From: Pseudomonadota bacterium
GTDB lineage: Bacteria > Desulfobacterota > Binatia > Binatales > Binataceae
DNA: 64,000 nucleotides
Direction of reading: 5' to 3'
Assembly (NCBI GenBank): GCA_021323945.1
Contig: JAJPKA010000018.1
Span: forward strand, 536,853-600,852
Shown here: piece by piece, positions 1 to 64,000 of the stretch
Position numbering within the stretch: the first letter of the stretch is position 1
Layout: every line of letters starts with the position of its first letter
The notes under the pieces: generated by a model
Databases searched by the model: none
What the model was told of the DNA's origin: nothing
Seen by the model: only the letters and a program-made list of their open reading frames with translations
Position numbers and translations under genes: made by a program

Positions 1-166
1 CGCCGCCGTTAGCGGCCACCCTGCCCTGTGGTGCCCGGACTTTCCTCTCCTGATAGGAGCGATCGCCCGACTCACTCCGGTTGAGACAAAGTATATCAAA
101 TTGTGGTTATCTTCTCTCCGGGATGGCGAGTTCGTCGGCGGAAAGCTTGCCTGCCCAGAGGTATCC

Positions 167-1033
167 TCACAGTTCAAGAATTTTTCTAGCTTCTGCCGGG
201 CTCGCCACTTCATGGCCCATGGCGCGGATTGTCGCAGCTGCCCGCTCGACGATTTGCGGATTGCTTAATTGACCATCCTGGGCATACTGCCAATCTTCCA
301 GCCCGACGCGCACGTGACCACCGAGGCTCACGATAATTGGCACCAAAGGCAGGTTGTCTCCACCCAACGTCGCGGCGAACCAGTTTGCGCGGACGCCTTT
401 TATCATGTCGAGATAGGCTTCCAGGCTCTTGAGCGTGGGCGGCATTCCGAAGGGCAATTCAGGCCCGCCCAGATAAAATTTCAACAACAAGGGTTCGGTG
501 AGGAGACCTTGGTCGAGAAACACCAGGACCGCGCGTAGAAAGCTTGGATCAAAGATCTGAAGCGTCGGCCGCAGGCCCAGCTCGCGCGATTTGGTCAGGA
601 AATAACGGATTGTAGCGTAGGAATTACAGTAAACGAAATCCTCGTTGTAAACCTTTTTTGAAACCGGGTCGTAGCTAACCAGGTTCACGGAACCCATGTC
701 GCCGGCGCCGAGGTCGGGTTTGGTGGCAGGATCCTTCGACAATTCGACAAAGTGACTAAAGCGCTTCGCAGGATCATCACCAAAGGGAAATGTCGGCCAA
801 AGTAATGCGTCGCATCGGCGGCGTGTTTGCCGATAAACCTCCGAGTAGTAGGCAACGTCCTGTACCCATTTGCCAGTGTCCGGCTCCCGCACGTGAAAAT
901 GGATTAGGGCGGCGCCAGCCTCGCACGTCGCGATGGCGTCGGCGGCGATTTCGTCGGGACTGTAAGGAATGTGTGGGTTGAGCTTTCGCATCGCATTTCC
1001 GTTGATTGCCGCTTCGATCATTACTTTGGCCAT
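167..1033 (-). CDS. BKACE family (DUF849) beta-keto acid cleavage enzyme
   Basis: A 288-residue protein of the 3-keto-5-aminohexanoate cleavage (Kce/BKACE) family, zinc TIM-barrel enzymes that condense a beta-keto acid with acetyl-CoA to give acetoacetate and a new acyl-CoA. Visible marks are the N-terminal EAAINGN segment, the metal-binding pair in IHFHVRE (His45, His47) and the late VRVGLED segment with Glu246, the usual third ligand. Length is normal for the family. The ATG follows GGAGG at good spacing. The substrate cannot be read from sequence, because BKACE members act on many different beta-keto acids. It is the last gene of the minus-strand run and follows nicotinamidase after about 80 bases. 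Confidence 0.9.
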   Translation of the reverse strand: MAKVMIEAAINGNAMRKLNPHIPYSPDEIAADAIATCEAGAALIHFHVREPDTGKWVQDVAYYSEVYRQTRRRCDALLWPTFPFGDDPAKRFSHFVELSKDPATKPDLGAGDMGSVNLVSYDPVSKKVYNEDFVYCNSYATIRYFLTKSRELGLRPTLQIFDPSFLRAVLVFLDQGLLTEPLLLKFYLGGPELPFGMPPTLKSLEAYLDMIKGVRANWFAATLGGDNLPLVPIIVSLGGHVRVGLEDWQYAQDGQLSNPQIVERAAATIRAMGHEVASPAEARKILEL

Positions 1034-1116
1034 GTCGACCTCCTATTTAGGTTGGACGCATCGAAGAACCGAACGCCAGCTAGTCCAGCCAATTATCTCA
1101 ATGTGTGCGCCGAAGT

Positions 1117-1692
1117 TCAGTCGGGTTCGATTCGCGCCCCCGCCTCGTGCATCTGCTGACGCGCTCTCTTGCCACCCTCTGCGGAGACCGGCTTGGTTCC
1201 ATTCGCGATAAGGACGACCTCAAAGCCGCACCGCCGCGCATCAAGCACGCTCGCGAGCACACAGACATCCTCAGCCAGCCCGCCGATCCAAAGCCGAACG
1301 ATCCCTTTTGATCGAAGTTCGTGCTCGAGACCGGTTTCATGAAAAATCGAATTCTGATCCAAGTCAAAGCGCACGCCCTTTGTAATCTTGATCACCGATT
1401 CAGGCAGCTGAAGCTCGGGGTGAAATTGCGCTCCCTCGGTGTCCTGAATACAGTGCGGCGGCCACGGCCCACCTCGCTGCTTAAAGCTGATGTGATCACG
1501 GGGATGCCAGTCGCGCGACGCATATACTGGCAGCCCCTTGGTAAGTGCCGCGCGAATATAGCGATTGAGCACTGGCACCACTTCCTGCCCCGCGGCGATA
1601 GGTAGCGCGCCCCCCGGGCAGAAGTCATTTTGGACATCGACAATAGTCAAGGCATCACCTGGTTGGAAGGCGTCTTCGATCTGGCTTGACAT
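1117..1692 (-). CDS. pncA: Nicotinamidase (isochorismatase fold)
   Basis: Hydrolyses nicotinamide to nicotinate and ammonia in NAD salvage; cytoplasmic. The catalytic triad is visible as Asp19 in VDVQNDF, Lys105 in ITKGVRF and Cys144 in EDVCVLAS. The Asp-His-His metal site is in SRDWHPRDH (Asp61, His63, His68). About 191 residues, normal for bacterial PncA. The ATG at 1692 lies 9 bases after GAGG and is preferred to an in-frame GTG at 1698. The gene starts directly after the stop of the preceding small gene, so the two are probably co-transcribed. Related isochorismatase-fold hydrolases are the alternative, but the metal-site pattern favours nicotinamidase. Confidence 0.9.
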   Translation of the reverse strand: MSSQIEDAFQPGDALTIVDVQNDFCPGGALPIAAGQEVVPVLNRYIRAALTKGLPVYASRDWHPRDHISFKQRGGPWPPHCIQDTEGAQFHPELQLPESVIKITKGVRFDLDQNSIFHETGLEHELRSKGIVRLWIGGLAEDVCVLASVLDARRCGFEVVLIANGTKPVSAEGGKRARQQMHEAGARIEPD

Positions 1693-1698
1693 TGTCAC

Positions 1699-1902
1699 TT
1701 ACCTCGGTCGGAAAGTGTAAATTCCGTTAAAGTTTGGCGGCCGCCATCCATCCTCGGCGCACATTACGCACACCGGAAAGTAGCGGAGACGACCATTCTC
1801 TTGGCCGGCCAGCGCCACCATCAGTTCGGTTGACTGTGTTTTGTTGCATGCAACACAGGTCGCCACTAGCGCTTTGTTATCTTTGGCTTTTTCACTGGGC
1901 AT
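1699..1902 (-). CDS. Small hypothetical protein with two Cys-x2-Cys pairs
   Basis: A 67-residue cytoplasmic-looking protein. It has Cys pairs CVAC (about residues 16-19) and CVMC (about 45-48), suggesting a small zinc-ribbon or other metal-binding fold. I do not recognise the family. Its stop directly abuts pncA and the codon use looks like its neighbours, so it is likely a genuine gene. No strong ribosome binding site precedes the ATG. Confidence 0.6.
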   Translation of the reverse strand: MPSEKAKDNKALVATCVACNKTQSTELMVALAGQENGRLRYFPVCVMCAEDGWRPPNFNGIYTFRPR

Positions 1903-1944
1903 CTGAGGCTAATGTCGTTGACGCATTCGAGTAAGAATCTTGTA

Positions 1945-2289
1945 TCAATAGTGACTCCTCACTATCGTGCCAATAGCGATGCCGATCCCGAGCACCAACA
2001 ACGCTCCCATGAGCATCAGCACCATCGTGATGACTCTATCGGCGATCATCTTCGATTGTGGGTTTACCGGTGTTTCAACATGTGCCGTGTGAAAACCACT
2101 GTGGCGTCCGGTCCGCGAGGTGTAGTAGATGCCCGTTCCGGGAATTCCAATAGTTCGCACGACGCCTCGCGGGCCGAATGTCAGATGAGCCCCGCGCACC
2201 CCAATCGTCAGGCTTGGCCCGGACTTTGAGATATTAACGGACAGGCCGGGAAACAGGTTAAGGCGCCGATAGAAGCGAAAATTACCCAA
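1945..2289 (-). CDS. DUF4236 domain protein with C-terminal membrane segment
   Basis: 114 residues. The N-terminus (FRFYRRLNLFPGLSVNISKSG) closely follows the DUF4236 pattern of arginines, PGL and N-S-KSG, and is followed by a Gly-rich beta segment containing GTGIYYTSR. A hydrophobic stretch at about residues 86-110 is a probable membrane helix. The start is TTG, supported by AGGGG upstream and by the family's usual N-terminus. The function of DUF4236 is not established. Confidence 0.75.
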   Translation of the reverse strand: MGNFRFYRRLNLFPGLSVNISKSGPSLTIGVRGAHLTFGPRGVVRTIGIPGTGIYYTSRTGRHSGFHTAHVETPVNPQSKMIADRVITMVLMLMGALLVLGIGIAIGTIVRSHY

Positions 2290-2310
2290 TTGGGACCCCT
2301 CGCTAACAAG

Positions 2311-2979
2311 CTACTGATTGGCGGGTGTGGTCATGGTGTTGGCATTCACCACGAAATCGGCTGAGATGTCGCAACACAGTCGAAAGCTATCGCCAGCGCG
2401 CGGTTCGGCTGCGTATGCTTCCAGACTGCCATCGCCGTTTACCTTAACAGCCTCGTAACTGGTTGCTCCCGAGGCTCTGGTTGCTGCAAAAATATAGTAA
2501 TGATCTGGCTGCAGCGGCTCCGGCGGCCCGGAGTCAGGAACATTTGCGATAAAATCAGGCGGCAGCTTGCCGTAGACGATTTCCGTAATTCTGCGCGGCT
2601 TCCGCTCGCCTACCAACCGGACTTTCAAAAACTTTTTTTTAATTCCGATGTCCCAAATAACCACGCCCCCGTCAAACCTAATAATCTGAGCGTTAGCGCC
2701 TTTATCAGATTCGGCCAAGATGGTATCGGCTCCCACATACTCCGTAACAGTGAGAGCAGTCAGAAAGTCGTCCGGGCGACTATAGCTGATACTGATCCTG
2801 GCCTCCGGACCCGGCGATGAGTTTTCGCTCGTTGTTTGAGCTGCGCTTGATGTGGTCGGCACCGGATGTTCCCGTGAAGCGCACCCGCACGCAGCCATCA
2901 TAATAAGTAGGATACCTAGGCCAATTGTCGCGACAGGAGCACGGCAGCTGAATTCCGAAAATCCACTGAGCGCCGGCAT
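2311..2979 (-). CDS. Putative lipoprotein of unknown function
   Basis: 222 residues from the ATG at 2979. The N-terminus carries a hydrophobic stretch (VATIGLGILLIMMAAC) ending in a lipobox with Cys31, so export and lipidation are likely. The mature part is Ser/Thr/Pro-rich at first and then beta-rich, with no motif I recognise. A longer in-frame reading to 3123 exists but would overlap the upstream DUF2231 gene and bury the signal peptide, so the internal ATG is preferred. Confidence 0.65.
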   Translation of the reverse strand: MPALSGFSEFSCRAPVATIGLGILLIMMAACGCASREHPVPTTSSAAQTTSENSSPGPEARISISYSRPDDFLTALTVTEYVGADTILAESDKGANAQIIRFDGGVVIWDIGIKKKFLKVRLVGERKPRRITEIVYGKLPPDFIANVPDSGPPEPLQPDHYYIFAATRASGATSYEAVKVNGDGSLEAYAAEPRAGDSFRLCCDISADFVVNANTMTTPANQ

Positions 2980-3028
2980 CCCGCGACTGGATAAAAGGGG
3001 TGCGCAAATCGACTGAACTGCTAAGCGT

Positions 3029-3526
3029 TTATTTCGAGAATTCGATCGGCTGCGGTAGTTTTCCACCCGCATTATAACCGAACACCATCCAGCCGCCATA
3101 ATCGGCCCCTTTGGCGAGCACAAGAACCATTACCGCCAGCCCGATCACGAACAACGGGCGTCCTCGCCGCGGCATCGGACGTGCCACGAGCGCCCATCCG
3201 GCCAGCAGAATACTCAAACCCAACACCGCCAACATGAATGCCTTATGATACACCAGGATGTGCTGCCGGACCGACTGCGCAATCATAACTCCTTCGCCAG
3301 CTGACCATCCGGTGTAAGCCGCGGCACCAGCTCCTAGGGTACCAAGAGCCAACAACCAGAGACCGACCAGTTCCAGCGACTGGTTACGAAAGATCCAAGC
3401 CAGAAGGTAAATCGGAAACGAAGCTGTCAGAAACGCAATAGGGTAGTGGACAAAGAGCGGATGAAGATTTTGAAGGTCTTGAACACCCCGAAATTCAAGC
3501 AAATGCCGCAATACATCGCTCATCAA
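3029..3526 (-). CDS. DUF2231 family integral membrane protein
   Basis: 165 residues with about four transmembrane helices. The LHPLFVHYPIAFL motif near the N-terminus and the GGWMVFGYNAGG segment near the C-terminus are typical of DUF2231, a family of predicted inner-membrane proteins often found beside cytochrome or redox genes. Conserved His residues in HPLFVHYP and VRQHILVYHK could bind heme or metal, which is inference. It sits amid small exported proteins. Confidence 0.8.
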   Translation of the reverse strand: MMSDVLRHLLEFRGVQDLQNLHPLFVHYPIAFLTASFPIYLLAWIFRNQSLELVGLWLLALGTLGAGAAAYTGWSAGEGVMIAQSVRQHILVYHKAFMLAVLGLSILLAGWALVARPMPRRGRPLFVIGLAVMVLVLAKGADYGGWMVFGYNAGGKLPQPIEFSK

Positions 3527-3632
3527 AACTTCCGGAGTGCAGAGGCCAAACTTGATTTCCAGCCGGCAGACGCTAAGTTGTCATCTGTTACGCAGAAAGA
3601 CAAACCAAGCGGACTACGTGGGGCCGTTGGCG

Positions 3633-3989
3633 TTACTTGATTGCTTTCACGGTAAGGTAGTGAGTTCCCGCCTTGTCGTATTCGTCTCCGGTCACCGTTA
3701 CCTGATTTTCCATCCGCTTGATAACACTGTCCGGTATAGGTTCGTTGTTCTTAGGAGGGAGGAGAACGTACGCAGTGCCGGTCCCTTTTTCGACCAGAGT
3801 CACCGGAATGCCCTTTTTTACACATTCCTGGGCACAATTTTGATGACTGGCACCGTGCGCACCCATCGTTATGTAGCAGAAGGAGTCTTCAAGGGTGCCG
3901 GTAACCGTCTTTTCGGCGGCCCAGACGCTGGCCACCTGCAGCAACGGCAAAATGGCACTTAGGCTCAAAGTGAGTAAAATTTTAAACAT
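3633..3989 (-). CDS. Small exported protein, four cysteines
   Basis: 118 residues with a clear Sec signal peptide (hydrophobic residues 3-23, cleavage near VWA-AE). The mature domain starts VTGTLEDSFCYI and holds further cysteines in NCAQECVKKGIPV, a pattern I associate with a family of uncharacterised periplasmic proteins. A role in metal or redox handling is plausible from the cysteines and neighbours but not shown. Stop and start are well separated from adjacent genes. Confidence 0.7.
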   Translation of the reverse strand: MFKILLTLSLSAILPLLQVASVWAAEKTVTGTLEDSFCYITMGAHGASHQNCAQECVKKGIPVTLVEKGTGTAYVLLPPKNNEPIPDSVIKRMENQVTVTGDEYDKAGTHYLTVKAIK

Positions 3990-4056
3990 ACAATAATCCC
4001 CCTCGGTGCTCGCCGTACCATCCAGTGCGGAAGGTTAACTTACGAAAAGGCGTCGC

Positions 4057-4245
4057 CTAGACGCGATGGCTGGACGGCATGGCGCATTCGCCATGTTGCC
4101 CGCCCGAACAGCATGAACCCTTGGGGCAGCAGCTCTCATGCTTTTGGCAACATTGCGGCGCGTCAGCCCAGTGAAAGCCACCAGCAAAGCCGGCAGCGCC
4201 CAAAAGCATCGTAGCTGCGATCAGCGAAACTATAAAGCGTTTCAT
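4057..4245 (-). CDS. Small Cys/His-rich exported peptide
   Basis: 62 residues. A signal peptide (MKRFIVSLIAATMLLGAAG) is followed by a short mature region dense in cysteine and histidine (QCCQKHESCCPKGSCC), suggesting periplasmic binding of a soft metal such as copper. The ATG at 4245 follows GAGG at good spacing; the longer frame upstream would overlap the LysM gene and hide the signal peptide. Metal specificity is inference. Confidence 0.65.
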   Translation of the reverse strand: MKRFIVSLIAATMLLGAAGFAGGFHWADAPQCCQKHESCCPKGSCCSGGQHGECAMPSSHRV

Positions 4246-4295
4246 GGTTACCTCTGCCTCGAGACCCTGCCAATCGGGTCTGACTACACTGACAT

Positions 4296-5312
4296 TTAGC
4301 GGCGAACTGAACGGGGTTCCATCGGCGGACCCACATCGGCCAACCGCTCCCGCCATCGTGCGCGGCTGGCACTCAAACTCGACGGCTCGAGGCGCTGCAG
4401 ATGACGCTCCAGCACTTCCTTAAGTTGCTGATTTAGCTGTTCGATTTCCAGCTCTTCGGGAGTTTTGCGGGGCTGCTCGCCCTCCTCGAGGCCACGCCGT
4501 CGCCGTCCGTAGAGCTCCTGGAAACGCAATTCTGCTTTAGCCAAGGCCGCCTTGTATTTATAGTCGAGGCGGCGCAGCGATTCGTTCATCTCAGCCACCG
4601 CGCGAAAGCGGCTGCGCATGAGTAGCCACTGGACTACTGCCACCAGCATCACCACAAGTGCAATAGCCGCGGTGCAGGCAGCAACAATCGCGGCAGCGCG
4701 CCACCAAGGAAGCAAGCGCAAGTCCCGCTGCTTCTGCTGGTTGGCCACACTCAGCTCTTGTACCCGGGTACGTAAGTCATTGATGGTTTGTTGATACTTC
4801 GCGGCCCGTTCTTCAGTCGCCTGTCTCTCTGCCGTGAGCCGGTCGAGCTCCGAAGTGAGTTCGCGATCACGGGCCAAGAAGGGATTGGGTATCCGCAGCG
4901 TGTCTCCGATCATGAGCTCGCTATCTTCACGCAGATGATTCAGTCTGAGGAGGTCAGCAAGTGGAACACCGAAGAGCGCGGCTATACCCCTCGGTGTGTC
5001 CCCCGAACGGACCGTGTATGGAAAAACCTTGTGCGGGGTGGGCGGTGTCTGCGAAGGTCCAGTGCCCTGTCCTTCAGGGCCTTGCGGCTGTAGTCCTTCC
5101 TCATCTGTTACTTCCTGAACGTCCGTAACAGGGTCTGCAAGCGAACCCCTTTGCAGATGACCACGGCCTCGAGGCATTGCAATCGTATTGGACCCGGATA
5201 GGTTGTCCTGGAGAGAGGCCGATTGTGCCCGGGTCGGGCCCGGAAGCATCCAACTGGCCGTCAAGATCACGAGGGCAATCAAGCGTTGCGGCCGTGAAAG
5301 GGAATAACTCAT
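4296..5312 (-). CDS. LysM-domain envelope protein with coiled coil and membrane helix
   Basis: 338 residues. Order of parts: signal peptide or anchor (residues 1-29), low-complexity linker, one LysM peptidoglycan-binding domain at about 97-142 (YTVRSGDTPRGIAALFGV to LMIGDTLRIP), a predicted coiled coil at about 150-195, a transmembrane helix at about 206-232, and a charged helical C-terminal tail. This resembles FimV/TPR-less LysM scaffold proteins. It is probably anchored to the cell wall, with unknown partners. It lies 79 bases downstream of tlyA on the same strand. Confidence 0.8.
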   Translation of the reverse strand: MSYSLSRPQRLIALVILTASWMLPGPTRAQSASLQDNLSGSNTIAMPRGRGHLQRGSLADPVTDVQEVTDEEGLQPQGPEGQGTGPSQTPPTPHKVFPYTVRSGDTPRGIAALFGVPLADLLRLNHLREDSELMIGDTLRIPNPFLARDRELTSELDRLTAERQATEERAAKYQQTINDLRTRVQELSVANQQKQRDLRLLPWWRAAAIVAACTAAIALVVMLVAVVQWLLMRSRFRAVAEMNESLRRLDYKYKAALAKAELRFQELYGRRRRGLEEGEQPRKTPEELEIEQLNQQLKEVLERHLQRLEPSSLSASRARWRERLADVGPPMEPRSVRR

Positions 5313-5319
5313 GCTCCAA

Positions 5320-5345
5320 AAGCCTAGACTATCATAAGCCTAGAC
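5320..5345. repeat. 10-bp tandem direct repeat upstream of the LysM gene
   Basis: The sequence AAGCCTAGAC occurs at 5320-5329 and again at 5336-5345, a period of 16 bases, just upstream of the LysM gene start. It may be an operator or simply a small duplication. Confidence 0.5.
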
Positions 5346-5391
5346 GATTCCGCCTCCCGTGGAAATGGAATTCCTCTAACCAAAGGCGCCA

Positions 5392-6138
5392 TTAAGACCC
5401 ATTAGATGCGCATTGGCGCATATGTGAAAGGAATTCCTGATTGCCAGACGCTCCGCGAATCGGCGATTCAATGACTCCGCGCACCTCGAGGCCGAGCTGA
5501 CCCGCCGTCGCCACGACTTGGTCGACTGCCCGTTGGCGCTGAGCCGCATCACGAACGATACCACCGCGCCCAACATTGCCCCTTCCCACTTCGAATTGTG
5601 GCTTAATTAAGACGATTATGTCGGCGATGGTGGCCGCCAGCCTAGTTATTGCCGGCAAGACGAGAGTTAGTGATATGAAACTCGTATCGACCACCACGAG
5701 GTCAGGCTCATACGGAAGCGCAGCTGCTGTAACGTAACGAATATTGGTACGATCGAGAACTGTCACTCGAGGGTCGGTGCGCAGTCTTTCGATCAACTGC
5801 CCGTAGCCAACGTCCAGTGCGACCACGTGAGCGGCGCCGCGCTGCAGCAATACGTCGGTAAAACCCCCGGTTGAAGCGCCTACATCCAAAGCCAGTCGGT
5901 CTTTAACGTTGACCGCGAAGTGATCGAGGGCATGTAACAGCTTGTAAGCACCTCTACTGGCATACTCGTTGGTCGGGCCAACGACCATAATCGGCGTCGC
6001 CGCATCGACTCGTAAATCGGGTTTCGCCGCCGGCCGCGAATTTACTCTAACCCGACCCGCCAAGATGAGGCGCTGCGCCTTCTCACGGCTGAGCGCGAGG
6101 CCACGGCGGGCCATTTCGAGATCCAACCGGTGCATCAT
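5392..6138 (-). CDS. tlyA: TlyA-family 2'-O-ribose rRNA methyltransferase / hemolysin-like
   Basis: 248 residues. An N-terminal S4 RNA-binding domain (about 3-60, RLILAGRVRVN) precedes an FtsJ-like Rossmann methyltransferase with the SAM motif DVGASTGGFTDVLLQRGA and the catalytic-region segments VVDTSFISL and IKPQFEVGR. Characterised family members methylate cytidines in 16S and 23S rRNA. Two ATGs are adjacent at 6138 and 6135 with no strong ribosome binding site. It lies just downstream of rsmI, another rRNA 2'-O-methyltransferase gene on the same strand. Confidence 0.92.
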   Translation of the reverse strand: MMHRLDLEMARRGLALSREKAQRLILAGRVRVNSRPAAKPDLRVDAATPIMVVGPTNEYASRGAYKLLHALDHFAVNVKDRLALDVGASTGGFTDVLLQRGAAHVVALDVGYGQLIERLRTDPRVTVLDRTNIRYVTAAALPYEPDLVVVDTSFISLTLVLPAITRLAATIADIIVLIKPQFEVGRGNVGRGGIVRDAAQRQRAVDQVVATAGQLGLEVRGVIESPIRGASGNQEFLSHMRQCASNGS

Positions 6139-6192
6139 ACTGGTCTTAGCCTAGCACATCCGTTCACGGCTCAGCCTCGGTGGTCAGCCTGA

Positions 6193-7101
6193 TCACTTCG
6201 AGTCGGTCACTTTCCTTGCGCTAACTGCCCCCTGGTAGATTTCACGGCGGCTTATACCGGTAATCTTCGAAGCAGCCAGGGAGGCATCTTTGAGGCTCAG
6301 ACCGACCTCAAGTAAGGCGCCGACCACGCGAGATGGGTCTAGCTCGGGGCATGTGGTTATCCTGCCAGATACAGGCGCCCCTTCGACCAACAAGGTCACC
6401 TCGCCAAGCGCCTGCCTGGAACTAAAGTATTCCGCCACCTCGGCCACGGTTCCCCGCACTATATCCTCATGAACTTTGGTGGCCTCGCGGACCACGGCAA
6501 CGCGTCGTTGTGGACCAAAAGTGGCAGCCACCTCGGACAGCAGCTGAGGAAGCCGGCGCGCCGCCTCGTAAATTATCAAAGTCCTTTTCTCTGTGGCGAG
6601 CTGCAGCAGCAAGCGCTTACGTTCTCCAGCCTTGGGAGGCAAAAAGCCTTCGAATGCGAAACGATCAGTCGGTAAGCCGGCGATTACCAATGCGGTGATC
6701 GCGGCGCACGGCCCTGGCACGGCTGTAACTCGAACGCCAGCTTCGATGCAGGCCCGCACCAGACGGTATCCGGGATCCGAAATAGTGGGCGTGCCAGCGT
6801 CGCTTGCCAGGGCGATCCTCGCACCAGCGCGCAGCCGCGCAATCAGGTTGGGTATGCGGTGCGTCTCATTGTGCTCGAAATAGCTGACCGTTGGAGTGCC
6901 AATCGAGTGGCTGGCGAGGACACGAGCCATACGCCGGGTATCTTCGCATGCAATCAAATCGACCTCGCTCAGCACGCGCAGGGCTCGCGCTGAGATATCT
7001 TCGTCGTTGCCGATAGGCAAGGCAACGACATAAAGCACTCCCGCACAAGTGAGTTGACGGCCAGATCTGGTCTGCGATTTGACGTCGTCCTTAGTTAACA
7101 C
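6193..7101 (-). CDS. rsmI: 16S rRNA (cytidine1402-2'-O)-methyltransferase RsmI
   Basis: 302 residues of the tetrapyrrole-methylase fold. Diagnostic segments are LYVVALPIGN at the start, ACEDTR, ASDAGTPTISDPG, VPGPCA and the GFLPPK motif. RsmI 2'-O-methylates C1402 of 16S rRNA at the decoding centre. The assigned start is GTG at 7101 without a clear ribosome binding site; a GTG nearer to LYVVALP is possible. The stop lies 54 bases before tlyA, so the two rRNA-modification genes are probably co-transcribed. Confidence 0.93.
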   Translation of the reverse strand: MLTKDDVKSQTRSGRQLTCAGVLYVVALPIGNDEDISARALRVLSEVDLIACEDTRRMARVLASHSIGTPTVSYFEHNETHRIPNLIARLRAGARIALASDAGTPTISDPGYRLVRACIEAGVRVTAVPGPCAAITALVIAGLPTDRFAFEGFLPPKAGERKRLLLQLATEKRTLIIYEAARRLPQLLSEVAATFGPQRRVAVVREATKVHEDIVRGTVAEVAEYFSSRQALGEVTLLVEGAPVSGRITTCPELDPSRVVGALLEVGLSLKDASLAASKITGISRREIYQGAVSARKVTDSK

Positions 7102-7122
7102 CGGCCGGCGGCATCAAAGTGC

Positions 7123-7581
7123 TTATCCGGAACGTGTGGCTTGCCCTGGCATCTGCTCCATGTACGCCGCTTGAAAGGTTCGCGATTTGAATTTCCAGCC
7201 GGCTGCTGTCTTAACGTATTCATCCTGATAGAAGCCGCTCCCGGCCCACTGGAAGTTCTTTTTCGCGTCGCGAATTTCGACGTAACAACGGCCGTTGGCC
7301 TCACCGGCGCCGGTCAGGTTGATGACGTGATTGTGAATGTATGGACGCGGAGTCATTTCGCCGCTGGTCAAACCACCGTAAAGCTTCAGCAAAGCTTCCC
7401 GTCCTTCTGCACGATGCTCGCGCTTGCGCCCTTTTGTGATGAAGGCTCCATTTTCCACAAATAAATCAACTATTGCGGCCACGTCGTTGCGCCAGACGCA
7501 ATCACAATATCTAATCGGCAACTCGCGGATTTGTTCCCGATCAGCCAAATCCGCAATAATTTGCTCAAGACGTTTCTCCAT
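7123..7581 (-). CDS. SnoaL-like (NTF2 fold) protein, copy 1
   Basis: 152 residues of the SnoaL_4-type NTF2-like family, small alpha+beta barrels that act as hydrolases, isomerases or dehydratases on diverse small molecules. The conserved core is DREQIRELPIRYCDCVW, the histidines in RPYIHNHVI, GRCYVE, and the WKFKSR C-terminal strand. The ATG at 7581 follows GAGAGG and aligns with the next copy, so it is preferred to an upstream start at 7662. It lies immediately downstream of a closely related paralogue in the same direction. The substrate is unknown. Confidence 0.85.
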   Translation of the reverse strand: MEKRLEQIIADLADREQIRELPIRYCDCVWRNDVAAIVDLFVENGAFITKGRKREHRAEGREALLKLYGGLTSGEMTPRPYIHNHVINLTGAGEANGRCYVEIRDAKKNFQWAGSGFYQDEYVKTAAGWKFKSRTFQAAYMEQMPGQATRSG

Positions 7582-7610
7582 TGCCCTTGCCTCTCGATGG
7601 TGGCTGGGAG

Positions 7611-8042
7611 CTAGCGCTGTTCCATATAAATCTGCTGGAAGCGGCGTGATTTGAATTTCCACTGGTCACCAACCTTGACGTACTCGTCATTGTAGAAACC
7701 GGTGCCGAGCCAGGCCATTTTGTTGCTGGCGTTTCGCAGCTCAACGTAGCAGCGTCCGCTCGCTTCACCGTTGCCCTTAAGATCGATGACGTGGTTGTGT
7801 ATGTATGGCCGTGGGGTCAAGTTCGCCAATCCTTCAGCATACGATTTCAACAGGTTGGCGCGACCCACAGTTTTGTTTTCCCGCCTGTTTCCGATGATGG
7901 TGAACTCGCCATCCTCGGTAAACAGGTCGACGATGCCTTGGACATCGCCCTGCCACACGCAGTCGCAATAGCGCTGAGGTAGTTCACGGATAGCCTCGCG
8001 ATCAGCCAGCTCAGCAGCGACTTGCTCGACGCTCTTCGCCAT
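7611..8042 (-). CDS. SnoaL-like (NTF2 fold) protein, copy 2
   Basis: 143 residues, clearly paralogous to the adjacent downstream gene: both share the DRE-IRELP-RYCDCVW start, the TPRPYIHNHVI histidine motif, GRCYVE, and DEYVK-WKFKSR. A strong AGGAGG precedes the ATG. The 30-base gap to copy 1 indicates a tandem duplication in one operon. The upstream side is a long gene-poor stretch, so the promoter probably lies just before this gene. Confidence 0.87.
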   Translation of the reverse strand: MAKSVEQVAAELADREAIRELPQRYCDCVWQGDVQGIVDLFTEDGEFTIIGNRRENKTVGRANLLKSYAEGLANLTPRPYIHNHVIDLKGNGEASGRCYVELRNASNKMAWLGTGFYNDEYVKVGDQWKFKSRRFQQIYMEQR

Positions 8043-8174
8043 TTTTTATTCCTCCTGTCGATGAGCCATGCTTACCATCGAAAGGGCAGCTGTGGAAAGC
8101 CGGGCAGGGCGGCGACCCGCTCCAGCAAGTACGACCACTAAGATCCCAAGTTGAGTGATGCTCTTTCCGCCCCT

Positions 8175-8217
8175 AAACTGTGGCTGACCCTGAAGCAAAA
8201 CTATGGCTGACCCTGAA
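8175..8217 (+). repeat. Two 20-bp direct repeats, possible IS end
   Basis: The unit AAACT(G/A)TGGCTGACCCTGAA occurs at 8175-8194 and 8198-8217 with a single mismatch and a period of 23 bases. Repeated ~20-bp units beginning TGTGG are reminiscent of IS21-family terminal repeats. No matching right end was found in the window. Confidence 0.6.
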
Positions 8218-8238
8218 ATCAGCAACTTGGTTGAGCTG

Positions 8239-8318
8239 ATGAAAGTGAACGCAAGGAGGTGTTACGACAGTGGGCGACCGTGTTGAGAATTTCCACCAGT
8301 CGGGCCGTCGGAATCTAG
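8239..8318 (+). pseudogene. Possible remnant of a transposase N-terminus
   Basis: From the ATG at 8239 the frame reads MKVNAR; shifting by one base at 8256 it continues EVLRQWATVLRISTSRAVG and then meets a stop at 8316. The composite resembles the N-terminal helix-turn-helix start of an IS21-type IstA, and it lies directly beside the paired terminal-like repeats. The match is short and made by eye, so this is tentative. Confidence 0.25.
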
Positions 8319-8447
8319 ACTCCTCTGTAGGCTTAGGTCGTGCGATGCCTCCGCGACCAGCACCGTTTCAAGGTTGATCGTTTCCTCCGTTCCCGGCCTG
8401 CGCGCCGAGGGGTCGCTATGCAGTCTTTGGCCACAGCCCGCCCCTAC

Positions 8448-8468
8448 AAAAAAAGGGTCTGCAGACCC
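8448..8468 (-). terminator. Weak terminator-like palindrome with T-run
   Basis: On the minus strand GGGTCTGCAGACCC is followed by seven T. The stem is only five base pairs with a four-base loop, so termination strength is doubtful, and no minus-strand gene upstream of it is evident. Confidence 0.3.
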
Positions 8469-9226
8469 GAACTGCCGGCTCGAGAATCACCGCGTCGAAG
8501 GATCTGACTAACCTATCAATTACCATCTTGTGCGAGGGGATTTTATTTATCTTAGCGCCCTTCTCAGGGTTCTCCTTTAAGTGGACCCTCGACGAAGTGC
8601 CTATGAGGCAGTTGAATGCTCAGTCTATAGGCAAGCGCGACAGGCACTCACTCAGAATTCTCGGCACGGAGCATTATTGGCATAAACCCAAGTCGCAGGC
8701 TCAAATTGAGTTCCGGAAGACTCTAACGCAGTTGAAATCAAGGTTAAGCAATCTTAATCATTCCTGACGACGGTATCGGCCGGCTAGCTCGGGACATGAC
8801 GCACCAGCGAAGGAGCTGGCGATGCTTTGCCCCGAAAGCCTCTCCAAGATTCAAGAAGCTCATCTCTCGCTCGAATCTTAAAGCACGCACCAGGATTATC
8901 GCATCGTGACCTCCACAGAAGTGTCGCTTCGGCATTCATTTGCTCGGATCGTCGAATTCCCGGGCCAAGCAACGGAAGCATTGCCATTTGACAATGCAGC
9001 TAGCACCCTTGGGTAAACAAATGTCTACAAGGTAAAGCGACGGGTCTTGGACACACCTTTCGGCGTCGGCATGAATACTGCTCAGAGGGGAATGTTTGAT
9101 CAGTGCTCGCTCTGATCTGTCAACCTGTTTCGCGAAAAGCAAAATAGTTCGCAGTATGAAGCATAAACCAAGAACCAATCCGAAGTTGGAGCGGTCAAAG
9201 AAATAGACGATCTAAGAAAGAAATAT

Positions 9227-9958
9227 ATGAGAAGCCAGCTATTGTTATTGTGCGGACTGGGTATCTTGATTAGCCAGTCGAGCTGTCAGCAAAAAACCTT
9301 CGATCCTGCCCTCGCGGGCTCGTTTTTCCCGCTAAAGCCAGGCCTGACATGGACGTATCGGTTTATTGACAACCGTTACGGCAATGGCACGTGGACCGAC
9401 CGTGTGCTGGGTACGGCACACCCGCAGAGCCGAGAAAACGGCAGCGAAGTTGTATCGCGGTATTCGAGCCCGACCGGTGTCCTGGACTCTTCGATCGTTT
9501 ACGTTCCCGAGCACGGTTATTTCACGCGTCGCTTGATCATCCGGAAAAACGATTGGATCACCTCAGAAGATGCATTCTTGCCGCAACTACTCAAGCCCGA
9601 CTTAGTCTGGTCTAGCTCGCTCATACCATTTGGCGAGCAGGGAGGGACTTTTCAGGTAGCACAGACACACCGCAGTTTTTTCGATTCGAGAACTATCGAG
9701 GTGCCCGCCGGACGCTTTACCGGTTGCATACGGATCGAAACAACCGCCCGTTATGAGAGCATTCTTAAGGTAAATCCGCCGCTCCAGTTAAAGTACTTTG
9801 ACTGGTATGCGCCTAATGTGGGGCTGATCAAGACATTGGTTATGCAGCCTGGCCTATTCGGTTCGGAAGTCGCGCGGATAGAGCTGATGAGGTTCGGCTC
9901 CGTACAGCGCGATGTCGTTCTCGCTCACCCAACCGCAGCTCGGGCTGAGCCCGGGTAG
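9227..9958 (+). CDS. Putative lipoprotein of unknown function
   Basis: 243 residues with a hydrophobic leader (LLLLCGLGILISQSSC) ending at Cys20, a loose lipobox. The mature part contains FFPLKPGLTWTYRF, a pattern seen in exported hypothetical proteins in which the phrase resembles the start of a beta-rich domain, and ends with a segment YFDWYAPNVGLIKT. I cannot assign a function. The gene stands alone between gene-poor DNA and a convergent SnoaL-like gene. Confidence 0.7.
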   Translation: MRSQLLLLCGLGILISQSSCQQKTFDPALAGSFFPLKPGLTWTYRFIDNRYGNGTWTDRVLGTAHPQSRENGSEVVSRYSSPTGVLDSSIVYVPEHGYFTRRLIIRKNDWITSEDAFLPQLLKPDLVWSSSLIPFGEQGGTFQVAQTHRSFFDSRTIEVPAGRFTGCIRIETTARYESILKVNPPLQLKYFDWYAPNVGLIKTLVMQPGLFGSEVARIELMRFGSVQRDVVLAHPTAARAEPG

Positions 9959-10014
9959 TCGGATACGGAAAATCTCACCCTTCAGATTATGGCCTTGTGG
10001 GTCAGCTAGCTGGT

Positions 10015-10455
10015 TCAGGTTTCGTTAAGCGGGGTTAGAGAGTCGATGTTGATTCGGCGCGATTTGAACTTCCACTCCCCAGCTACTTTTGCATATTCAT
10101 CATCGTACCAACCCGCCAAGTAATGCTTCTTGCCGTTGCGTAGCAGTCGAACCTCTACATAACAAGTGCCTTTGGCTCGATCCGGCCCCAGCAACTCGAT
10201 CACATGGTTATGGATAAATGGCCGGGGCTGCGACGTTTCGAGGCCCCCCGCAATCATGTTACGCAGGGCATCGCGACCCTTCGCCGCTGGTATTGAGGGA
10301 TCGGTGGTCGAAATCTCGCCATCGCTGGTGAATAGATCCGCCCAGGAATCGACATCCTTTTGCCATACGCAGTGACAGTAGCGCACGGGCAAGGTACGAA
10401 TGGCTTCTCGATCGAGTAATTCTTGGAGCAGAGCTTCGCGATCTTTATTCGCCAT
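10015..10455 (-). CDS. SnoaL-like (NTF2 fold) protein, copy 3
   Basis: 146 residues. It shares with the two copies near 7.1-8.0 kb the DREAIRTLPVRYCHCVW start, the QPRPFIHNHVIEL histidine motif and the EWKFKSRR strand, but is more divergent. The ATG follows GAGGG at good spacing. It is separated from the other two copies by about 2 kb holding a gene-poor stretch and a lipoprotein gene. The substrate is unknown. Confidence 0.85.
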   Translation of the reverse strand: MANKDREALLQELLDREAIRTLPVRYCHCVWQKDVDSWADLFTSDGEISTTDPSIPAAKGRDALRNMIAGGLETSQPRPFIHNHVIELLGPDRAKGTCYVEVRLLRNGKKHYLAGWYDDEYAKVAGEWKFKSRRINIDSLTPLNET

Positions 10456-11334
10456 AAATCCCTCGTCTCATTGAGTTGATGGAAACCTAGGGACTCAGCA
10501 GGAGCTGTCGCTGAGCCCAGCCATGCGCAATCGATACTCGCGGGTTGGGCGTTAACCTCGACCGCTCCACACGATGGGCCGCTGACTCGACATACTCAAG
10601 GTCACTTCCCGTAACGGAGCGCCCACCTGTAAGCCACTCTCTACTTGACTCGGCGAAGACCGTCAACCCGACGCTCCCTCGTAGGTTGTCAGCAGCAAAT
10701 TGCCAGGTACCGTCACAATAAAGCTAGATGGTCGCGGAAAGTCGCGCTTTGCTCCTGAGCACCTCGTATGATTGGCGCTTCAATTACGACCTGACGAACA
10801 GCTCATGACGCATTCAACGTCGGATTCGCTCTTTGCAGTGGCGCCCGCAACCCGCAGGTCGATGGCGCGTCTGTATGCTGTCTCAACATCACGTCCAACG
10901 CCCAAGCCGTGGAAAAATTCATGCGATGCTCATTGCGTCACCGAGATGATTAGGCCGCACACTCCGGCGAATCGTCGCAAACAAGGAGCGATACTACGGA
11001 GCATGCCGGCTGATTGAAGGGACATGGTTAATCAGCCGTTTAGAATCGCCACGCCATGCTCCCTGGCACTTGCCGACAATTTCGGCGAAAAAGGAAGGCT
11101 TTGCCACGATCGAACAACGCCACGGTGTGACTTACGATCGACCGTTAGTTCGAAGATTCGTGTGTTCTTAAACCTGTAGTATTCCGTTCGCACCGACAAG
11201 CAGGATGTCTTCAGCGGAGATGATTGAGCTATCGGTTATCCGAGGTCTTCATGACATTTTACACGATGGCACTTCGGATTAAGCTTAATCGTTGTCAAGG
11301 ATCCGAATCACTATCAGGCTAACGGGATGAGCAG
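10456..11334. other. Gene-poor stretch of about 0.9 kb
   Basis: I see no convincing gene, RNA or mobile element. The longest open frames (about 80 codons near 10772-11017) lack ribosome binding sites, protein-like composition and any recognisable motif. The region must contain the promoters of the two divergent flanking genes, but no clear -35/-10 pair stood out. Confidence 0.5.
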
Positions 11335-12798
11335 GTGAAGAAACGGGTTCTAATAATCGGCGGTGGTGTAATCGGTTGCTCAATCGCGTGGCGCGTAGCG
11401 CGCGAAAATAATGCGGTGACACTTTTGGAACGTGGCCGCCTGGGTAGGGAAGCCTCATGGGCGAGTGCCGGAATGATCGCCCCGCAGGCGGAGGCCCAGG
11501 CTCCTGGACCCTTCTTCCAGCTGTGCCTTCGCGCCCGCGAAACGTTCGAGGCGACTCTCGAGATGCTCAAAGCCGATAGCAATATCGACCCGGAGTACGA
11601 CCGCGAGGGCATTCTTTACCTGGCCCTAAACGAACAGGAACGTGACGAACTACAACAGCGAGCTCAATGGCTGGCAAGCGCCGGCGGGACTATCGACGAA
11701 TTAAGCGTCTCGGCTGCCCGACAATTGGAACCTGCAATATCGCCTAATGCGATTTACGTCTTACGGATGCCGCTGGAGCGACGGATCGAAAACCGGCGGC
11801 TGACACTGGCCTATGCCAGCGCTGCCGTCGCGAAGGGCGCCGTGCTTCTCGAGGGGGTGAGCGTTAAGCGCGTGCGGGTCAACGCGGGGAGAGCCACTGG
11901 TGTTACCACCAATGATGGGCGCGATTTCGAAGCTGACGTAATCGTCAACGCGGCAGGTGCATGGTCAGGCCAAATTGAGGGTCCGGGCGAGAGTTTGGGT
12001 AGTTACCCGGTCCGCGGCCAAATAATCTGTTTCGACGGTCGCCCCGGTCAGCTCCACTGGTCGGTCTTTTCGCTTGGGGGGTACCTGGTCCCACGGCGTG
12101 ACGGGCGAATTCTCGCCGGCTCGACCATGGAAGAAGCTGGGTTTGACAAGAGCGTAACCCTTGCCGGAGTCGCGAAGATCACGCGTGCAGCACTAGAGAT
12201 GGCACCCGCCCTCAGCGAGTTACCCTTGCGCGAAAGCTGGGCGGGATTGCGGCCAGCGACGCGTGACTTCATGCCGGTCCTCGGCCCTTCTCCGTCGGTG
12301 CCCAACTTGTTCTACGCTGTCGGTCATTTCCGCAGCGGAATTTTGCTGTCTGCGATCACGGGCGAAATCCTTTCGGACCTCATTCAGGTACGGACTCCGT
12401 CTATCGATCTCGCGCCATTTTCACCCCAGCGTTTTGCGTCAAAGCCGAAAATCAGCACGATCGCCTTGGTGCGCGACATTCTTTTTCGTTCACGAATCGA
12501 CGCAGTTGCGCAAGCGCTCGGCAAAGAAGTGGCCTACGTATCGGATCTGGAACAGGCCCTGAAGCAGTGCGATGAGATCAAACCAACGACCCTGTTTGTT
12601 GATCTCTCAGAGTCTGGGTCATCGACGGCCAGTGTCGGCGCGCGCGTTCGGGCTTTAGCCTCAACGGTTCGTTTGGTCGGGTTCGCCTCGCATGTGGATT
12701 TGAAGGCGCTCAAAACCGCTCGGGACGCCGGGTTTGATCTGATTCTCTCTCGCAGCGAATTCACAAACCGCCTGGAAGAACTTTTAAAGCAGTCCTGA
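11335..12798 (+). CDS. thiO: Glycine oxidase ThiO fused to a C-terminal receiver-like domain
   Basis: 487 residues. Residues 1 to about 370 form a DAO-family FAD enzyme: the dinucleotide motif IIGGGVIGCSIAW, the REASWASAGMIAP segment typical of ThiO, and a C-terminal FAD segment GHFRSGILLSAITGE. ThiO oxidises glycine to iminoglycine for thiazole synthesis in thiamine biosynthesis. Bacterial ThiO is usually about 370 residues; here about 115 more follow, with a beta1 segment ISTIALVRDI, a possible acceptor Asp in TLFVDLSES and an ending DAGFDLILSRSEF, like a response-regulator receiver in which the usual Lys is not evident. No other thiamine genes are near. The start is GTG. Confidence 0.83.
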   Translation: MKKRVLIIGGGVIGCSIAWRVARENNAVTLLERGRLGREASWASAGMIAPQAEAQAPGPFFQLCLRARETFEATLEMLKADSNIDPEYDREGILYLALNEQERDELQQRAQWLASAGGTIDELSVSAARQLEPAISPNAIYVLRMPLERRIENRRLTLAYASAAVAKGAVLLEGVSVKRVRVNAGRATGVTTNDGRDFEADVIVNAAGAWSGQIEGPGESLGSYPVRGQIICFDGRPGQLHWSVFSLGGYLVPRRDGRILAGSTMEEAGFDKSVTLAGVAKITRAALEMAPALSELPLRESWAGLRPATRDFMPVLGPSPSVPNLFYAVGHFRSGILLSAITGEILSDLIQVRTPSIDLAPFSPQRFASKPKISTIALVRDILFRSRIDAVAQALGKEVAYVSDLEQALKQCDEIKPTTLFVDLSESGSSTASVGARVRALASTVRLVGFASHVDLKALKTARDAGFDLILSRSEFTNRLEELLKQS

Positions 12799-12830
12799 TA
12801 AGTCTCAGGTGTGGCTGTTGAGTGAGCGCT

Positions 12831-12854
12831 CCTACTTTCTTTTTTTCAAGTAGG
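12831..12854 (+). terminator. Hairpin after thiO
   Basis: CCTACTT at 12831-12837 pairs with AAGTAGG at 12848-12854 around a ten-base loop rich in T. It lies about 30 bases after the thiO stop. The stem is short and no T-run follows it, so it is only a possible terminator. Confidence 0.3.
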
Positions 12855-13117
12855 TCACTAGCCCATGTGAACATTGATCTGAAACTGATCGTGTTTTAAC
12901 AAAATTCGGTAGTCAAAGGAGTTTTTAGGCTCTGTAAACGTCTGGCCACAAGGAATGCTCCACAACTACCCAGCGCTGCGGTGCTAGAGGTTGCCTGCGA
13001 GATGGCCATCACTTCGACCTGCACTCGTGCCTGTTTTTCCCTGTGCACCACCGTCCGGAGCCTGCCTACCCATCACAGGGCAAACCATCTTTCGCCTGCT
13101 GAGCGCTAACCTGACAG

Positions 13118-13162
13118 CCTCGCGGGGATGGAGCTCGTTTCGACTTTGCCATCCCCGCGGGG
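13118..13162. repeat. GC-rich inverted repeat upstream of ssb
   Basis: CCTCGCGGGGATGG (13118-13131) is complementary to CCATCCCCGCGGGG (13149-13162) over 14 positions with one T-G pair, with a 17-base loop. No T-run follows, so it is not a classical intrinsic terminator. It ends about 96 bases before the ssb start and could be an mRNA leader hairpin or a protein-binding site. Confidence 0.55.
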
Positions 13163-13258
13163 TAAATGCTTTGCTCGAAGTTGTTGAAAGTGCTCAGAAC
13201 TGCATTTGCGTCTATAGGCATGCTCGCCTACCGTATGTTTTATTGAGGTAGGAAGCGC

Positions 13259-13675
13259 ATGTCGGTAAATAAGGTCATCTTGGTAGGCAATCTGGGGCGT
13301 GATCCTGAGCTACGAGCAACTCCGTCCGGCCAAAGTGTTTGCAGTTTTTCGGTCGCCACAACTGAACGGTTCACCGATCGCACCGGCCAGCAACGGGAAC
13401 AAACCGAATGGCACAACGTTGTGGCTTGGGGCAAGCAAGCCGACCTGTGCGGACAGTACTTGAAAAAAGGCCGCCAGGTTTATGTCGAGGGTAGGTTGAC
13501 GACCCGTCAGTATGAGGCCAAGGACGGAACGGGCAAGCGCTATCGCACGGAGATAGTGGCTCAGCGGGTTCAGTTCCTCGGGGGCCGCGGGACCGTAGGG
13601 ACCGACGAGGGATTCCCGGATTACAATCCGGCCGACGTTCCTCCACCTATCGAGGACGAAGACATTCCCTTTTAA
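13259..13675 (+). CDS. ssb: Single-stranded DNA-binding protein
   Basis: 138 residues. The OB fold starts [18 protein letters not shown], followed by CSFSVATTE and the strand [14 protein letters not shown], and the protein ends with the acidic tip EDEDIPF used to recruit replication and repair partners. Slightly short but typical of bacterial SSB. GAGG and AGGAAG precede the ATG. It is not next to rpsF or rpsR as in many genomes. Its stop shares TTAA with the stop of the convergent DUF309 gene. Confidence 0.95.
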
Positions 13676-14148
13676 TCACTGACCCAGTGAATGGTCGGCG
13701 GCCGATTCCTGTGGAGGCGCTCCGAGCACCGTCGCTGGGGTTCGTCCCCAAGCGTCGAAAAGCGCCGGAGCCCTTCGAAGTATAGCGCCAAATCGGCACG
13801 AAATCGCTCGAGATCAACCTTCATCCATACCGCCGGCAAGCGTTTCAGCTTCATGCAGCATTTCTCATAGAGCGAAAATGCACCGCGGCGGTTACGGCTC
13901 GTCGTGTGGATCAGTGCGGCTGCGGCCTGAATCATTCCCTGAAGGAAGAGCTTGTCGTCTCCTTCAGCGGACCTCCAAATTTTCTCCCAGATTTCGTGCG
14001 CCTCGAAAAACTTACGCTGATTGAAAAGTTGAACACCGAAAGCGAAGTGCGAGACTTCATCTGGTTTCATCTTGAAGGCGAAAAAAACCGGCGTTTCCGA
14101 GCGAGGACGTAGCTGCGAAGTCTTCCAAGCCGCGCAGTGCACGTTCAT
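13672..14148 (-). CDS. DUF309 family protein
   Basis: 158 residues. The helical motif [18 protein letters not shown] followed by [15 protein letters not shown] is the hallmark of DUF309, small all-helical cytoplasmic proteins of unknown function. The ATG at 14148 overlaps the TGA of lhr in an ATGA arrangement, indicating translational coupling; the conserved domain itself begins at about residue 27. The coupling to a helicase gene may hint at a role in nucleic acid metabolism. Confidence 0.85.
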
Positions 14149-17100
14149 GGATGATTAACTTTGTTATGGACTCTGGCAGCGCGCCGCGGCATTGGCCCTG
14201 GCAGACCATCAAACACGAGCGCGCGGCCATCGGAATGGAAGCCCATTGCTGCCATCGCTGATACACGCGTGGATTCTAACGCCGGCTCGTTATCAATCTC
14301 CTCAAGCACCAGCCGAGGCCGCAGCTTCATAAGAGCGGAAATCGCACCTTCGAACAATTCCTGGTCGAGTGGGCTCGCTACGGTCAGAGAACGGCCGACC
14401 AGACCGGCTATTACCATCCCTCTATGAATGACCAACAAATTGTCTTTTTCCCGAGCAATCCCACAACCGGGTAGCAAAACACCAAATGGATTGGCCGGAT
14501 CGGCGGCGCTGATTGCAGCCGGTCGGCACGCCTCGTCAGCCTCCCGGACGTTACGCAGTAGCTCCAGCGCATCAGGCAAAGCATATTGTTCACCCGACAG
14601 CGATCGCACGAACCATCCGCGACGAATTGTGCCCGCGTATTCCAGGCGCCGGAGCGCAAACAAAATTTGTTGCCACGGGAGACCGATTTGTTCCAAGGCC
14701 ATCATTTCTCGCGCAAGCACGCCGTGGCGTCGTAGGAGCAGCAAAGCGACTTCGCGAGCGTTATCCGAGCCGTTTGCATAGGGGTTATCGGGCGAATCCG
14801 GGTCAACAGAGATCTGCTCAACATGTTCCACTAACGACCAGCGCCCGCTCAGGCTGGATTGCAGTCGCGCACGCAAAGCCGCATCGTGCCGGTTGATAGC
14901 GCGGCTGGCTTGTCGTTCACGCGACGGAGCGCGATCGCTAACGAAGCTTAAGGCGTTGGGTTCCAAAGCCAGCAGTCGCAGCGGTGCAAAACTGTCATTT
15001 GAGACCAATCCGGCCGCGGCCATCCGCCACAGAGCGGCAACCACATCGCGCTCTGACAGGTTAGCCCGGTCAGCAATTTGGTCCAGATACTGGGCACCAA
15101 AGGTAGTCAGCACGCGGGCAACGGTCTCCACCCGCGAATCGGTTGGCAGGCGTCGCGCCGCCCAGTAGCAGCGTCCGCGTCGTGGCAAAAATGCAACAAC
15201 CGTCGGCCAGTCGGTATCGCCCTCGGAGGCGGGTACCGCGACCCACGAGTACTCACCGCTGAGACATAAGAGATCCAAAAGCTCGGGACGATAATCGACG
15301 ACGCGCGCGGGAAGGATCGCGCGCTCCCAGAATTCCGGCGCGAAACCAATCCCCGCCATTTGTTCGAGCGTGCGGCGCACGCCGTCAAGCCCCATACGGG
15401 CCGGCGTTTCACCAATACCGTTCCACTTGAGCCGAAAGGCGGTGAATTCAGAGTCAGTGCAAGGCTCGACGCTCGCTCGAACCAGATTCAAAGTTTGGCG
15501 ATGGATCCGCTCCAACACGTAGCGATCGCACCATTGCGCAGTTGGATTTGGCGAGTCATTGGCACTAGCAAGAGGTACGTTGCTCACGCGCTTCTCTTCA
15601 GCCGGCTCGCGCATCCCATCGCAATCGTTCGTAAAGCGCCCCCGGAAGATCGTGCCTTTGGCTTCGAGTGCAACCAGTGCAGCCTCAACATCTTGGGTTG
15701 GAAGCTGGAGGCGCCGGACCAAAGAACCTCGGTCTGTCGGGCCGGACGTCGCTAGTGCGCGTCGCACTATCTCCTCAACGGCACTAGCCCGGTCCCTCGC
15801 TATGGCGTCTTGGCCCTCATGCTGTGGCGCTTGCCGCCGCGACAGCGAATCTCCAAGCGCTTCTCTCACTGTGCCCGTATTGACGTCGGCACAAAGCCGC
15901 AATTCCGGATAAGCGGTGATAAATAGTGACAAGTCCTCAGTGGCCACAATCCGTTCAGATGACGGATCGTCGGGTTTGAGTCGTACGCGTTGTAAGCGTC
16001 CCTGACCTTCCAAAGTTGAGAGCATTGCTGCTCCGTCAGCAGCTGCTCTGCCGAGGCAGTCTCGATATTCGATAGAACCATGAGCCCGAATCAATTCGTA
16101 GAGTTCGTCGCTGTTCCTCGCGCGGGCCGAGTTCGCCGTTCCTTGAACTTCCTGGATGACATGCTCGACCGCCTCGGCTGCGAGCATTTCGGCGAGATTT
16201 TCGCTGCGGAAAACATCCTCAGCCATTGCCCTGTTCATGGTAACAGTGCGGCTGCGCCGGTTCGCTCGCTCGCCATCATCCAGGAAAGAGTAGTCCCACG
16301 CCAGCAGGACCCGATGAGCAAGCGCCGAAGGGGCCACATTATCCACCAAAACGGTGCGGACTGTCCCTTGCTCGATTCCACGTAACAATGCTTGCAAGCG
16401 TGCGATATCAGCAGTCTCTTGGAGACATTCGCGCATCGTTTCGCTTACGATAAAGTGATCCGGTAGGGAAACGGTCGCCGGACGATTCTCGAAGCATGCG
16501 TTGCGTTGTGGAAAGATGGCGGTAATTAGTTCCTGTGATCGGAGCCGCTGAATCCAAGCAGGTACCTTGCGGCCGCGCGAGGAACGCATGACCGATAATG
16601 CGCGAGTTGCTACGTGACGGAAGCGCACTTCGAACATCGGAGCATCCAGCAGCGCCTGCTGCAGCACCTCGCGAACGTTGCGAGAGTTTACCAGTGCGAG
16701 AAAATGGTCGAGCGGAATGCTGTGGCGTGCGTTGAGGGCCAGCAGAACCGCGTCGTCAATTGCAGAGGCTTGAATTTCGAAATCGAACGCCTGGCACAGA
16801 CGTTTACGTAGGGCGAGACCGAGCCCGCGATTGACCCGCATACCCCACGGCGAATGGATAACGATCTGAGTGCCACCCAGGCCATCAAAGAAGCGTTCCA
16901 CTATAAGCGTACGCTCATCGGGAAGCGCCCCTAGCGCGGCCAGTCCACGGCGAAGATACGCAACGGCCTGCGCTGAGGCCTCTGCAGTGAGGCCGCATTC
17001 AGACTGCAGCCAGTTGGCAGCATGCTCATCGTTGCCGGCTTCAATGAACCTGCCGACTGTCTGACGCAAATCATTTAACTCCGCCGATAAGGCTGGGGAA

Positions 17101-18863
17101 CGTCCTGCTGCTTCGGTGAGCCAAAATGGAAGGCTGGGCGACATGCCGGGCGCAGCTTCCACCAGGAAGCGATTGCGCGATATGCCCAGCACTCGCCACG
17201 GCATCGAGCCGAGCGAAAAAATGTCGCCACGAGACGATTCTTGTGCGAAATCCTCTTCGACGTCGCCAATCTTGCGGCCTTCCGAGGCGATGACAACGTC
17301 AAGATTACCGCTTTCGGGAATCGTACCGCCGGAGGTAATAAGCGCCAATCGGGCTCCGCGCCGAGGGCGCACGAGCCCGTTTCTCTGATCGTAGAAAATC
17401 TTGGGACTGGCGCCTTGAATGCGCTCGGGCAGCTGGGTTGCCATCTCGCTGAGCAAGCGACGTAACGCTTGAAGATCCAGCGCGGCGAAATTTTCCACCG
17501 AACGCAGAATCTTCAACAACTCGCTCTCGCTAATTTCGTTTTCGTCGCATGCCAGCGCGATAATCTGCTGGGCGGCGACGTCTGCGCAGCCTCTGGGAAT
17601 TTCGATCTCATCCAGCCGACCTTTTCGCATTGCCCGAACGGCCGCGGCGCATTCAAGCAGGTCATCCAGCGTGAGGACAAAAAAGCGGCCCTTCGGCAGG
17701 CCGCCGAGATAATGACCCGAGCGGCCAATCCGCTGCACCGCAGCAGCTATGGATTTTGGCGAATCAACCTGGCAAACCAAGTCAACCGCTCCCACGTCGA
17801 TCCCGAGTTCCAATGAGGACGTCGCGACGATTGCTTTGAGCTTGCCATGCTTGAGACGCTGCTCAGCCTGCAGCCGCTCGCTCCGGGCCAAACTGCCGTG
17901 ATGGGCCATCACTGCGTCGGCGCCAACCCGCTTTTGCAAGGCAAGTGCAATCCGTTCCGCCCAGCGCCGGCTGAGCGTGAACACAAGAGTGGTCCGATGC
18001 TCCCGGATGAGACTGGCAAGCGCGTCGTACATCGCTTCCCAGTGCTGATGGGTCGCGAGGGAACCAAGTTCGGGTCCCGGCGCGATGATCTGCAGATCAA
18101 GCTGCCGAGGACCTTTGTCAGCCCGGACCACGGAGACTTGGCGGGCTTGCCTGGTGCCGTCATCGCCCACATCGGCGCCGGCCAAGAAGCCTGCCAGCGC
18201 GTCGACTGGATTGAGAGTCGCGGATAGACCAATCCGGATCGGGCGAGTGGAGCCCGTATGACAGACTAAGCGGTCGAGCCGCTCCAGTGTTAACATCAGA
18301 TGGGCACCGCGCTTGTTTCCTGCGATCGCATGTAATTCGTCGACGATTACCTGTCGGACGGAGCGCAGTTTCTCCCGAAAGCGCATCGAGCTTAGCAGAA
18401 TGAATAGCGATTCCGGCGTCGTTACGAGGATATGGGGCGCTCGCCTAAGCATAGCCGCGCGCTCTGCCGCGGGTGTGTCGCCGGTCCGCAGTCCGACACG
18501 AATCGATGCAAGATTTAGCCCTAGCTCAAGCGCAAACTCCCGAACGCCAGCAAGCGGTTCTTCAAGATTAATTCGAATGTCGTTAGCCAGCGCCTTCAGG
18601 GGTGAAACATATAGAACAGAAATCTCATCGGACAGCTCCCGCTGTTCGGCCTTAATCACGAGGCGATTTATCGCCCACATGAAAGCGGCAAGGGTCTTAC
18701 CGCTGCCGGTCGGCGCACACAATAAGACCGCGTGACCGGCGCCTTTTTTCTGGGCTTCTCCAATGACAGGCCATCCGAGTTCCTGGACACAAGACGGTGC
18801 ACCGAATCGCCGGGCGAACCAATTCCGGACTGCCGGATGAAATGCTTGGAGGGTCGAAGTCAC
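14145..18863 (-). CDS. lhr: Lhr-type large DEAD/DEAH-box helicase
   Basis: 1572 residues, the long Lhr form with its C-terminal extension. Visible motifs: Walker A APTGSGKTLAAF, motif II DELHAIAG, motif III-like GLSATLNP, motif V ATSSLELGIDVG and motif VI QRIGRSGH. Downstream are the winged-helix and beta-barrel Lhr core (to about residue 870) and a roughly 700-residue C-terminal region. Lhr is a 3'-5' ssDNA-dependent translocase linked to DNA repair. The start is GTG at 18863 without a clear ribosome binding site. The gene overlaps the DUF309 gene by four bases. Confidence 0.94.
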   Translation of the reverse strand: MTSTLQAFHPAVRNWFARRFGAPSCVQELGWPVIGEAQKKGAGHAVLLCAPTGSGKTLAAFMWAINRLVIKAEQRELSDEISVLYVSPLKALANDIRINLEEPLAGVREFALELGLNLASIRVGLRTGDTPAAERAAMLRRAPHILVTTPESLFILLSSMRFREKLRSVRQVIVDELHAIAGNKRGAHLMLTLERLDRLVCHTGSTRPIRIGLSATLNPVDALAGFLAGADVGDDGTRQARQVSVVRADKGPRQLDLQIIAPGPELGSLATHQHWEAMYDALASLIREHRTTLVFTLSRRWAERIALALQKRVGADAVMAHHGSLARSERLQAEQRLKHGKLKAIVATSSLELGIDVGAVDLVCQVDSPKSIAAAVQRIGRSGHYLGGLPKGRFFVLTLDDLLECAAAVRAMRKGRLDEIEIPRGCADVAAQQIIALACDENEISESELLKILRSVENFAALDLQALRRLLSEMATQLPERIQGASPKIFYDQRNGLVRPRRGARLALITSGGTIPESGNLDVVIASEGRKIGDVEEDFAQESSRGDIFSLGSMPWRVLGISRNRFLVEAAPGMSPSLPFWLTEAAGRSPALSAELNDLRQTVGRFIEAGNDEHAANWLQSECGLTAEASAQAVAYLRRGLAALGALPDERTLIVERFFDGLGGTQIVIHSPWGMRVNRGLGLALRKRLCQAFDFEIQASAIDDAVLLALNARHSIPLDHFLALVNSRNVREVLQQALLDAPMFEVRFRHVATRALSVMRSSRGRKVPAWIQRLRSQELITAIFPQRNACFENRPATVSLPDHFIVSETMRECLQETADIARLQALLRGIEQGTVRTVLVDNVAPSALAHRVLLAWDYSFLDDGERANRRSRTVTMNRAMAEDVFRSENLAEMLAAEAVEHVIQEVQGTANSARARNSDELYELIRAHGSIEYRDCLGRAAADGAAMLSTLEGQGRLQRVRLKPDDPSSERIVATEDLSLFITAYPELRLCADVNTGTVREALGDSLSRRQAPQHEGQDAIARDRASAVEEIVRRALATSGPTDRGSLVRRLQLPTQDVEAALVALEAKGTIFRGRFTNDCDGMREPAEEKRVSNVPLASANDSPNPTAQWCDRYVLERIHRQTLNLVRASVEPCTDSEFTAFRLKWNGIGETPARMGLDGVRRTLEQMAGIGFAPEFWERAILPARVVDYRPELLDLLCLSGEYSWVAVPASEGDTDWPTVVAFLPRRGRCYWAARRLPTDSRVETVARVLTTFGAQYLDQIADRANLSERDVVAALWRMAAAGLVSNDSFAPLRLLALEPNALSFVSDRAPSRERQASRAINRHDAALRARLQSSLSGRWSLVEHVEQISVDPDSPDNPYANGSDNAREVALLLLRRHGVLAREMMALEQIGLPWQQILFALRRLEYAGTIRRGWFVRSLSGEQYALPDALELLRNVREADEACRPAAISAADPANPFGVLLPGCGIAREKDNLLVIHRGMVIAGLVGRSLTVASPLDQELFEGAISALMKLRPRLVLEEIDNEPALESTRVSAMAAMGFHSDGRALVFDGLPGPMPRRAARVHNKVNHP

Positions 18864-19244
18864 AGCGGTGAAATGTAGCGCGCAGCCAGCCGGAACGTTG
18901 CGTGCGCGGACCCTGAGGCGTCACTGGCCATTAGCCGCGAATTTCAAACTCGATTTCGAACGATAGCAAAAACTCTCGAGTATCAGTGATGCAACAGGTA
19001 ATTGAAAGAATAGCTTGACCTAATGGTAGCCGCAAAGTACGGCCCGTTGGTTGTTTAGCCAAATAGGCGCGGCTTTTGCTGCGCAACTACAAGCTTGAGG
19101 CGCAAAAGTCCGGTGACGACCTGATACATACTAAATAATAAACCCAGTATACCTAATCGGTCAGTTCCTAGCGGACAGTGCCCGATTGGTTACGTCATCA
19201 TCACGTGGGAGTTAACGCGTCGATAGTTAATCAGGAGGATCCAA
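18864..19244. other. Intergenic region upstream of lhr, about 380 bases
   Basis: Lies between divergent lhr and the glycine-zipper gene. I see no gene or RNA. It must hold promoters for both directions, but no clear consensus pair was found. Confidence 0.4.
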
Positions 19245-19463
19245 ATGTCGCCAAAGGGCTTAGTTTCACTCTTACTTGCTCTGAGTCTTTCAATTGGCAC
19301 CGCGGCTTGCTCAGATACCGCACTCGGGGCTGGGGCGGGTGCTGGCGGCGGTGCCCTGGTCGGATCTACAGTGGGCCACCCGTGGTTGGGAGCGCTTCTA
19401 GGCGGCACGGGCGGCGCCATCGTCGGGCATGAGATTGGCGAACAGAAGAACAAAGGTGACTAG
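19245..19463 (+). CDS. Small glycine-zipper lipoprotein
   Basis: 72 residues. A lipoprotein signal (LLALSLSIGTAAC, Cys22 at the TAAC lipobox) is followed by a glycine-zipper stretch AGAGAGGGALVGSTVG and GGTGGAIVGHEIG, typical of outer-membrane stress lipoproteins of the OsmB/YMGG type. AGGAGG stands seven bases before the ATG. Probably inserted in or attached to the outer membrane; no specific role is known. Confidence 0.8.
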   Translation: MSPKGLVSLLLALSLSIGTAACSDTALGAGAGAGGGALVGSTVGHPWLGALLGGTGGAIVGHEIGEQKNKGD

Positions 19464-19896
19464 ATTGCGAATTGTCCCGCAACTCCGGTGCAATGTGCGT
19501 CTCTTTTTTGGACGCGGCGACCTAATGCGCCGGACTCGTTCTATCTAGAAGCGTCTAAAGCCCGTGAGCAAATTTTACGCTCACGGGCGAGCGTAAAAAC
19601 CCTCCCGTTCCTTGGCGCAGCACCAGTGCTGGGAGATAGAAAGAACCCTCGAGCTGAACGATTTTGTTTGCCGCTGAAGCGGTTTGGTCACCTCTGCCAT
19701 TTCAGCGCGCCCGTGTGGCTTTAGGCGACAAGATTCTGCTACCGCCCGCCGTACGGGAGAAAAGTGTCTTGAACGGCCAAAGGTACTCGAACATATACGC
19801 TAGGAGCTGCAGAGGAGAGCCCGTACAATCGCGGCAGATTCGCTCGCTTCCGAAACTCGCGGGAGCGACGGAAAATCGCTGATCGAGGATTTGGCG
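19464..19896. other. Intergenic region before the copper ATPase gene
   Basis: About 430 bases with no recognisable gene. A perfect 10-bp inverted repeat lies at 19560-19588. The copA ribosome binding site (GAGGA, 19885-19889) is at the right end. I saw no metal-responsive operator palindrome that I could name. Confidence 0.4.
19560..19588 (+). terminator. Hairpin after the glycine-zipper gene
   Basis: GCCCGTGAGC (19560-19569) and GCTCACGGGC (19579-19588) form a perfect ten-base stem with a nine-base loop, about 95 bases after the stop. There is no T-run on the plus strand. Confidence 0.5.
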
Positions 19897-22236
19897 ATGA
19901 CACACTCCGAGGCCGCTCAACTTCCTGACAACCATGGACATGCCACAGACCCTGTCTGCGGTATGAGAGTCCGCGCTGACAGGGTTTCGCGCTTTCACAG
20001 ATATGAAGGTCGAATTTTTTACTTCTGTAGCCAGAGGTGCCTGGACAAGTTTACGCAGGCGCCCGGCAAATACGTTGCGGAGACCGACAGTCCAGCACAA
20101 ACGACCACTGTGGCTGGTCCATCAGCATCGATTCCTGCCACTGAATATACCTGCTCAATGCATCCGGAGGTGACGCGACACGCCCCGGGAAGCTGTCCGA
20201 TCTGTGGCATGGCGTTGGAAACTCGAACGCCATCTGCAGCCATCGATGACGTTGAGCTGAGGGACATGACCCGGAGATTCCTGCTCGGAGCAATTCTCAG
20301 TGTTCCAGTCGTTCTCCTGGCGATGCTGCCCGAACGTCTATGGTTACCCCTGCTGTCACCGCACAGCGCAACCTGGGTCCAGTTTATTTTCGCGACGCCC
20401 GTCGTGACCTGGGCCGGTTGGCCATTTTTTGCGCGCGGATACGAGTCGATTCGCAGCCGTCGACTGAACATGTTTACGCTTATTTCGTTAGGAGTCGGAA
20501 TAGCGTTTGCTTTCAGCCTTTTGGCCCTGTTGAGGCCGGACCTTTTGCGTGGCTTGACTGGCGATCCCCACCAGCAGCCGCCCACTTACTTCGAGGCGGC
20601 CGCGCTAATTACCGTACTTGTGTTGCTCGGACAGGTGCTGGAGCTCCGAGCGCGCAGCAAGACAACCGGCGCGATCAGAGCTCTGCTTGAGCTCACGCCC
20701 CGTACGGCGCGGCTTATCCAGCCTGATGGCACGGACCACGATGTTCCGCTCGAGACAATAAAGCCAGGCGATCGGCTACGCATAAGGCCGGGTGAGAAAG
20801 TTCCGGTTGATGGCGTGGTAATGGAAGGTTCGAGCAGTGTCGATGAATCCATGATAACCGGCGAATCGATGCCGATTGTGAAAAATCCCGGTGACAAAGT
20901 CATTGGGGCTACCGTGAACCTTGCTGGCAGCTTCGTAATGGAGGCAAAACACGTCGGGGCGGATTCTTTGCTAGCCCGAATCGTGCAAATGGTGAGCGAG
21001 GCTCAACGCAGTCGCGCTCCCATTCAGCATCTGGCCGATAGGGTCTCGCAATGGTTTGTGCCGGCTGTGATCCTCATCGCCCTCATCACTTTTACAGCTT
21101 GGTTGCTGGCCGGGGACAGCCTTGGCGTTGCAGTCGTTAACGCCGTTTCTGTTCTGATAATCGCCTGCCCATGCGCCTTAGGGTTGGCTACACCGATGGC
21201 GATCATGGTCGGCACCGGCCGTGGCGCTAGTGCTGGAGTCCTTATCAAGAACGGCTCAGCTCTAGAGATGATGGAAAAAGTGGATACACTGGTGGTCGAC
21301 AAGACCGGAACGCTCACCGAAGGGCGGCCTCGGCTCGTCAGAATCGTAGCGCATCCGCCATGGGAAGAATCTGCTGTGCTACAGATCGCTGCGACACTGG
21401 AACGTGGAAGTGAACATCCAATCGCAGCGGCACTGATTTCGGCCGCGCAAGCCGCGGGCCTCAAGCCAGCAGAAGCGACCGAATTTCGCGCCGTTTCAGG
21501 AGAAGGTCTTAGCGGTTTGATTGGCGATTGTGAGGTCGCATTAGGGAGTCGCAGATTGTTGGCGAAGCTCGGGATCGAACCTGAAGAGCTCGGAGTAAAG
21601 GCCGAACAGCTGGCATCCGAAGGGCAGACGGTAATGCTCTTGGCCGTCAACCGCAAACCCGCCGCTCTCTTCAGCGTTGCCGACCCTATCAAGCCTTCCA
21701 GCCTGGAAGCCATCAAGCGACTCCACGCAGATGGTATCCGGATCATCATGCTCACCGGCGACAACAAGACGACAGCGCAAGTGATTGCCGCCAAGCTCGG
21801 GCTTACAGAGGTCCATGCTGAGATGATGCCGGAGGAGAAAGCTACCGAGATCGTCCGCCTGCGGCAACAGGGCCGAATTGTCGCTATGGCCGGTGATGGG
21901 ATAAACGATGCCCTTGCGATGGCTCATGCCCACGTCGCAATAGCAATGGGGACCGGGACGGATGTGGCTATGGAGACCGCAGCGATTACACTGGTGAAGG
22001 GTGACTTGCGCGGCATTGTCAAAGCTCGATTACTAAGCCGCGCCACGATGCGAAATGTGAGGCAAAACTTATTTTTCGCCTTCGCCTACAACGCGCTCGG
22101 GATCCCGGTTGCGGCGGGGCTGTTGTACCCGTGGCTCGGTATTACGCTCAGTCCGATCATAGCCAGCGCCGCGATGGCGATGAGTTCCGTATCAGTCGTT
22201 AGCAATGCGCTCAGGCTTCGACACATCCCAATCTAA
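19897..22236 (+). CDS. copA: Cu(I)-exporting P1B-type ATPase with YHS and HMBD domains
   Basis: 779 residues. The N-terminus has a YHS domain ([12 protein letters not shown], about 22-62) and a heavy-metal-binding domain (YTCSMHPEV to CPICGM, about 84-108) in place of the usual HMA domain. The ATPase core shows MITGES, the membrane CPC motif in [13 protein letters not shown], phosphorylation site [18 protein letters not shown] and [11 protein letters not shown]. The last helices carry YN and [11 protein letters not shown], the pattern of Cu(I) pumps. It exports copper from cytoplasm to periplasm. The ATG at 19897 is seven bases after GAGGA and preferred to a TTG at 19891. No CueR or CsoR gene is adjacent. 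Confidence 0.93.
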
Positions 22237-22296
22237 CGGACTTCATCATGACGTGTCGCCAGCACTAGTTCCAATTTCCTCGGTTTTCCAAGCACT

Positions 22297-22324
22297 TTTG
22301 CAGCATTTGGCGGCCGAGTATAAT
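22297..22324 (+). promoter_or_regulatory. Predicted sigma70-type promoter of rnj
   Basis: A perfect -10 TATAAT (22319-22324) lies 16 bases after TTTGCA (22297-22302), which matches four of six bases of the -35 consensus. Predicted transcription start is about 22331, about 35 bases before the rnj ATG. This is by-eye consensus matching. Confidence 0.55.
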
Positions 22325-22335
22325 TTTGGCGGCCG
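22306..22335 (+). repeat. Direct repeat flanking the rnj -10 box
   Basis: TTTGGCGGCCG occurs at 22306-22316 in the promoter spacer and at 22325-22335 at the predicted transcription start, a period of 19 bases (nearly two helical turns). The placement suits an operator overlapping the promoter. Confidence 0.5.
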
Positions 22336-22365
22336 CAAGATGAGGCTGTCACTTCTGTTAGGTGC

Positions 22366-24027
22366 ATGTCGGCGTTGAGAACACCCCCGGTCAGAATCGT
22401 ACCGTTGGGCGGATTGGGGGAAATCGGGCTCAATTTGCTAGTGATTGAGTGCGCACAGCACGCGATCATCATTGACGCGGGAGTCATGTTCCCCGAAGAG
22501 CGGGGATTCGGTTTTGGCCGCTTGCTGCCTGATTTAAGCTATCTGGAGCACTCAAGACTCCAGATAGATGCTATTATCCTCACACATGGCCATGATGATC
22601 ATATCGGGGCTCTCCCCTATCTGCTTAGAAAGTTTCACGTTCCGGTCTATGGGACTGAGCTGACGCTAGCGTTTGTCCGTCGTGCGTTGAGCGAGGAGGG
22701 ACCGGTCGGAGTTGACCTGCGCCCTTTACGACCGCCAATGCTGTCGCAATTGGGCCCCTTTGGCGTCGAACCGCTGCGCGTCACCCACTCGACGCCAGAT
22801 TCTATCGGGTTAGCAATTCGAACCCCAGCAGGGCTGATCGTTCACACAGGCGATTTCAAAATCGATCCGGCGCCAATTGATGGAATTCAGTTCGATACTG
22901 AACGCTTTTCCCAGCTAGGTGCAGAGGGTGTGGATCTGCTCCTGTCGGATTCAACCAACGCCGAGCTGGAAGGCCGCAGCGGCTCCGAGAGCTCGTTGAA
23001 GTCTGTTCTCAGCACTTTGATTGGGCGAACACCACGTCGATTCTTTTTATCCTGTTTCTCCTCGCATTTGCATCGGATTCGGCAGCTGGCGGAAGCAGCT
23101 CATGAGGCTGGACGCTACGTGGTTCCGCTAGGACGCCGAATGGCGGAGAGTGTTCGATTGGGGCTTGAAACGGGACAGCTAAACGTGGCCCGCAATACCT
23201 TCATCGACCGCGCTGAGGCAGAATTCGTTGAGCCGCGACGTCTCGCTTTTCTGACGAGCGGCAGCCAGGGCGAACCGCTGTCAGCCTTGGCCAAGCTCGC
23301 TAACGATACTCAGCCCCAGGTACACATCGAAGAGGGTGATACGGTCGTCCTATCGTCGAGGTTTATTCCGGGCAACGAGCGGACTATTCATTCGGTTATC
23401 AATTCACTGTGCAAGCGTGGCGCTGAAGTTCTCTATGAGCCGCTGGCCCCGGTTCATGTGTCCGGTCATGCCAGGCGCGACGAACTGCGTGAAATGATCC
23501 ACATGGTTCGACCCCGGCATTTTGTACCGATTCACGGCGAGTATCGGCATCTAGCGTTGCACCGCGCGCTTGCCATCCGCAGCGGTGTGGCGGAGCGTGA
23601 TTGCTTCCTGCTTGAGGATGGCGACACGCTTGTGATGGCCGACGGTAAGGTTCGTCGTGGAGCTTCAGTGGCAACGGGCCGAGTCATCGAAGATGGCGAA
23701 GAATTTGCCGATCCTGGTCTGCTCAGAGAACGGCGCGCGCTCGCCCAGAAAGGCACGGTAATCGCCATCGTGGCGGTCTCCATGCGCACGGGCAAGATTG
23801 TCACGGGGCCGCATTTGCTCTCACGAGGCGTCATCTCAGGCGATGGCACTTCTTCGCACATGACGCGTGCTCGGGGAGAAGTTTTGGCCCGATTGAAGAT
23901 ACTCGATGCGCATGGACGCACTGATGGAACGCAGATTCGGGAGGAGATGGTACGAACGCTGCGTCGCTACTTCAGCACTTCAATCGGCAAGCGACCGATT
24001 ATTCTTCCCTATGTAATGGAGGTCTGA
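22366..24027 (+). CDS. rnj: Ribonuclease J
   Basis: 553 residues of the beta-CASP metallo-beta-lactamase family. Zinc motifs are visible: LTHGHDDHIGALPYLL, the HTGDFKID segment, DSTNAE, and the C-terminal HVSGHARRDE plus PIHGEYRHL that define RNase J. It is a 5'-3' exo- and endoribonuclease in mRNA decay and rRNA maturation. Family length is usual. The ATG at 22366 is preceded by AGGTGC. The gene leads a same-strand run with ftsK and lolA, and a predicted promoter stands just upstream. Confidence 0.95.
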   Translation: MSALRTPPVRIVPLGGLGEIGLNLLVIECAQHAIIIDAGVMFPEERGFGFGRLLPDLSYLEHSRLQIDAIILTHGHDDHIGALPYLLRKFHVPVYGTELTLAFVRRALSEEGPVGVDLRPLRPPMLSQLGPFGVEPLRVTHSTPDSIGLAIRTPAGLIVHTGDFKIDPAPIDGIQFDTERFSQLGAEGVDLLLSDSTNAELEGRSGSESSLKSVLSTLIGRTPRRFFLSCFSSHLHRIRQLAEAAHEAGRYVVPLGRRMAESVRLGLETGQLNVARNTFIDRAEAEFVEPRRLAFLTSGSQGEPLSALAKLANDTQPQVHIEEGDTVVLSSRFIPGNERTIHSVINSLCKRGAEVLYEPLAPVHVSGHARRDELREMIHMVRPRHFVPIHGEYRHLALHRALAIRSGVAERDCFLLEDGDTLVMADGKVRRGASVATGRVIEDGEEFADPGLLRERRALAQKGTVIAIVAVSMRTGKIVTGPHLLSRGVISGDGTSSHMTRARGEVLARLKILDAHGRTDGTQIREEMVRTLRRYFSTSIGKRPIILPYVMEV

Positions 24028-24069
24028 ACGCCGTCCCGCAAGAGGTTGCAGCTCGACCAGACGTCGCCC

Positions 24070-26265
24070 ATGCACTCCGACTATTCTGTTCCGGTCCAAC
24101 GGACCGGGGTCATTCACGATGTACGTCGTAACAGGATGACCCATGAACTCGCGGCGCTCGGACTAGTTGCCTTTTCAATTTACATCTTTATTAGCCTTGT
24201 CTCTCTGGATGCCGGGCGGGACCCGAACCTCGGAGGTCCGTTGGGCAGCCTGCTGGCTGGAACGTTGGAATGGTTGTTCGGTTTTCAAGCTTACATGCTA
24301 GCGGCCTTGATAGCTTGTTTGGCGTGGCCGGTGTGGGTCGAGATGCCTTTGTGCACGTTACTGCGTGAAACGGCAGGTGGCATCTTGTTGCTGCTTTCCC
24401 TGGTCGTGGCGGCTGGTTTCTGGACCATTGGAAGCGTGGCGCCGGGTGGCGCTGCGGGGGCAGCAATAGCTGGTGCGTTGCGGTCGCGCTTGGATTTCGG
24501 GGGCGGTTATCTGGTTGTGATGCTGGCGCTCGTCGGTGCACTTGCCCTAATTGCCGGTCGCGCACCAACTGAACTGGCGGCAGCATTGGCTGAGCTTGCG
24601 TCAAAACGCCCGCGCAAGGGCGACCCTCCGGAAGTCCATCGTTCCCAGGCAAACACCAGCGCTGGTCCGGACCCGACGCCGTTGTCGTCAGGCTGGCAGA
24701 GTAGCCGGATACTAACTCCAGTCGAGAACTCGGCAACATCCACTGCCCAAACACAACCACGCCCCCTGGCGGCGCACGAGAGCCACAAACTGCCGCCGCT
24801 GGATTTGCTCGACGAGCCACCACTGGAACATGCGAAATTCGACGAGACAGCTCTCCAGCAAAGTGCACAGTTGTTGGAGCAGAAGCTCAGCGGCTTTGGT
24901 GTACAGGGCCATGTCGTGGAGGTTCAGCCGGGTCCGGTTGTAACCATGTACAAAGTACAACCTGGGGAGGGTGTCAAAGTCAGCCAGATTGTTAATTTGG
25001 CCGACGATCTTTCACTCGCGCTGCGCGCCGCCACTGTGCGCATTCTGGCACCTGTCCCGGGCGAGGCCGTTGTCGGCATTGAGGTCCCCAATCGGCGGCG
25101 CGAAAAAGTGTACCTGCGCGAAATCCTTGAAGCTCAGGAGTATAAGCAGTCGCCGAGCCGACTGGCCATTGCGCTCGGTAAGGACATCGCGGGCACGCCG
25201 GTGGCAGCCGACCTGGCATTGATGCCTCATCTGCTGATCGCGGGGGCAACGGGCAGTGGTAAGTCGGTATCGATCCACACCATGATCGCTTCGATTCTTT
25301 TCAAAGCCACTGCCGATGAGGTCCGCTTTATTCTGATCGATCCCAAGATGTTGGAATTGTCGGTCTACGAGGGTATCCCGCATCTCCTGGTGCCGGTGGT
25401 GGTCGATCCCGAAAAGGCGGCGGCGGCGCTGGTTTGGGCGACCGGGGAAATGGAAACGCGTTACAGGCTGATGCGAGAACTCGGTGTCCGCAACATTGAC
25501 GGTTACAATCGTCTCATTGGGCAAAACGGCGAGCTAGTCGAATTAAGGCGCGGAACGTCTACCGAAAATTCTAACGACAGCCCGGAATGGGTCGATACAC
25601 CGGTCAAACACCGTCGCCTTCCGAAGATCGTTATAGTGATTGATGAGCTGGCCGATCTGCTGCTTAGCGAAGGAAAGACGGTCGAACGCGATATCACCAG
25701 ACTTGCCCAAAAGGCCCGGGCTGCCGGGATTCACCTGATATTGGCGACTCAACGACCCTCGGTAGATGTGATCACGGGGCTAATTAAGGCAAATTTGCCG
25801 GCACGGATATCACTGCAGGTAACCTCACGCGTGGACTCCCGCACCATTCTTGATTCAATTGGCGCGGAGCGTCTGCTCGGGGCCGGTGATATGCTGTTCT
25901 TGCCGCCTGGAACGGCTAAGCTCCGTCGTCTGCACGGTCCCTTTGTCTCTGAGGCGGAAATCCGACGAGTCTGTGACTTTCTCAGGGCCCAAGGCGCCCC
26001 TGATTACCGCATGGAAATCCTTGAGACCCCGACGCGTCCCGAGGGCGATGGTTTGCGAGCCGCGGATGAACGCGACGAGCTCTATGATCAGGCTCTGCAG
26101 ATAGTGCTCGAAAGCGGACAAGCCTCGATCTCAATGATTCAGCGCAGGCTCCGAATCGGATATAACCGCTCGGCGAGGATCGTTGAACAAATGGAACGGG
26201 ATGGCATCGTGACGCCCCCGGATGGCGCGCGGCCACGCGAGCTCCGAATTCGAGGCGCTAATTGA
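24070..26265 (+). CDS. ftsK: DNA translocase FtsK/SpoIIIE
   Basis: About 731 residues. Four predicted N-terminal membrane helices (within about residues 20-175), a short linker, then the motor domain with Walker A GATGSGKS and Walker B IVIVIDELADLL, the SLQVTSRVDSRTILD segment, and a C-terminal winged-helix gamma domain (LESGQASISMIQRRLRIGYNR) that reads KOPS-type DNA motifs. It pumps chromosome DNA across the septum. The start is uncertain: ATG 24070 is listed; TTG at 24046 lies directly against AGAGG, and ATG 24136 is also possible. It overlaps lolA by four bases. Confidence 0.94.
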   Translation: MHSDYSVPVQRTGVIHDVRRNRMTHELAALGLVAFSIYIFISLVSLDAGRDPNLGGPLGSLLAGTLEWLFGFQAYMLAALIACLAWPVWVEMPLCTLLRETAGGILLLLSLVVAAGFWTIGSVAPGGAAGAAIAGALRSRLDFGGGYLVVMLALVGALALIAGRAPTELAAALAELASKRPRKGDPPEVHRSQANTSAGPDPTPLSSGWQSSRILTPVENSATSTAQTQPRPLAAHESHKLPPLDLLDEPPLEHAKFDETALQQSAQLLEQKLSGFGVQGHVVEVQPGPVVTMYKVQPGEGVKVSQIVNLADDLSLALRAATVRILAPVPGEAVVGIEVPNRRREKVYLREILEAQEYKQSPSRLAIALGKDIAGTPVAADLALMPHLLIAGATGSGKSVSIHTMIASILFKATADEVRFILIDPKMLELSVYEGIPHLLVPVVVDPEKAAAALVWATGEMETRYRLMRELGVRNIDGYNRLIGQNGELVELRRGTSTENSNDSPEWVDTPVKHRRLPKIVIVIDELADLLLSEGKTVERDITRLAQKARAAGIHLILATQRPSVDVITGLIKANLPARISLQVTSRVDSRTILDSIGAERLLGAGDMLFLPPGTAKLRRLHGPFVSEAEIRRVCDFLRAQGAPDYRMEILETPTRPEGDGLRAADERDELYDQALQIVLESGQASISMIQRRLRIGYNRSARIVEQMERDGIVTPPDGARPRELRIRGAN

Positions 26266-27002
26266 CCTACTTATTTCCACCTAAAGCATTTTTCAAAAGC
26301 AGGCCGCGGAGCCTCAGACTGTGCGTAACCGGCGTCATCTGGATCGTGATCAACGCCCACCCACGTCTACTGCTCACGCCGGCGCTGGCCGCGATGCGAC
26401 CCAACGGTGAGACAATTACTCTCAATCGGATGCTCGAACGTCTACAGCGACATTATCAGGAAACCCAATCGTTCGTGGCGAAATTTGACGAGGACATCAG
26501 CCGACCCGGAGCGGCACCAGTTACTCGAAGCGGGACAATCTACTACCAGAAGCCGGGAAGGTTACGCTGGGAGTTTGACGGTCCACAGCCAGAGACGATT
26601 GTCAGTGACGGTCACACGATTTACGACTATGACCCCGGGCTCAACCAGGTGGTTGAGACCCCCGTGGAGCAGGCAGTTCACAGCCAGGCGGCCGTTGCGT
26701 TCCTCTTGGGAGCCGGTGACCTCAAGCGTGACTTTGTCGCCGATGGCATCGCGGATTCGAACTCTGCAAGCGGGCTTGTCCGGCTCAATCTGACACCCAA
26801 GAGAGGAGCTGAAAAAATTGAAGCCGGAATCGATCCCAGGTCCGCCGATATCGTAACCCTCTCGATTACCGACGTAATGGGAAATCGGACCACTTTCAGG
26901 TTCAGCAATATCGAGCTCAACCGGCCGATACCGGCGTCACGATTCACTTTTACGCCCCCGGATGGCGCGGACATTGTCAGCGGCGGACAATCCGTTGAAT
27001 GA
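26262..27002 (+). CDS. lolA: Outer-membrane lipoprotein carrier LolA
   Basis: 246 residues. A hydrophobic N-terminal signal (about 18-44) is followed by the LolA fold: MLERLQRHYQETQSFVAKF, RSGTIYYQKPGRLRWEF, then IVSDGHTIYDYDP and the AFLLGAGDLK segment. LolA shuttles lipoproteins through the periplasm from LolCDE to the outer membrane, in line with the lipoproteins in this window. The TTG start overlaps the ftsK stop as TTGA, suggesting translational coupling, and it is required for the signal peptide. Confidence 0.93.
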   Translation: MTYLFPPKAFFKSRPRSLRLCVTGVIWIVINAHPRLLLTPALAAMRPNGETITLNRMLERLQRHYQETQSFVAKFDEDISRPGAAPVTRSGTIYYQKPGRLRWEFDGPQPETIVSDGHTIYDYDPGLNQVVETPVEQAVHSQAAVAFLLGAGDLKRDFVADGIADSNSASGLVRLNLTPKRGAEKIEAGIDPRSADIVTLSITDVMGNRTTFRFSNIELNRPIPASRFTFTPPDGADIVSGGQSVE

Positions 27003-27121
27003 GCGTCGTTTCGCGATTCGAAGCACCAAACTTGTTGTCTCAAATGAGGTCACCGATTGCACGACTCCGGTCGTGCGAGTAGACGTATAGACCCCGGGAA
27101 AACTCCGCGGACCTGGTTAAA

Positions 27122-28579
27122 ATGGAAACAGTTCACCTGCTGACGCTGGGATGCCCTAAGAATCTAGTTGACAGCGAGTTAATGCTGGGGGCGCTTACCG
27201 AGGCAGGCTACGAGATAACAACCGATCCATCCAGCGCGCAGGTGTTGATTGTGAATACCTGCGCCTTTATCGAGGCGGCCAAGAAGGAATCGATTTCGGC
27301 TATTTTGGAAGCGGCCGAGCTCAAGGCTAAAGCTCCGGGACGACGCCTGGTGGTCACCGGATGTATGGCGCAGCGGTACGGTGCTGAACTGCGGCAGGAG
27401 ATGCCTGAAATTGACATCCTGGTCGGCACGGGGAATTTTCTGGACCTTCCCAAGCTGCTGCGTCGAACGGAGTCGGCAAGCTCATCTTCAGCCAGAGGTG
27501 GGCTCCGAGAACCAGTTCCTTCCTCCGGCGCGGCCCACCTGTTGCCGTATCGAGGAGCAACCCGCGTAATTACGGGCAACTTCTTTTCCTCCTACTTGAA
27601 AGTCTCGGAAGGGTGCAATCATCAGTGTGCCTTTTGCATCATTCCGAAAATCCGGGGGGTGCACGAGAGCCGACCGCTCGCGGATCTGGTCGAAGAAGCT
27701 CGGCGACTGGTCGATGGGGGGATGCGAGAGCTTAATCTGGTCGCTCAGGATCTAACCGCATATGGCCGCGATCTGGTGCCGCGAAGCTCGCTGGCTCAAC
27801 TGCTGTTCGCCTTAAACGAGCTTGAAAATCTTAAATGGATTCGGTTGCTTTACTGTTATCCCAACTTCATCACAGATGAGCTGCTGACCGCTGTCGCGCA
27901 ATTGCCCAAGGTGGTCAAATATATTGATATGCCCCTGCAGCACGCCGATGATGAGATTCTCCGTGCGATGCGCAGAGAGCGTTCCGTCGACGCCGTCCGC
28001 AGACTGCTTGATCGCATACGGCGTCGGATTCCCAATGTTGCCCTTCGTACTTCCTTCATCGTGGGCTTTCCGGGCGAGACCGAGCAGGCGTTCGAACGGC
28101 TGCTAAATTTTGTCGCTGAGCAGCGATTTGACCACGTTGGTGTGTTCACATACTCGAGGGAAGAGGGAACCGAGGCTTACGATTTCGCCGGTCAGGTCCC
28201 CGAAGCCGAAAAGCGGCGGCGCCGACGCCAATTGATGCAACTTCAGGCCGGAATCTCGGCGAGGCGGAATCAAAGCTTTCTCGGCAAGGAAATCGAGGTT
28301 CTGGTTGAATCGGAGATCGTTGGTCGTCGCCAGCGCAAGCAGGGCCGAGCCTGGTGGCAGGCTCCTGAAATTGACGGAGCAGTGCTGTTACAAGGCGCCG
28401 CTGAACCCGGCGAGTTCATTCGGGCGCGAGTCAAACGGACCTTCACCTATGACCTTTTGGCGGAGACATTGGACCCAGATCATTTGAGAGGTGCGAGCAA
28501 TGGCAAATCACGCAATGGCGGCAAACCGCAGGAATTTCATGGCCGACCTCCGGCAGCAGTTGCTCGATATGAGAGCTAA
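27122..28579 (+). CDS. rimO: Ribosomal protein uS12 methylthiotransferase RimO
   Basis: 485 residues. It has the three-domain order of radical-SAM methylthiotransferases: N-terminal UPF0004 domain with LTLGCPKNLVDSE and NTCAF cysteines, radical-SAM core with CNHQCAFCIIP, and a C-terminal TRAM domain. The CPKN and CAFCIIP wording indicates RimO rather than MiaB. It adds a methylthio group to Asp89 of ribosomal protein uS12 using two Fe4S4 clusters. The end overlaps the DksA-like gene by about 80 bases in a different frame, so the last residues are less certain. Confidence 0.94.
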   Translation: METVHLLTLGCPKNLVDSELMLGALTEAGYEITTDPSSAQVLIVNTCAFIEAAKKESISAILEAAELKAKAPGRRLVVTGCMAQRYGAELRQEMPEIDILVGTGNFLDLPKLLRRTESASSSSARGGLREPVPSSGAAHLLPYRGATRVITGNFFSSYLKVSEGCNHQCAFCIIPKIRGVHESRPLADLVEEARRLVDGGMRELNLVAQDLTAYGRDLVPRSSLAQLLFALNELENLKWIRLLYCYPNFITDELLTAVAQLPKVVKYIDMPLQHADDEILRAMRRERSVDAVRRLLDRIRRRIPNVALRTSFIVGFPGETEQAFERLLNFVAEQRFDHVGVFTYSREEGTEAYDFAGQVPEAEKRRRRRQLMQLQAGISARRNQSFLGKEIEVLVESEIVGRRQRKQGRAWWQAPEIDGAVLLQGAAEPGEFIRARVKRTFTYDLLAETLDPDHLRGASNGKSRNGGKPQEFHGRPPAAVARYES

Positions 28580-28952
28580 ATTGCTCCAAGAGATGGACTT
28601 GGAAGCAAAGGCCGAGCGTGAAGGTAATAAAGACGAGGGTCTCGACACGTATGACCTGGCATCAGAGGAACGCGACCGCGAAATCAGCTTCATCCTGTCC
28701 GATCGCGAACACAGCAAGATCAAAAATATCGACGACGCCCTGGAGCGGATGGATGAGGGAAGTTACGGAGTCTGCGACAGTTGCGGACTGGAAATAGCGG
28801 AAGAACGTCTGACTGCAATGCCGTTCACCCGGCTCTGCCGCGATTGCCAGCAGGAACATGAGCGCGAGGCCCGCTCCCAAAAACGCGTTGAAGATGAGCG
28901 CAACGTATATCGCAAGCTGGGCTCGACTGATGCAGATGAGGAAAGCATATAG
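28500..28952 (+). CDS. DksA/TraR-family C4 zinc-finger protein
   Basis: 150 residues. The N-terminal half is a predicted coiled coil (MADLRQQLLDMRAKLLQEMD), the middle has RILxR-like EERDREISFILSDREH, and a complete C4 zinc finger follows: CDSC at about 92-95 and CRDC at about 113-116. DksA-type proteins bind the RNA polymerase secondary channel and modulate rRNA promoters with ppGpp. GAGAGG is eight bases before the ATG at 28500; the gene overlaps the end of rimO. Alternative ATG is 28539. Whether it acts as DksA or as a TraR-like paralogue is not decidable here. Confidence 0.88.
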   Translation: MANHAMAANRRNFMADLRQQLLDMRAKLLQEMDLEAKAEREGNKDEGLDTYDLASEERDREISFILSDREHSKIKNIDDALERMDEGSYGVCDSCGLEIAEERLTAMPFTRLCRDCQQEHEREARSQKRVEDERNVYRKLGSTDADEESI

Positions 28953-29088
28953 TGCCATACGTGCGCACCCAAAAGTATTCGTCTGCAAACCAGCTTTACC
29001 GCTAAAGGCGGAGTAGGCATGCTGAAGGGAGAGCAACTGAAACGCTAGTGCGACCGCTCGGCCGAGCGGTCCAAGTCGACAGGTATCA

Positions 29089-30003
29089 ATGAGAGTTTTC
29101 TGGGACGCTGATTTCGGGGAGCCGGGTGGGCCTTCGCGGGTGGAGGACGAGGCGCGGATCCGCAGCAACCTGTCCGCAGTCCGCGCCCTTATCGCCTGGG
29201 TCAGCGCCCGTGGCGGAGTTGGCAAGAGCGCACTGCTTGCCAATATCGCTGCGGTCCTGGCTTTGGCTGGGCGCAAGATTGCCATTGTCGACGCTGATCT
29301 TAATTCTCCCAGCATCATGCCGATGTTGGGCATGAAAGCGGGCAGACGGGGTGCAATCGGCGACGAACTCGAGCCAGCCGCTGGTCCGCTAGGTTTGCGA
29401 ATTGTGAGCAGCGAATTTCTTCCCGAGGGCGACCTGCCGATTAGCTTCGCTGATATAGATGAAGGCCCAACCTTGCCACAAAACGGCTCCCGTCCCAAGG
29501 AGTGCAGCTACTTAGCCGCAATGCGTCGCCTACTAGGGCGTACCCGATTCGGAGCGGTCGATCTAATCTTCGTCGACCTGGCGCCCGGTACCGAGCAAAT
29601 TTACCGAATGCTTAAAATAGCGCCGCAAACCAAGCTGCTATTCAGCAGCCATCCCTCAGAGCTCTCGGCACGGGCAACTCGTGCAGCTATCGAGATTGCG
29701 CAGCAATTCCCTGATTCAGTGCTCGGCGTTATCGAAAATATGGCCGGCTTCAACTGTGACTCGTGTCATCGAGTGCGGCCTCTAATGCCGTACGGGTCTC
29801 TCGGCGCCCATGCGCGTGAAGTGGGGATCCCGGTACTGGAACGCCTCCCGTTCGACCCCCGTTTCGCCGAAAGTTGTGAGCGAGGCGTCATTTTTGTCCG
29901 CGAGTACCCGCAAACACCTATGGGTAAACAGCTGGTAGCACTTGCTCACGCGATCGACAAGGCAGCCAGCAACGCGCAGGCTGGAGTAGCGACTTCAGCT
30001 TGA
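29089..30003 (+). CDS. Mrp/NBP35-family P-loop ATPase (Fe-S carrier type), altered P-loop
   Basis: 304 residues of the MinD/Mrp superfamily. The P-loop reads SARGGVGKS (Arg41), where the deviant Walker A usually has Lys, then DADLNSPSIMPMLG, DLAPGT (switch II), and ENMAGFNCDSC with the CxxC that can carry an Fe-S cluster, ending RLPFDPRFAESCERG. Mrp/ApbC proteins deliver Fe-S clusters and dimerise around ATP. An extra 35-residue N-terminus precedes the P-loop. It overlaps the convergent gene by nine bases at its 3' end. The MinD/ParA alternatives are less likely because of the CxxC and the NMAGF context. Confidence 0.86.
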   Translation: MRVFWDADFGEPGGPSRVEDEARIRSNLSAVRALIAWVSARGGVGKSALLANIAAVLALAGRKIAIVDADLNSPSIMPMLGMKAGRRGAIGDELEPAAGPLGLRIVSSEFLPEGDLPISFADIDEGPTLPQNGSRPKECSYLAAMRRLLGRTRFGAVDLIFVDLAPGTEQIYRMLKIAPQTKLLFSSHPSELSARATRAAIEIAQQFPDSVLGVIENMAGFNCDSCHRVRPLMPYGSLGAHAREVGIPVLERLPFDPRFAESCERGVIFVREYPQTPMGKQLVALAHAIDKAASNAQAGVATSA

Positions 30004-31803
30004 GTTTTCTACTCTTGTTGCGTCATCACTGTGATTGTCCCCGCGAGGACTGTGCTCCGGTCCCACCCTACAGGAGAATTCATACATTCCGGCACCGCGT
30101 AGATCGCCTAGCTTAAATTCGGCAAACCCTAACGTGGTATGGAGGCGTGTCTGGTCTGGGCCTGGTCGCGAGAGCATTACGAAGATTCCTGGTTTCCCCT
30201 CGATGGTCAGCCGCGCGCCCGCAGGACCTGCTAGATAAGCTTCAACGCGCTCGGGTGGGGCAGCGGGCGACGAATGCTGAACCCTGATTTCATTGAGCTC
30301 GCAAGTGCTCCACTGTCCATTGCGAGAAACCCGCGCAAGCCGATGGTATCGTCCATCGTCGAGCTGGAGCTCACGCGCCTCACAAATCTCATGCCCAGCC
30401 GGTCCCCGGAATTTAGACCAAAGCATCTCTCGTCTCACGAACTTCTGGGAACCCAAGCCCGTGAACGATCCACCCAGACGGAAGTCTGCATCCAGGCGGC
30501 GCCGACAGCCGCCCAGTTGAACGAACCCCTGCAACCGGCCATATACAGCGCGCGGAGCAACCGCGAGCTCAGGTTCGCGGCCGTACGATTGGACAGGGCG
30601 GGCGGTCATTAACGAATCGTCGAGCTCCGGGAGTTCTTCGCTGAAAAATATCATACGTTCCTCGAACTCCAGCGTTGCCTCGAGCTCAACAGTTGGGTCG
30701 ATCCGACTATGTGCGAGCGCGTCTTCAACGCTCAGATAGGCTTTTCCATCGTCGACAATGACCGCGGGTCCACGGAAAAGCAGCTTGCCATTGAGCCTGG
30801 CGTTCAGGCTCAGCGGTCCCAGCGAAAGGAGCTCTCCGATACGCTCAACCTGACCTTCGGCCGTGAAGAGCGCGACCCGGGAACCGTCGAATAAAATCAT
30901 GATTCGTCCGCCGGCGGCGCCGGGTCCGAAGTCAAAGCTTACCATGCCACCGAGCGCCGCTGCGGGATCGTAAAATTCGACGCCAACGCGCGAAGGCGGC
31001 ACCTTTAGACTGTCCACTTTCGGCGATGTCGGCGTCCGGCGCACTATATAGATGGGAACTTGCGATACCCCGCCACGTTGTCTGCCTGACCCCCGGTTTG
31101 TAGCAAAGGTCTCGGTAACCGCATCGATCGCACGTTCACGCAGCTCGCCCGGCAGTCGCAGGGTAACCGCCAGTTCCAGTTGAAGCGCGTCGACGCGACC
31201 CCCCGCAGCGATTGCCGCGAGTCGGCGAAGGGCGGGGGATTTGGAACCGGCATGACGCGGGGTGAAACCCTGCAGAAGATTGTGTGCGGCCGCGCCAGGA
31301 TAACGAAGCCCAAAGGTCGGGTGAATCCCCGCACGGTGCAGCCGCGCCGCCAGTGCACTCACCGGCCCCCGAATGAACCCCTCATCAGCAGTTACATAAG
31401 CGCCTGGCAGGGGACGGAGCATGCCCCCCATCTGCTTCATGCCAAGTCCCAGATCCACGCGCGGTTCGATTATATTCCAGCCGTGGATAACCAGCACGGT
31501 TGCACGTCCCGCGTGCTCGATTATGGCGATGAGCTGATCGGCTATCAGCTCCAGGAGCCAGGGGGCGCGCTGGCTGAGCTGGGACAGGCGATTACAATCA
31601 AGTTCATTGCGGTCCATTCCCGCGTTGATTAACGCTCGCGCGCTGAGGCGCCACGCGAGCTCGCGAGTGATAGTGGCCGTTCCTAGGTCGTTGACTTTTG
31701 GATGGAGGACCGCTCGAGTCGCAGGTCCTGCTCGCCCGCCATGCGGAGCGATCAACAAAATTGGCGCGCGACCTTCAACGATCTCTAGCCACGATTCGGC
31801 CAT
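29995..31803 (-). CDS. Large protein with N-formylglutamate amidohydrolase-like N-terminus
   Basis: 602 residues. Residues about 10-220 resemble the FGase/amidohydrolase family: LIAPHGG near the start and the segment MDRNELDCNR, similar to the family's R-x3-D-x-NR. The rest (about 250-590) is beta-rich with repeated phrases such as SFDFGPGAAGGRIMILFDG and LDADFRLGGSF, resembling hydroxyneurosporene/AttH-like or lipocalin-like barrels. That second assignment is by eye and weak. It starts 12 bases after the stop of pcs with GAGAGG upstream, so it is the last gene of a three-gene operon. Substrate unknown. Confidence 0.7.
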   Translation of the reverse strand: MAESWLEIVEGRAPILLIAPHGGRAGPATRAVLHPKVNDLGTATITRELAWRLSARALINAGMDRNELDCNRLSQLSQRAPWLLELIADQLIAIIEHAGRATVLVIHGWNIIEPRVDLGLGMKQMGGMLRPLPGAYVTADEGFIRGPVSALAARLHRAGIHPTFGLRYPGAAAHNLLQGFTPRHAGSKSPALRRLAAIAAGGRVDALQLELAVTLRLPGELRERAIDAVTETFATNRGSGRQRGGVSQVPIYIVRRTPTSPKVDSLKVPPSRVGVEFYDPAAALGGMVSFDFGPGAAGGRIMILFDGSRVALFTAEGQVERIGELLSLGPLSLNARLNGKLLFRGPAVIVDDGKAYLSVEDALAHSRIDPTVELEATLEFEERMIFFSEELPELDDSLMTARPVQSYGREPELAVAPRAVYGRLQGFVQLGGCRRRLDADFRLGGSFTGLGSQKFVRREMLWSKFRGPAGHEICEARELQLDDGRYHRLARVSRNGQWSTCELNEIRVQHSSPAAPPERVEAYLAGPAGARLTIEGKPGIFVMLSRPGPDQTRLHTTLGFAEFKLGDLRGAGMYEFSCRVGPEHSPRGDNHSDDATRVENSS

Positions 31804-31815
31804 CGCCCTCTCGAT

Positions 31816-32562
31816 TCAGGTGCCGCGCTGTGTGTCTGCGCGGCTGTGAACCGCGGAGAGCCACTCGGGCCGGAAATGAAGAAGGAAAGACGTGGCGAAG
31901 TAATAAACCACGAAGGCAAGTGAGGCCGAAAGCAATAGGGGATTGTACGAGGGCGCCGCTGGTAGCATCAAAGCGGTTACTACCGCCCAAACGAACCCCA
32001 AGGTGAGGGTTAAACCTCGTAGTGGCTGAGTTCGATTGGGGTAGATAAATTTAATCGGCATGAACGCCATTACAGCCAAGAAGCACAGGACGATATAGTT
32101 GGCCAGCCGCGGCCATTGCAGGCAAAACAGATAGAACGCCACGATATTCCAGTATGAAGGAAAGCCGCGAAAATAATGATCGGCTGTCTTGGCATCTGTT
32201 CGGCAAAAGGCATACGCACTGGCCACCATGATCAGCGAGCCGACCGTCAAACCGATGAGGTCTTCGACCATGATTCCAGCTCGTAGCATGAAAAAAACCG
32301 GTACCGCGACGTAATTCAAATAGTCAAGAATATTGTCCAGCAAGTTGCCGTCGAAGCATGGTAATCGAGCCGCTACCGCCAAGCGACGGGCTAAGGGACC
32401 GTCGGTACAATCAACGAAAAGTGCAACGGCCATCGCGATGAGCGCGCTGTGGAAATCCTCGAGCGCGATCCGATCAAGGGCAATGAGACTCGTGATGGCG
32501 CCGATCGCCGTATAGAGATGCACGGTCCATGCGCAGTAGTGGAGCGCCCCCTCGGTACGCAT
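31816..32562 (-). CDS. pcs: Phosphatidylcholine synthase Pcs
   Basis: 248 residues with about eight membrane helices. The CDP-alcohol phosphatidyltransferase motif is intact: D-x2-DG-x2-AR then G-x3-D-x3-D, seen in DCTDGPLARR and GNLLDNILD. The segment RGFPSYWNIVAFYL is typical of Pcs. The enzyme transfers choline directly onto CDP-diacylglycerol at the inner membrane to make phosphatidylcholine. ATG start. It begins nine bases after the upstream phosphatase gene and is followed at 12 bases by the amidohydrolase-like gene, so the three are an operon. Confidence 0.93.
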   Translation of the reverse strand: MRTEGALHYCAWTVHLYTAIGAITSLIALDRIALEDFHSALIAMAVALFVDCTDGPLARRLAVAARLPCFDGNLLDNILDYLNYVAVPVFFMLRAGIMVEDLIGLTVGSLIMVASAYAFCRTDAKTADHYFRGFPSYWNIVAFYLFCLQWPRLANYIVLCFLAVMAFMPIKFIYPNRTQPLRGLTLTLGFVWAVVTALMLPAAPSYNPLLLSASLAFVVYYFATSFLLHFRPEWLSAVHSRADTQRGT

Positions 32563-32571
32563 CGTGGATCG

Positions 32572-33108
32572 TTATGAAGTCGAATCCTTCCTCTCCCGCA
32601 GCCCGAAATGCGCTTCGAGGACCGTCATGAAAGGTCCGCACGCGCGCCGGCTCTTGACGTGTGCCATGGCTTCGTCCAACGACATGCCAGCGTTGGCATG
32701 GAGCCATGCGATAGCCAGCGTGGGGGCCCGGTTAAGCCCTGCGTTGCAATGTAAATAGACCCGCTCCCCGGTTCCTAGCAATTCTTCCAATGATCGCAAC
32801 GCCTCACCGAGCCGTGCGGCCATATCATCGGAGCTGCCATCGCGGATCGGTGTTCGAACTAGTTTGATCTGATGTTGGCTACAGGCCACCTGCAAGCTGT
32901 CCACGTCGATGCCATTGATTCGTAAGTCTTCATCGTCCTGGAGATTTTGGATAGCAGTTATGCCGAACCGCTCCTTGAGCCAGGAAATGTCGCAAATACG
33001 CGGGTACTCGCCTACCAGGAGCGAATCAGTGATCGTGCTTACAGATGGCCGTGCATTGCCGCGCGTCGGACGTGCTTCTTCGTAAGCTCTTCGCGTAAAC
33101 CAGTCCAT
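32572..33108 (-). CDS. Dual-specificity (DSP) family phosphatase
   Basis: 178 residues. The catalytic P-loop is HCNAGLNRAPT (Cys-x5-Arg), with the general-acid Asp probably in TPIRDGSSDD. The SLLVGEYPR start and the AIQNLQDDEDL segment are usual for bacterial DSPs. Such enzymes act on phosphoproteins or, like PTPMT1, on lipid phosphates. Its position directly upstream of pcs in one operon suggests a phospholipid substrate, for example phosphatidylglycerophosphate, but that is inference. No strong ribosome binding site is visible at the ATG. Confidence 0.88.
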   Translation of the reverse strand: MDWFTRRAYEEARPTRGNARPSVSTITDSLLVGEYPRICDISWLKERFGITAIQNLQDDEDLRINGIDVDSLQVACSQHQIKLVRTPIRDGSSDDMAARLGEALRSLEELLGTGERVYLHCNAGLNRAPTLAIAWLHANAGMSLDEAMAHVKSRRACGPFMTVLEAHFGLRERKDSTS

Positions 33109-33293
33109 TCAGCAGCATCATATCTTGCCGGCGCCAGAGCTAAAAGCATCACTGTCGCATGCTGGCCCGTGAAAAGACGCGGCAAATTATGATACACAAG
33201 GTGCCGGAGCTTCGTATACAGTCCGATAAGTATGGCGGATCAATCAGCCAGCAAGATGACGCTGCAGAGCTCGCTTTGCCCAGGAGGTATCAA

Positions 33294-34163
33294 GTGGCTA
33301 ATACAGTAGGGGCGGGACAGTATACCTACGAGTTGATCGAAAGATGGGGTACCTTGCCTTCTGGCTGGACCTTCGGTCCTGTCAGTGCGGTCGCAACCGA
33401 TTCACAGGATCGAGTCTATGCGTTTCAGCGCAAAGATCCGCCCGTGCTGATCTTCGACCGGCTGGGGAACTACCTGGGCTCCTGGGGCGAACACGCGATC
33501 ACTGACCCACATGGCTTCTACATCAAGCATGACGTCGCTTACCTAACCGATCGCGATGACCACGTGGTGCTCAAATATACACTTGACGGCAAGCCATTAA
33601 GATTGATCGGAGAGCGCGGTAGACCTTCCGATACGGGATGCCAAACCGACGGTGGCCCGGTGCTGCGGGCTGCCGGACCCTTCAACAAGCCCACTGAAAT
33701 GGTTCCCGGGCCCAACGGCGACCTGTACGTTACTGATGGTTATCGGAACTCGCGGGTTCATCGCTTCTCAGCCGATGGCCGACTAATCAGTTCCTGGGGT
33801 GAACCGGGCAAACAGGATCCTGGTCAATTCCATCTTCCGCACAGCCTTTGGATCGACGAACAAGGCACGATCTATGTCTGCGATCGCGAAAATAATCGAA
33901 TTCAATTGTTCTCACTCGAAGGCCGGTACCTGGCTCAATGGCGTGACCTGGACCGTCCTGCGGATATCTATATTGACGCAAACGGGACTGTCTACGTCAG
34001 CGATCTCAAGCCTTCCGTAATCATAATGGACACCTCGGGTAACAAGATCGCACGATGGGAGTCACCCGTAGGCCACGGCTTATGGGTGGATTCGCGCGGC
34101 AACATATATTTGGCCGATGTGCCCGGTCACGCAATCCACAAATATCGCCGAAGGCGCGCTTAG
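33294..34163 (+). CDS. NHL-repeat beta-propeller protein
   Basis: 289 residues from GTG 33294, which has AGGAGG six bases upstream and gives an N-terminus ANTVGAGQYTYELIERWG like other members; an ATG at 33159 in frame is less likely. At least five NHL repeats are visible, e.g. VSAVATDSQDRVYAFQR, PTEMVPGPNGDLYVTDGY and PHSLWIDEQGTIYVCDR. These form a beta-propeller used for binding or for peptidyl-glycine lyase-type catalysis. No signal peptide is visible, so it may be cytoplasmic. It lies upstream of a SnoaL-like gene on the same strand. Confidence 0.88.
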   Translation: MANTVGAGQYTYELIERWGTLPSGWTFGPVSAVATDSQDRVYAFQRKDPPVLIFDRLGNYLGSWGEHAITDPHGFYIKHDVAYLTDRDDHVVLKYTLDGKPLRLIGERGRPSDTGCQTDGGPVLRAAGPFNKPTEMVPGPNGDLYVTDGYRNSRVHRFSADGRLISSWGEPGKQDPGQFHLPHSLWIDEQGTIYVCDRENNRIQLFSLEGRYLAQWRDLDRPADIYIDANGTVYVSDLKPSVIIMDTSGNKIARWESPVGHGLWVDSRGNIYLADVPGHAIHKYRRRRA

Positions 34164-34277
34164 GCGGTCGAACTGCACGAGGCTTGTTTGGCCCAGACGC
34201 TATTGTGGCCCAACGCGAGATCCTCAGCGCCGCTAAAATTCGAGCGTCGCAACAAGGGCAAGTGAAAGGAGATGACT

Positions 34278-34730
34278 ATGACGGACGCCGAACTCGAAAA
34301 ACGCGTCACCCGGCTCGAAGATATCGAAGCAATCAAACAACTCAAGGCACTTTACTGCGATATTTGCGATGACAACCACAACCCTGACCGAATCGTGAAA
34401 ATCTTTACGGAAGACGGTATCTGGGAAGGTGGCGATTTCGGCAGGGCTGAAGGCCATGATGCCATTCGCAAACTCTTCGAAGGATTCGCCAATCTAATCA
34501 GTTTCTCGCAACACAATGTCTTCAATCCAAGGATCGAAGTTAACGGCAATCGCGCAACGGGCATATGGTATCTGCTCGGACCGTTTACATTTCGCCGGGA
34601 TAATGGCGCCCGCTGGATTGCCGCGCGCTACGACGACGACTATGTCAAGGTAGGAGGCGTTTGGCTTTATAAGCATCTGCGCGCCACAATCCGAATGGTG
34701 GCTCCTTACGAAAAAGGATGGGCTAAATGA
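34278..34730 (+). CDS. SnoaL-like (NTF2 fold) protein, copy 4
   Basis: 150 residues. Related to the three copies at 7-10.5 kb by the DIEAIKQLKALYCD start and the YVKVGGVWLYKHLRA end, but much more diverged: the IHNHVI histidine motif is replaced by FSQHNVFNP. AGGAG is six bases before the ATG at 34278, which is preferred to ATG 34272. It follows the NHL gene by about 115 bases. Function and substrate unknown. Confidence 0.83.
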   Translation: MTDAELEKRVTRLEDIEAIKQLKALYCDICDDNHNPDRIVKIFTEDGIWEGGDFGRAEGHDAIRKLFEGFANLISFSQHNVFNPRIEVNGNRATGIWYLLGPFTFRRDNGARWIAARYDDDYVKVGGVWLYKHLRATIRMVAPYEKGWAK

Positions 34731-34750
34731 CCGGGTCAGCCGACCCAATC

Positions 34751-34782
34751 GTTTTTGCTGGTTTGGAGTCACCAGCAAAAAC
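34751..34782. repeat. Perfect 12-bp inverted repeat after copy 4
   Basis: GTTTTTGCTGGT (34751-34762) and ACCAGCAAAAAC (34771-34782) form a perfect 12-base stem with an eight-base loop, 20 bases after the stop. The T-run is on the 5' arm, the opposite of a usual intrinsic terminator, so its role is unclear. Confidence 0.55.
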
Positions 34783-35006
34783 TCCAACTCGGTCAGCCTC
34801 AGACCCTTATCATCTCAAAGAAGCCCAACGGGCCGGACTTGTAAATTAGAGAGGGCGGTTGCGCGCTCATCAGTTGTTGCGAGACAAAGCACCGTGTTCG
34901 CTTGTCCGTTTTCCTCCGCATGATGACGCTGCCGGAAGCCGGTTGATTTGATTGAGAAAATGACGGTTAGGAGCGGGTACGGAACCGTATGGAGCCGCGC
35001 CTGGGC

Positions 35007-35044
35007 GGGTTAAACAGGGCAGCTGCCGCTGTCCTGTTTAACCC
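35007..35044. terminator. Very strong 17-bp hairpin between convergent genes
   Basis: Arms at 35007-35023 and 35028-35044 pair over 17 positions with one G-T wobble and a four-base TGCC loop (outer part GGGTTAAACAGG/CCTGTTTAACCC). It sits 11 bases after the stop of the minus-strand VOC gene and probably terminates transcription from both sides. Confidence 0.65.
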
Positions 35045-35054
35045 CTGATGGCTA

Positions 35055-36227
35055 TCAGTTCATCGCCTTCGCCCAGTTGAGTGCATCCTCGCCGGGGGCG
35101 TATCGCATTATGTTCTGCGACGGATTCCGGTTGACCAGAGGACGCAAATACATCGGATGTTTCATGCTGCGGACTTCATGCTCAATGGTAAACAAGACTT
35201 TTCCGGTCTCCGGATCCACGATGTCCTGAAAGCGATACTGGTGTTGGTCACTTTCCTGGAAAATTAACCCGCGTTCCTTTAGCCGGCGATGGGGACCCGA
35301 GAAATCGTTGATGTATATCGCCAAATGATGCTGATCGTAGGGCGGAATCGGGCGATCGGTTTCGCGGAAGAATAGATTCTGCCCATTTCCGGCGGTCACA
35401 CAAGCGAACCGGCCTTGCCCATCCTCGAGCGTCGCAGCCTGAGCGCCCATGATCTGTGAATAGAAACGGGTAATGCCATCTGCAGTTCCAGGCGGCACCT
35501 CAAACTCCACATATGGCAGACCGAGTTGCATCGCGCCGAAGCGCTTGCTGGGGGGATACAGTCGAATGCGATTACCCCAGGGACAGGTCGCTTCGATATA
35601 ACCGTCCCGTTCATGGCAGTCGAAGCGTGTGCCGGCCAGCGCTTCCCGTACCCGGTTGAGCCGCTGGGGCAGATCTTGATAGTCGGGAATAACCACGCCG
35701 ACGTGACCGCGCACTACCTGCGGTTTGCCGGTCGGCAAATGAAACTGCTGGCGTCCGACATTGACCCACATATTCGCTGGTCCGGTCATCATGTAAGGGT
35801 CGCGGGTGAGTCCCAGAGCATTAATGTAAAATAAAGTCGCCTTTTCCTGGTCGGGTACGGTGACGTTGACGTGTTCAAGGGCAACAATGTTACCTAGATC
35901 TTCGGTGGTGCGGTCGTAGTTTCTTTTCTCGCGCATGGCCGTGAGCAACGCGCCACCGTCAATGCTTGCATCTCCGGTGATGCCACGCATGAGCATTGGT
36001 GCCGCCGGCCTCGGCCTGCTGCCCGCTGGTTGCCCATTAGCGGCCAATGCCTGCCCCTTATCGACGGATGTGGTTGCAGCGCTCTGGCTGGTGGAGATCG
36101 CCGCGTGGCCTTGACCATTCATGTCAGCGCCGATTTCGGCCATCTGCTGCGCGAACAGGTCATCTGAAATAATGCCCTTGCGATAAGCCTTGAGTAGCTG
36201 CTGCACCACGAATTCCTTGCTCGCCAT
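35055..36227 (-). CDS. Two-domain VOC (glyoxalase/dioxygenase-like) protein
   Basis: 390 residues. A short helical N-terminal part (about 1-40, QQLLKAYRKGIISDDLFAQQM, SHOCT-like) and a low-complexity linker lead to two vicinal-oxygen-chelate domains: the first starts ALEHVNVTVPDQEKATLFY at about 110, the second is LPYVEFEVPPGT to HHLAIYINDF. VOC enzymes bind a metal and act as dioxygenases, glyoxalases or isomerases. GGAGGAG precedes the ATG. No substrate can be assigned. It is followed by an acyl-CoA dehydrogenase gene upstream on the same strand. Confidence 0.85.
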   Translation of the reverse strand: MASKEFVVQQLLKAYRKGIISDDLFAQQMAEIGADMNGQGHAAISTSQSAATTSVDKGQALAANGQPAGSRPRPAAPMLMRGITGDASIDGGALLTAMREKRNYDRTTEDLGNIVALEHVNVTVPDQEKATLFYINALGLTRDPYMMTGPANMWVNVGRQQFHLPTGKPQVVRGHVGVVIPDYQDLPQRLNRVREALAGTRFDCHERDGYIEATCPWGNRIRLYPPSKRFGAMQLGLPYVEFEVPPGTADGITRFYSQIMGAQAATLEDGQGRFACVTAGNGQNLFFRETDRPIPPYDQHHLAIYINDFSGPHRRLKERGLIFQESDQHQYRFQDIVDPETGKVLFTIEHEVRSMKHPMYLRPLVNRNPSQNIMRYAPGEDALNWAKAMN

Positions 36228-36445
36228 AACGCTCCTCCAATAAGGCTCAAAGGTTTACAGATCTCGTATGCGCTCGTTGGGCCACCAAACGAACAGAACA
36301 ATGGAGCTACTAATCAAGACTTGCCGCTGGCAGCCACCATTCTCAGTCGCCCTCAACTTGAAGTATGCGCTCGAAACTATCAAATAGCCAAGGCCCGGAT
36401 GCGGCCGACTATATTGACCAGAACTATTCGCCCATTCGCGAAGGT

Positions 36446-37630
36446 TCAGCCTTTCGGCAGGCCCAGCACCCGCTCGCCGATAATATTGCGCTGGATTTCA
36501 CTGGTCCCGGCCCCGATCGCCATGCCTCGAGCCGCCAGCATCCGGTATGACCACTTGCCTTCGTCGACGGCAAACGGTGCGCCGTACGACAATTGGCTAT
36601 AGGCGCCAAGCAGTTCCATCGCGAATTTCTGTAGGTGCAAGTTGAGTTCAGTGTACGCGAGCTTTTCGATCGAGCTTTCGGGACCTGGCGGACGCCCCTT
36701 GAGGCGGCCCGTCAATTGGCGCAAACCAAAATAATGAAGAGCCGAGGCCTCGCAGGCGAACCGGGCCAGGGTTTGGCGCACATAGGCGTCGCCCAAAGTT
36801 ATTGAACCATTCCGTCTAAGCTGCCGTGCAAGCGCCACCAGCTCATTGACGATCGGGGTCATGTCCCGAGCTCGACGCTCGTACATCAATGAGGTGAGCG
36901 CCACCTGCCATCCGTTATTCTTCGCCCCGACCAGATTTTTCTTGGGAACCCGGACGTCTTCGAAGAACATCTCGTTAAAACCCCGGTCACCGGTCATCTG
37001 CACCAGGGGGCGCACCGTCACGCCGGGACTGTGCATGTCAACCAGCAGATAGCTGATTCCTCGATGCTTGGGCGCAGCCGGGTCGGTGCGGACGAGTAAG
37101 AAGCACATGTCGGCATGATGTGCGTCAGAGGTCCATACTTTTTGGCCGTTGACCACGAAGTAATCGCCGTCTTCAACGGCCCGCGTCTGGAGCGAGGCCA
37201 GATCAGAACCAGAGCCGGGCTCAGAATAGCCCTGACACCAGATCTCTTCGGCAGCCAACATTTTCGGCAGGTAGCGGCGTCGCTGCTCCTCGGTGCCCCA
37301 GTGCATCAGGGTGGGGCCGACCAGCTCGATCCCCTGACTATTGACTAACTGCGGAGCACCGGCGCGGCTTAGCTCCTGCTGATAAATGTATTGCTGAGTG
37401 ACGGTAGCATCGCGTCCGCCGTATTGCTTGGGGTAATGTATCGCGACCCAGCCAGCGGCGTGCATCTTCTTGTGCCACGCCAGCCGCTTTTCCCATCCCT
37501 CGCCCTCCTCGTTGGCGAAAAATTCGATCGCGAACGGATTTTTACGGTCTTCGGGCGGCAGATTGGCTTCGAGCCATTCACGCAGCTCGCGCCGAAACTG
37601 CTCGTCGGCTTCGCTAAATTTGAAGTCCAT
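36446..37630 (-). CDS. Acyl-CoA dehydrogenase family protein (without the usual EGT glutamate)
   Basis: 394 residues with the standard order: N-terminal helical domain (FKFSEADEQFRRELREWLEANLP), middle beta domain with QGYSEPGSGSDLASLQT and the flavin-binding VWTSDAHHAD, and C-terminal helical domain ending GAGTSEIQRNIIGERVLGLP. FAD-dependent alpha,beta-desaturation of an acyl-CoA. At the position where many family members have the catalytic Glu before Gly-Thr, the sequence has Ala374, so the base must sit elsewhere or be supplied by a partner subunit. No electron-transfer flavoprotein genes are nearby. Confidence 0.88.
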   Translation of the reverse strand: MDFKFSEADEQFRRELREWLEANLPPEDRKNPFAIEFFANEEGEGWEKRLAWHKKMHAAGWVAIHYPKQYGGRDATVTQQYIYQQELSRAGAPQLVNSQGIELVGPTLMHWGTEEQRRRYLPKMLAAEEIWCQGYSEPGSGSDLASLQTRAVEDGDYFVVNGQKVWTSDAHHADMCFLLVRTDPAAPKHRGISYLLVDMHSPGVTVRPLVQMTGDRGFNEMFFEDVRVPKKNLVGAKNNGWQVALTSLMYERRARDMTPIVNELVALARQLRRNGSITLGDAYVRQTLARFACEASALHYFGLRQLTGRLKGRPPGPESSIEKLAYTELNLHLQKFAMELLGAYSQLSYGAPFAVDEGKWSYRMLAARGMAIGAGTSEIQRNIIGERVLGLPKG

Positions 37631-37674
37631 TTTGGCAACTTTCCATCACTCTGGTCAGTTATCTCACGCCTTGG

Positions 37675-38481
37675 TTACAAGACTTTTTCACTGCGGGCAT
37701 CCTCAACTGCCCGCGACGACCGCACCCGCGGCAACGCCGCCGGTTCATAAGAAGCAGTGCAGGGCGGACCAGCCGCGAAAAAATGTGCGACCTGCTCCGG
37801 CCGGCTCCCCAAAAAAATAAGGCTCGAGGACCGCGTGCCGTAATCCCCCAAGTGTAGGCAGAGGGAGTTTGGCCGCCCGGAGCGCGGATCCAATTGTGTC
37901 GAATGGTCAGCAAGCAGGCGGTGCAGGACTTCGCGATGCGCGATCGGATCGCCGGCAAAATCGGCACGGCCGCAAAGCTCTTCAAAGTGTTTGCGTGACC
38001 GACTAATCCGCGGACATTCAAAATCGTCAACATCAAGGTTGGTCAGGAGGTGAAGACCTGGGGTCAGGCTGACGATTTCGATTTGGTTCTGTCGATTATA
38101 GGCGACAAAAGCTTCGTCACGTGAAGCGACCAGCAGATTGAATGGATTGTAGTCGCGACCATTCTGACCGGCCACAAACCGTATCGCCGCTCGCGCCGTT
38201 GGATAATGCAGAGCGTCGAGGCACAGCAAACCACGCGAGCGGAGATTGGGGTCATTCTCGGATGCGCCATTGCGCCGGTTGAGAAGGCCGGCGACAATTC
38301 CGTGCTCGTTCAAGCCCAGCCACGTACCGCTGGCGCGAAGGTCTTTGCCACCGACAATATGGGGTGATTCAGCCAGCGTGGTGGGGGGTAGGGCAGGGCG
38401 CGCCAGGTACTCATCGCGATTCGCGGCTACTATAATCGGGTAGTCCGCGAACGCCTTGAAGTAGATCGCCAATGTGCACAT
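37675..38481 (-). CDS. NRDE (TANGO2-like) family protein
   Basis: 268 residues. The start MCTLAIYFK and the AANRDEYLARPALPP segment define the NRDE family, in which an N-terminal Cys directly follows the initiator Met, and KDLRASGTWLGLNEHGIVAGLLNR is the second conserved block. The fold is Ntn-hydrolase-like; biochemical function in bacteria is not settled (heme trafficking has been proposed for eukaryotic TANGO2). The longer frame to 38571 would overlap the promoter of the divergent oxidoreductase, so ATG 38481 is taken. Confidence 0.88.
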   Translation of the reverse strand: MCTLAIYFKAFADYPIIVAANRDEYLARPALPPTTLAESPHIVGGKDLRASGTWLGLNEHGIVAGLLNRRNGASENDPNLRSRGLLCLDALHYPTARAAIRFVAGQNGRDYNPFNLLVASRDEAFVAYNRQNQIEIVSLTPGLHLLTNLDVDDFECPRISRSRKHFEELCGRADFAGDPIAHREVLHRLLADHSTQLDPRSGRPNSLCLHLGDYGTRSSSLIFLGSRPEQVAHFFAAGPPCTASYEPAALPRVRSSRAVEDARSEKVL

Positions 38482-38559
38482 AGCACGAAATTGACCAAAC
38501 ACAGCCTCGGGATACAAGTCCCACCGAACAATCGGAAGTTCTTGCGCAGTCACATCTGC

Positions 38560-38565
38560 TATAAT
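38560..38565 (+). promoter_or_regulatory. -10 box placed for a leaderless transcript
   Basis: A perfect TATAAT at 38560-38565 lies only eight bases before the GTG start at 38573, with no ribosome binding site between. The -35 region is poor. If active, transcription would begin at or next to the start codon. Confidence 0.4.
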
Positions 38566-38572
38566 CCGCAAT

Positions 38573-39784
38573 GTGCCCGAAGCCTATGATGTAATTCTCA
38601 TCGGCGGCGGAGTAATCGGGAGCTCGACCGCGATGGCACTGGCCGAGCGCGGGCTCAAAGTGGCTGTGGTCGACATTGACCTAAGCGGCAGGCTGAGCTC
38701 GAGCGAGAAAAACGCCGGCGGCGTGCGTGCAACCTGGTGGCAGCCGGTAAATATCATCCTGTGCCGGGTTTCCATAGCGTATTATCGGTCGATCCGAAAC
38801 CAAGTCGGTTTCCGCCAAAAAGGCTACCTTTGGCTTTATGATGAGCGGACCTGGGCCGGAGCATGTGCGCATCTCGGGTTGCAACGGTCGCTGGGGCAGC
38901 CCATCGAAGAGCTCACCCCCAGCATGGTGCATGCGAGGGTGCCTGAAATCGATAAGCTCGAAGGAATCGCCGGTGCGACCTTTTCGCCCGAAGACGGCCT
39001 GATCAACCCTAATCTGTTGAAAGAACACTATCGTTCGCGCTCGCGTGCCGCCGGGGCGATCTACCTGGACCGGGTCTACGTCCACGCCGCAGAGGTTGAC
39101 TCGCACGGGGTCAGGCTCCAATGCTGGCAGGCTTCCTCCGCGCTGAGCGACGATGCGTTGACCAGGCTGATGAGCGAAGACGGTCCGGGTGAGCCACAGC
39201 TCGGAACCCTGTTCGAGCTGGCCGCCTCTGTCGTGGCAATCACTACGGGAGCGTGGTCGGACAATGCCTTGAGGTTGTTCGGCCTTCGCAACTTCACTGC
39301 ACCCGTGCGGCGCCAGCTTTGCCTGGTGGACAATCGCCAAACCAACTTTGCCAACTATGGAATGATCGTCGACACTTCGGGCCTGTATTTTCACAACGAA
39401 GGTGCTCATATTCTGGCAGGCTACTCGCCACCCGACACCCCCCCGGGGCACAATTTCAACTACGACGGGGAGACGTTTTTTATCAGTGAGATCTGGCCAC
39501 GAATGTTCGCGAGAATGAGCTGCTGTGAACGCCTGCGCCATATTACTGGGTGGGCGGGCCTTTACGAAATCAGCCCAGACCGTAGCGCGATTCTCGGACG
39601 GGCTGCGCCGCGCATCTTCGAAGCACACTCGTTCAGTGGACGCGGTGTTATGCAGTCATACGGTGCGGGCCAGGCACTGGCAGAGCTGATTGCCGAGGGC
39701 CGATATTGCCGATTCGATGCTTCGGCGCTCACGCGCGAGCGGTTCGAACGCGGCGCGCTTGTCACCGAGGAGCTGCATATCTGA
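38573..39784 (+). CDS. FAD-dependent oxidoreductase of the DAO family
   Basis: 403 residues. The dinucleotide-binding motif is DVILIGGGVIGSSTAMALAERG at the N-terminus, then SSEKNAGGVRATW (FAD contact), and a C-terminal FAD segment GRAAPRIFEAHSFSGRGVM. Overall like sarcosine/dimethylglycine-type amine oxidases, but the substrate cannot be set. The start is GTG 38573; an out-of-frame ATG lies two bases earlier. It is divergent from the NRDE gene. Confidence 0.85.
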   Translation: MPEAYDVILIGGGVIGSSTAMALAERGLKVAVVDIDLSGRLSSSEKNAGGVRATWWQPVNIILCRVSIAYYRSIRNQVGFRQKGYLWLYDERTWAGACAHLGLQRSLGQPIEELTPSMVHARVPEIDKLEGIAGATFSPEDGLINPNLLKEHYRSRSRAAGAIYLDRVYVHAAEVDSHGVRLQCWQASSALSDDALTRLMSEDGPGEPQLGTLFELAASVVAITTGAWSDNALRLFGLRNFTAPVRRQLCLVDNRQTNFANYGMIVDTSGLYFHNEGAHILAGYSPPDTPPGHNFNYDGETFFISEIWPRMFARMSCCERLRHITGWAGLYEISPDRSAILGRAAPRIFEAHSFSGRGVMQSYGAGQALAELIAEGRYCRFDASALTRERFERGALVTEELHI

Positions 39785-40079
39785 TTGTCAGAGCCGCGAA
39801 TGATGAAGCAGCGCCGCTGCTTGATGGATCGAATATCTGGCTACTGATAAGAGGCTCAATCTTGGCGGACGACGGGTATTGGAGGTGGCACACCGGCCAG
39901 GCTTACGGTTTATGAAGGGGCGATGCTTCGATGCCTCTGGAGCCGGTACCGCGGGTGCTTCGCGGCGGCGCGAGGGTCGCGGATTCGCGCATTAAATGCT
40001 GGTCTTGTGGACGATGGCATGATAAGGAACTAAGGGCGCGCGGCAGGTATTGCACCAGCCGCAGCGAGCAGGAGGCTTA

Positions 40080-41060
40080 ATGTTTTCATCGATCGACGAC
40101 GTCATCGAACGCTTCAGTCAGCATCAATACATTGCCAGCCGGCGGATTGGGACGGTTGTCTATCTCGCCAGCGCTTTAAAGAAACCGATTTTGGTTGAAG
40201 GTCCGGCCGGGGTGGGCAAAACCGACCTCGGCAAGGTGTTGGCCGCCGCACTTGGCCATCAACTCATTCGCCTGCAGTGCTATGAAGGGCTCGATGAGGG
40301 CAAGGCCCTTTACGAATGGGAGTATGCAAAGCAGCTCCTGTATACCCAGATCCTTAAGGACAAGATCAGCGAGGTCCTTGTGGGTGCGCAGGGACTGGCG
40401 CAGGCGGTGGAAAGGATCGCCGCCGAAGACGAGGTGTTCTTTTCGGAAAAGTTTGTCTTGCCGCGGCCGTTAATGCGCGCGATTACGTCGGATCAACCAG
40501 TGGTCTTGCTGATCGACGAGATCGACAAGGCTGACGCCGAATTCGAGGCCTTCCTTTTGGAATTGCTGTCCGATTTCCAGGTAACCGTGCCCGAGATTGG
40601 TACGTTTAAGGCGAAGCACACCCCGCTTGTGGTGCTCACCTCAAACAACGCACGCGAGATGTCTGATGCGCTCAAGCGCCGCTGCCTCCATCTTTACATC
40701 GACTTTCCCACCAAGGAGCAGGAGTTGGCCATCATTCGGCTGAAGGTTCCGGAGGCCGCCGAGCAGCTCAGTCAGGAGGTGGTCAATGTTGTGCAGTCGC
40801 TGCGCAAGCTCGACCTCAAGAAGACCCCTGGAATCAGCGAGACGCTCGACTGGGTGAAAGCACTGACGCTTCTTAACGTACAGAGTCTTGATAACGCGCT
40901 AGTTGATGAGACGCTTGACACCATCGTCAAGTACGAAGGCGACGTGCGTAAAGCGCAGGAAGAGTTGAAAGAGTACATGCGGCGTGTGCGCGCTCGCCGA
41001 GGCGGAAGCGAAACCGGAACCTCCGCGACGTCGCGTTCGGACAAGGATCTACTCAATTAG
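40080..41060 (+). CDS. MoxR-family AAA+ ATPase
   Basis: 326 residues. Walker A GPAGVGKTDLGK, Walker B VLLIDEIDKAD, sensor 1 VVLTSNNARE and the arginine-finger segment LKRRCLHLYIDFP. MoxR ATPases act as chaperones with VWA-domain partners in metalloenzyme maturation. AGGAGG is four bases before the ATG at 40080, preferred to a TTG at 40050. The next gene encodes the expected CoxE-like VWA partner. No CO-dehydrogenase structural gene is in the window. Confidence 0.92.
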   Translation: MFSSIDDVIERFSQHQYIASRRIGTVVYLASALKKPILVEGPAGVGKTDLGKVLAAALGHQLIRLQCYEGLDEGKALYEWEYAKQLLYTQILKDKISEVLVGAQGLAQAVERIAAEDEVFFSEKFVLPRPLMRAITSDQPVVLLIDEIDKADAEFEAFLLELLSDFQVTVPEIGTFKAKHTPLVVLTSNNAREMSDALKRRCLHLYIDFPTKEQELAIIRLKVPEAAEQLSQEVVNVVQSLRKLDLKKTPGISETLDWVKALTLLNVQSLDNALVDETLDTIVKYEGDVRKAQEELKEYMRRVRARRGGSETGTSATSRSDKDLLN

Positions 41061-41148
41061 CCGGTGGCCTTCCAGAGCCATTCTCTGGCGGTGCTGAGTC
41101 GGATAGCAGCCGAGCCCGGCTCGCGGACGGTATTAACGGCGGGAAATC

Positions 41149-42561
41149 ATGGAAGATAAGCTGGTCGAATTCGCCAACCTGCTGCGGCAGAACGGCGTCA
41201 GGGTATCTTTGGCCGAAACCCTGGATGCGGTAAGAGCTTCGGACGTAACAGGGCTTGCGGAGCGCGACCTGTTCCGGTCCGCCCTCCGCGCGACAATGGT
41301 TAAGCGCGCGAGCGAGCTACCGGTTTTCGAAGAATTGTTCGACATCTACTTCACTGGTCTCGGTGAGATTATCAAGAGCGCCAGCAAGGCGGTGCAGGAC
41401 GCGCTCTCAATGTCTGACGAGGAGTTCCAAAACTTTCTCGATCAGATGGAGAAAGTGCTCAAGGAGCACGGCAACGAGCTTTCCGAACTTGCCAAACACC
41501 TGCTCCAGAATCGTGACGGCCAGTTAGAGCAAATGATGCGCGCGGCGGCGCGAGCGATCCGAATGCAAGGGATTCAGCGCACCATCGAGGAGAACTACTT
41601 TGCGCGTGCGCTCGCCCGGGCCCTGGGCTTCGACAAGCTCGAACAGGAAATCAAGGAACTGCGCGAGCAGCTCTCGAGACTCGACTTGGGTTCAACCTTG
41701 CGCGCCAGGATGGAGGAGTATCTCGACCGCCGGCTCAAGATGCTCGATGATATCATCCGCAAGTACGTGCGCCAGGAGCGCGAAAAGCGCGACCTTAAGT
41801 CGCGCGAGGAGGCACGGCTGAACCAACTCGCCGACAAGAGCTTCTATTATCTCAGTGACGAAGAGCTCGAAAAAATGCGCGAGGCCGTGACCCGGCTGGC
41901 ACAACGGCTGAAGAATATTATTGCCGTCCGACGCAAGCGCATGAAAAAAGGCCGCTTCGATATAAAACGAACATTGCGCGAGAACCTCAAGTACGGCGGC
42001 GTGCCCTTTCACCTGAAGTTTGACCAGCGCAAACGGGAAAAGCCGCAGATTGTGATCCTGTGCGATGTCTCGGATTCGGTACGCAATGCATCGCGCTTCA
42101 TGCTGCAGTTTGTGTACTCGTTGCAAGATCTGTATTCGCGGGTGCGCAGTTTTGTCTTCGTCGCTGATATTGGCGAGGTCACCGAGCACTTCCGCACGCA
42201 TGACGTCAAGCATGCGCTAGACGTTGCGCTCAAGGGTGATATCATCAATGTATACGCGCATTCCGATTTTGGGCGGTCATTTCGCAACTTCGTGTCCGAC
42301 CATATAGGCGCGGTTAACAAGCGAACAACCGTCATTGTCCTGGGTGACGCGCGCAACAATTACAATCTCCCGCACGACTGGGCCCTGCGCGAGATTGCAC
42401 AGCGCGCGCGGCGGACAATCTGGCTCAACCCGGAGAGCCGTAACACGTGGGGATTTGGCGACAGCGAGATGGAGCGGTACGCAGTTCATTGCGACCTGGT
42501 GGAGGAGTGCCGGAACCTCAACCAGCTCTATCGAGTGATCGATCAGTTGGTGCCACGCTAA
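41149..42561 (+). CDS. CoxE-like VWA-domain protein
   Basis: 470 residues. A long helical, charged N-terminal part (to about 290) precedes a VWA domain whose metal-ion-dependent adhesion site is CDVSDSVR (DxSxS). The LRENLKYGGVPFHLKF segment before it and RNTWGFGDSEMERYA near the end are typical of the CoxE/VWA partner of MoxR. It lies 88 bases after moxR on the same strand. Together they form a two-component chaperone pair; the client is not evident from neighbours. Confidence 0.9.
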   Translation: MEDKLVEFANLLRQNGVRVSLAETLDAVRASDVTGLAERDLFRSALRATMVKRASELPVFEELFDIYFTGLGEIIKSASKAVQDALSMSDEEFQNFLDQMEKVLKEHGNELSELAKHLLQNRDGQLEQMMRAAARAIRMQGIQRTIEENYFARALARALGFDKLEQEIKELREQLSRLDLGSTLRARMEEYLDRRLKMLDDIIRKYVRQEREKRDLKSREEARLNQLADKSFYYLSDEELEKMREAVTRLAQRLKNIIAVRRKRMKKGRFDIKRTLRENLKYGGVPFHLKFDQRKREKPQIVILCDVSDSVRNASRFMLQFVYSLQDLYSRVRSFVFVADIGEVTEHFRTHDVKHALDVALKGDIINVYAHSDFGRSFRNFVSDHIGAVNKRTTVIVLGDARNNYNLPHDWALREIAQRARRTIWLNPESRNTWGFGDSEMERYAVHCDLVEECRNLNQLYRVIDQLVPR

Positions 42562-42695
42562 GAAGGCTGGCGGTATCACGTTTTAAGACCGTCAAGTTGA
42601 CGCTGGCAGCGGTTTGGTCCAAGATACAGAAGAGAAACGCAAGCATTGCCGCGCGGCTGGGGCGCGCGCGAAGGTTAGCCTACAAGAGAAGCTCT

Positions 42696-43232
42696 ATGGC
42701 GGGTCCCAAGGAAGATTTCATTCTGATGATGGTCGGTGGCCTCACCCTCGATCCGACCACCAAGATGCCTATCGTGGTGCTCAAGGATCCCGACAACAAA
42801 CTTAACTTGCCGATCTGGATCGGCCCCTTGGAAGCTGCCTCGATGGCTACCGAATTAGAGGGAATCCGGCCAGCACGGCCGATGACCCATGACCTGCTGC
42901 GCAACCTGCTTGGTGATCTGGGCGCCACAGTCGAAGCAGTCGAGATTACGGAGCTACGCGAAAACACTTATTATGCCCGGATCGAGGTAAGGACCCGGGA
43001 GGGCAGCGCTGTGCAAGTCGATTCGCGGCCCAGTGACGCCATTTCTATAGCGCTGCGCACTAAGTCGCCGATCTATGTTGCCAAGGCAGTACTCGAAAGC
43101 TCCAGTGAGCTGCGGGAATCGGCGGAACAGGCTGTGAGCGTGGCGGATCAGAATCTGGCTGGTGTGTCGCGCGACAAATGGTCGGAAATTCTCGAAAAAA
43201 TGTCCCCCGAGGACTTCAAGTACAAAATGTAA
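42696..43232 (+). CDS. Bifunctional nuclease family protein (DUF151)
   Basis: 178 residues from ATG 42696. The DUF151 domain (about 8-140) has the segments PIWIGPLEAASMATELEG, MTHDLLRNLLGDLGA and VDSRPSDAISIALRT, which mark the BFN family, reported to have RNase and DNase activity. The C-terminal tail is helical. A longer frame upstream (from 42447) is not supported. Located between the CoxE-like gene and a TPR gene, no link to either is obvious. Confidence 0.9.
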   Translation: MAGPKEDFILMMVGGLTLDPTTKMPIVVLKDPDNKLNLPIWIGPLEAASMATELEGIRPARPMTHDLLRNLLGDLGATVEAVEITELRENTYYARIEVRTREGSAVQVDSRPSDAISIALRTKSPIYVAKAVLESSSELRESAEQAVSVADQNLAGVSRDKWSEILEKMSPEDFKYKM

Positions 43233-43283
43233 GTCCGGGCTGGAATTACTGCAAGCTCCGGTCCGACCATCTTTGAGCCGTTA

Positions 43284-44015
43284 ATGGCGGCACCTTCTCA
43301 CCGTCGCGTTACTCGCAAGACTCTGCGACAACCCGACCAGTTCGTTAGCGCGGTCGATCGCATTGGCGACTGGGTAGCCAGTAACTTAACACGCCTGGCC
43401 TTCGGAATACTGGCCCTGGTCGCAGTTATCGCGATTGTGCTCGGCTTTTCCTTTTATGCGCAGCAGCGTCGGCTGACCGCCTCGGAGCACTTTTACAAGG
43501 CACTGCACGCGCTGAGTGACAAGGATTATCGCACTGCGGAAAAAGATTTTGCCAGACTGGCAAGTCACTATTCGGGTAGCAAACTAGGGCGTCTGGCAAA
43601 GTTCTATTTGGGCAACACCTATCTGGCCGATCAGCAGCCTTCCAAAGCGCGTGACGCTTTGAGGCAATATCTTACCGAGAGTAACCATCGCCTGTTCAGA
43701 CAAATGGCGCTCGTGCAGTTGGCTGTCGCCAGCGAAGACCTGGGTGATTACGCTCAGGCGCATTCCGCCTATGCCAACGCTGCGAGCTTAAACGGACCAG
43801 AGAAAGAACGCGCGGAAATTGGCGTTGCGCGAACCCTTTTGCAGCTCGGTGACCGTCGAGGTGCCATCGCAGCATACCAGCGATTTCTGCGCGACAACCC
43901 ATTTGCTCGTGAGCGAGACGAGGCCACTGAAGCCCTTGCCCAAATGGGCGTCGCAGCACAACAGCCGCCTGAGGTAGACAGCTCGGTCGGGACTAAACCA
44001 TCCAACCCTAAATAG
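43284..44015 (+). CDS. TPR membrane protein, YfgM-like
   Basis: 243 residues. A cytoplasmic N-terminal 35 residues, one membrane helix at about 39-61 (LTRLAFGILALVAVIAIVLGF), then tetratricopeptide repeats (e.g. ASEHFYKALHALSDKDYRTAEKDF and RDALRQYLTE). This matches YfgM/YbgF-like envelope chaperones that face the periplasm. The 3' end is 67 bases from the convergent efflux gene. No specific partner is visible. Confidence 0.75.
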   Translation: MAAPSHRRVTRKTLRQPDQFVSAVDRIGDWVASNLTRLAFGILALVAVIAIVLGFSFYAQQRRLTASEHFYKALHALSDKDYRTAEKDFARLASHYSGSKLGRLAKFYLGNTYLADQQPSKARDALRQYLTESNHRLFRQMALVQLAVASEDLGDYAQAHSAYANAASLNGPEKERAEIGVARTLLQLGDRRGAIAAYQRFLRDNPFARERDEATEALAQMGVAAQQPPEVDSSVGTKPSNPK

Positions 44016-44082
44016 TCGGACGGGCTGCCGCACCGCGGCGCGGCTGTCCAATGTGGCAGATCAGCTCGATCACAACGTTTAC

Positions 44083-45693
44083 TCAGTGTGCGGCAGCTGG
44101 CCGGTCGCCAGCCTTCTTCAAGAGCAGAAAGGCTGGAACAAACACTGCAGCTGCCATAGCCAAGGTCCGGTACATGTCGTTGTAGGCGAGCAGGGAAGCC
44201 TGCTGTCGCAGTATTTCGTAGACCAGTGCGAAACCGCGTGGGTGGTTAAGCACGACGCCGCTGGTTAAATGCAAAACGGGAGAGCCAGGCATGTGCGGGC
44301 CGACTTGGTCGAGGCGCCAAGCGCTGAAGCTCGTCACATGTTCCCCGAGATAGGCTTGGTGCAGCTGCTCACGGCTGTTGAGCATATTGGTCACCAGCGA
44401 AACTCCGATCGCGGACCCCGTATTTCGCATCATGTTGTACAGGCTCGCCGCGTACCCCATTCTTTCCTTGGAGACGCACGCGAGGGTGGCCGCCGACATC
44501 GCCGGAAAGATCAGCCCTGAACCGAACCCTGAGCAGATCATAGGCCAATAGACGTTACTCATACTCACGTCGAGCGACCACAAACTCATTGTCCAAAGTG
44601 CGTATGCTAAAAACATAAATCCGACCCCGACGAGCCAGCGAGTGTCGAAACCCCGGCGCGAAAGCTGGCCAATCAGGAACATGCCCGTCAACGTACCAAA
44701 TCCGCGGGGCATTACCGCGAGCCCTGATTTCCAGGGCGAATAGCCAAGCAGCTCCTGGAAGAACAGAGGATTAAGCAGGTTGAGCCCGTAAACCACAAGC
44801 ATCATCACCAGCACGATCACCACGGAGACGTCGAAAAGCGGAATCGCAAAGATGCGCAAATCCAGGATTGGCTCGGGGAAGCGCAGCTCACGAATGATGA
44901 GCAGAATCAGTGCTATGGCTGCAATAGCCGTGAATATCCAAACCCACGAGGCTGCAAACCAATCGCTGCGCTGTCCACGATCGAGGACGATCTGCAACAG
45001 GCCCAGTCCAAGTGCCAGATACAAGATCCCCAGGTAATCGATTCTTCTCGCCGCCGCCCGCGACTTTCGGATGTGCTCCGGGTCATGAACAAAAATTGAC
45101 ACCATGATTGCTGCGAACACGCCGATTGGCAGATTGATGTAAAAATTCCAGCGCCAGTTCCAGTTGTAAGTAATCCATCCACCCAGGGTGGGACCGAGCA
45201 TCGGGGAGGTTAGAAGACCCATGCCCCAGACTGACATTGCCAACCCCTGCTCTTCGGGGGGAAAAGTCTCCATCATGATAGCCTGAGACGATGGGATCAT
45301 GGCCGCTCCGGCTGCACCCTGCAGCAGACGAAATATGACCATCAGAATCAATGAACTCGCGGCACCGCACAGCCCGGACGTAATAACGAAGACCAATACC
45401 GAGAATAGGAAGTAACGTTTGCGGCCGAACCGCGCCGAAATCCACCCGGTGAGCGGGATCATAATCCCATTAGCAACCAGATAGCTGGTCAACACCCAAG
45501 TAATCTCATCACGGCTAGCCGAGAAGCTTCCCTGCATATGAGGCAACGAAACGTTCACAATGGAGGTATCGAGCACTTCCAAAGTCGCCCCAAGCATGAC
45601 CGCGATGGCGACCAGCCACTTGCCGTGCCCCGTTGGGTTCAAGCCTTGATTGAGAGTAGTACCACTGGTTGGCTGTCTCGTTCTCGAAACCAA
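44083..45693 (-). CDS. DHA2-family MFS efflux transporter (EmrB/QacA type)
   Basis: 536 residues with about 14 predicted membrane helices. The early segment VMLGATLEVLDTSIVNVSLPHM and the motif-A loop GWISARFGRKRYFL mark the DHA2 drug-proton antiporters. No EmrA-type membrane-fusion gene or regulator is adjacent, so its partner, if any, lies elsewhere. It probably exports hydrophobic drugs or a metabolite; the substrate cannot be told. Confidence 0.9.
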   Translation of the reverse strand: MVSRTRQPTSGTTLNQGLNPTGHGKWLVAIAVMLGATLEVLDTSIVNVSLPHMQGSFSASRDEITWVLTSYLVANGIMIPLTGWISARFGRKRYFLFSVLVFVITSGLCGAASSLILMVIFRLLQGAAGAAMIPSSQAIMMETFPPEEQGLAMSVWGMGLLTSPMLGPTLGGWITYNWNWRWNFYINLPIGVFAAIMVSIFVHDPEHIRKSRAAARRIDYLGILYLALGLGLLQIVLDRGQRSDWFAASWVWIFTAIAAIALILLIIRELRFPEPILDLRIFAIPLFDVSVVIVLVMMLVVYGLNLLNPLFFQELLGYSPWKSGLAVMPRGFGTLTGMFLIGQLSRRGFDTRWLVGVGFMFLAYALWTMSLWSLDVSMSNVYWPMICSGFGSGLIFPAMSAATLACVSKERMGYAASLYNMMRNTGSAIGVSLVTNMLNSREQLHQAYLGEHVTSFSAWRLDQVGPHMPGSPVLHLTSGVVLNHPRGFALVYEILRQQASLLAYNDMYRTLAMAAAVFVPAFLLLKKAGDRPAAAH

Positions 45694-46268
45694 TCTCCTC
45701 CTCCTGGTACGGCGGCGACCTTCACCTGCCGTCCGATGAGACCATTCAAAGTTACCTATAAAAGTTTAGACCGAGATTTCCGTTTTCCAAGTCAACTTTC
45801 AATTCGGGAAACCTGTGCAGCTCCGGTTGTACACACCGCTTTCGATACGTCTGGCTAGGGGTGGGCCCAACCTAAGGTTGTAAGAGTCAGGAACAGGCTT
45901 CAGCTATGATTCAACGGCAGTTACAAAGCCGCATTCGAGGACGGCAAGCCAAGTGAACGGACAACCCCTGCGTAGAAGTCAACAAAATCCCGTGTCCGGG
46001 AAACTGCAAATGCAAGGAGCCATTGGGCCATACGCTCGCGGTACAGCCACGGGTAGCATCACCTGCTCAACCCGGCTCTCATGTCCGCGCGCCTTCGCTT
46101 CTACCCAGAATATGTTTCACCTGTCCCGCGTCAACGCTTGCAGAAGCAGGTTGTGGAGCTTATACAGGATCGCAAACTTAAATTAGGGTCATTGCAGGAA
46201 GGCGAGGCTCTGCCGGCCTTTTGATCTTGACCCGCCTGGGAACAACACGGAGGTTACAAGGTCTTTGC
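45694..46268. other. Gene-poor region of about 575 bases upstream of the CADD-like gene
   Basis: It lies between the divergent efflux and CADD-family genes and should hold both promoters. A 47-codon open frame (46081-46224, MSARLRFYPEYVSPVPRQ) has no ribosome binding site and matches nothing I know, so it is not called. No RNA element was recognised. Confidence 0.45.
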
Positions 46269-46925
46269 ATGGAGCGCCGTCAGGTAGTTGCGTCGCTTGA
46301 TTCGTTGTGTCGGGAGATGAGTCTGTTAGAACATCCCTTCTACCAGGACTGGACGGCGGGGAGCCTCGCGCGCACGCGACTGCGCAACTATGCCGTGCAG
46401 TATTACCGTCAGGTCGAGGCTTTTCCACGCTATTTGAGCGCAATTCATTCGCGCTGCGAAGATTTGGCGATACGTCAAGCACTACTCGAGAACCTGATCG
46501 ACGAAGAGCGCGGCAACGAGAATCACCCCGAACTTTGGCTCAGGTTTGCTGAAGCGCTGGGTCTGGCGCGCCAAGAAGTGCTCGCGGCGGAACCCGAGCC
46601 AGCGGTCATCTCGCTCGTCGATACTTTCACCGCGCTCAGCCGAGAGGCGCCTCTCGAATCGGCACTGGCTGCTCTGTACGTTTACGAGGCGCAGGTTCGC
46701 GACGTCGCCGACGCAAAAATTGACGGTCTTCGTCGTTTTTACGGCATCACTGACGAATCTGGCCTGAAATTCTTCACCGTTCATCGCGAGGCCGATTCGT
46801 ATCACACCCAAGCCCTCGCCAGCATGATTCAACGATATTGCAATTCCGCCGAAGACGACTGCGCGATGCTCGAAGCAAGTCGCGCGGCACTTCAAGCGGT
46901 CTGGCGCTTCCTCGACGCCGTTTAA
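46269..46925 (+). CDS. CADD-family diiron protein, candidate p-aminobenzoate synthase
   Basis: 218 residues of the TenA/PqqC/CADD helical fold. The six diiron ligands known for Chlamydia CADD are present as Glu79, His86 (DEERGNENH), Glu140 (YVYEAQ), His172, Asp176 and His179 (VHREADSYH). The residues reported as sacrificial in CADD (Tyr27) and essential (Lys152) correspond to Tyr25 (HPFYQDW) and Lys150 (DAKIDGL): every one lies at an offset of exactly two. CADD makes p-aminobenzoate for folate by consuming its own tyrosine. ACAAGG lies seven bases before the ATG at 46269, preferred to TTG 46221. PqqC is an alternative, but no other pqq gene is present. The next gene is bioB. Confidence 0.88.
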   Translation: MERRQVVASLDSLCREMSLLEHPFYQDWTAGSLARTRLRNYAVQYYRQVEAFPRYLSAIHSRCEDLAIRQALLENLIDEERGNENHPELWLRFAEALGLARQEVLAAEPEPAVISLVDTFTALSREAPLESALAALYVYEAQVRDVADAKIDGLRRFYGITDESGLKFFTVHREADSYHTQALASMIQRYCNSAEDDCAMLEASRAALQAVWRFLDAV

Positions 46926-47161
46926 ACATTGATTGATTTTGACCTGAATCGGACGCAACTGTGCGCTTTGACGAGCGTGGCCACAGGATTGTTGTTAATA
47001 CTCGCTGCGAAACCCAGGGGGCTCATCGAAAAGCGCTGGTCATATGCCGCGGGACTTAGACTCGTTTGTCTGGGGCGCGAGGGAGAGTTGCACCAAGTGT
47101 AATCCATCTGGCCGGCTTCAAACTCGGCTCGCACATTCGATTTCGGTCTCGCGTAAAAACA

Positions 47162-48169
47162 ATGGACGCAATGAAATTCAAGGATCTGGACCTTGAGGAA
47201 GTAGTAAAGCGGGTACTTTCCGGTACGCAGCTGGATCGACCTGAGGCACTGGCGATTTTGAACTGCCCTGATGAGAACCTCGATGAGCTACTCGCGGCGA
47301 CTTTGAGAGTTCGTGAAGCGATGTTCGGGCGACGCGTCAAAATCTGCGTGTTGCGCAATGCCCAAAGCGGGATTTGCCCGGAGGATTGTGGCTATTGCTC
47401 GCAATCGCGTGTTTCGCGTGCGAACATTCCTGTCTATAGAATGCAAAGCGTCGCCGAATTGTGTCAAGGCGCGCGGAGTGCGGTCGAAAGCGGCGCCCAA
47501 CGCTACTGTATCGTCGCGAGCATGCGTGGACCCACCGATCGCGAGATTGCCCATCTGGCGAGCGCCTGCGAACAGATCCGGGTACGTTATCCGAAGCTCG
47601 AGCTATGTCTTTCGATCGGACTGCTCAATCTGGAGCAGGCGCGCCGGCTCAAGGACGCCGGAGCGGATTGGATCAATCATAATCTCAACACGAGCCGGCG
47701 GTTCTATCCACACATCTGCAGCACCCATACCTGGGACGACCGCGTGCGAACAATCGAAAACGTTCGCGCCGCGGACTTGCTGGTGTGTTCGGGCGGGATT
47801 GTTGGGATGGGGGAGAGTGACGACGATGTCGTCGATTTGGCCTACGCGACGCGCCAGCTCGGGGCCGAATCCGTGCCGGTCAATTTCCTGCACCCGATCC
47901 CGGGCACACCGCTGGGAGATTCGTCATTTCTGACACCCGAACGGTGCCTTAAGGCAGCCTGTCTGTTCCGAATGCTCAATCCACGCAGCGAGCTCCGAGC
48001 CGCCGGTGGGCGCGAACTGAACGTCGGCCTGCGCCAAGGCGAGCTGTTCAATGCGGTAAATTCCGTGTTTGTCAATGGTTATTTGACCACAGCGGGCTGG
48101 GCTTACGATCGCACCCGAGAGTTGATCGAACGGGCTGGCTTCGAGGTCGAACCCCCGCTGGCGCCCTAA
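47162..48169 (+). CDS. bioB: Biotin synthase BioB
   Basis: 335 residues. The radical-SAM cluster is ICPEDCGYCSQ (Cys72, Cys76, Cys79); further conserved pieces are CSGGIVGMGES, the NFLHPIPGTPL strand and AAGGREL (Arg of the Fe2S2 site). BioB inserts sulfur into dethiobiotin. No other bio genes are in the window. ATG 47162 is taken from the family N-terminus (MKFKDLDLEEVV); the longer frame to 47066 has no support. No obvious BirA-like operator was found upstream. It follows the CADD-like gene by 236 bases. Confidence 0.94.
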   Translation: MDAMKFKDLDLEEVVKRVLSGTQLDRPEALAILNCPDENLDELLAATLRVREAMFGRRVKICVLRNAQSGICPEDCGYCSQSRVSRANIPVYRMQSVAELCQGARSAVESGAQRYCIVASMRGPTDREIAHLASACEQIRVRYPKLELCLSIGLLNLEQARRLKDAGADWINHNLNTSRRFYPHICSTHTWDDRVRTIENVRAADLLVCSGGIVGMGESDDDVVDLAYATRQLGAESVPVNFLHPIPGTPLGDSSFLTPERCLKAACLFRMLNPRSELRAAGGRELNVGLRQGELFNAVNSVFVNGYLTTAGWAYDRTRELIERAGFEVEPPLAP

Positions 48170-48245
48170 GTGGCTTCGCGCCCCGCAGCTGACTTGAACC
48201 CGGCTTAATGGATCACAATCGCACGACTGCGGCAACCAGGAGAAC

Positions 48246-48365
48246 ATGATTACGGTTCAGAAGTGTTTCGCCCAGTTAGGACTCGGCCTGCTGCCCCAGC
48301 CGAACGCGTTCGCAGTGCGCCGAATCCAGCTCAACGTCGGCCACTTTGGGGCTGTCGACAATTAA
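48246..48365 (+). CDS. Possible 39-residue small protein
   Basis: A short frame, MITVQKCFAQLGLGLLPQP onwards, has AGGAG close to its ATG (three bases away) and ends just before the convergent DsbA-like gene. Nothing else supports it: it is short, has no known motif, and lies in the tail-to-tail gap after bioB. Listed with low confidence. Confidence 0.2.
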   Translation: MITVQKCFAQLGLGLLPQPNAFAVRRIQLNVGHFGAVDN

Positions 48366-48366
48366 C

Positions 48367-49377
48367 TCAGCGCGACGCGGTATGGGACTGCAGTTGCGAA
48401 GTTATGACGAAATCGAAGACATTGCTGGTCGGCAGTCCCACGACTGGCACGTCATTTATCAGGAAGGTAGGAGTGGACATTACGTGCACCGCAGCCCCGT
48501 CCTGTTTGTCCTGATCAATCCGTGCTTCGGCTGATGAGCCGAGGATACAGGCGTTGAGCAGCTTGGTGTCAATGCCCAGGGAACTAGCGTAGTTGTAAAT
48601 GTGGTCCCGCAGGTTCTGCGGAGTTATTTCATTCTGGTCACGATAGAAGTTTCCCGCGATCGTCCAGAACGCCTGCGGATTCTGCTGCCTGACACACTCG
48701 GCGGCGATCGCCGCTTGTTCAGCCCACGTATGACCTTGTAAAGGGAACGCTTTCCAAACTAGCCGCACCCGACCCTTGTAGGTCGTATTCACGAGCGTCT
48801 CGATTTCATTGAAAGCCCTGGCACAGTACGGACACTCGAAGTCAGCAAATTCCACGATAGTAACAGGCGCATCCGCGGGACCGAGGGTCGGGCGATCGTG
48901 AAGGTGGAGCAATTTCGCGTCCACACGTTCCCATGGGTCTGAAATGTTGAACGCTGCGAAACGCTGAGCAAGGATGCCTTTTTCGCCGGATGGGCCGGTG
49001 AAGAGTTCCACCTGGAATTTTTGTCCATCGCCGGTGTTAACTGTGATGGTTCGTTGCGTAACCCCAGGAAGCATACTGGGCGACGGAGGCCCGAGCGACA
49101 AGTCAGCGATGTTTGGTACCAATAGACGTTTCTGCAGTGCGGCCTTGAGTCTCGTGTCGTAGCTAGTGGAAGGGGGCTTGGGTGAATCAGCTGCGGCAAA
49201 CGCGCCGGCCAGGCGCCAAGTTGACATAATATATCTTATGCGAAGTTGGAGCCGGTCCCGGCTACCCACCGCTCCGAGCTTAGGCCCCGGTGTCCACCAG
49301 CCTGCTGGCAATGGTCCAATGGTTGTCGCCAGTGCCAATGACACCAACATAGTTGCCGCAAAAGCTTTCCGCGTCAT
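48367..49377 (-). CDS. Exported DsbA-like thioredoxin-fold protein
   Basis: 336 residues from ATG 49377 (signal peptide AFAATMLVSLALATTIG). A ~160-residue N-terminal region of unknown fold is followed by a thioredoxin-type domain (about 165-330) with the active site FECPYCARAF and the cis-Pro segment STPTFLIN. Disulfide oxidoreductase in the periplasm, similar to DsbA/BdbD-type Thioredoxin_4 proteins. The longer frame starts at a GTG at 49410 without a better ribosome binding site. Confidence 0.87.
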   Translation of the reverse strand: MTRKAFAATMLVSLALATTIGPLPAGWWTPGPKLGAVGSRDRLQLRIRYIMSTWRLAGAFAAADSPKPPSTSYDTRLKAALQKRLLVPNIADLSLGPPSPSMLPGVTQRTITVNTGDGQKFQVELFTGPSGEKGILAQRFAAFNISDPWERVDAKLLHLHDRPTLGPADAPVTIVEFADFECPYCARAFNEIETLVNTTYKGRVRLVWKAFPLQGHTWAEQAAIAAECVRQQNPQAFWTIAGNFYRDQNEITPQNLRDHIYNYASSLGIDTKLLNACILGSSAEARIDQDKQDGAAVHVMSTPTFLINDVPVVGLPTSNVFDFVITSQLQSHTASR

Positions 49378-49511
49378 AGCGGCTCTAAATAATAAAGATG
49401 CTTTCGTCACTCCGCCACCTCGTCGGCGGAATTTTCCGATTGCAGTGTATCTATTGCAGCCTCCACGGGCGCGGTTTCAGCGTGCCTGACGATCCGGTTC
49501 GACAGTCAGGC

Positions 49512-50144
49512 TCAGGTCTGCTTGACGACTGGCTTGAGCGGTGCTGTCGACGAGTTGTGATGCGTGCGGTGTGGCGGTCTGGGCCTTCGCCCTAATTCTG
49601 CCAAAGCGCGTCGCACCCCGAAGTGGCTGGGATCCAGTTCAAAGCCTTTTTCCAGATAGCAGATGGCACTGGCGGTGCGCTCGGCCTGCATGCACACTCG
49701 GGCAAGCGCGTGCAACAGATCGGCCGTTTCCGGTCCGCTTTCGCGCGCCAGTTTGAGCATTGCCAAGGCTTCGGCATGGCGCTTGAGGTCCGCTAGGAGC
49801 AGTCCCAGGCCGTGCAGGGCTTCGCGGTTAAGCGGATCCAGATCCAAAGCCTGGCGGTAAAGCGCGATGGCGTTACGCTTAACGCCCTTGCGACTCAGGT
49901 CGTTAGCTGCTGCCGCCAAGCGGTTCGCCTCCTCGGCCAAAGCCCGAACCTCAACTTCGACCTCGATACGCTCAGAACTCACTTCTGCATGGATCACACG
50001 AACGCCTTCGCCCAGGTAGTCGCGCAAGCGCGAGATGATTTCGTCACCCTTTTCGGCGGATGGATCAAGGAAGATAGCGCCAAGGCTGTCCCCAATGTGA
50101 TCATCACGCAGCAAGACCATTCGCCGCCGATATCTGATCCCCAT
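49512..50144 (-). CDS. TPR-repeat protein
   Basis: 210 residues. An N-terminal 70-residue beta-alpha part (DDHIGDSLGAIFLDPSA) is followed by three tetratricopeptide repeats (about 85-185, e.g. RNAIALYRQALDLDPLN and ASAICYLEKGFELDPSH) and a basic tail. No signal peptide. Probably a protein-interaction scaffold; partner unknown. The 46-base gap to dgt on the same strand suggests co-transcription. Confidence 0.75.
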   Translation of the reverse strand: MGIRYRRRMVLLRDDHIGDSLGAIFLDPSAEKGDEIISRLRDYLGEGVRVIHAEVSSERIEVEVEVRALAEEANRLAAAANDLSRKGVKRNAIALYRQALDLDPLNREALHGLGLLLADLKRHAEALAMLKLARESGPETADLLHALARVCMQAERTASAICYLEKGFELDPSHFGVRRALAELGRRPRPPHRTHHNSSTAPLKPVVKQT

Positions 50145-50190
50145 CAAACCACCACTACTTCTCCGGCTCTGTCCCTATGGTCGGTTTAGC

Positions 50191-51345
50191 TTACACCCGC
50201 TCGTCGGGGTCGAACAATTTTCGATATTCATCGAGAGCAAAGCGGTCGGTCATGCCCGCGATGTAATCGGCGATCACGCGAGGGAGTGGCTCCTGTTGGC
50301 TCCGCAGCAGAACGTGTTCGGGAATCTGACGCGGTTCGGCCATGTAAGCCTCGAATAGCTGACGCAGTACCCTACCCGCCTTTTCCGTCATGCGAGTGAC
50401 CCGATAATGCCGGTAAAGTCGATCACGCATGATCTGGCGGAGTTCCTTTACTTGTTCGCCGACCTCTGGGCTAAAGCTGGCCAAAGCGCGCCCCGCATGC
50501 CGAATCTCCTCAACCTGGCGAATGCCGGCTTTGGCCAGCTCACTATCTATGTGAGCAACCAGGTCGGTTACCAGCGCGTTTATCAAGCGCCTGACGGTCT
50601 GATACCGTACCACCTCCGGGGTCTCTATCCTCTCCTCCCGGAGCGCGGCAAGGCGAGCTTCGCGATATAAGCGCGAATGCTCGAGATCGGACTCGGTCAG
50701 CATCTGCGCCTTTACCCCATCGTCAGCGTCATGAGCCAGGTATGCAATCTCGTCGGCAAGGTCCACGATCTGAGCTTCAAGGCACGGATACAAAAGAGCG
50801 TCGAACTCCTGCGCCGCCGACCGATTTTTGAATGTCGAGTGCTTGATGATCCCTTCCCGGACCTCGTACGAGAGATTCAGGCCCCGAAACCCCGGGTACC
50901 GTACTTCGATCCAGTCAACCGTTCTAAGGCTCTGCGCATTGTGGTCGAAGCCGCCGTGTGGCCGCATCAGATCGTCCAATACCCGTTCGCCAGCATGACC
51001 GAAGGGCGGATGGCCCAGGTCATGAGCCAATGCGACGGCTTCGGCCAGATCCACGTTCAAGCCCAGGATGCGAGCCACTGTGCGTGTAATCTGGGCGGTT
51101 TCAAGCGTATGGGTCAGTCGAGTGCGATAGTAATCGCCCTCATGGTTTACGAACACCTGGGTTTTGTACTCCAGGCGGCGAAAGGCGGCCGAATGTACAA
51201 TTCGATCCCGATCACGCTGAAAGGCCGTCCGCATCGGATGAGCCGGTTCAGGAAAGCGTCGGCCGCGGCTATCACGCGCGCGCATAGCATAGGAAGCCAA
51301 GGTCTGCTCCTCGAGCCGCTCCCAATCTTCTCTTCGCCGCAACAT
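50191..51345 (-). CDS. dgt: Deoxyguanosinetriphosphate triphosphohydrolase
   Basis: 384 residues from ATG 51345; the family usually starts with the REDWERLEEQTLASYA segment that follows here, whereas a longer in-frame reading to 51477 adds an atypical leader. HD-domain motifs: HTLETAQITRTVAR, AHDLGHPPFGHAGE. It hydrolyses dGTP to deoxyguanosine and triphosphate. Ribosome binding signals are weak. The TPR gene downstream is close, and the divergent side leads to rlpA. Confidence 0.93.
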   Translation of the reverse strand: MLRRREDWERLEEQTLASYAMRARDSRGRRFPEPAHPMRTAFQRDRDRIVHSAAFRRLEYKTQVFVNHEGDYYRTRLTHTLETAQITRTVARILGLNVDLAEAVALAHDLGHPPFGHAGERVLDDLMRPHGGFDHNAQSLRTVDWIEVRYPGFRGLNLSYEVREGIIKHSTFKNRSAAQEFDALLYPCLEAQIVDLADEIAYLAHDADDGVKAQMLTESDLEHSRLYREARLAALREERIETPEVVRYQTVRRLINALVTDLVAHIDSELAKAGIRQVEEIRHAGRALASFSPEVGEQVKELRQIMRDRLYRHYRVTRMTEKAGRVLRQLFEAYMAEPRQIPEHVLLRSQQEPLPRVIADYIAGMTDRFALDEYRKLFDPDERV

Positions 51346-51565
51346 CTGCCCGTCAGTTACTCCGTCACCGGATTTGCCGATCCCATTTAGTTCAAGTAAA
51401 ACTTTAAGTTTAGCTGCAATCCCCCCCCCGATCTTCGTGTAGCATGACGCCCTGTTGGAATTGAATCTGCACCGCAAGTTTGATCAACAGGACGTGTGGA
51501 TAAAATTGCTCACTATGCCAAGCGGACGCCTCACAATATAATGGGCCGAAGTGTTGGAGGTGGCC

Positions 51566-52228
51566 ATGGCGAGAGGTGGCGTCGTCTTGCGCCTGTTGGC
51601 AACTGGATGGGCCGGATTATTTGTGCAAGGCTGTTTTATCGCCTCAAAGCCGCCCTCCCCCCCACCCTTCGTGTCGGTTCCCGGAACGTCAGTGACAGGC
51701 ACCGCTTCCTGGTATGGGCCGGGTTTCAATGGTCACCGTACTTCAAGCGGCGCAATTTACAATCAGGAAGATCTTTCGGCGGCCTCTACGCTTTTTCCGC
51801 TTGGCACTTGGCTGATGGTCACAAATCTGGCCAACGGCCGGACGGTCAAGGTGGTCGTCAATGATCATGGTCCCTATGTCAAGGGACGAGATCTTGATCT
51901 TTCTCATCGCGCCGCGCTGGTGCTAGGTATTATCAAGCCCGGCACCGCACGAGTCCGCATGCATGTACTGAGCACGCCTGCGGGAGGGCCGGTGCTTGGT
52001 CCGCGCTATTTCGTCCAGGTTGGCTCATTCAGTGACCCGCAAAAGGCGCAACGACTTCGTCGGCGGCTTGGGCGCTACTATCATGATGTTGAGGTGATCG
52101 AGGCGGCTTCCAATGCGAGCCGTCATTATCGGGTACGGATGGGAATGTTCACGGACCGTGCCAGCGCGGAGGCGCGAGCGCTGACCGTCACTCATATCGG
52201 CTTGCACCCCTTGATCATTAGTGAGTAA
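51566..52228 (+). CDS. rlpA: RlpA-type septal lytic transglycosylase lipoprotein
   Basis: 220 residues. Lipoprotein leader ending VQGC, a double-psi beta-barrel domain (TASWYGPGFNGHRTSSG to KVVVNDHGPYVKGRDLDLS) with the catalytic-region Asp, then a C-terminal SPOR domain (YFVQVGSFSDPQKAQRLRRRL) that binds denuded glycan at the septum. It cleaves peptidoglycan during division. The ATG 51566 is five bases after GGAGG. The stop overlaps the next gene's GTG start by eight bases. Confidence 0.92.
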   Translation: MARGGVVLRLLATGWAGLFVQGCFIASKPPSPPPFVSVPGTSVTGTASWYGPGFNGHRTSSGAIYNQEDLSAASTLFPLGTWLMVTNLANGRTVKVVVNDHGPYVKGRDLDLSHRAALVLGIIKPGTARVRMHVLSTPAGGPVLGPRYFVQVGSFSDPQKAQRLRRRLGRYYHDVEVIEAASNASRHYRVRMGMFTDRASAEARALTVTHIGLHPLIISE

Positions 52229-53585
52229 ACATGTCCCTCTGCATCATCTTACTCGCACACAAAGGCAGCCCCGACAGCAAGCAGTGATACTCGAGTCCTT
52301 TGTCAAACCCAGCCTGCTTGCGCAATTTTCGCGCGCATTTGCATTGGTATTTGTCATCACGGGATGCGGATATTCGCTTGACTCGCGTTTACCCGACGAA
52401 GTTACACGGGTGGAGTCGATAGAACCTGCGCTCGCCCGGGAGCGAAAACTCGACTTCATCAAGCCGGTCAGGGTCGCGGTCGATACCCCGGAACAGGCGC
52501 AGAAGGCCATCGCGAACCAAATTACCCGTGACCACACCGATGAAGAATTGAGTATCGGTGGTGAAAGCGGAGCGATGACCGGTTTGTACCCGCCCGATAT
52601 CGATCTGAAACTCAAAACCTTGCAACTGATGCACGACCAGGTCGTGGCGTTCTACGATCCTGATGCCAAGCAGATGGTCATAGTCGAAGGTCGCAACGGC
52701 TCGGCGGCTCAGCGTGCCACCACGGGTGCGGCAATGGACGAATTAGTAATCGCCCACGAGCTCACTCACGCGCTGCAAGATCAGCACTTCGGTATTCAAC
52801 AGATGCTCGAGCGCGTAAAGAACAACGACGACAAAACCCTGGCACTAAAGTGCGTCGCTGAGGGTGACGCTACGCTAGCAGCCTTCGGCCTGACCGCAGG
52901 CGGTTTGCGCACGGCCGCGCTTGAATCGACGCTGAAGCGACTTGCCGCGCTCTCCATCAATCCCCCCGCCGAGCAACATGATATGCCGCTGGCGGTAGTG
53001 ATGCCGATGTTATTCGAGTATTCGGCAGGCTCGCGTTTTGTCGCGGAAGCCTGGCGCCACGGTGGCTGGAAAGCGGTCAATCAACTTTATCGGCATCCGC
53101 CCCTTTCAAGCCAGCAAATCATCCATCCGGAACTATACTTTAACCGCCCCACCCCGCCAATCGAAATCGAATTGGCCGGCTACAACAAGCTGCTGGAGGG
53201 CTGGAAAAAGGTTGACGACGATACCTATGGCGAGTTGTTGCTCGAACTGCTCCTCCGCCGAAACCTGCCATTCGATGCTCCCGCGTTGAGTGTGGTCGCA
53301 CGCTGGGCCGGTGACCGAATAATTACACTGCAAAAGGGCGGTCAATTGACGCTGCTGTGGGTGATCGCGTTTCACGACGAAGCGTCGGCTCAGCAATTCG
53401 CTCACAGCTACTCGCGCATCCTCGCGCATCTGGGAGGTAGCTCAAATCCGCATGGTGTTGCTACGCGTTCGGCCGCGGTCTTCGTCGCCATCGGGCCCGG
53501 GGTCAGAGATTTTTCGCGACTGAGCGAAGCGGTCTGGAAGATGACCAAGATTGGCGCCGCCTCGGTTCGGCAAGCGGCACGCTAA
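52221..53585 (+). CDS. Lipoprotein with HExxH metalloprotease-like domain
   Basis: 454 residues. A hydrophobic signal with lipobox FVITGCGYS predicts a lipoprotein. The zinc motif VIAHELTHALQDQHFG (HELTH) and a later CVAEGDATLA segment with a possible third ligand Glu suggest a neutral zinc metallopeptidase. The GTG at 52221 overlaps rlpA; GTG 52284 would give a more typical signal length. Overlap with rlpA suggests a shared role in peptidoglycan or envelope remodelling, which is inference. No close family name recognised. Confidence 0.78.
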   Translation: MSKHVPLHHLTRTQRQPRQQAVILESFVKPSLLAQFSRAFALVFVITGCGYSLDSRLPDEVTRVESIEPALARERKLDFIKPVRVAVDTPEQAQKAIANQITRDHTDEELSIGGESGAMTGLYPPDIDLKLKTLQLMHDQVVAFYDPDAKQMVIVEGRNGSAAQRATTGAAMDELVIAHELTHALQDQHFGIQQMLERVKNNDDKTLALKCVAEGDATLAAFGLTAGGLRTAALESTLKRLAALSINPPAEQHDMPLAVVMPMLFEYSAGSRFVAEAWRHGGWKAVNQLYRHPPLSSQQIIHPELYFNRPTPPIEIELAGYNKLLEGWKKVDDDTYGELLLELLLRRNLPFDAPALSVVARWAGDRIITLQKGGQLTLLWVIAFHDEASAQQFAHSYSRILAHLGGSSNPHGVATRSAAVFVAIGPGVRDFSRLSEAVWKMTKIGAASVRQAAR

Positions 53586-53619
53586 ACACGGGTCACACCT
53601 ATCTTGGCTGAATTACTTG

Positions 53620-54378
53620 CTATCTGCGTGTCATGGTGTTCACCTGCGCTGCCAGAAGGGCCCGACTTTCTTCGGATTGGTTGATACGCGCAACTTTATG
53701 AATGTCTTCGATATCTTGATTGAGCACTCGTGCCACCGCCTCGGCTTGGATCTGCTCTTTGGTGTGCGCGTAGGCCAGCCCTCCGTGGGCGCCCAAGCGC
53801 CTGGCCAATTCGACGCAGCGAGACTCAAGCTGGATCGGTTCCACAACTTCATCCACAATCCCCAAGTCCAATGCACGGTGGCAATCGAACAGGCCGGCTT
53901 CCAGCGCCACCCGTCGGAGTTCTTGATTGGAGAGCGCCAGTCGGGCGATCTCAAAAGCGCCACGCGGGAAGGCCAGGCCGATGGCTACTTCGTTGAGTCC
54001 GAAGCGTTGCGGGCCTTTAAGGGTGATGCGAAAATCGCAGGCCAACGCCATGATGACCCCGCCCGCGATTGCATGGCCGTCGACCATGGCGACCGTAGGC
54101 TTGGGTAAGGTCCACAATATAAATAAACCATCGTCTCGTGAGCCGGCCAGATTTCCTACTCGATTCGTGCCAGCGACGGCCTCCTTGAGATCGAGGCCAC
54201 CCGAGAAGAACCTGCCGTTACCCTTGATGATCACGGCTCGAACATTTTCGTCGTCACGAGCAGCCCGGCATTGGTCGGCCAAGCTGGCCAGCAAGTCCGC
54301 ATTAATCGCGTTCGCGGGTGGGCGGTTGAGGACTAACATACGTACTCCGTGGCCCGCGTCGTACGACTCGACTAACAT
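53620..54378 (-). CDS. Enoyl-CoA hydratase/isomerase family protein
   Basis: 252 residues of the crotonase fold. NAINADLLASLADQCR near the start, the oxyanion-hole segments VIIKGNGRFFSGGLDLKE and GHAIAGGVIMALACDFRI, and FGLNEVAIGLAFP. The usual catalytic glutamates are partly seen (Asn-Glu in LNEVAIG), but the exact activity is uncertain. GGAGG lies eight bases before ATG 54378, chosen over a longer frame. It is convergent with the metalloprotease gene. Confidence 0.9.
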   Translation of the reverse strand: MLVESYDAGHGVRMLVLNRPPANAINADLLASLADQCRAARDDENVRAVIIKGNGRFFSGGLDLKEAVAGTNRVGNLAGSRDDGLFILWTLPKPTVAMVDGHAIAGGVIMALACDFRITLKGPQRFGLNEVAIGLAFPRGAFEIARLALSNQELRRVALEAGLFDCHRALDLGIVDEVVEPIQLESRCVELARRLGAHGGLAYAHTKEQIQAEAVARVLNQDIEDIHKVARINQSEESRALLAAQVNTMTRR

Positions 54379-54517
54379 TGCATTTCCTCCGTCGGTACCG
54401 AAAAATGTCCGGTAGCAGATTACTTTGTTTTGGTGCAGGTGGAACCGGCCTTGCAACCAAGCTAAGCGGGTCGCGGAACCGCCCCGCCGGCTGTATATGG
54501 CTTCCCTTCACATCCTT

Positions 54518-55300
54518 TCATATCCTTCGTAGTACGGCCCACCAGCGCCCCTGACACTGCTCCAGCGGCTTGTTCAACGACAGATCTGCATAGCCGGCAA
54601 GCATTTCAAATTTGCGGGACGCGAGCGCCATCAGCTCCATCACCGGAGGCGTGATATAGCGCACCGGAATGACGTCCCGTGTAACGACCGTCCGATCAGA
54701 GAAATGAATCGTACACTCCAGTTCGTAAATTGAATGTAATCCCTCATGCCATTGAATCGGACGACGGTATTCACGCACATCGACCACAGCCCGTTCGGTT
54801 ATCACCGTCCGTTCACGCCAGAGGGAACGACGATTGAGGAGTTCGATATCTCCCTGGTAGTCAATATCAAGGCAATAAAGTCCCTTGCGTCTGACCACTG
54901 CCGCAACCGATTCAAGATGTGTGATAATGTCACGGTTGCGAGTAATGATGGGAAAGGTTTCCGACATGAAGAATGCTGCATCGAACCCTCTCTCGGGCAG
55001 CCGGAACCGTTCGATACGCCTCTGATAGAAGCGGACGACTTTCAAGTGTTGAGCCTCCAAACGGCCGGCTGCGATCATCGCCGGCGAACCATCGATTCCA
55101 GTTACATGGATTCCGGCCCGAGCCAAAAGCTGCCCATGCGGTGAATTACCACAGGCGACGTCGAGGACTCGGCGGACTGGTTGCCCTAGGTGTTGGCGCC
55201 AGACCTCCTGCAGAAAGCTGACTTCGCGTTCGATGTCGCCAGGCTCCTCCATGTGTACGCGGCGAAAAATATCCGGGAAGTCGTAAATGCTACGCTCCAT
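54518..55300 (-). CDS. Class I SAM-dependent methyltransferase
   Basis: 260 residues from ATG 55300. The SAM motif I is VLDVACGNSPHGQLLARAG, and motif II-like GIDGSPAMIAAG follows, then FDAAFFMSETFPII. The rest of the fold is usual for small-molecule methyltransferases; no substrate can be assigned. The first frame to 55417 has no better ribosome binding site. Divergent from the acyl-CoA dehydrogenase operon. Confidence 0.85.
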   Translation of the reverse strand: MERSIYDFPDIFRRVHMEEPGDIEREVSFLQEVWRQHLGQPVRRVLDVACGNSPHGQLLARAGIHVTGIDGSPAMIAAGRLEAQHLKVVRFYQRRIERFRLPERGFDAAFFMSETFPIITRNRDIITHLESVAAVVRRKGLYCLDIDYQGDIELLNRRSLWRERTVITERAVVDVREYRRPIQWHEGLHSIYELECTIHFSDRTVVTRDVIPVRYITPPVMELMALASRKFEMLAGYADLSLNKPLEQCQGRWWAVLRRI

Positions 55301-55450
55301 TTCAGAAAAGCTTAGCCGGTACCGTTTCACGCGCGAAGTCGCCGGCGCCTTCAAGGGCTTTGCCGGACGCTTTATGCGCAGCGAGTTGCAATCGGAACCG
55401 GTTGCCCTGCAGGCCAACGTGAAGTTTTAAATTCAAGAAAGGAGAATCTT

Positions 55451-56710
55451 GTGGATTTCAACATCCCAGCGGAGATCCAGGCCTATCTAGCTGAGTTGGA
55501 TGAATTTATCGAGCGCGAAATAAAACCGCTCGAGCGTGAAAACGACAACATCCGCTTCTTTGATCATCGGCGGGAGTGGGCTCGGACCGATTTCGAACGA
55601 GGCGGGCTACCACGTCGTGAATGGGAAGCACTGTTAGCTGAAGCGCGACGACGTGCCGACCGAGCAGGTCACTACCGCTACGCCCTACCCAGAGAATACG
55701 GCGGCAAAGACGGCTCGAACCTGGCCATGGCGATTATCCGCGAGCACCTGGCGGCTAAAGGCCTCGGATTGCATAACGATCTTCAGAATGAAAGCTCGAT
55801 CGTTGGCAATCTCCCGACCGTTCTGATGTTTCGCGATTTCGGCACGCAACAACAGAAAGACTATTTCATTCCTGGGATCCTGGACGGGTCACTAAGCGTC
55901 GCCTTCGGCTTGACTGAGCCGACACATGGATCGGACGCGACCTGGATGGAGACCCGCGCGGTTCGCGATGGCGACGGCTGGCGCATCAACGGTGCCAAGA
56001 TCTGGAATACGGGTCTGCACGTCGCGACTCATGATTTTGTTTTCGCGCGCACCAGTGGGCGCGATGGCGACGCAAAAGGTATCACCTGCTTCATCGTTCC
56101 GACCAACAGCGAAGGCTTCAAGATCGAGGAGTATCTGTGGACCTTCAACATGCCGACCGACCATCCGCGAATCTCGCTCACCGACGTCTACGTTCCAGGC
56201 GATGCGATTTTAGGTGATCCGGAAGATGGGCTTGCAGTCGCCCAGCATTTCGTACATGAAAATCGCATCCGACAGGCAGCCTCGTCGCTCGGCGCCGCAC
56301 AATATTGCATCAATGAGAGTGTCGCGTATGCCAAAGAGCGCAAGCCCTTCGGGCGGCCTCTCGCCCTTAACCAGGCAATTCAATGGCCTCTGGTTGAACT
56401 CCAGACCGAAGCTGCCATGGTGCGCGCGTTAATCTACAAGACGGCCTGGGAAATGGACCAGATGTCGAAGCCGGAGGTCGCGCGCAAGCTCTCCGATAAG
56501 GTGGCGATGTGCAACTATCGCGCGAACCGTCTGGTTTGTGATGCGGCCGATCGCGCCATGCAGGTGCACGGTGGTATTGGTTATTCACGTCATAAGCCCT
56601 TCGAGCATATCTACCGGCATCACCGCCGCTATCGAATCACAGAGGGCACAGAAGAAATTCAGATGCGCCGGATTGCCCAGGTAATGTTCGGCTTTGGCCG
56701 GCGTGAGTAA
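55451..56710 (+). CDS. Acyl-CoA dehydrogenase of the ACAD10/11-LvaC type
   Basis: 419 residues. N-terminal helical domain (INGAxx-free start FNIPAEIQAYLAELDEFIEREI), middle domain with AFGLTEPTHGSDATWM, C-terminal domain ending RITEGTEEIQMRRIAQ. The Glu of EGT (Glu398) is present. The segment RFFDHRREWARTDFERGG and GGKDGSNLAMAIIREH are shared, as I recall, with ACAD11-like enzymes. AGGAGA precedes the GTG start. Followed at 86 bases by the APH-type kinase and then DUF6285 and a CoA-transferase: see findings. Confidence 0.87.
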   Translation: MDFNIPAEIQAYLAELDEFIEREIKPLERENDNIRFFDHRREWARTDFERGGLPRREWEALLAEARRRADRAGHYRYALPREYGGKDGSNLAMAIIREHLAAKGLGLHNDLQNESSIVGNLPTVLMFRDFGTQQQKDYFIPGILDGSLSVAFGLTEPTHGSDATWMETRAVRDGDGWRINGAKIWNTGLHVATHDFVFARTSGRDGDAKGITCFIVPTNSEGFKIEEYLWTFNMPTDHPRISLTDVYVPGDAILGDPEDGLAVAQHFVHENRIRQAASSLGAAQYCINESVAYAKERKPFGRPLALNQAIQWPLVELQTEAAMVRALIYKTAWEMDQMSKPEVARKLSDKVAMCNYRANRLVCDAADRAMQVHGGIGYSRHKPFEHIYRHHRRYRITEGTEEIQMRRIAQVMFGFGRRE

Positions 56711-56796
56711 CCAGGGTCGGCGTTGTGCGCAAATGTGAATTTCGTTTGACAAGCCGACTCGATCAGCCTCATTGCCTTTTTGCCCAGGGCACAGAC

Positions 56797-57789
56797 ATGA
56801 GTGATGGCGAATTTATAAAACGGCTCCGTGCGGCGCTCGTCCGTCATATAGGTGGGCCTGGCACGATTCACAACCTCCAGCGACTGACCGGGGGCGCCAA
56901 TCGGACAACGATGTCGTTCGATGCTGATATTGGCCACGAACGCCTCGAATTGGTGATGCAGCTCAGCGCGCACGTGAGCGATCCTCTCTCCGGGATCACT
57001 CCCGAAATTGGAACTGCCAATCAGGCTCGACTAATGATGGCGGCGCAGCGCGTCGGCGTCCCTGCGCCGAAAGTGCTGGCCATCCTGGAACCCAGTGACC
57101 AACTCGGAGAGGGCTATATCGCCTTACGTATCGCGGGAGAAACGCTCGGGCCACGGATCGTTCGTGATGATCGTTTTGCCCCGGCACGCAAGGTCATGAC
57201 GCGGCAGTGCGGCCAGATTCTGGCCGCGATTCATCGGATCGAGCCGACCGAAGTGCCGTTTCTGATGGAGCAGAATGCAGCTGAACACGTCGCGGCTCAT
57301 CGCCGGATCGTTGACTATTATGGCTTCCGATTGCCGGCACTCGAGTTCGCGTTGCGTTGGGCTGAGCTGAATGTGCCAAGTAAGCAACGCCGCACTGTCG
57401 TACACGGCGATTTTCGGGTCGGAAACCTCATCGTCGGTGATGAGGGAATCCGCTGTGTTCTGGACTGGGAGTTGGCGCAGATTGGCGACCCAATGCAGGA
57501 TCTCGGCTGGCTGTGCATTCGGACGTGGCGCTTTGGCGGCGCAGCCGCGGTTGGCGGCTTCGGCTCGCGTGAAGCGTTGTATGCGGCCTACGAAGACGCC
57601 AGCGGACATGCGGTTGAACCCGGCCACGCCAGGTTTTGGGAAGCCTTTGGCAACGTGAAATGGGCCATCGATTGTTTGCGCCTCGGAATGCGGGGAGTCC
57701 AGGAAGGCCAAATTGAACGCTCGGCCATCGGCCGCCGAATTGAAGAGCCGTTGTGGGATTTCTTCAATTTGATCGAAGGGCGGGGCTAA
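56797..57789 (+). CDS. APH-family phosphotransferase (LvaA/ACAD10-like kinase)
   Basis: 330 residues from ATG 56797. The kinase fold shows the catalytic loop VVHGDFRVGNLIV (HGDxxxxN) and the metal-binding VLDWELAQIGDP. N-terminal glycine-rich-loop region LTGGANRTTMSF. Such kinases in this operon context phosphorylate 4-hydroxyacyl-CoA in the levulinate pathway; an aminoglycoside substrate is unlikely because the gene is embedded in acyl-CoA genes. Its end is overlapped in the region by the frame of the next gene, which starts 62 bases downstream. Confidence 0.9.
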   Translation: MSDGEFIKRLRAALVRHIGGPGTIHNLQRLTGGANRTTMSFDADIGHERLELVMQLSAHVSDPLSGITPEIGTANQARLMMAAQRVGVPAPKVLAILEPSDQLGEGYIALRIAGETLGPRIVRDDRFAPARKVMTRQCGQILAAIHRIEPTEVPFLMEQNAAEHVAAHRRIVDYYGFRLPALEFALRWAELNVPSKQRRTVVHGDFRVGNLIVGDEGIRCVLDWELAQIGDPMQDLGWLCIRTWRFGGAAAVGGFGSREALYAAYEDASGHAVEPGHARFWEAFGNVKWAIDCLRLGMRGVQEGQIERSAIGRRIEEPLWDFFNLIEGRG

Positions 57790-57851
57790 CAGAATTGCGA
57801 CCTCGCATGCACCTCCGTAATATTCCGCTGATTTTGAGCTGTGAGACCTTT

Positions 57852-58217
57852 ATGCCAACAAGCATACCAGATGTAACGACCTTACTAACCGCTGCGGCAA
57901 AATATCTCGAGCAGGAACTGATGCCTACGCTGTCAGGCTACCATCGCTTTCAAACCCGAGTGACGGTCAATGTTCTGAACATTATCCGGCGCGAGACCGA
58001 GTTGCGCGTGGCTCAGGAGGCGGACGAGCTCAACCGCCTGCGCCGTATGCTCAAGCACGATGGCACACTCGAAGCCCTGAATGATGAATTGTGCGAACTC
58101 ATCCGAACCGGTCAGATCGATTTAGATAACGCCGAACTGCGAGCGCATCTCAGACAATCTCTTGCGGACGCCTTGGCGATTAATAATCCGAAGTGGACAT
58201 TGGTAGAAAACCGATGA
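57852..58217 (+). CDS. DUF6285 protein (LvaB-like partner)
   Basis: 121 residues, all-helical. The pattern TLLTAAAKYLEQELMPTL and YHRFQTRVTVNVLNIIRRETEL fits DUF6285, small proteins encoded next to APH-type acyl kinases. In the Pseudomonas putida lva operon the equivalent LvaB is needed by the kinase LvaA. ATG 57852 gives the conserved MPTSIPD start; ribosome binding signal is weak. It sits between the kinase and the CoA-transferase. Confidence 0.82.
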   Translation: MPTSIPDVTTLLTAAAKYLEQELMPTLSGYHRFQTRVTVNVLNIIRRETELRVAQEADELNRLRRMLKHDGTLEALNDELCELIRTGQIDLDNAELRAHLRQSLADALAINNPKWTLVENR

Positions 58218-58284
58218 TTGACCGAAGTAGAATGAGTTTTTGCGTGGAATCTATTTGTGCCCCGCTTGGACGAGGAAGGTGTGA

Positions 58285-59496
58285 ATGAGCAAGCCGCTTG
58301 AAGGGATTAAGGTGATTGAGATAGCGCAGGAGATCCAGGGTCCATTTGCGGCACTCCTTCTGAGCGATCTCGGCGCGCAAATCACGAAGATTGAAAATCG
58401 TGAGACCGGTGACTTGAGCCGTTGGCTGACAGCAGAGCTCATCGGCGGACCGAACGTCAAAAACGCAAAATCCTCCCATTACTATATTGCGATGAACCGG
58501 GGGAAACGCAGTATTACGCTTGACCTCAAGAAAAAAGCTGCGATCGGGATTGTTCAACGGCTAGCCAAAACCCATGACGTCTTACTGACCAACTACCGCC
58601 CTGGAGTCCTTGAGAGGCTTGGCCTGGGCTTCGACGAGCTGCGCCCGATCAACCCACGGCTGATCTATGCCCAAGCTAGTTCCTGGGGCCCGAAAGGCCC
58701 GTGGACCACACGCCCGAGTCGCGACACACTGGCACAGGCTGCCAGCGGTCTGATGTCAAAGACGGGAATGCCACAAGACCCTCCACTGGCCGCCGGTGCT
58801 GCGATTGCGGACCAGGCGGGCGCGCTCGCCCTCGCCGGGGGAGTGCTGGCCGCCCTCTATGCGCGGGAGCGTACCGGCAAGGGCCAGCGGGTCGACGCAT
58901 CAATCTACGGAACTATGATCGCTATCCAGGGCTTCGAGCTGAACTATGCTTCGATGACTGGCCAGGAACCTGAACGTGCCGGGCGGGGCCACCCCTTCTT
59001 GCATGGCGTGTGGGGCGCCTTTCGCACAAGCGACGGCTATATTTGTATCGCCGGAGTCGACGACCAACGGTGGCCACGCTTTTGCAAGATTATGGGAATA
59101 GAGCACATTCAGAATGATCCCGAATGTGCTGACAACGCCACGCGCAATTTCCACGGCACCCGAATCGAGGCGATATTGGATGAGATATTCCCGAAAAAAT
59201 CCACTGCCGAATGGCTAGCAGAGTTAAACGAAGCTGACATTCTAGCCACAGAAGTGGCTTCACACCAACAAGTGCTGAATAGCGAACAGGCTCGGCTCAA
59301 CGGCTATCTGATGGAACTTGACCATCCGACCATCGGCAAAATGACGGTGACCGGATGTCCAATCACACTAAATGGCGAAGTAACCCACCAAGCCGGGCCG
59401 GTCGCCGAGCACGGCCAACACACTGAGGAAATCCTGCTTGAAGCAGGCTATACTTGGGAGGAAATCGGTGCATTCCGCGATGCCGAGGTGATCTGA
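58285..59496 (+). CDS. CaiB/BaiF (class III) CoA-transferase
   Basis: 403 residues. N-terminal LEGIKVIEIAQEIQGPFAALLLSDLGAQITKIE, the catalytic-Asp region AAGAAIADQAGALALAGG and RTGKGQRVDASIYGTM are typical of the family. It moves CoA between carboxylic acids. The ribosome binding site (GAGGAAGG) is clear. As the fourth gene of the operon it could activate the acid substrate or recover CoA. Confidence 0.92.
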   Translation: MSKPLEGIKVIEIAQEIQGPFAALLLSDLGAQITKIENRETGDLSRWLTAELIGGPNVKNAKSSHYYIAMNRGKRSITLDLKKKAAIGIVQRLAKTHDVLLTNYRPGVLERLGLGFDELRPINPRLIYAQASSWGPKGPWTTRPSRDTLAQAASGLMSKTGMPQDPPLAAGAAIADQAGALALAGGVLAALYARERTGKGQRVDASIYGTMIAIQGFELNYASMTGQEPERAGRGHPFLHGVWGAFRTSDGYICIAGVDDQRWPRFCKIMGIEHIQNDPECADNATRNFHGTRIEAILDEIFPKKSTAEWLAELNEADILATEVASHQQVLNSEQARLNGYLMELDHPTIGKMTVTGCPITLNGEVTHQAGPVAEHGQHTEEILLEAGYTWEEIGAFRDAEVI

Positions 59497-59500
59497 CGAA

Positions 59501-59530
59501 AATCTGGCCTCTGACCGGAGAGGCCAGATT
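59501..59530 (+). terminator. Hairpin after the CoA-transferase gene
   Basis: AATCTGGCCTC (59501-59511) and GAGGCCAGATT (59520-59530) form a perfect 11-base stem with an eight-base loop, four bases after the stop codon. No T-run follows, but the position fits the operon end. Confidence 0.6.
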
Positions 59531-59812
59531 GGTTAAGACCGTAGGAGCGGCGGAAACAGCCGGCTTTTGGCCAAGGCGTCGATCCAAGGCGCCTGCTTTT
59601 CTGCAATCAGGTCGAATCAGTCCTCTTGAAGCGACAATCCAGACCTTCCCCTGTAAGCGTCGTGTGCACTTGTCTCGAATCTGCGACCAATGGCGCAGTC
59701 CCACGGACGGAATCTGGGGGGAGCTCGCAAATGTTGCGTGTCCAATTCAAACTTCCCCTCCTCGACCTGCCCCATGGTCGCGCGACCAGGTTCTCCGACC
59801 GACGCGTCAGCC

Positions 59813-60367
59813 TTAACTTTTTTGCGCACCGGGCAGAAAATCGTCGAGCGGGACACCGAAGCTGTTTAGCGCCCACGAGACGAGATTGTACTGTCCAATC
59901 GAAAACACCAGATCCATCAACTGCTGGGTGTTGTAGTTCTCCGATAGGACCTGCCAGGTTTCATCCAAGACAACCGATTTTTCAAAAAGGTCATCAGCAG
60001 CTTGTACTATGGCTCGCTCGTGACGGTTCCAGCCGGCGCTGGGGCCTTTTTTGATCTTCTCGACATCCTCATCAGTGAGGCCCACGCGCTTCCCGATCAG
60101 AACGTGCTGTTCCCACTCATAAGGAGCCTGATTCAGCCATCCGATCCGCAGAATAGCAATTTCCCGTTCACGCGCTGGCAACGTCGATCCCTGCAGGATG
60201 TAGTTTCCGAACCTGCCCCAGTTGCGCACCAATCTGGGATGATTCAGGAGCACCTTGAAGATGTTGAGGACCTGCCCATTGACCGTCGCGCGCTCGGCCA
60301 TTTGCCGCCCTTCAGCATCCAGCTTGGACAAATCGCAAAATGGAATTCGTTGCTTAGATGCGATCAT
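59813..60367 (-). CDS. Carboxymuconolactone decarboxylase-like protein
   Basis: 184 residues from ATG 60367, which is preceded by GGGAGA. The family helix pair is LPAREREIAILRIGWLNQAPYEWEQHVLIGKRVGL with EWEQH, the usual Glu-x3-His arrangement, but without the CxxC of AhpD. The later HERAIVQAADDL helix and ending GVPLDDF are standard. Function may be a gamma-carboxymuconolactone-type or other decarboxylase/peroxidase-like; substrate unknown. Confidence 0.86.
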   Translation of the reverse strand: MIASKQRIPFCDLSKLDAEGRQMAERATVNGQVLNIFKVLLNHPRLVRNWGRFGNYILQGSTLPAREREIAILRIGWLNQAPYEWEQHVLIGKRVGLTDEDVEKIKKGPSAGWNRHERAIVQAADDLFEKSVVLDETWQVLSENYNTQQLMDLVFSIGQYNLVSWALNSFGVPLDDFLPGAQKS

Positions 60368-60772
60368 TATCGAATTTCTCCCGCGAACTTGAATCGGGTT
60401 CCAAGTATCACCGCTCGAAGAACTTCTCAACTTCTCCGACCCGGATTTCGGAGGTCGCTGCTTCGCCTAATGCAGCCCACGTTCGGTGAACATCCCGCCG
60501 TTGTGAGCCAAATGGAACGGCATCGCCGCAGGCACTGTTACTGTCGATTTCCAGAGACCCTTTTTTGACCTGCCGTGTCGGGGTGCTGCGCGCGAGACAG
60601 AACGTCTATTGCTCGATCCTAGTTTTTTCGATCGATTCAATTTTTCATTATCGTTCCGGTGCAGATGCCGGAAAGGATGGACCGCTAAGCTGTGTTGGTT
60701 TGGGCCGATCGAGAGAGCCGACCCGGGAATTCGATTTTTGGCGTCGCCACTGGCTCAGACCACCTGGAAAAT
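60368..60772. other. Gene-poor region between CMD-like and korB genes
   Basis: About 400 bases with no supported gene. A frame of 135 codons at 60565-60972 runs into korB and has no recognisable content. The korB terminator hairpin bounds it on the right. Confidence 0.45.
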
Positions 60773-60808
60773 CAAAAGCCCGACACTCACAATTAGGTCG
60801 GGCTTTTG
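60773..60808 (-). terminator. Intrinsic terminator after korB
   Basis: CAAAAGCCCGAC (60773-60784) and GTCGGGCTTTTG (60797-60808) form a perfect 12-base stem with a 12-base loop. On the minus strand the 3' arm ends in TTTTG followed by ATTTTCC, 24 bases after the korB stop, a good intrinsic terminator that may work in both directions. Confidence 0.8.
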
Positions 60809-60832
60809 ACTCCTCTGGGCTGACTAATCGAA

Positions 60833-61831
60833 TTAATTCACGACCCAGGTATCGCCTCGGTTCAGGAGCGATTGCAAATCGCCCGGACCTTGCTTTGCTT
60901 TCGCCTCTTCGAGCTGCTTGTTCACCGCCTCCTCAAAGGTCGGGCGCTCGACCGCATAAAAAACTCCGATAGGTGTTGGAAGTGGTGGCTCGAAATTCGC
61001 CAACATGAACGCCAAGGCCAAATTGGTTTCATCGTGCACCACGAGGTCCTTTTCCGTGATGCCATTTCCGAGTTCGACGACCTCCGCGCGCTGACCGTTC
61101 ATCCGAATGCCTTTATTGCGATTCTTGCCGAAGATTAACGGCTTGCCGTGCTCGAGGACTAGTTGATAATCAGCCTTGATTTGTTTGTCACTCAGTTCAT
61201 TGAACGCGCCATCGTTAAAAATGTTGCAATTCTGCAGAATCTCGATATAGGAGGCGCCGCGATGCGCATGGGCGCGCTTGAGCATATCCCCCAGGTGTTT
61301 CTGTTCAACGTCTACCGTCCGACAGACGAAGCTGGCGTGAGCACCGAGCGCCACCGTTATGGGGTTGAATGGATAATCTACGGAGCCTGCTGGCGTCGAC
61401 TTGGTGATCTTTCCGACTTCGGATGTCGGCGAGTATTGCCCTTTGGTCAGGCCGTAGATTCTGTTGTTGAACAGCAAGATTTTCAGGTCAACATTTCGTC
61501 GGAGGCAATGGATGAGATGGTTGCCACCGATGGACAAGCCATCGCCGTCGCCAGTCACTACCCATACGTCCAACTCGGGTCTGGTTACCTTCAGACCGGT
61601 AGCAATGGCTGGAGCACGACCATGAATGGTGTGAAAACCGTACGTGTTCATGTAGTACGGGAAGCGGCTTGAACATCCGATCCCGGAGATGAACACGATG
61701 TTTTCTCGTGGTATGCCGAATTCGGGCATAACCTTCTGCACCTGCGCCAGAATGGCGTAGTCGCCACATCCCGGGCACCAGCGCACTTCCTGATCCGAAA
61801 CGAAGTCCTTGCGGGTAAGTGCCGTAGCCAT
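60833..61831 (-). CDS. korB: 2-oxoacid:ferredoxin oxidoreductase, beta subunit
   Basis: 332 residues. CPGCGDYAIL and GIGCSSRFPYYM at the N-terminus, and the thiamine-diphosphate motif GDGDGLSIGGNHLIHCLRRN ending ILLFNN. Together with KorA it oxidises 2-oxoglutarate (or another 2-oxoacid) to the acyl-CoA, passing electrons to ferredoxin. GGAGGG lies in the end of korA, and only four bases separate the genes, so they are co-translated. The lack of separate delta and gamma genes matches the two-subunit KorAB type. Confidence 0.93.
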   Translation of the reverse strand: MATALTRKDFVSDQEVRWCPGCGDYAILAQVQKVMPEFGIPRENIVFISGIGCSSRFPYYMNTYGFHTIHGRAPAIATGLKVTRPELDVWVVTGDGDGLSIGGNHLIHCLRRNVDLKILLFNNRIYGLTKGQYSPTSEVGKITKSTPAGSVDYPFNPITVALGAHASFVCRTVDVEQKHLGDMLKRAHAHRGASYIEILQNCNIFNDGAFNELSDKQIKADYQLVLEHGKPLIFGKNRNKGIRMNGQRAEVVELGNGITEKDLVVHDETNLALAFMLANFEPPLPTPIGVFYAVERPTFEEAVNKQLEEAKAKQGPGDLQSLLNRGDTWVVN

Positions 61832-61835
61832 TATC

Positions 61836-63731
61836 TCAGCCCTCCAGGGCGCGGGTAATCCTATTGGTCAGTTCGCTCACTTTGAACGGACGTCCCTGGA
61901 TTTTGTTGCATCCGATTGCATCGATCAGATATTCCGCGCGAATCAGTTTCAGCAGCTGCCCCATGTTCATCTCTGCTACCATCACCTTTTCGAACCTGCG
62001 CAGCTTCTCCGCCAGATCTGAGGGAAGCGGGTTCAAGTAACGGAGATGTATATGAGACACCCGCTTGCCTTTTTCACGAAGTTGCTTTACCGCTTCGCGA
62101 ATCGAACCGAACGTCGAGCCCCAGCCGACAACGACCAAAGGCCCGCCCGTCTCGTCGCCAAATATCTGGCAGGGCGGGATCTCGCGCGCGATACCGGCAA
62201 TTTTCCGAGCGCGTGTGCGCACCATCAGCTCGTTATTGGCCGGTGAATAGCTGACATTACCGGTCAGGTCCTCACTCGAGAGCCCTCCGATCCGATGTTC
62301 GAGACCCGGCGTACCCGGAATTGCCCAAGGCCGCGAAAGCGTCTCCGGATCTCGAATATAAGGCATGAAGCCCTCCGGATCGGTGCGAAAATTGACCTTG
62401 ATCTCCGGCAATTTGTTGACGTCAGGCAGCAACCACGGCTCGGCTCCATTCGCCAGCTGACCGTCGGTCAAAAGAATGACCGGCGTCATGTATTTGACGG
62501 CGATGCGCACAGCCTCATAGGCGCAATCGAAACAGTCGGCCGGAGTCGCGGCAGCGATAATGGGCAGTGGCGATTCACCATGGCGCCCATACATCGCCAT
62601 CAAGAGATCCGCCTGTTCCGGCTTGGTCGGCATTCCGGTGGATGGACCCGCGCGCTGAATATCTGTAATCACGATTGGCAGCTCGGTCTTGACAGCGAGG
62701 CCAATCGCCTCGGCCTTGAGATTCATTCCGGGGCCGGAGGTAGTAGTGACGCCGATTGCCCCGCCAAAGGCGGCTCCAACGGCCGCCGAGACACCTGCGA
62801 TTTCGTCCTCGGCCTGAAAGGTATAAACGGGAAAGTTCTTATATCCGGCGAGCTCATGCAACACATCACTGGCTGGCGTAATCGGATACGACCCGAGAAA
62901 GAGCGGGCGCCCCGCTTTGACGGCAGCCGCCACGAAACCCAGGGCGGTGGCGCTGTTCCCCGTGATGTTGCGATAAGTACCTGGAACGATGCGAGCCGCC
63001 GGCACTTCGTAGGAGCTGGTGAATAGTTCCGTGGTCTCGCCGTAATTGTAGCCAGCCTTTAATGCTTTCAGGTTCGCATTCAGAAGCTCGGGAGTGCGCT
63101 TGAATCGACCCTCCAGCCACTTGATCGTGCTTTCGATCGGTCGCTGGTAAAGCCAGGAGATCATTCCCAGGACAAACATGTTGCGACAACGAAACACCGC
63201 TCGATTATTCAGTCCGCTGTCGTGGAGAGCACGAGTGGTCAATTTCGTTACATCGACCTGGATCACCTGGTATTTGTCGAGCGAATGATCGGTCAGCGGA
63301 TTGGAGGTATAGCCGGCACGTTTTAAGTTAGCCTCGGTAAAAGCCTCACGGTCGATGATTATGACGCCGTTTGGCGGCATGTCATCGATGTTGGCTTTGA
63401 GCGCTGCCGGATTCATCGCGACCAGGACGTTGGGCTCGTCCCCAGCCGTGAACACCTCATCGCTGGAGAAATTGATTTGAAAGCCGCTGACCCCCGCGAT
63501 CGTACCGGCAGGGGCGCGGATTTCGGCCGGAAAGTCTGGCAAGGTCGCTATATCGTTGCCGGCGAGCGCGGATTCTGCCGTAAACTGCATGCCCGCAAGC
63601 TGCATTCCATCGCCCGAATCCCCGGCAAAACGGATAACAACGCTCTCGACCCGCTCGCCGCTCTTGCGCGTGGCACCGCCGAGCGCTGAGGACTGGGCAG
63701 CATGTCCCGCCGCCTCAGGTGGTAAAGCCAT
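61836..63731 (-). CDS. korA: 2-oxoacid:ferredoxin oxidoreductase, fused gamma-alpha subunit
   Basis: 631 residues from ATG 63731 (in-frame GTGs are a little upstream). N-terminal gamma-type domain with VIRFAGDSGDGMQLAG and NPAALKANID, then the alpha (pyrimidine-binding) part with GSYPITPASDVLHELAG and GPGMNLKAEAIGLAVKTELP. This gamma-alpha fusion is the KorA form used for 2-oxoglutarate in organisms with two-subunit enzymes. Substrate choice (2-oxoglutarate over pyruvate) is inferred from this layout. Confidence 0.93.
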   Translation of the reverse strand: MALPPEAAGHAAQSSALGGATRKSGERVESVVIRFAGDSGDGMQLAGMQFTAESALAGNDIATLPDFPAEIRAPAGTIAGVSGFQINFSSDEVFTAGDEPNVLVAMNPAALKANIDDMPPNGVIIIDREAFTEANLKRAGYTSNPLTDHSLDKYQVIQVDVTKLTTRALHDSGLNNRAVFRCRNMFVLGMISWLYQRPIESTIKWLEGRFKRTPELLNANLKALKAGYNYGETTELFTSSYEVPAARIVPGTYRNITGNSATALGFVAAAVKAGRPLFLGSYPITPASDVLHELAGYKNFPVYTFQAEDEIAGVSAAVGAAFGGAIGVTTTSGPGMNLKAEAIGLAVKTELPIVITDIQRAGPSTGMPTKPEQADLLMAMYGRHGESPLPIIAAATPADCFDCAYEAVRIAVKYMTPVILLTDGQLANGAEPWLLPDVNKLPEIKVNFRTDPEGFMPYIRDPETLSRPWAIPGTPGLEHRIGGLSSEDLTGNVSYSPANNELMVRTRARKIAGIAREIPPCQIFGDETGGPLVVVGWGSTFGSIREAVKQLREKGKRVSHIHLRYLNPLPSDLAEKLRRFEKVMVAEMNMGQLLKLIRAEYLIDAIGCNKIQGRPFKVSELTNRITRALEG

Positions 63732-63868
63732 TTCAATCACCACTCCTTGTGCTAGAGAGTCGCAACTCCCACTTCTCCGCTTACGCAAGCCGCGTCAATA
63801 AATCAACATTACGAAGTGAAGTATAGCTAATGGCCAATGGAAACAAAAGGGTTCATAGCTCGGCGCGG

Positions 63869-64000
63869 TTAGCGCACTTCAAAGCCAGTGAATTTACCTT
63901 CGTATGCGCCCCATTGCACTCGCACCGTTTCGACCCGGGCAAGTGGCGGTCCGTGATGGGCCCAGGCCAAAAGCCTCTCGAGATTTGGTCGTTTGCCCTC
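63869..64000 (-). CDS. Acylphosphatase, 3' part only
   Basis: The window ends inside this gene; 43 residues are visible (KRPNLERLLAWAHHGPPLARV then WGAYEGKFTGFEVR and a TAA). The end is typical of the acylphosphatase fold: GPP-x-ARV followed by a last strand ending GFEVR. The catalytic Arg and Asn are upstream, beyond the window. It would lie upstream of korA on the same strand and hydrolyse acyl phosphates. Confidence 0.7.
   Translation of the reverse strand, partial: EGKRPNLERLLAWAHHGPPLARVETVRVQWGAYEGKFTGFEVR

Follow-up and report, generated by a model that had tools for sequence, protein, structure and literature searches.

The window, by which we mean the whole stretch of 64,000 nucleotides analysed here, contains a gene whose product is very probably a CADD/NePabS-type self-sacrificing synthase of p-aminobenzoate (pABA), from which the host would obtain its pABA for folate; we put the probability of this reading at roughly 0.87. 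The encoded protein is a well-supported member of this known family, not a new kind of enzyme. It has the predicted fold and the key residues of the family, and its genome holds folP and no detectable pabB or pabC. From these observations, we infer the pABA-forming reaction itself, as well as its meeting the pABA need of the cell.

The open reading frames of the window place the gene at 46269-46925 on the forward strand, where it encodes 218 residues. Relative to the closest relative, the first, second, and third codon positions differ at 41, 25, and 100 of the 218 codons, and therefore selection acts on the protein. A phmmer search of the PDB ranked the chain 9pj4, named "4-aminobenzoate synthase", first (8e-52), followed by CADD (3e-47) and PqqC (1e-15). 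Residues 9-193 of the query align with the CADD chain 1rcw without gaps, and each chain residue number equals the query residue number plus two. The metal ligands of CADD, which we take to be Glu81, His88, Glu142, His174, Asp178, and His181, agree with this alignment. The earlier note had claimed that the 218-residue protein carries the tyrosine, the lysine, and the six diiron ligands of CADD at a constant offset of two, and the ungapped alignment bears this out. The sacrificial residues of CADD are Tyr27 and Lys152 (PMC11965152). The features are as follows.

46269..46925, forward strand: CADD-type p-aminobenzoate synthase gene, stop included (TIGR04305, 261 bits against a cut-off of 200; best PDB matches 9pj4 and 1rcw)
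46503..46505, forward strand: codon of Glu79, predicted metal ligand (aligned with CADD Glu81; invariant)
46524..46526, forward strand: codon of His86, predicted metal ligand (aligned with CADD His88; invariant)
46686..46688, forward strand: codon of Glu140, predicted metal ligand (aligned with CADD Glu142; invariant)
46782..46784, forward strand: codon of His172, predicted metal ligand (aligned with CADD His174; invariant)
46794..46796, forward strand: codon of Asp176, predicted metal ligand (aligned with CADD Asp178; invariant)
46803..46805, forward strand: codon of His179, predicted metal ligand (aligned with CADD His181; invariant)
46341..46343, forward strand: codon of Tyr25, predicted sacrificial tyrosine, equivalent to CADD Tyr27 and NePabS Tyr25 (1rcw alignment; invariant; role from PMC11965152)
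46716..46718, forward strand: codon of Lys150, predicted amino donor, equivalent to CADD Lys152 and NePabS Lys159 (1rcw alignment; invariant; role from PMC11965152)
46389..46391, forward strand: codon of Tyr41, counterpart of NePabS Tyr41, which is reported to be essential (invariant; role from PMC11965152)
46401..46403, forward strand: codon of Tyr45, counterpart of NePabS Tyr45, possible radical relay residue (invariant; PMC11965152)
46536..46538, forward strand: codon of Trp90, counterpart of NePabS Trp99, possible radical relay residue (invariant; PMC11965152)
46683..46685, forward strand: codon of Tyr139, metal-selectivity position, equivalent to CADD Tyr141 and NePabS Phe148 (alignments; PMC11965152)
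46770..46772, forward strand: codon of Phe168, metal-selectivity position, equivalent to CADD Tyr170 and NePabS Phe177 (alignments; PMC11965152)
47162..48169, forward strand: bioB, biotin synthase, a neighbour that we do not count as part of the system (TIGR00433, 359.5 bits against a cut-off of 225; start picked by eye, the longest open reading frame starting at 47066)

By homology, the dimetal site formed by Glu79, His86, Glu140, His172, Asp176, and His179 would activate O2. The oxidising hole would then travel to Tyr25 through aromatic residues, for which Tyr139, Tyr41, Tyr45, and Trp90 are the candidates. The Cα-Cβ bond of Tyr25 would break and leave a glycine behind; the carboxylate oxygens of the pABA would come from O2 and its amino group from Lys150. 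Each protein molecule would thereby yield at most one pABA, which dihydropteroate synthase (DHPS), the product of the folP gene present in the genome, would join to the pterin.

The residues on which this mechanism depends are conserved throughout the CADD-type relatives compared. The scan of the genome collection yielded 15 loci, comprising six Binatia-like, four Marinimicrobia, two alphaproteobacterial (Rickettsiales and Paracaedibacteraceae), and three Acidobacteria loci. Matches above the CADD cut-off occur in 18 of the 145 genomes of the class sample and in 15 of the 41 genomes of the window's family. All 29 CADD-type rows left after the removal of duplicates (19 Binatia, nine others, and 9pj4) carry the six ligands together with Tyr25, Tyr41, and Lys150; CADD itself was compared through the phmmer alignment alone and stands outside this count, as does the protein of G146, in which the same residues were recognised by eye. 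Neither Tyr at position 25 nor Lys at position 150 is found in any of 18 other heme-oxygenase-like rows, a subset of the weaker CADD-model matches consisting of 14 rows of a group that we label HDO2 in this analysis and four rows from the window's genome. Same-contig duplicates, the weaker second match in L093, and L002 and L004, which fell short in the local search, were excluded from the row comparison. When the CADD-type sequences of the loci and the window were aligned (27 of 28 rows, all but L022), 34 columns proved invariant, which include the ligands, Tyr25, Lys150, Tyr41, Tyr45, and Trp90. One genome of another family, G056, has two CADD copies (on contigs C20 and C17; loci L091 and L069), both with the sacrificial residues, and an isochorismate synthase gene is located some 5.4 kb away from one of them. 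Some genomes of family f2 (e.g. G039, G084, and G135) have at least 19 CADD-model matches, none of which scored above the cut-off; a single chorismate-binding match is present in 19 of 25 f2 genomes.

The host genome, an assembly of 22 contigs totalling 3.74 Mb with a completeness of 95.5%, was searched for the enzymes of the chorismate route. Its sole Chorismate_bind match is TrpE (564 bits against a cut-off of 517.7), whose gene neighbours resemble trpG and trpD by eye, and its sole Aminotran_4 match is IlvE (421 bits against 245.6). These two profile searches, which detected Chorismate_bind in 14 of 14 and Aminotran_4 in 13 of 14 control genomes, thus found neither pabB nor pabC, although either gene may have escaped detection in a genome of 95.5% completeness. 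One of the two Pterin_bind matches is DHPS (291 bits against 162.6); we take the other, in a 1213-residue frame, for MetH. The earlier note suggested that missing pab genes would support a CADD-type role, and for pabB and pabC the whole-genome result lends this support. No folate gene adjoins the CADD-type gene in the window. Elsewhere in this genome, two more heme-oxygenase-like genes lie close together (G000:C8:379103-381568; L104, 6077-8674). Their surroundings, which include HpaB-like and LigB-like genes and three genes for luciferase-like monooxygenases, are perhaps an aromatic degradation cluster.

Across the window's family, CADD was found in 15 of 41 genomes, an over-cut-off PabB in four, both in none, and neither in 22. 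In the class sample, 24 of the 145 genomes have PabB and none has CADD and PabB together, where PabB is counted at the curated TIGR00553 cut-off and some genomes just below it (about 310-328 bits) may also have PabB. The highest TIGR00553 score in any CADD genome is 309, from a frame of TrpE length in G136. One-sided Fisher tests of the exclusion, uncorrected for kinship, gave p values of 0.15 for the family and 0.03 for the class sample, and the exclusion is weak as statistics. Within genus g3, four genomes have PabB without CADD, G144 has CADD without PabB, and two have neither; the exclusion, especially inside this genus, fits a replacement of PabB by CADD. The g3 PabB proteins occur in long frames of 698-794 residues (G083:C73 in L065, G015, G023, and G031), and the N-terminal part of the G083 protein matches an amidotransferase model below its cut-off, so that it looks like a PabA-PabB fusion.

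DHPS is present in 38 of the 41 family genomes, namely in 13 of 15 with CADD, in all four with PabB, and in 21 of 22 with neither; the two CADD genomes in which it was not found, G143 and G144, are both less than 90% complete. The 21 genomes with DHPS and without CADD or an over-cut-off PabB (G046, G059, G071, G089, G098, G102, G111, G113, G115, G117, G119, G121, G126, G128, G130, G132, G134, G137, G139, G141, and G145) include the other species of the window's genus, G145, at 91% completeness. With 22 of 41 genomes lacking both CADD and PabB and 21 of these holding DHPS, a missing pabB alone does not prove that CADD is needed, and these 21 genomes are the main fact against the simple reading. 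They also suggest that another supply of pABA may exist in the family. The window protein might accordingly be a CADD-family protein with minor or regulated pABA activity, in a cell whose main pABA comes from leakage of TrpE/TrpG to aminodeoxychorismate followed by IlvE acting as lyase, or from uptake; an enzyme of class-IV type that acts as aminodeoxychorismate lyase as well as transaminase is described for Mycobacterium (PMC8105722). We regard this explanation as improbable, since no genome searched combines an over-cut-off CADD with an over-cut-off PabB and since Tyr25 and Lys150 are invariant. To our knowledge, these two residues have no role outside the sacrificial reaction.

Second chorismate-binding enzymes were considered as a hidden PabB and rejected: of 15 such proteins scanned, 12 lie above the isochorismate synthase cut-off (those of G136, G109, G107, G015, G111, G098, G102, G056, G046, G117, G119, and G123), the exception being G089 (L081), whose second enzyme is TrpE-like, falls below every cut-off shown, and may be a divergent PabB. 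The remaining scanned enzymes are a PabB with an amidotransferase part in G083 and a TrpE of the fused type in G056. In G119, the isochorismate synthase match is the sole chorismate-binding match. Four family genomes combine CADD with a second chorismate-binding enzyme (G107, G109, G123, and G136), and this enzyme is above the isochorismate synthase cut-off in all four. Fragments of G115, G139, and G141 and further matches of G023, G031, and G083 were excluded from the scan. The PabB assignments of G015, G023, and G031 are based on TIGR00553 scores; the best matches of the other family genomes (287-309 bits to TIGR00553; 172 in G139) were called TrpE by score, and only that of the window's genome was scanned.

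The HDO2 proteins, heme-oxygenase-like proteins of Binatia that score 115-141 bits to TIGR04305, below its cut-off, were likewise considered as self-sacrificing pABA synthases of the genomes without CADD or PabB. All 14 rows have the six metal ligands. None of them, however, has Tyr25 or Lys150; position 25 is always Trp and position 150 is Phe, Leu, Met, or His, and this role was rejected. CADD and HDO2, moreover, occur side by side in the genomes G107 and G144. The HDO2 loci are L041-L052, L101, and L102, among which L041-L046, L049, L101, and L102 come from the window's family; one HDO2 gene of G107 sits just before gyrB.

The superfamily also contains catalytic enzymes of the same fold, and the window protein could in principle be an ordinary heme-oxygenase-like diiron oxidase, acting in PqqC-like or other small-molecule chemistry, in which the tyrosine and the lysine are structural. 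Its Pfam matches, Haem_oxygenas_2 and TENA_THI-4, indicate the superfamily. The family models are more selective: the protein passes TIGR04305 (CADD) and fails the PqqC model TIGR02111 (68.7 bits against 240) and the TenA thiaminase II model TIGR04306 (19.3 bits against 130), and it reaches 46 bits against a cut-off of 500 with the NCBIfam BesC model. The claim of the earlier note that the protein is of CADD type is supported by these scores, together with the retention of the tyrosine and the lysine in every close orthologue compared. An AlphaFold model computed from the 27-sequence alignment has a mean pLDDT of 94.2 and a pTM of 0.90. In a Foldseek search with this predicted structure, ranks 1-4 are CADD structures (TM 0.92-0.94 by query; rmsd 1.1 Å), and PqqC structures, some with TM values up to about 0.9 by query, follow with rmsd values of 1.9-2.0 Å; 9pj4 is absent from the best 50 rows.

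In a first tree, which included PqqC and TenA (L002, put in by hand), PqqC, with a branch length of 7.2, sits among the CADD rows, and the TenA branch has a length of 7.7. Because so long a PqqC branch makes its placement unreliable, the tree was rebuilt without TenA and PqqC, whereupon the 30 CADD rows, including G146 and 9pj4, formed one clade with support of 97/98, and the branch of this clade was present in 96% of 200 bootstrap trees. CADD itself is absent from both trees, and the 9pj4 chain, maybe a close homologue, stands as the NePabS row. The tree check proposed earlier to separate the protein from PqqC and TenA had a mixed outcome: a single clade with 9pj4 was recovered in the reduced tree, and PqqC falls inside the CADD rows when it is included, so that the first tree taken alone does not establish a single CADD clade. 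The separation of the window protein from PqqC is based on the family scores and the residues and not on the first tree. The host genome, moreover, has its own PqqC (L001; 356 bits against 240) and its own TenA (L002; 160 bits against 130), and this true PqqC lacks five of the six ligands in an alignment of 22% identity. Considering also that Tyr25/Lys150 is confined to the CADD-type rows in the comparison above, an ordinary catalytic oxidase is very unlikely.

The gene next to the CADD-type gene was considered separately. Immediately downstream, in the same orientation and after a gap of about 236 bp, lies bioB, which is adjacent in five of the 14 family genomes tested (the window's genome G000, G009, G053, G094, and G105); the fifteenth CADD genome, G146, was left out for too little flank. 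It was not found near the CADD gene in the other nine (G038, G065, G077, G107, G109, G123, G136, G143, and G144), of which G143 and G144 have short flanks. All five bioB-adjacent rows fall in one six-row clade of the first tree, as expected of inherited neighbours. A scan of ten other neighbouring open reading frames of CADD-type genes revealed LolC- and LolD-like proteins (G038), two amidase-like proteins (G107), a CoA-transferase-like protein (G004, another family), and a MenA-like protein (L014, Marinimicrobia), and two frames without a match (G065 and G109). After the CADD-type gene of L018, which is the Rickettsiales locus, come a folK-folP gene and a gene for a putative folate gamma-glutamate ligase. 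The cofactor island with bioB proposed in the earlier note is therefore rejected as a general feature, and membership of the protein in one, for example as a biotin-related oxygenase, is extremely unlikely; none of the few further neighbours covered by the scan is related to biotin. The same note regarded a place beside bioB in a free-living-looking genome as unusual; a free-living host as such is not, given the origin of NePabS in Nitrosomonas and the naming of Chloroflexi and Sphingomonas among the holders (PMC11965152).

Among the closest known systems is NePabS (NE1434) of Nitrosomonas europaea. Its Tyr25, Lys159, Tyr41, Tyr45, and Trp99 all have counterparts in the window protein, its host is free-living, and NE1434, like the window gene, lies outside a folate gene cluster (PMC11965152); its neighbour is glyA, in contrast to bioB at the window gene. 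Our structural stand-in, 9pj4, shares about 44% identity with the window protein over the aligned stretch, with the same ligands, Tyr25, and lysine, and has a nine-residue insertion that the window protein lacks. The numbering of 9pj4 after its tag fits NePabS (Tyr25, Phe148, Lys159, and Phe177), and the chain contains the Lys159 peptide of PMC11965152, with Lys at one place where the printed peptide has Gln; it may be NePabS or a very close homologue. CADD (CT610) of Chlamydia trachomatis (PDB 1rcw, 8va9, and 8vag) is about 40% identical to the window protein, with an rmsd of 1.1 Å to the predicted model. In contrast to CADD, the window gene has no folate genes as neighbours in the window, and its host, judging by a genome of 3.7 Mb, is apparently no intracellular pathogen.

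Two metal-selectivity positions differ among these proteins. CADD (Tyr141 and Tyr170) uses Mn/Fe, and NePabS (Phe148 and Phe177) uses Fe/Fe; the F148Y variant of NePabS is cambialistic, being active with Fe/Fe or Mn/Fe, and its F177Y variant is switched to Mn/Fe (PMC11965152). The window protein has Tyr139 where NePabS has Phe148, and Phe168 where CADD has Tyr170, and thus presents the state of the NePabS F148Y variant. This Tyr/Phe hybrid occurs in 25 of the 29 rows (19 of 19 Binatia, 4 of 4 Marinimicrobia, and 2 of 2 alphaproteobacterial rows), a sample selected for its similarity to the window protein and hence biased towards that protein; the three Acidobacteria rows of loci L020-L022 are Tyr/Tyr, a state for which a preference for Mn/Fe is predicted, and 9pj4 is Phe/Phe. 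The state made as a variant in PMC11965152 is the commonest natural one in this sample. From the residue pair Tyr139/Phe168, the enzyme is predicted to be active with either Fe/Fe or Mn/Fe.

In the passages of PMC11965152 considered here, only two one-use enzymes of the CADD kind, those of C. trachomatis and N. europaea, are characterised. The organisms that Stone et al. name as carrying such an enzyme are Wolbachia, Rickettsia, Chloroflexi, Sphingomonas, and Nitrosomonas, in a sentence that does not include Binatota. In a review of the superfamily, CADD and NePabS are classed as self-sacrificial (PMC13108848). Among the literature matches listed for Binatota and pABA, one, PMC11264602, contains Binatota words without pABA words in its matched text, and the single paper found for Binatota and folate concerns heavy-metal soil. 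The Binatota CADD may have been noticed before, since annotation with nothing more than the NCBIfam model would give the gene the name "CADD family putative folate metabolism protein".

The CADD-type gene would explain folate synthesis in a host for which neither pabB nor pabC was detected. The survey around it also brings to light relatives that yielded no known gene for making pABA. It is conceivable, if rather speculative, that much of this Binatota family left the chorismate route, that some members took a CADD able to use Fe/Fe or Mn/Fe and suited to changing metals, and that the relatives with DHPS only use a third way to pABA. The host group (probably Binatia, Candidatus Binatota) adds a further branch of the one-use enzyme with a testable metal prediction, and through its hybrid Tyr139/Phe168 pair this branch offers a test in nature of the rule proposed for metal selection.
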